In this document: in pieces, positions 1 through 14,476 of the stretch
How positions within the stretch are numbered: position 1 is the stretch's first letter
Layout of the letters: every line of letters starts with the position of its first letter
Translations under genes and position numbers: made by a program
Assembly (NCBI GenBank): GCA_018903055.1
Contig: JAHIPW010000105.1
Span: 1-14,476 of the forward strand
DNA from: DRGV01 sp018903055 [NCBI: bacterium]
GTDB taxonomy: Bacteria > UBP18 > UBA7526
Reading direction: 5' to 3'
Length of the DNA stretch: 14,476 nt
Notes under the pieces: generated by a model
What the model saw: the letters and a program-made list of their open reading frames with translations, nothing else
Told to the model about the DNA's origin: nothing
Database searches by the model: none

Positions 1-106
1 AAGCTTTAGCGCGCCGTTATCTGTCGCTAGACAGAAACGGGGCAAGCTTTAGCGCGCCGTTATCTGTCGCTAGACAGAAACGGGGCAAGCTTTAGCGCGC
101 CGTTAT
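1..106. repeat. 43-bp tandem repeat with internal hairpin
   Basis: Two complete copies (1-43 and 44-86) and a partial third (87-106) follow one another with no spacer. Each full copy holds a nested palindrome: CCGTT and AACGG enclose CTGTC-GCTA-GACAG, so the transcript could fold into a stem on either strand. Each full copy ends with AAACGGGGC, a core seen again at 1768-1775 and, inverted, at 1667-1674. The third copy breaks off inside the histidine kinase gene and supplies its last four codons and its TAA stop (92-94). The array may continue beyond the left edge of the window. Confidence 0.9.
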
Positions 107-1594
107 TTGGCGGGCAGGCAGGATAATTCTAAACTCTACTCCCGCCCCCTTCCTATTTCTCATTTCAATCTCTCCTCCGTGATCCTTAATAATCCCATAA
201 CTTACTGAGAGCCCCAGACCCACTCCCTGGCCCGGCTCCTTGGTAGTGAAGAAGGGTTCAAAGAGCTTATCCATATGCTCCTCTGGGATCCCAGAACCAG
301 TGTCTAAGAAGGTGGCCTCCACCTTCCTTCCCCGGGCAATGTTCCTGGTAGTAATGAATAGCTTCCCTCCCTCGGGCATGGCATCCCGGGCATTGGTCAC
401 CATATTTAAGAATACCTGCTGCAATTGATTGAAATTCCCGGTAACTTTTGAGAGCCGGGAACTTAGATCTTTCACAATCTCTATATTCTGTAGTTTAGTC
501 TGGTGGTTGACTAAGGCGAGGGTGGCCTCGATGGCCTTATTGACATCCACCTCCCTGAACTCCCCTTTTGTCTGACGGGAGAAATTTAATAGCCCGGAGA
601 CAATCTCCTTACAGTGAAGGGCAGCCTCCTCAATAGCCTTTAAATCCTTATATATTTGGTCATCTTCCTTGGTATCTAACAGTGCCGCCTGGGCGAAGCC
701 CAGGATCCCCCCTAAGGGGTTATTCAGTTCATGGGCTACCCCTCCGGCCAATCTGCCTGCGGCCGCCATCTTTCCCGATTGGACGAGCTGCTCCTGGGTA
801 GCCCGTAACTCTCTATAGGCTTTCCTTAGACCCTCTTCCAACTTGGCTTTCTTTGTTACATACTCCACCAGACTCACTGTTCCAATGATGTTATTCTCCC
901 TATTCTTTAGGGGATGGGAGCGGATGTTGATGATCACCTCCTCTTTAACCAGAGGGGGTCGATATCTTATGTTGCTATTGTGGGTGGGTGATCCGGTCTC
1001 TACGAGATGGGAGAGGTTCGCCCTCCAATCGAAATCCTCTGTAGGAGGAAAGATTTCCCAGAAGTATCTCTTCAGAATCTCACTCTTTGATAGATCAATG
1101 TGGGCCTCTAATTCTTTATTGACTCCAGTTAGCTTACCCCATCTATCAGTAGTAACGATCCCTTCAGTGATACTTTCTACAATATTCTCATTATACTCTT
1201 TTAGATAGAATAACTGGCTCCTATAACGAAGGCCGATTCCGGATATTTTTCCCACAATAAAGGCCACCAGGTTAAGAGAGATAACCTTTATTAAGAAGTC
1301 TCTGTCTAAGAAAGCTTCCCGTTCCTCAGGAAAACTAACTAAGACAATGGCGTAGAGGATACTTACGGTACCGGAGATTATTAAGCCCCCTTTTAAGCCA
1401 TAATAGATGGCTCCGGCCAGAATGGGAAGGTAGTAGATGTAGAAGAAGAAGTCCCTCAGTCCATAATCCATATAGAGGTACCAGGACAAGGCAATACAGA
1501 CCAAGAGGGTCAAAGTGACCATCATCCTCTTGAACTGCTCTTCTGGATAGAAGATACCCGGGACCGGTTTGGTCTTATTGGTTCTGGGACTCAT
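92..1594 (-). CDS. Membrane PAS sensor histidine kinase
   Basis: Two-component sensor kinase that would autophosphorylate on histidine and pass the phosphate to a response regulator, none of which is in the window. In the 500-residue form, about four hydrophobic segments occupy residues 24-120. A PAS-like domain follows (about 135-245), then a coiled linker. The dimerisation domain carries the H-box HELNNPL with phosphoacceptor His288. The ATPase domain has an N-box (NMVTNA, about 397-402), a G1 box (DTGSGIP, 431-437), an F-box (LFEPFFTTK) and a G2 box (GVGLGLS, 457-463), so all catalytic motifs are present and the protein should be active. The HELNNPL form resembles NtrB/AtoS-type kinases. 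I chose the ATG at 1594, which has a GGGGG tract 9 bases upstream and lies downstream of a good promoter. A TTG at 1618 is the alternative (508 aa). The last codons (Ile-Thr-Ala-Arg-stop) lie within the 43-bp repeat, so the original C-terminus may have been replaced. The signal sensed is unknown. Confidence 0.93.
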
Positions 1595-1637
1595 TGAATA
1601 TTTCCCCCGAAGATACAATATTTATCTTACCTTGAAT

Positions 1638-1666
1638 AGTTTATCACATTTTTTTGAAGAAATCAA
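1638..1666 (-). promoter_or_regulatory. Sigma-70-type promoter of the histidine kinase
   Basis: On the minus strand a -35 box TTGATT (1661-1666) is separated by exactly 17 bases from a -10 box TAAACT (1638-1643). The -10 box is preceded by TGA, which gives an extended -10 element. The predicted start of transcription, near 1631, leaves a leader of about 36 bases before the ATG at 1594. The -35 box directly abuts the inverted-repeat element at 1667. Confidence 0.65.
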
Positions 1667-1775
1667 GCCCCGTTAGAAATTCTTTAACCAATGTGATTTT
1701 ACTATCTAAAATGTCATCATCTCCTTAGGACGAAATATTTAAGAGAATACATCTATGAAAATTTCTAAACGGGGC
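1667..1775. repeat. Short element with GCCCCGTT(T)AGAAAT inverted ends
   Basis: GCCCCGTTAGAAAT at 1667-1680 is matched in inverted orientation by ATTTCTAAACGGGGC at 1761-1775, with a one-base bulge. The arms enclose about 80 AT-rich bases with no open frame of note. The layout resembles a small non-autonomous palindromic element, but I see no clear target-site duplication and no transposase. The right arm provides the TAG stop (1765-1767) of the displaced uvrA C-terminal frame. The same GCCCCGTT core occurs in the repeat at 1-106. Confidence 0.6.
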
Positions 1776-2036
1776 AAGCCAAAATTTTCTTTAGCAGTTG
1801 TCCGGTGTAGGATTCCTTCTTTCTGGCCACTTTCTCTGGGGTACCGGAGGTAACAATAAAGCCCCCTTCTTCCCCTCCCTCTGCCCCTCAGCATAGAGAG
1901 TATCGAAAGCCAAGGAACTTTTTCCAGAACCCGAGAGTCCAGTAATAACCACTAACTTATTTCTGGGTATCTCAAGGTCGACATTTTTGAGGTTATGCTC
2001 CTTTGCTCCTTTTATGATAATGGCTTCTCTTTTCAT
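1765..2036 (-). pseudogene. uvrA: uvrA remnant: N-terminus joined to C-terminus
   Basis: UvrA is the damage-recognition ATPase of nucleotide excision repair, normally about 940 residues. Here the frame starting at ATG 2036 encodes a typical UvrA N-terminus: [17 protein letters not shown], then Walker A GLSGSGKS (residues 33-40) and [11 protein letters not shown]. After residue 52-53 the match stops and the frame runs out of homology to a TAA at 1791-1793. Just past the break, a different minus-strand frame encodes a typical UvrA C-terminus: EGGEEGG, then [19 protein letters not shown] and KKIL, ending at a TAG at 1765-1767. About 850 internal codons are therefore missing. The join lies at CAGAGG (1878-1883), a short stretch expected on both sides of the break. 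The product lacks Walker B, the zinc modules and the second ATPase, so it cannot work as UvrA. It may be a natural deletion or an assembly misjoin. No strong ribosome-binding site precedes the ATG. Confidence 0.85.
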
Positions 2037-2082
2037 TTTATAAAGTTTGCCCCCAAGGAATTAGATATCATAGGTATAATCT

Positions 2083-2709
2083 TCATCTTAGTCTCCCAAT
2101 GCTCCTTATAATCTGCATAATGAGTCCGCTGAATAGAGGAACGGTCAGGTTATCCTTCCTTCCTGGTGAGAAGAGCTCCACAATGGATGCTGTTAGAGCA
2201 CCGATGAGAAGAATGCCAAAACTTAACTTTAATCTTAAAACTAAGAGAACAATTCCTATTAAGAGGCAGGCAAGAAGGGACCCTAAACCCCCCTCCAGGC
2301 TCTTTCCCTTTATTCTAATCCTTCCCCACTTCTTTCCCACGAGAGAGGCGGCTAAGTCCCCACAGGCCAGAAAGCATAGACTGGCAATGGCAATCCCCTT
2401 CTCAAATAATAGAACGGAGAGAAAGGCGCCGGAGATATAATAGGGATTACCGGAGAAGCTATTTCTCTCTTCTTCCTTGATAATTGTTTTGAAATATTTG
2501 AATATCCGTTCATTTAATCTTGGATAATGAAGTCGAAGAAAGTCAGCGAGAAAGAAGAAAATAAAGAAAATTCCAAAAACAATTAGGGAAATCTTCTTAC
2601 TTGTGAAATAATAGATCGCCGGAAGAAGTAATCCTCCCAAAAGGTGCCATAAAGAGCGTATCGGTTTATTCAAGATATCCTCGCTATGCTCGGAAAGACG
2701 CAGATGCAT
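2083..2709 (-). CDS. SEC59/phytol-kinase-type CTP-dependent lipid kinase
   Basis: Small polytopic membrane protein of about 208 residues from the family that includes dolichol kinase, phytol/farnesol kinase and yeast CTP-dependent diacylglycerol kinase. These enzymes phosphorylate a lipid alcohol at the membrane. Family hallmarks are visible: an opening HLLGGLLLPAIYYF segment, the nucleotide-site motif ACGDLAASLVGKKWGR followed by GKSLEGGLG, and a C-terminal ELFSPGRKDNLTVPL in which the DNLTVPL stretch is diagnostic. The substrate cannot be read from sequence; a polyprenol, a diacylglycerol or another lipid alcohol would fit. The open frame reaches back to a TTG at 2829, but a promoter at 2776-2804 lies inside that extension, so I prefer the ATG at 2709. 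A TTG at 2673, with GAGG five bases upstream, is a real competitor and would begin NKPIRSLWHLLGG. Codons just after the ATG lie next to a GCCCCGTT-type repeat, so the N-terminus may be repeat-derived. Confidence 0.8.
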   Translation of the reverse strand: MHLRLSEHSEDILNKPIRSLWHLLGGLLLPAIYYFTSKKISLIVFGIFFIFFFLADFLRLHYPRLNERIFKYFKTIIKEEERNSFSGNPYYISGAFLSVLLFEKGIAIASLCFLACGDLAASLVGKKWGRIRIKGKSLEGGLGSLLACLLIGIVLLVLRLKLSFGILLIGALTASIVELFSPGRKDNLTVPLFSGLIMQIIRSIGRLR

Positions 2710-2710
2710 A

Positions 2711-2749
2711 CCCCGTAAAGTTGCTACGCACCAACGGGGCAGGCAGGCG
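2711..2749. repeat. CCCCGT/ACGGGG inverted repeat next to a GGCAGGCAGG run
   Basis: CCCCGT (2711-2716) and ACGGGG (2734-2739) form an imperfect palindrome, followed on the plus strand by CAGGCAGGCG. It lies in the leader of the lipid kinase gene, immediately upstream of the chosen ATG. It belongs to the same GC-rich repeat style as those at 1-122 and 2866-2960, where GGCAGGCAGG or AGGCAGGC also occurs. Confidence 0.6.
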
Positions 2750-2775
2750 TTGTCATCCGTTTGAATCTGTTTTTT

Positions 2776-2804
2776 ATAATAGCATACCGCTCTGAATAAT
2801 GCAA
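2776..2804 (-). promoter_or_regulatory. Sigma-70-type promoter of the lipid kinase / uvrA remnant unit
   Basis: On the minus strand the -35 box TTGCAT (2799-2804), a 17-base spacer and the -10 box TATTAT (2776-2781) preceded by TGC form an extended -10 promoter. Transcription would begin near 2769. That is incompatible with translation from the TTG at 2829 and supports a start at 2709 or 2673. Confidence 0.65.
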
Positions 2805-2865
2805 AAAATTTTCGAAATGTTCTTTCCAAATTCTTATGTTTTTTGATAAAAGTTGGGCGCGTTTT

Positions 2866-2907
2866 CCCGCTTTAGCGGGATCCCGCTTCTGGCGGGGCAC
2901 TTGCCCC
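2866..2907. repeat. Cluster of three small GC hairpins
   Basis: Three palindromes stand head to tail: CCCGC-TTTA-GCGGG (2866-2879), CCCGC-TTCTG-GCGGG (2882-2896) and GGGGC-ACTT-GCCCC (2894-2907). The last two overlap, so they would be alternative folds. The cluster lies between the terminator of the plsY block and the lipid kinase promoter. No long T-run follows the hairpins on either strand, so I read it as a repeat cluster rather than a second terminator. Confidence 0.6.
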
Positions 2908-2916
2908 CTCTAATAA

Positions 2917-2960
2917 CAAAAACCCGCCCTGTCTGCCGCCAGGCAGGCGAAAAGGCGGGC
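2917..2960 (-). terminator. Intrinsic terminator after the plsY-like pair
   Basis: Read on the minus strand, GCCCGCC (2954-2960) pairs with GGCGGG (2923-2928), with a further inner stem CTGCC-GCCA-GGCAG (2933-2946). The outer stem is followed directly by TTTTTG. It sits about 50 bases past the stop of the last plsY-like gene and matches a Rho-independent terminator for transcription arriving from the right. Confidence 0.75.
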
Positions 2961-3010
2961 ATTTGAAAGTGAGAAGAGAAGTTAAATAAAAAACAGTTTT
3001 CGGTAGAGAG

Positions 3011-3616
3011 TTAAGGCTCTTGTCTTCTTTCTGTGAGCCTCTTTATGGGAGGAATCTGTCTTATGATTACTACGGCAAAGAGGAGAAGGGTGAGGAAGAA
3101 TAATGGATGGGGCTCTTTGAATCTCATCCAGGTCAAAATAGGCATCAGGATATAGCCGACCATTGCTCCATAGGCCACAGTGGCTTTCCTTCTCTTCAAG
3201 ATAAGCCACGAGCCCAGGCCAACCGCTACAGCAATTAGGAAAACAATCCCGAATTCTTTAGGCAATAGGATAAGAAATGCACCCATGGTCGTCCCCAGAC
3301 CCATTCCTCCTCTGAATTGTAGAAATATCGGCCAGTTATGGCCCAAGATGACTGCCAGAACAACTAAAATTATAGGAGTATAATCGGGAAGAAAGAGCAC
3401 TTTTGCCAGATATACCGGGAGGACTGCCTTGCCAATATCCAAGAGGGCAACCAATGCCCCCCATTTAGGACCCAACTGCCTCCAGGCGCCGGCCACCCCT
3501 GGGTTATCATACTTCCTGATGTCGATCTTTTTTACCGTTCTACCCAAGATATAGGCCCAGTTTACAGAGCCTAATAAATAAGCAAGGATTATCATAAAGA
3601 TGGTTTTGACAATCAT
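3011..3616 (-). CDS. plsY: PlsY-like membrane acyltransferase, second of a tandem pair
   Basis: Polytopic membrane protein of 201 residues, the usual PlsY size. PlsY transfers an acyl group from acyl-phosphate to the sn-1 position of glycerol-3-phosphate, the first step of phospholipid synthesis. The family frame is clear: LLGSVNWAYILGR near the N-terminus, IDIRKYDNPG (31-40) with Arg46, and GHNWPIFLQFRGGMG (92-106). The canonical details are altered. The GSGN-GATN part of motif 1 is shortened and changed, the usual lysine after FxGG in motif 2 is Met105, and the C-terminal HRxNI-type motif 3 is not recognisable. It may be a variant acyltransferase or a partner of the neighbouring copy. Its ATG overlaps the upstream gene's TGA by 4 bases, and AAGGAG lies 5 bases before the start, so the two are translationally coupled. 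Confidence 0.8.
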   Translation of the reverse strand: MIVKTIFMIILAYLLGSVNWAYILGRTVKKIDIRKYDNPGVAGAWRQLGPKWGALVALLDIGKAVLPVYLAKVLFLPDYTPIILVVLAVILGHNWPIFLQFRGGMGLGTTMGAFLILLPKEFGIVFLIAVAVGLGSWLILKRRKATVAYGAMVGYILMPILTWMRFKEPHPLFFLTLLLFAVVIIRQIPPIKRLTERRQEP

Positions 3617-4266
3617 TTCTTCTCCTTAAGCGACGCCTTAATAATGGGAATAAGTTTTCGGGGGACGTTGAGGACCTGCCTTATGGCAGCCAAAAAGAGT
3701 AATAAGAGGCTTAAAATAAAGAGAGCATCAACATCAGGTCCATAGAAGGGCTTTACTAAAAAGGGGAGGAGTAATAGGGCAGCAGCTCCGCCACCTGGTG
3801 CAGTGGACTTGGCTTTCTTGAAGATGGGTAGTTTCCACATAATGAAGCCAGCCAGGATACCAAAGGGTAGAACGATGGCCAACGTCTTGGGCATAAGGCA
3901 GGCAAGTATTCCCACACCACAGGCTAAGCCTCCTCCGCCGCTGAACTTAAAGAATATGGGCCAGTTGTGACCAGCCACAGCGGCTACTGCCACAAAGACC
4001 ACTGGCCAATACTCGTAAGCAATAGGAGGATCAGAAAGAAACATCCTCATAGCAATTAGAGTGGGAATGGCCGCCTTGGCGGCATCTAAAAAACCGACCA
4101 GGAAAGCCCATTTCTTTCCCATGATGCGATATATCGTTCCCCCTCCCGGATTCCCATAATTCCGGATATCAATCCCTCTTACCATTTTGGCGATGATGTA
4201 GGCCCAGAGTAAGGAGCCCAATAGATAACTTCCCACAACCATCAGAATGACCTTGGTAATGAACAT
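3613..4266 (-). CDS. plsY: PlsY-like membrane acyltransferase, first of a tandem pair
   Basis: Paralogue of the following gene, 217 residues with several membrane segments. It shares the frame LLGSLLWAYIIAK, GIDIRNYGNPGGGTIYR (31-47) and GHNWPIFFKFSGGGG (99-113). The same places as in its neighbour differ from classical PlsY: two residues are missing between DIR and NPG, the motif-2 lysine is glycine (GGGG), and no clear HRxNI motif ends the protein. The conserved GHNWPIF segment shows the two copies are closer to each other than to textbook PlsY. A strong GAGGAGG ribosome-binding site precedes ATG 4266. The leader upstream holds the GTTACTA repeat array. A role in making acyl-glycerol-3-phosphate is inferred from the family and the FakA/DegV neighbours. 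Activity towards a different acceptor or donor is possible. Confidence 0.8.
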   Translation of the reverse strand: MFITKVILMVVGSYLLGSLLWAYIIAKMVRGIDIRNYGNPGGGTIYRIMGKKWAFLVGFLDAAKAAIPTLIAMRMFLSDPPIAYEYWPVVFVAVAAVAGHNWPIFFKFSGGGGLACGVGILACLMPKTLAIVLPFGILAGFIMWKLPIFKKAKSTAPGGGAAALLLLPFLVKPFYGPDVDALFILSLLLLFLAAIRQVLNVPRKLIPIIKASLKEKK

Positions 4267-4312
4267 CCTGCCTCCTCACTCTTTCACGGATTAGCGGGGG
4301 AAATAAGTAAAG

Positions 4313-4464
4313 GTTACTAGCAGTTACTAATAGTTACTAAACAGTTACTAAACAGTTACTAACAGTTACCACTGATTAGTATAAAAGCAACCGTTAGTAA
4401 CAGCGAAGCGTAGTAACCGATAGTAACAGTCCCAATCTTTTATTGGGACGTAGTAACCGTTACC
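4313..4464. repeat. GTTACTA array: phased direct copies, then inverted copies
   Basis: This is the 215-base gap between the degV-like gene and the plsY pair. GTTACTA occurs at 4313, 4323, 4333, 4344 and 4355, with a variant GTTACC at 4365, so copies start 10-11 bases apart, about one helical turn. The inverse TAGTAAC follows at 4395, 4411, 4421 and 4451. The two halves can pair into a large imperfect stem. The array lies just upstream of the plsY pair's ribosome-binding site, so it could be an operator array, a structured leader or merely an expanded repeat. A TATACT that could serve as a minus-strand -10 box falls between the halves, but no convincing -35 box was seen. Confidence 0.8.
4429..4449. 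other. 8-bp perfect hairpin inside the GTTACTA array
   Basis: GTCCCAAT and ATTGGGAC enclose the loop CTTTT. It lies about 30 bases past the degV-like stop codon. No T-run follows on the minus strand, so it is a weak candidate for an intrinsic terminator. It may instead be a cruciform or an mRNA-stability hairpin. Confidence 0.55.
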
Positions 4465-4481
4465 CTTCCTTCTAGTCCCTG

Positions 4482-5348
4482 CTACTTCACTAAGTAGTAT
4501 CCAATTCCCCAGCCGCCTGGTCCCAGGTGAACGATCTCACATCTCATCTTTCCTATAATGATCTCTTCGCAGTCTATATTCTTCTTTAACGCCTCTTTAA
4601 GTGCCTCTGTTGCTTCTGGATTATCACCCACATCGGCAATCAAGGCCTTAATCCTCTTGGCCCTAGACTTCTCCATATCAGCCTTTATGGTCTCGATCAT
4701 CTTCTGATTTGCCTGTTGGATATTCCTTCCTCTCCCCAATGGCTCTACAGTCTGTGTTCCATACCTCAAGATTGCTATGGGGATGACCTTCATCAAAGAG
4801 CCCAAGAGAGCCCTTGCCTTCCCTATCCTTCCTCCTCTATGGAGATATTCCAGGTTAGGGAGGGCCATGATGAGAGCGCTTCGAGAAGCAACCTCCTGGG
4901 CAATCTTGGCCACCTCATCCTTGCTCTTTCCTTCCCTGGCTGCCCGGGCAGCCTCTAAGACTGCTAATCCCATAGGATGGGCGATAAGCATAGTATTAAC
5001 CACAGTTACATCTGCTCCTTCTATCTTATTAGCTGCCTCCCTTGCTGCATCAACCGTGGGTTGGCTAAATATTCCTCCTGCTATGGTGATGTTCACAATG
5101 GACTTCCCTTCAGCCATTAATTTTCTATAGACTTCAGCAAACCTCTCAACGTTCATTGCTGCTGTCTTGGGGAAGCCTTTCGATGCTTTTACCTCTGTCA
5201 GGAAATCTTCTGGACTTATCGTCTCGCCAACCCGGTACTCCTTTCCCTCTAAAGTCACAGGGTGAAAGAGCATAGTTATCTCGAGTTCCTTCAAGAGATT
5301 ATCGGGTAACGCATTGGGACAACAAGTAACAATGGCAACCTTTGCCAT
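4482..5348 (-). CDS. DegV/FakB-family fatty-acid-binding protein, divergent
   Basis: DegV-family protein of 288 residues, the usual length. FakB members hold a fatty acid for phosphorylation by FakA and deliver the acyl-phosphate to PlsY. The fold is supported by the N-terminal AIVTCCPNALP strand, NITIAGGIFSQPT, LPNLEYLHRGGRIGKARALLGSLMKVIPI (about 163-191) and the closing VHLGPGGWGIGY. Arg174 of the GGRI motif, Thr62 and His274 remain where the family binds the carboxylate or phosphate. Other usual positions differ: VTDS is VTCC, TSQPS is TAAMN, and LSGT is replaced by IFSQP. The bound ligand may therefore not be an ordinary fatty acid. AAGGAG seven bases before ATG 5348 fixes the start. The gene follows the FakA-like kinase by 83 bases, the arrangement expected of a functional pair. 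Confidence 0.85.
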   Translation of the reverse strand: MAKVAIVTCCPNALPDNLLKELEITMLFHPVTLEGKEYRVGETISPEDFLTEVKASKGFPKTAAMNVERFAEVYRKLMAEGKSIVNITIAGGIFSQPTVDAAREAANKIEGADVTVVNTMLIAHPMGLAVLEAARAAREGKSKDEVAKIAQEVASRSALIMALPNLEYLHRGGRIGKARALLGSLMKVIPIAILRYGTQTVEPLGRGRNIQQANQKMIETIKADMEKSRAKRIKALIADVGDNPEATEALKEALKKNIDCEEIIIGKMRCEIVHLGPGGWGIGYYLVK

Positions 5349-5395
5349 CTTAAATCTCCTTAATAATTAGCTACAATCTTCAAGCTTCTTTTTAT

Positions 5396-5429
5396 AGCCT
5401 GTAGCCTGCGGCTTGTGGCCTGTGGCTTA
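5396..5429. repeat. Heptamer tandem repeat RGCYTGY, about five units
   Basis: Successive units AGCCTGT, AGCCTGC, GGCTTGT, GGCCTGT and GGCTTA run without interruption between the fakA-like stop codon and the degV-like gene. The period of seven is exact while the units have drifted. I see no promoter or terminator in the 83-base gap. Confidence 0.8.
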
Positions 5430-5431
5430 TT

Positions 5432-7288
5432 TTATTCTACTGAGATAATATAGTAATAATGCGGTTGTCCACCAAAGTATATTTGGACATCGAGGTTAGG
5501 ATACTTCTCTTTTACTTGACTTAATAATTGATTTGCTCTTTTCGTTCTCACTCCCCTACCATAGTAGAGGGTAATGATGCTGTCTCCCTCTTTTACCATC
5601 TCTTTGATCAAATCCAGGGCCACACTCTGGGGCTTTTTCCCTTTTACCTTTACTTCCTTACGATAGAGACCGATTATCTCTCCCTTTCTTATCTTAAACT
5701 CCCTATATTTTGCAATCCTTGCTGCCTTGGCCACCTGTCCGGTCTTTATTCTCCCCAATGCTTGATTCATAAACTCCTTATTCTCTTCTATGCCTGCCTC
5801 TGGATTATAATTCATTAAAGCAGCCAACCCCTGGGGAATACTCTTTGTGGAGACAACCTCTACCTTCTTCTTGCTCAACTCAGCCGCCTTCTCTGCTGCG
5901 GGAATGATATCCCCATCATTGGGCAGGAGAATAATATTCTTTGCCTCTGTTTCTTCTATTGTCTTACTTATATCCTCTACAGAGGGCTTCAACTTCTTTG
6001 GCCCTCCCAGTATTTCATCCGCTCCCATACTCTTCAGAATCTTACTCCATCCTTCTCCCGTAGATACCGCGATAATTCCTAATTCTTTAACCCTTACTGC
6101 TTCTCCTACCTCCTTCTCCATCAAGAGGGTCTGGTGCTGTTTATCCATATCATTTATCTTTACCTTATCTACCTCTCCTAAGGTAGCGGCATACTTTTTC
6201 ACCTTATCCGGCTCGTTGGTGTGAACGTGGCACTTGGCTAGTTCTTTCGAACCGACTACTATGGCACAGTCCCCATGCTTGGCTAACTCATCCTCAATCT
6301 TCTTTAAGGCTAAATCCTTTCCCTTGATCAGGAATTCTGTGCAGTACTTATACTTTATCTCCCTCTCCCAGGTATCAACCGCTTTCTGGGCAGTAGTTCT
6401 CACCGCCTTAATATCTAAGAGACCTCTTTTCTGAATAATTCCCAGGACCTTCTCCCAAGTTCCCACCACTCTCCTGGTACCAGTGGCACTCTTGAATTTC
6501 TGTAGGGGAAGGCAGGAAAGTCTTTTCTTCGCTGCCTGGATAGTCTTGCTGGCAATGGTCTCCACCTCTTTGATATCCCTCAGTTCCCCTCCCCGAATGC
6601 CAACCAAGATGCTTCGCCAGGCATTGACTGTCTTGGCAACCGTAACCTCAATCTTGGAGACCTCTTCCAATGGTTTGCCCTCTATGAGGCGAAGAGCTCC
6701 TTCTAAGATATAGACAAAGCCCGCTCCTCCGGCATCTACTACCCCAGCATCCTTTAATACGGGAAGCATCTCTGGGGTTTTTTCTAAAACTTCCTGTGCT
6801 TTTTTATGAGCCTCTCTCAAGACCTGGGCAATGTCTCTCTCTTCTCTTGCTATCTCTAAGGCTTTCTTTGCTGATTCCTGGGCCACGGTAAGTATCGTCC
6901 CTTCTATGGGCTCCCTTACCCCTTGATAAGCATTCTCTGCTCCCTTAAATAGTGCCTGGGCCAATTCCTTGGCCTCTACCCTCTTCTTCCCCTCAAGACC
7001 TTTGGCTAAACCTACCAGGAACTGAGAGAGAATTACTCCCGAACAGCCACGAGAAGCCATAATACTACTCTCGCCGGCGCCTTTGGCAATCGAAGAGAGA
7101 TCTCTATCCTTTAACTCCTTTGCGGTTTCAACCGCGGCCTTCAAAGTCAAGGACATATTGAATCCCGTATCCCCATCGGGAACGGGAAAGACATTCAGGT
7201 TATTGACCACCTCCATCTTGGAGGAAAGCCAATCATTGGAGGCAGATAAAGCCTTTATTAATCTTCTTCCATTACAATGCTTAATCAT
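5432..7288 (-). CDS. fakA: FakA/YloV-type fatty-acid kinase (DAK2 fusion) with insertion
   Basis: FakA phosphorylates a FakB-bound fatty acid to acyl-phosphate in the cytoplasm. The N-terminal DAK2 nucleotide domain (about 1-200) has NVFPVPDGDTGFNM, with Asp38 and Asp40 as metal ligands, RGCSGVILSQ, and VVDAGGAGF (183-191). The middle domain starts near YCTEFLIKG (305-323) and contains CHVHTNEP (353-360). In known FakA proteins one Cys and two His of this domain bind zinc, and Cys306, His354 and His356 would fit. The C-terminal domain fills about 400-618. At 618 residues it is some 65-70 longer than usual; the extra sequence lies at about 210-305 and contains two related copies (about 219-256 and 272-311, period 54) around VxxWxxxLxxI and LxDIKxVxT. 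GGAG lies seven bases before ATG 7288. The gene follows padR by 3 bases. Confidence 0.88.
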   Translation of the reverse strand: MIKHCNGRRLIKALSASNDWLSSKMEVVNNLNVFPVPDGDTGFNMSLTLKAAVETAKELKDRDLSSIAKGAGESSIMASRGCSGVILSQFLVGLAKGLEGKKRVEAKELAQALFKGAENAYQGVREPIEGTILTVAQESAKKALEIAREERDIAQVLREAHKKAQEVLEKTPEMLPVLKDAGVVDAGGAGFVYILEGALRLIEGKPLEEVSKIEVTVAKTVNAWRSILVGIRGGELRDIKEVETIASKTIQAAKKRLSCLPLQKFKSATGTRRVVGTWEKVLGIIQKRGLLDIKAVRTTAQKAVDTWEREIKYKYCTEFLIKGKDLALKKIEDELAKHGDCAIVVGSKELAKCHVHTNEPDKVKKYAATLGEVDKVKINDMDKQHQTLLMEKEVGEAVRVKELGIIAVSTGEGWSKILKSMGADEILGGPKKLKPSVEDISKTIEETEAKNIILLPNDGDIIPAAEKAAELSKKKVEVVSTKSIPQGLAALMNYNPEAGIEENKEFMNQALGRIKTGQVAKAARIAKYREFKIRKGEIIGLYRKEVKVKGKKPQSVALDLIKEMVKEGDSIITLYYGRGVRTKRANQLLSQVKEKYPNLDVQIYFGGQPHYYYIISVE

Positions 7289-7291
7289 TCT

Positions 7292-7837
7292 TCACTCCGC
7301 CTTGGCCGCCGCCTCCTTCTTGGTCAAGGTTCTAATAAGCTGGGAGGTAAATTTAATCTCTGCCTTAGTCAGTTCCAGATTATGCTGGATAATGGTCTGT
7401 AGGTGATGGGGGGTGTTCTTCTCTTTTAAAGATTTGCCCATATTCTCAAGCCATATCTTCACCCCTCCCAAACCACGCAGACGAGTACGGAGTCGGGCGA
7501 GAACCATTCGGGGCTTAATGCGGGGAGAGAAGTAGAGACAGAGGTCAATGTTTAGGAACGGTCTTTCAAGAATAAGGAAGCTCCTGCGCAGTAATTCTTG
7601 AAATTTTCCGCTCCCCTTCTTCGTTATGTGATAGATGTACTTCTCCGGCCTTCTGCCTGCGCGAGAGACCCTCTTGGCTACAAGCCCCTCTTTTTCCATC
7701 TGTCTTAAGGAATAGTAGATGGACTTAGTTTTTATGCTGGTGAAGGTCTCTATAATCTTGGTAATCAACCTCTTGATCTCATAGCCATGCTTTGGTCCTT
7801 CTTCTAATAGTCCCAGAAGAACGAGTTCCTGAGTCAT
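7292..7837 (-). CDS. PadR-family transcriptional regulator
   Basis: Small DNA-binding regulator of 181 residues. The N-terminal winged helix is typical of PadR: ELVLLGLLEEGPKHGYEIKRLI, then SIYYSLRQMEKEGLVAKR, then GRRPEKYIYHITKKG for the wing (about 3-75). The C-terminal half (about 85-180) is charged and helical, as in PadR proteins with a longer dimerisation domain. Most relatives are repressors controlled by a small ligand. It lies three bases from both acpS and fakA, so it most likely controls the lipid block it belongs to, with a lipid or acyl compound as possible ligand; that is inference from context. GAGGAG inside the end of acpS serves as its ribosome-binding site. No obvious palindromic operator was identified. 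Confidence 0.88.
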   Translation of the reverse strand: MTQELVLLGLLEEGPKHGYEIKRLITKIIETFTSIKTKSIYYSLRQMEKEGLVAKRVSRAGRRPEKYIYHITKKGSGKFQELLRRSFLILERPFLNIDLCLYFSPRIKPRMVLARLRTRLRGLGGVKIWLENMGKSLKEKNTPHHLQTIIQHNLELTKAEIKFTSQLIRTLTKKEAAAKAE

Positions 7838-7840
7838 TTT

Positions 7841-8230
7841 TTAACTCCTCTTTAATAAATTTTGCGCAAGCAGTGCTTGGGCCAATACCATATTGCCATT
7901 TACAGAGAATGTTAGCCTTATTTTTTTATTAAGGTTGCGTTCTCTTATGTAGATTAGGGGATCTTTCGTAATATTTCGGATAGAAATATCCTTCCAATCA
8001 AGGTGGGCTTTAGAGCAGGCCTTAAATATTGCTTCCTTAGAGGCGATGTAACAGCTCAGTCTTTGAAAAAAATGAAGGTTTTCCTTTAGAGGCAAATCCC
8101 GCCCCTGCGCACAGGAGCGGGATAAATCCTTAATCTCCCCGTCATTCAAAATCTTCCTTAAAAATAATATACCATGTTTCCGGTAGATACTTTTAATTTG
8201 ATTTATATCCACCAGATCTATACCTAACAT
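7841..8230 (-). CDS. acpS: Holo-[acyl-carrier-protein] synthase, divergent
   Basis: AcpS transfers 4'-phosphopantetheine from CoA to the serine of acyl carrier protein. The 129-residue length is normal. GIDLVDINQIKSIYRKHG at the N-terminus carries the Mg-binding Asp (Asp5 in GIDLVDI), and YIASKEAIFKACSKAHLDWKDISI (about 61-84) has the second metal residue, Glu66, in the family's AAKEA motif (here ASKEA). The C-terminal SISHD stretch is degenerate (TFSVNGNMVLAQALLA), which is uncommon. The gene heads the padR-fakA group and adds an acyl-carrier link to this lipid block. ATG 8230 is preceded by an AG-rich AGAGAG stretch. A fused or alternative carrier-protein specificity is possible. Confidence 0.85.
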   Translation of the reverse strand: MLGIDLVDINQIKSIYRKHGILFLRKILNDGEIKDLSRSCAQGRDLPLKENLHFFQRLSCYIASKEAIFKACSKAHLDWKDISIRNITKDPLIYIRERNLNKKIRLTFSVNGNMVLAQALLAQNLLKRS

Positions 8231-8251
8231 CTTTTTCTCTCTCTTTTTATC

Positions 8252-8290
8252 ATCTGTGTAATCTGCTTAAAATCTGTGTAATCTGTGTTA
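8252..8290. repeat. ATCTGTGTA short tandem repeat, four units
   Basis: Units ATCTGTGTA, ATCTGCTTAAA, ATCTGTGTA and ATCTGTGTTA fill the 60-base gap between the aldehyde dehydrogenase stop and acpS. I see no T-rich terminator after the dehydrogenase, so readthrough into acpS is plausible. Confidence 0.75.
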
Positions 8291-9727
8291 CTAAAGCGCA
8301 TACCATTGGCTTACTAAAGGTTTCTCGCCAGATAAATGGTAATTGATGTGCTTAAGACGGGTATATTCCAAAAAGCCCTCTTTGCCTAATTCTTTACCAA
8401 AACCACTCTCTTTAAAGCCACCATAGGGCGCTTCGTTATAAAACATACCATAAGTGTTAATCCATACTGTTCCGGCATCAATCTTTTTACTTAAATTCTT
8501 TGCCCTTTCTAAATCCTTACTCCAGATAGAGCAGGCTAAACCAAAAGAGCTATCATTGGCGAGTCTAAGGGCCTCTTCTTCTTGTGAAAATTCAGTGATG
8601 CAGACTACGGGTCCGAAAATCTCTTCCTGAAAAATGGTCATTTCAGGCCTCACTTGCCCAAAAGCCGTGGGCTCAAAGAAAAATCCCTTCTTTAATTCTG
8701 GCTCATCAGGAATTCTTCCTCCACAGAGAATCTTTGCCCCCTCTTTTCTTCCCTTTTCTACGTAAGAGATAACCTTCTGACGATGCTCGTGAGAGATCAA
8801 GGGTCCCATCTGGGTCTCAGGATCTAAGCCATCGCCTAATTTTATCTTTTTTGCCTTCTCCACAAATTGTTCGCTAAATTGTTTGGCTATCTTCTTATCT
8901 ACCAATATTCTGGACATGGCGGTGCACATCTGCCCCTGGTTAAGAAATATCGAAGTGAGAGCCCCCATCACCGCGGTCTCCAGGTCGCAGTCGGCTAAAA
9001 CGATACTGGCTGATTTCCCACCCAACTCCATAATCAACTTCTTGGTACTCTCAGAAGCAAAACGCATAATCTCTCTGCCTGTTGAGGTGCTACCAGTAAA
9101 GGAAATCATATCTACCCGGGGATCGGAACATAGAACAGGGCCAATTTCCGCTCCCGAGGCATTGATAACATTCACCACGCCCTGGGGCAGGCCGGCATCA
9201 TTGATAATCTCGGCCAGTCTTAAGGCGGTTAAGGGGGTAAGGGATGAGGGCTTAAGAATCACTGTGTTTCCTGCTGCCAGGGCCTGAGCCATTTTCCAGG
9301 AAGCGATTAGAAGGGGATAATTCCAGGGGACAATCAGAGCCACTACTCCCCGAGGCTCATAAAGGAGTTGACTTTCCGCCCCAGAATCTAATTCTATCTT
9401 TTTGCTCTTCAGGTAAGGCTCTAAATTATTGGCAAAGTATTCAAAGGTTTTGGCGCTGGATGGAATATCCATAAAGGTCGACTCTTTTAGGGGCTTGCCG
9501 GTATTTTCTGTCTCCAGTCGAGCTAATTCTTGGGCCTTATCCAGAATTCCCTGGGAAACATTCAGAAGGAGATTTCTTCGCTCGGCCAAAGAGATTTTGG
9601 GCCAGGCTCCTTCATCAAAGGCCTTTTGCGCCGCTGTAACGGCTCTCTCTATATTCTCTTTATCCACCCGAGGAACTTCGGCTATAGTCTGGCCTGTTGC
9701 AGGATTAATAACATTTTTCTTCCTCAT
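8291..9727 (-). CDS. NAD(P)-dependent aldehyde dehydrogenase
   Basis: Full-length member (478 residues) of the aldehyde dehydrogenase superfamily, nearest in style to betaine-aldehyde and general aldehyde dehydrogenases. It would oxidise an aldehyde to its acid in the cytoplasm. Visible hallmarks are VPWNYP (133-138), cofactor-binding KPSS (159-162), FTGSTSTG (210-217), the general base Glu234 in MELGGKS, the nucleophile Cys268 in GQMCTA, EEIFGPV (368-374) and the PYGGFKESGFG anchor (434-444). Catalytic residues are intact. It is the last gene of the nucleoside-salvage operon, its ATG overlapping the aldolase's TGA by 4 bases. The likely substrate is therefore the aldehyde released by that aldolase: acetaldehyde from 5'-deoxyadenosine or methylthioacetaldehyde from methylthioadenosine. 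That assignment is inferred from context. Confidence 0.93.
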   Translation of the reverse strand: MRKKNVINPATGQTIAEVPRVDKENIERAVTAAQKAFDEGAWPKISLAERRNLLLNVSQGILDKAQELARLETENTGKPLKESTFMDIPSSAKTFEYFANNLEPYLKSKKIELDSGAESQLLYEPRGVVALIVPWNYPLLIASWKMAQALAAGNTVILKPSSLTPLTALRLAEIINDAGLPQGVVNVINASGAEIGPVLCSDPRVDMISFTGSTSTGREIMRFASESTKKLIMELGGKSASIVLADCDLETAVMGALTSIFLNQGQMCTAMSRILVDKKIAKQFSEQFVEKAKKIKLGDGLDPETQMGPLISHEHRQKVISYVEKGRKEGAKILCGGRIPDEPELKKGFFFEPTAFGQVRPEMTIFQEEIFGPVVCITEFSQEEEALRLANDSSFGLACSIWSKDLERAKNLSKKIDAGTVWINTYGMFYNEAPYGGFKESGFGKELGKEGFLEYTRLKHINYHLSGEKPLVSQWYAL

Positions 9728-10725
9728 TCTATCCTCATCTCTTTAAATAGGGAGAACATGCGAGAGAAAGGCACATACCAGCGGGAGAGTCTTCCTAAGT
9801 CACCCTTTAATTTTAACTTTCCCTGAGTGGTAGCCACAAAGGGATCGAGTTTCCCCTCAAAGATTAATCTCCAGACATCAGCCGGGCCAGAAATGACAAA
9901 GGGGGCATCATCGTTGTATTCCACCTTAATAATCTTTCCTTTCCGGAAATTAAATTTATAGGCCTTGTCTTTCTCTTCATCTATCTTAATGACTACCTGG
10001 GCTGTCAGATTCAGCTCCTTTGCTTTGGTCAAAAATTTCTCATCCTCATTAATTAAGTCTACAATGGCCAGGATATGCTCTCGGGTAAACATAGGATAGA
10101 TTTTTCCTGTGCGGCGCAAGCTTTTCTTGAGCTCCTGCTCAAATTTATTGGGCCTCTTCTTGGCAAAGAGGCGGGCCAGTCCGGCCATCTTCACTGCCTC
10201 TTCCAGTTCCTCAATTAGATAGAAGGCATCATCGAACCTATCTGCCATAGAGACTATACCATGATTCCTAATAACCACTATATTATTGGTCTTTAAGGCC
10301 TCTATAACCTTCTCCGGCTGAGTCACGCTGGGCGTGGTCTGGGTAACCTGCGGCACCTCGCCCAGAAACAACTTATTTTCAAAGGTTATATTCTCCAGCT
10401 CATCATAAACAGCATAATAGGCATTGACCAAAGGGGGATGGCAGTGAATTATCCTTTGCATCGGAAAATTTTTGTAGATTAAGCTGTGCAGGGGGAACTC
10501 TGTGGTCAGGCCCGAAACTTTTTCTCCTGCCTCGGAAGAGAGGTCAACCTTCAGAACATCTTCTTCTCTCAATTCTCCCAAACAGGTACCGCTTGAGGTT
10601 ATCAGAATTAAGTTGCCCTCTATCCGGGCACTTAAGTTGCCCCCTTTAGCGGCTACCAAACGAAAATCATAGAGCTTCTTTCCGATTTTAATAATCTCTT
10701 CTTTTAACTGCACTTCTTTAGTCAT
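9724..10725 (-). CDS. Class II aldolase fused to an SCP2-like domain
   Basis: Two-part protein of 333 residues. Residues 1 to about 200 are a class II (zinc) aldolase of the fuculose-phosphate type: AAKGGNLSARI, ITSSGTCLG, catalytic Glu76 in TTEFPLH, zinc ligands His94 and His96 in IHCHPPLVNAYY, and His155 in VIRNHGIVS. These positions match the order and spacing in FucA. Residues from about 230 to the end look like a sterol-carrier-protein-2 domain: hydrophobic strands with alternating charge, GPADVWRLIFEGKLDP (280-295) and TTQGKLKLKGDL (299-310). The linked aldolase would split a 5-deoxy- or 5-methylthio-ribulose-1-phosphate into DHAP and an aldehyde. A dehydratase of the MtnB type shares this fold and is the main alternative, but the adjacent aldehyde dehydrogenase favours an aldolase. 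The SCP2 half suggests handling of a hydrophobic molecule. The gene lies 2 bases from the isomerase gene and overlaps the dehydrogenase gene. Confidence 0.87.
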   Translation of the reverse strand: MTKEVQLKEEIIKIGKKLYDFRLVAAKGGNLSARIEGNLILITSSGTCLGELREEDVLKVDLSSEAGEKVSGLTTEFPLHSLIYKNFPMQRIIHCHPPLVNAYYAVYDELENITFENKLFLGEVPQVTQTTPSVTQPEKVIEALKTNNIVVIRNHGIVSMADRFDDAFYLIEELEEAVKMAGLARLFAKKRPNKFEQELKKSLRRTGKIYPMFTREHILAIVDLINEDEKFLTKAKELNLTAQVVIKIDEEKDKAYKFNFRKGKIIKVEYNDDAPFVISGPADVWRLIFEGKLDPFVATTQGKLKLKGDLGRLSRWYVPFSRMFSLFKEMRIE

Positions 10726-10727
10726 CT

Positions 10728-11693
10728 CTACAGACCCAGGGTAATGTGTTTACTGATTAACTTATGGGGGGTGATATCAAAGGCGGGATAGAATCCCTTT
10801 GCCCCCTTTGGGGCAATTCTCTTTCCCCAAAATTCCAACAATTCTTCACCCGCTCTTACTTCTATCTTGATATCCTTCCCTGTTTTGGCACCAGACGGTG
10901 GTGGCGAGAGAACATAAAAGGGAAGATTAAAATGTCGGGCTAAAAGAGCAATTTGATAGGTGCCTATTTTATTGGCGATGTCTCCATTTTGGGCTTTCTG
11001 GTCTGCACCAACCACAACCAAACCCACTAATCCTTTAGACATCACATAAGCCACGGAACTATCCGGAATAATGGTTACCTTAAAGCGGGCTCTCTGCAAC
11101 TCCCAGGCAGTAAGCCGTGAACCTTGAAGATAGGGCCGGGTTTCAGTAACAAAGAATCTTATTTTCTTTTTTGTCTTGCGACAAAATTGGGCCGCCAGGA
11201 CTAAAGAGCCGCTGACATTACAGTGAGTGAGAATGCTATCTCTGTCTTTTATTAAGCGGCTCAAGGCCCGGGCCTGGGCAATTCGTTTTTCTTTAAGGTA
11301 AGAAAGAAATGTTTTAATTCTATTTTCAGTAAAGGCCGGGATATCTTTCCCTTTCTTCTTAGCCTCTCCTGCCCAGACTAAGACCATCTCAGTAAAAAAG
11401 GAGAAAGGGAAGGTTGGTCGGCTTCTATTTATTTCCAGGGCAGCCTTTTTTAAAACCTTAATCTGTCTTTCTGGTTTTAGCTCTTTACTTTTCTTAAGAA
11501 GGAGCAAGAAAATATGGTAGGCCATCAATACCTGGCCAAAGGCCCGGGTCTTCATACTTTTGATAAGATTTATTGCCTGGTTGAGATTTCTTGCCTTAAG
11601 ATAGATTAATTCTTGAGGAAGGGCGGTCTCATCCAGGCAGAGAATGGTATTACTCTTCAGACTAACTGGCCAGAAAAGTGGCGATTCTCTCAT
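10728..11693 (-). CDS. mtnA: MtnA-like aldose-1-phosphate isomerase (eIF-2B family)
   Basis: Member (321 residues) of the family holding methylthioribose-1-phosphate isomerase, 5-deoxyribose-1-phosphate isomerase and eIF-2B subunits. It converts a cyclic pentose-1-phosphate to the ketose. Catalytic and substrate motifs are well kept: THCNVSG with Cys158, ETRPYLQGSRLTAWEL (184-199), VGADQKAQNGDIANKIGTY with the catalytic Asp231 (228-246), and RIAPKG followed by PAFDITPHKLI. Two places are unusual. The N-terminal MxVRGAPAIG motif is reduced to MKTRAFGQVL, and the Arg of GADRI is Gln. The substrate may therefore differ from methylthioribose-1-phosphate. GGAGG four bases before ATG 11693 fixes the start, which overlaps the phosphorylase stop by 4 bases. 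It would pass the phosphorylase product to the aldolase. Confidence 0.87.
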   Translation of the reverse strand: MRESPLFWPVSLKSNTILCLDETALPQELIYLKARNLNQAINLIKSMKTRAFGQVLMAYHIFLLLLKKSKELKPERQIKVLKKAALEINRSRPTFPFSFFTEMVLVWAGEAKKKGKDIPAFTENRIKTFLSYLKEKRIAQARALSRLIKDRDSILTHCNVSGSLVLAAQFCRKTKKKIRFFVTETRPYLQGSRLTAWELQRARFKVTIIPDSSVAYVMSKGLVGLVVVGADQKAQNGDIANKIGTYQIALLARHFNLPFYVLSPPPSGAKTGKDIKIEVRAGEELLEFWGKRIAPKGAKGFYPAFDITPHKLISKHITLGL

Positions 11694-12439
11694 TTTCCCT
11701 CCAATATCTTTACGGCCTCTAAAGCCACATTAATCAAGGTAGTCTGGGCAATATAAAAAGCAGGATTGGTAAAACCCATCTCGCCCGTCATTACATTATC
11801 ACTGACAGCAAGGATAGAAGCGGCCTTTACCTTATACATCTGAGCAATGGTTAAAAGTGTGGAGGAGACCATATCCACAGCAATTGCTCCGGCATCAGCC
11901 TTCTCTTCAACCAGCTCCTTTGTCTCCCTTAAAAGGGCATCGGTTGACCAGACTTTCCCTTTATGCACTTTAACCCCTAATTTCTCTGCCGCTTTTTCCA
12001 AGGCTCTGGTAATTTCGGCATCAGGAAGGGTCTGAAACTTCTCATCTACATAATGGGGGGTGACCCCGTCTCCCCTTATTACACCCGTGGCTAAAATTAA
12101 ATCTCCCACCTTTATCTCTTCCCGCAGAGCGCCACAGGAGCCCAGGCGGATCAAATTTTCTGCCTGGACATTGCAGATAATCTCGGTGGTAATGGCGGTA
12201 TTGGCTGAAAACATCCCTCCGTTCATGGCAGTAACCTTTATGCCCTCATATTCGCCAGTATACATGGTATGTTCCATAAAAGAGAAGTTCTTCAGAGGGT
12301 TTTTTATTCTCTTAACCAGGGCCTCTAACCGGTCTGGCGTTCCAGGCATAATTACATATTTAGCTATATCCTGGGGCCGCAGCTGAACCATGGCCGCCAA
12401 ATCTTTTCCCGTCAGATGAATCGGTTTTCGCATGGGCAT
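11690..12439 (-). CDS. Nucleoside phosphorylase (PNP/UDP family 1)
   Basis: Hexameric-type nucleoside phosphorylase of 249 residues. It would cleave a nucleoside with phosphate to base plus (deoxy)ribose-1-phosphate. Motifs in order: MPGTPDR (31-37) for phosphate binding, NGGMFSANTAITTEII (73-88), RLGSCGAL (98-105), DGVTPHY, and the general-acid region AVSDN with Asp214. The usual MxxME motif that contacts the ribose hydroxyls is here VDMVSST (188-194), with Val191 where the family has a near-invariant Glu. Ribose recognition is thus probably altered. The order phosphorylase-isomerase-aldolase suggests 5'-deoxyadenosine or methylthioadenosine as substrate, though a uridine or purine nucleoside is not excluded. 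AAGGAG about 8 bases before ATG 12439 supports this start over the ATG at 12433. The amidohydrolase ends 3 bases upstream. Confidence 0.87.
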   Translation of the reverse strand: MPMRKPIHLTGKDLAAMVQLRPQDIAKYVIMPGTPDRLEALVKRIKNPLKNFSFMEHTMYTGEYEGIKVTAMNGGMFSANTAITTEIICNVQAENLIRLGSCGALREEIKVGDLILATGVIRGDGVTPHYVDEKFQTLPDAEITRALEKAAEKLGVKVHKGKVWSTDALLRETKELVEEKADAGAIAVDMVSSTLLTIAQMYKVKAASILAVSDNVMTGEMGFTNPAFYIAQTTLINVALEAVKILEGK

Positions 12440-12442
12440 TTT

Positions 12443-13363
12443 TTATTCTCCTTCCCCAAACAGATTCATCAAATTCCCGCCAAGTATGCTTTCCTTCTCT
12501 CCGTCCTCAATATTCAAATCCTTGAGGACCTCTATACTTTCAGTCAAACCTTTTTTGGCCGGAAAATCAGAGCCCCACAATATTCTGTCTGGACCAAAAA
12601 AGTCTAAAGCCATATTGAGCAGGGAGGCTGATTTTGCACCGCTGGTATCTACAAAGATATTTCTTAAAATAGCTGAAGGCAGACTCCCTAAATCTTTAAC
12701 CATCTCTCTTGCCCGCAACATCAAGTAAGTGGAATCGAAGCGATCGCCCAAAAATGGCAGCACCCCAGCAAAATGGGCAAAAATAATCTTTAGATTTTTA
12801 AGCTGGCTCAATCTGCCGGACATCATCAACTTACCGGCACACATAGTAATATCAAAGGGATACTCCACAACCGGCATCAAAAGAGGGTCTCTTATCCTCT
12901 CAAAACCGATGGGGTTGATGATCTGGGAATGTACAAAGATAGGGAGTTTCTCTCTCTCCGCCTTTTCTAATACGGGAAGAAAACTCTCATCATCTAAAAA
13001 TCTTCCCTCATAGCTTGAGGCTAAAGAGAGACAGGATAATCCCAATTCTCTTATCCTTTCAACCTCTCTCACCATATCTTTTGGCCGATCCACAGGCAGA
13101 ATACCTGCGCCCATAAGTCGCTCCGGATGGCGCTTTACCTGTTTAGAGATTTCCTCATTGTAAAGAGCGCATACCTTTGACCACCCGCCCATTTTCAGGT
13201 GAGCATCTGAGGTGGGATAAAGCAAGACCGCCTTTTCTATACCCGACTTATCCAGCGTATTTAATAGCAGGTCAATATCTGACCACCCTCTTTTAAAAAA
13301 AGAGGTATACTTTGCTACTCCAGGTGGAATCCAATGGCTATGAGCATCCCATATTTTTGTCAT
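12443..13363 (-). CDS. ACMSD-like amidohydrolase (amidohydrolase family 2)
   Basis: TIM-barrel metal enzyme of 306 residues in the family of aminocarboxymuconate-semialdehyde decarboxylase and related hydrolases and decarboxylases. Metal ligands are visible: His8 and His10 in DAHSHW, His145 in IFVHSQI, His197 in IIFAHFAGVLPFLGDRFD, and Asp266 in ILWGSDFP. The terminal GGNLMNLFGEG matches the family's GxNAxRLF ending. The reaction could be a non-oxidative decarboxylation or a C-N/C-O hydrolysis; the sequence does not decide. I chose ATG 13363, 12 codons inside the longest frame, because it gives a 4-base ATGA overlap with the radical SAM stop and places DAHSHW at the usual distance from the N-terminus. 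It is coupled to the phosphorylase (3-base gap). A role in the same pathway is inferred; no substrate is proposed with confidence. Confidence 0.87.
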   Translation of the reverse strand: MTKIWDAHSHWIPPGVAKYTSFFKRGWSDIDLLLNTLDKSGIEKAVLLYPTSDAHLKMGGWSKVCALYNEEISKQVKRHPERLMGAGILPVDRPKDMVREVERIRELGLSCLSLASSYEGRFLDDESFLPVLEKAEREKLPIFVHSQIINPIGFERIRDPLLMPVVEYPFDITMCAGKLMMSGRLSQLKNLKIIFAHFAGVLPFLGDRFDSTYLMLRAREMVKDLGSLPSAILRNIFVDTSGAKSASLLNMALDFFGPDRILWGSDFPAKKGLTESIEVLKDLNIEDGEKESILGGNLMNLFGEGE

Positions 13364-14476
13364 ACGTGTAATTTTCCTTCCATTGCTCCGGCTTCCCATC
13401 GGGGAACATTATTCATTACATCCTGAAAACAAAGTTTAGCCAGAGGGTCAAAGTTGCTTTCTAATATGCGGTGGATCCTTCCTGGTTTACTGAAAAATTC
13501 CCTCATACACCAGGCGCCCAGCCTTCCTAAATCTCCGATAGAAAGGTATTTGGTGGGAACTACCGGATGTAAGAAGTCCCATTTTAAGATATCGATATTT
13601 TTGGGGTCCACCCATCCCCTCTTTACGGCATCTGTCCATAGCGGTGATCCCGGTGGAGGAGTGAGATACCCAATCCAAAGTATATCCGGATCAACCTTAT
13701 CGGCAAAGGCAAATCTGTCTTTAATAATCTGCTCGGTATCATAGTCAAAGCCAATCATTATGTCACCCACAATGGCGATGTCATTGCTACGCAAAATCTC
13801 GATGGTTTTATATATCTGCTCAATGGTTACGCCTTTGGCCAGATTTCTTAACTCCTGATCGCTGGCTACCTCTATGCCAAATACTCCAATAAACATCCCG
13901 GCCTTCTTCATTAAGGGAATGTCTTTTTCTGCTCTCACCCAGTCGCTGGCACAACCAAGACTAACCCACTTCATATTCAGGCCCCGCTTCAACTTCTCCT
14001 CACAGAACTCTCTTGCCCTTTTCCCGTTGACATTAAAGTTATCCTCTTGAATGACGATAACCTTAACCCCAAACTTCTTTTCCAACAGCTCCACTTCATC
14101 GACCACGCGCTTAGCCGACTTGGCCCGCCACTTATTAAAGTGTTTTAGGGCTCGGGGGTCGTGTTCGCTCCACTCATAGCAGAAGGTACAGCCGTGCGGG
14201 CAGCCGCGTGAGGTAACAATTTCCATAAAGGGCTTCCAATAAGTATGTCCTACATATTTTTCCATGGGAAATAGGTCGTATGCTGGAAGGGGCAGGGCAT
14301 CCAGATCAGGGATAAGCTCGCGCACCGGCCCAAAGACTACCTTTCCCTTCTCTCGGGAAGCCAGTCCGGAAATCTCCTTAAAGTTAGTCTTGCCTCTATT
14401 CAAGGCATCCATTAAATCGTTAAAGGTCAATTCGCCTTCGCCCATCACCACGAAGTCTATGGCGGGATTCTGCTCA
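13360..14476 (-). CDS. B12-binding-type radical SAM protein (N-terminus outside window)
   Basis: C-terminal part of a radical SAM enzyme. The frame stays open to the right edge. Its first visible residues read ENPAIDFVVMGEGELT-like (EQNPAIDFVVMGEGE), the usual end of a cobalamin-binding domain, followed by LPLPAYDLFP and then the [4Fe-4S] motif CPHGCTFC (codons at about 14179-14202). A GTG at 14451 would be only an internal start. Further barrel features are VIVIQEDNFNVNGKRAREFCEE, a GIEVASDQELRNLAKG segment and GDIMIGFDYDTEQ. Such class-B enzymes methylate or rearrange substrates, forming 5'-deoxyadenosine and often S-adenosylhomocysteine. It appears to be the upstream gene of the salvage operon within this window, overlapping the amidohydrolase by 4 bases, and could supply the nucleoside that the phosphorylase consumes. 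The substrate cannot be predicted. Confidence 0.88.
   Translation of the reverse strand, partial: EQNPAIDFVVMGEGELTFNDLMDALNRGKTNFKEISGLASREKGKVVFGPVRELIPDLDALPLPAYDLFPMEKYVGHTYWKPFMEIVTSRGCPHGCTFCYEWSEHDPRALKHFNKWRAKSAKRVVDEVELLEKKFGVKVIVIQEDNFNVNGKRAREFCEEKLKRGLNMKWVSLGCASDWVRAEKDIPLMKKAGMFIGVFGIEVASDQELRNLAKGVTIEQIYKTIEILRSNDIAIVGDIMIGFDYDTEQIIKDRFAFADKVDPDILWIGYLTPPPGSPLWTDAVKRGWVDPKNIDILKWDFLHPVVPTKYLSIGDLGRLGAWCMREFFSKPGRIHRILESNFDPLAKLCFQDVMNNVPRWEAGAMEGKLHV

Follow-up and report, generated by a model that had tools for sequence, protein, structure and literature searches.

An aldolase-SCP2 fusion protein in an operon resembling the DHAP shunt, and its association with putative type II polyketide or lipid gene clusters

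In the fluorometabolite pathway of Streptomyces, 5'-fluoro-5'-deoxyadenosine is converted to fluoroacetate by a purine nucleoside phosphorylase (PNP), an MtnA-type isomerase, a class II aldolase and an aldehyde dehydrogenase (ALDH), to our knowledge without an SCP2 domain or a KS/CLF cluster. SCP2 domains occur at the C terminus of a eukaryotic thiolase (SCPx thiolase-SCP2) and a hydratase/dehydrogenase (peroxisomal multifunctional enzyme 2), and we know of no aldolase among their partners in multidomain enzymes. In the DHAP shunt, the genes for the 5-deoxyribulose-1-phosphate aldolases Ald2/DrdA accompany those for MtnA and for either a nucleoside phosphorylase or a kinase. DrdA, in the portions of PMC6079011 available to us, is described with a single aldolase domain whose catalytic glutamate is numbered Glu76, and the same portions present Arabidopsis DEP1, in which an enzyme of class II aldolase fold is joined to a HAD phosphatase, in methylthioribulose-1-phosphate metabolism. 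The window considered here, by which we mean the whole stretch of 14,476 nucleotides, differs from both: the aldolase is fused to an SCP2 domain, where DrdA is described with one domain and the DEP1 partner is a phosphatase with a role in methionine salvage.

The fusion gene (9724..10725, stop codon included, minus strand), delimited by the list of open reading frames, Pfam and alignment, has an ATG start and encodes 333 aa. Its class II aldolase domain (residues 1-199 approximately; 10129..10725, minus strand) is assigned from Pfam, a fold match and conserved residues: Aldolase_II (PF00596) matches residues 9-180 at 121.5 bits (cut-off 22.2; E = 4.8e-35), and Glu76, His94, His96 and His155, the catalytic glutamate and three metal-binding histidines, are invariant in all 69 aligned fusion proteins that reach 300 aa, the window protein among them. 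The first-pass annotation, which had named these four residues in a zinc aldolase, was therefore right about the aldolase; zinc itself is not established, and the characterised analogue DrdA prefers Mn, according to the part of PMC6079011 consulted. The domain model has its best match in Thermus FucA (2flf; Z 24.9, with 182 residues superposed at 1.8 Å rmsd) and shares its class II fold with DrdA (6btg; Z 23.1). The likeness to FucA, an L-fuculose-1-phosphate aldolase, extends to the metal-binding and catalytic residues at an identity of ~20-27%; the protein scores far below the corresponding equivalogs (FucA_Meth, 89.3 against 250; PRK06833, 62.6 against 264), and no fucose genes were seen beside the fusion. 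Indeed, all NCBIfam aldolase models listed fall below their cut-offs (the best, PRK08660, at 113.2 against 203), and no Ald2/DrdA model is among the best 25 of 30 matches.

The SCP2 domain (residues 211-333 approximately; 9727..10095, minus strand) is assigned from Pfam PF02036 (residues 235-311 at 32.2 bits, cut-off 21.3, E = 1.4e-7) and from matches of a profile of the homologous C-terminal domains to the solved SCP2 structures 2cx7 (E = 5e-6) and 1wfr (E = 6.7e-6); SCPx and multifunctional enzyme 2 appear by name among the weak PDB profile matches (E = 0.06 and 0.93). The C-terminal domains of all 20 aligned fusions that were scanned match SCP2 in Pfam (E up to 0.01), and F258, G263, F276, F289, F296, A298, Q301, G308, W316, Y317 and F324 are invariant in the alignment. 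The SCP2-like ending earlier proposed for the last ~105 residues is thus upheld, its conserved part being slightly longer at ~123 aa, and at the level of sequence the joining of a class II aldolase to an SCP2 domain is confirmed as real. Residues 237-333 fall below pLDDT 50 in the full AlphaFold model and the SCP2 domain modelled alone has a mean pLDDT of 44.6, probably because just three fusion sequences were usable as input.

Four genes on the minus strand, separated by overlaps or gaps of 2-4 bases, follow the order PNP-MtnA-fusion-ALDH: a PNP-like enzyme (11690..12439), an MtnA-like isomerase of the IF-2B family (10728..11693), the fusion, and an ALDH (8291..9727) whose start overlaps the fusion stop by 4 bases, the three partners being assigned by Pfam and NCBIfam. 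This gene set, which the first-pass annotation had missed, points to a nucleoside-derived substrate of the 5-deoxyribulose-1-phosphate type, and by analogy we describe the operon as resembling the DHAP shunt. Unlike the Ald2/DrdA operon, it includes an ALDH, is tied to a polyketide synthase (PKS) or lipid cluster, and has altered sites in the PNP and the isomerase, both of which score below equivalog cut-offs: the isomerase lies under the MtnA equivalog (215.6 against 279) but passes TIGR00524, a broader model (195.9 against 185.85), while the PNP stays under every curated NCBIfam cut-off listed. Catalytic residues are retained (MtnA Cys158 and Asp231 in 66/66 copies, PNP Asp214 in 59/59), and near-catalytic sites are changed in the same 59/59 PNP and 66/66 MtnA-like copies. 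The PNP carries D-M-V where its best PDB relatives have E-M-E, and the isomerase has 7 residues fewer than 1t9k after the catalytic Cys. PNP His8, a residue that in UP/DeoD contacts the 5'-OH, is retained in 56/59 copies; such a contact would make the enzyme ill suited to a large 5' group, which argues against a lipid-bearing substrate. The host genome has a second mtnA-like gene, at C185.

Continuing upstream on the minus strand, the window encodes an Amidohydro_2 protein (12443..13399; Pfam), a member of the conserved cluster found as a same-strand neighbour in 39/78 loci, and a radical SAM enzyme truncated by the contig end (13360..14451; Pfam, NCBIfam), which is under every NCBIfam cut-off listed and whose full-length relative at locus L155 also has a B12-binding domain. 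We examined 79 loci, 78 of them with a fusion-family gene (at L255 it was displaced by an over-long ALDH frame in gene calling); seven of the 78 genes lack SCP2, and genomes G423 and G386 each contribute two contigs, and the four 1-kb stretches L221-L224 were left out of the set. Same-strand neighbours across the 78 loci are MtnA (66), ALDH (66), PNP (58), AMP ligase (50), radical SAM (48), cyclase (43), KS-beta (39) and ACP (37), and the larger cluster comprises a KS/CLF pair, an ACP, a cyclase, an SRPBCC protein, an SDR, a B12-radical-SAM enzyme and an AMP ligase, so that it looks geared to making a fatty or polyketide molecule. In NCBIfam the AMP ligase best matches a model for long-chain fatty acid CoA ligases, at 428.7 bits and so short of the cut-off of 476. 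L155 has, by reading, a KS-alpha with Cys-His-His and a KS-beta that lacks them, and it has an ACP; in the host genome, KS-alpha and KS-beta were called on contig C18, with no ACP called there, and the binning of this contig is less clear (tetranucleotide 0.855 versus 0.763). In 9/78 loci an ADH gene and a DeoC/LacD-type gene share the strand of the fusion at a distance of 1-7 genes, and the single DeoC/LacD-type protein that was scanned scores above the cut-off of the LsrF model NF006081 (370.8 bits against 297). Export-like MMPL and LolA-like genes were found by profile in 3/79 loci, and by ORF size or reading in two further loci. The cluster shares with type II PKS clusters outside Actinobacteria the KS-alpha with Cys-His-His, the KS-beta without them, the ACP, the SRPBCC protein and the cyclase; PMC10132072 lists KS-CLF pairs for Candidatus Omnitrophica, and the nucleoside-to-aldehyde branch and aldolase-SCP2 protein set the window cluster apart from the descriptions in the parts of that source available to us.

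Of 384 genomes sampled from the Omnitrophota-labelled phylum, which is not that of the host, 141 carry the fusion, and this recurrence argues that it is not due to chance. The commonness in one phylum escaped the first-pass annotation, which had counted against its reading an architecture both common and already described; in a literature search of limited depth we found no printed description of an aldolase-SCP2 fusion, in agreement with its further remark that no characterised aldolase has this partner. Altogether 195 genomes gave some match, 48 with weaker matches alone being scored as lacking the fusion; G428, G490, G353 and G492, whose search rows spanned the aldolase part alone, were scored as fusions by neighbourhood, and G386 as a fusion divided across two contig ends. 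KS-beta (best E up to 3.0e-106, plus a 60%-identical fragment in G480 at 4.2e-96) is present in 139/384 genomes and in 130/141 fusion genomes, these being raw counts uncorrected for shared ancestry and incomplete genomes. A nucleoside-salvage-style pathway is thereby tied to a conserved, uncharacterised KS/CLF cluster in about one third of the sampled genomes. The PKS is not obligatory, as fusion genomes without KS-beta (11/141), KS-beta genomes without the fusion (9/139), and three loci with radical SAM, ligase, PNP and MtnA genes and no KS (L204, L293, L294) all occur. Six genomes have a close aldolase without SCP2, and KS-beta is found in 0/6 of them; their proteins nest within the fusion clade of the aldolase tree, where parsimony gives four changes with "fusion" as the root state, so SCP2 was apparently lost together with the PKS.

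Within the 145-genome sample across phyla, a single place covering both domains was found only in the window's own genome, and the fusion was not found in five searched relatives from the host's phylum (completeness 53-93%). Two scans with the fusion alignment found no match in viral contigs, single-protein scans found none in the genome and viral contigs, and of 46 matching plasmid records none covered at least 80% of the query. An initial reading, in which the fusion was unique to the host genome and part of a plain DHAP shunt, was dropped once an 80% identical gene was found in G148, a genome of the other phylum. That relative, together with the lack of any in the five genomes searched from the host's phylum, also raised the possibility of a mis-binned contig, which is excluded by the tetranucleotide match of the window to its own bin (r 0.946 over ten contigs including the N-masked C10, or 0.959 without C10) against 0.645 for G148 and 0.770 for G219. 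The fusion and its cluster are apparently shared between the two phyla by transfer.

We give an even chance to an account in which a DHAP-shunt-type aldolase was recruited into a type II PKS or lipid cluster and its SCP2 domain takes up a hydrophobic chain. The PNP would remove adenine from a 5'-substituted 5'-deoxyadenosine to leave 5-R-5-deoxyribose 1-phosphate, the MtnA-like enzyme would isomerise this to 5-R-5-deoxyribulose 1-phosphate, and the aldolase domain would split the product into DHAP and an aldehyde, R-CH2-CHO, which the ALDH and the cluster's AMP ligase could convert to an acyl thioester. SCP2, joined at the end of the aldolase chain, would grip the hydrophobic chain (R itself, or a polyketide or lipid partner) and let the phosphorylated head reach the metal site. 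Gene context supports the aldolase step; we infer the lipid-bearing substrate, the reactions and their direction, the nature of R and the binding of lipid. The hydrophobic substrate or product suggested by the first-pass annotation is plausible on this account and backed by the KS/CLF-ACP, SRPBCC, cyclase and AMP ligase genes, and by the export-like genes of a few loci; the FakA-like, DegV and two PlsY genes of the window add to the lipid context. Since oxidation at C4 of 5-deoxyribulose 1-phosphate would give the named substrate of LsrF, both gene sets could, on chemical grounds, yield DHAP and an acyl-CoA from a single substrate. Against the account as a whole, the genes seen in the cluster include no radical SAM enzyme known to attach a 5'-deoxyadenosyl group.

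A competing account is plain salvage of 5'-deoxyadenosine (R = H) or MTA, clearing the by-product of the cluster's radical SAM enzyme and returning acetyl units and DHAP, with SCP2 docking the enzyme to the polyketide or lipid machinery or to a membrane. We consider it a serious rival, albeit somewhat doubtful: the substrate named for LsrF is the R = H compound and a radical SAM gene neighbours the fusion on the same strand in 48/78 loci, and, within the portions of the sources consulted, one variant of the DHAP shunt uses a phosphorylase (PMC10986504) and DrdA disposes of 5-deoxyribose from radical SAM reactions (PMC6079011). Against this, the dedicated PNP and MtnA copies have changed sites even though the host retains another mtnA-like gene, and salvage has no need of SCP2, which is missing in all six aldolase-only genomes without KS-beta. 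Even with SCP2 as a mere dock, its repeated absence where the PKS is absent would offer a clean system for studying a soluble aldolase that needs a lipid-binding partner. The export-like genes of a few loci, and equilibrium constants for aldol cleavage of ~1e-4 in the portion of PMC6079011 consulted, which put aldol formation ahead, speak instead for the reverse route, in which the aldolase would join DHAP to a polyketide or lipid aldehyde held by SCP2, and the isomerase and PNP would build a lipid sugar or nucleoside head group; we think this distinctly improbable, as the adjoining ALDH and AMP ligase fit removal of the aldehyde and not its supply, and the ADH and LsrF-type pair present in nine loci would work by thiolysis, in the direction of cleavage. 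Least of all do we expect SCP2 to be a ligand-free structural or oligomerisation add-on to an ordinary sugar-phosphate aldolase: the SCP2 half is mostly below pLDDT 50 in both models and its ligand is putative, yet eleven of its residues are invariant across the fusions, and KS-beta occurs in the source genome of just one of the seven SCP2-less genes, the second copy in G423.

Within the preferred account of an aldolase recruited to a hydrophobic chain, a more specific and rather unlikely version would have a lipid or polyketide lengthened by two carbons through the ribose of SAM. The 5'-deoxyadenosyl group would be joined to a hydrophobic chain, the PNP and isomerase would convert the adduct to a ribulose 1-phosphate that bears the chain, and cleavage by the aldolase-SCP2 protein would release DHAP and leave the chain with a new CH2-CHO end, turned into an acyl thioester by ALDH and ligase or by ADH and LsrF. 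If SCP2 does hold a lipid-bearing sugar phosphate, the pathway would be an unrecognised route by which carbon from the ribose of SAM enters lipids or polyketides.

Beyond the ALDH, the minus strand of the window carries a 4'-phosphopantetheinyl transferase of the ACPS family (7841..8230; Pfam), 55-57% identical to the gene at L185 and L186, and a PadR-family regulator adjoining the cluster (7292..7837; Pfam), with a same-strand PadR gene in 17/78 loci. A 91-aa neighbour was considered as a PCP_red domain and set aside, Pfam giving only a sub-threshold DUF2621 match. The downstream part of the window encodes FakA-like and DegV proteins and has two PlsY genes.

The open reading frame at 9724-10725 (minus strand) encodes a 333-residue protein in which Pfam places Aldolase_II at residues 9-180 (4.8e-35) and SCP2 at residues 235-311 (1.4e-7, scoring 32.2 bits where the cut-off is 21.3). 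Pfam SCP2 matches were also obtained for all 20 homologous C-terminal domains scanned, and a profile of these 20, drawn from 69 aligned fusion proteins, matched solved SCP2 structures (2cx7, 5e-6), which together confirm the aldolase-SCP2 architecture proposed in the first-pass annotation; the residues it named (Glu76, His94, His96 and His155) are correct. The predicted aldolase domain is a good model, with a fold like that of fuculose-1-phosphate aldolases (2flf, Z 24.9) and of the DHAP shunt aldolase DrdA (6btg, Z 23.1). Because the SCP2 part does not model, assignment of the C-terminal part rests on sequence profiles.

No second full fusion was found in a 145-genome sample that included the window's own, in six genomes of its phylum, in plasmids or in viral contigs. 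When genome contigs were scanned with a small alignment of aldolases, two full fusions appeared among the 80 loci kept, both in Candidatus Omnitrophota-titled records (loci L073, 75%, and L074, 55%). Within the phylum of G146, the genome carrying L074, 195 of 384 genomes searched gave a match, and after span and neighbourhood checks the fusion was counted in 141 of the 384, so the architecture is common in that phylum. A literature search at the level of listings found no paper describing an aldolase-SCP2 protein.

In the window, eight tightly packed minus-strand genes (7292-14451) encode, in transcription order, a radical SAM protein (interrupted by the contig end), an amidohydrolase, a phosphorylase (PNP), an MtnA-like isomerase, the fusion, an aldehyde dehydrogenase (ALDH), a phosphopantetheinyl transferase and PadR. 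The order PNP, isomerase, aldolase is the reaction order of the DHAP shunt, outlined in two reports as converting 5'-deoxyadenosine or MTA to DHAP and an aldehyde (PMC10986504, PMC6079011). Neither the isomerase nor the phosphorylase reaches the equivalog cut-offs (for MtnA and for phosphorylases, respectively), so the scores do not tie either enzyme to a particular substrate; a second MtnA-like gene lies on contig C185 of the same genome. Directly downstream of the cluster, at 3011-7288, are a FakA-like (fatty acid kinase) gene, a DegV-family gene and two adjacent PlsY-type acyltransferase genes. An 81-aa ORF at 1791-2036 reads like the N-terminal end of a putative UvrA-type ABC ATPase and stops early; it is possibly a broken gene or an assembly error.

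Neighbourhoods were read at 79 loci, many truncated by contig ends, 78 of which have a called fusion-family gene. Among these 78, same-strand neighbours are MtnA (66), ALDH (66), PNP (58), AMP ligase (50), radical SAM (48), PF04199 cyclase (43), amidohydrolase (39), KS-beta (39), ACP (37), SRPBCC (34), SDR (32) and KS-alpha (31), as labelled by profiles built from the first 23 loci, with domain names taken from one or two members each. At locus L155, Cys-His-His was read in KS-alpha and is absent from KS-beta, and the radical SAM protein has a B12-binding domain and a best NCBIfam match to BchE (210 bits, under the cut-off of 481). Published accounts mention KS-CLF pairs in Candidatus Omnitrophica (PMC10132072) and "ladderane" clusters in Omnitrophota MAGs, there without known function (PMC9902471). 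In 24 of the 78 loci a small IF-2B-like protein of about 150-180 aa (e.g. L198:9205-9660, L203:8905-9378), which may be the isomerase's partner subunit, sits between MtnA and the fusion. At L193 the fusion is adjoined by an extra stand-alone SCP2 protein (G436:C62:6225-6617) that shares 48% identity with the fusion's C-terminal portion.

KS-beta and KS-alpha of the window's genome lie on contig C18, together with PanE-like, TIGR04076-like, cyclase and SRPBCC genes and a terminal MFS gene broken off at the contig edge; gene calling gave no ACP on C18. The simplest reading is that C18 and the window are fragments of a single cluster, because cyclase, SRPBCC and MFS run on into SDR and radical SAM in genome G148 and, in G219, into SDR, radical SAM, amidohydrolase, PNP, MtnA, fusion, ALDH and ACPS. 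Cluster genes are 55-89% identical to those of G148 and G219, and in the aldolase tree the window groups with their loci (L185, L186) and L073 (support 68). The fusion was not found in five phylum relatives of the window's genome (53-93% complete), and in composition the window matches its own bin. We infer horizontal transfer of the cluster between the phyla, its direction not proven. Further ketosynthase-like genes lie outside the cluster on contigs C11 and C169 of the window's genome (L286, L288), two of them side by side on C169.

Across the 384 genomes, KS-beta occurs in 130 of the 141 with the fusion and in 9 further genomes without it; 234 have neither. A close aldolase without SCP2 was found in six genomes, KS-beta in none of these, and no SCP2 domain was present in any frame of the stretches examined around these aldolases; the same holds for the gene of G423 that lacks SCP2. 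The short proteins nest inside the fusion clade of the aldolase-domain tree (ingroup support 97): L206 with L155 (99), four together (L207, L210, L211, L216; 99), L205 beside L236 with support of just 63, and L212 on its own, meeting the group of four only at a 49-tip node (66). Parsimony gives four changes with fusion as root state. L212, the SCP2-less gene beside the PKS cluster of G423, was not counted as a loss with PKS because that genome also has KS-beta and, on a separate contig, a complete fusion (L213). SCP2 presence follows the PKS, an association that is strong, though uncorrected for ancestry. At L204, L293 and L294 the stretch examined contains no KS, and none of these genomes has a KS-beta that passes the threshold used, so the fusion can also occur without a KS.

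The aldolase reaction is probably aldol cleavage of a 5-substituted 5-deoxyribulose 1-phosphate. In nine loci, genes for an alcohol dehydrogenase and a DeoC/LacD-type protein lie 1-7 genes from the fusion, and the DeoC/LacD-type member from L191 passes the LsrF model. By structure formulae, oxidation of 5-deoxyribulose 1-phosphate at C4 yields the substrate named for LsrF (3-hydroxy-5-phosphonooxypentane-2,4-dione). DHAP and an acyl thioester would therefore be reachable from this one sugar phosphate in two ways, by aldolase, ALDH and ligase or by alcohol dehydrogenase and LsrF. On these formulae the cross-check independently points to a 5-deoxyribulose 1-phosphate-type substrate. The E-M-E motif seen in four PDB phosphorylase alignments is D-M-V in 59/59 cluster PNPs, all of which retain an Asp aligned with the purine-specific one, positions whose functional roles we assume. 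All 66 MtnA-like proteins retain Cys158 and Asp231, with 26 residues from the Cys to a conserved ETRP, against 33 in 1t9k. From sequence, these changes would fit a different or larger substrate, short of proof; His8, retained in 56 of 59 PNPs, argues against a large 5' substituent if the role presumed for it is right.

We give roughly even odds to the fuller proposal that the fusion performs this cleavage inside a PKS/lipid cluster, with its SCP2 domain holding a hydrophobic chain. The fusion is a novel form of a familiar enzyme type within an uncharacterised cluster. By profile, MMPL and LolA-like genes lie near it in 3 of the 79 loci (L185, L204, L213; in L185 and L204 the domains were checked). 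Two of the three also have a DUF1302 protein, and at L185 the set comes after ALDH, ACPS and ligase. L294, by ORF reading, and L293, by ORF sizes only, look to carry the same set. Radical SAM, AMP ligase, PNP, MtnA and the fusion make up the KS-less versions (L204, L293, L294), which have an MMPL/LolA-like/outer-membrane-like set close by.
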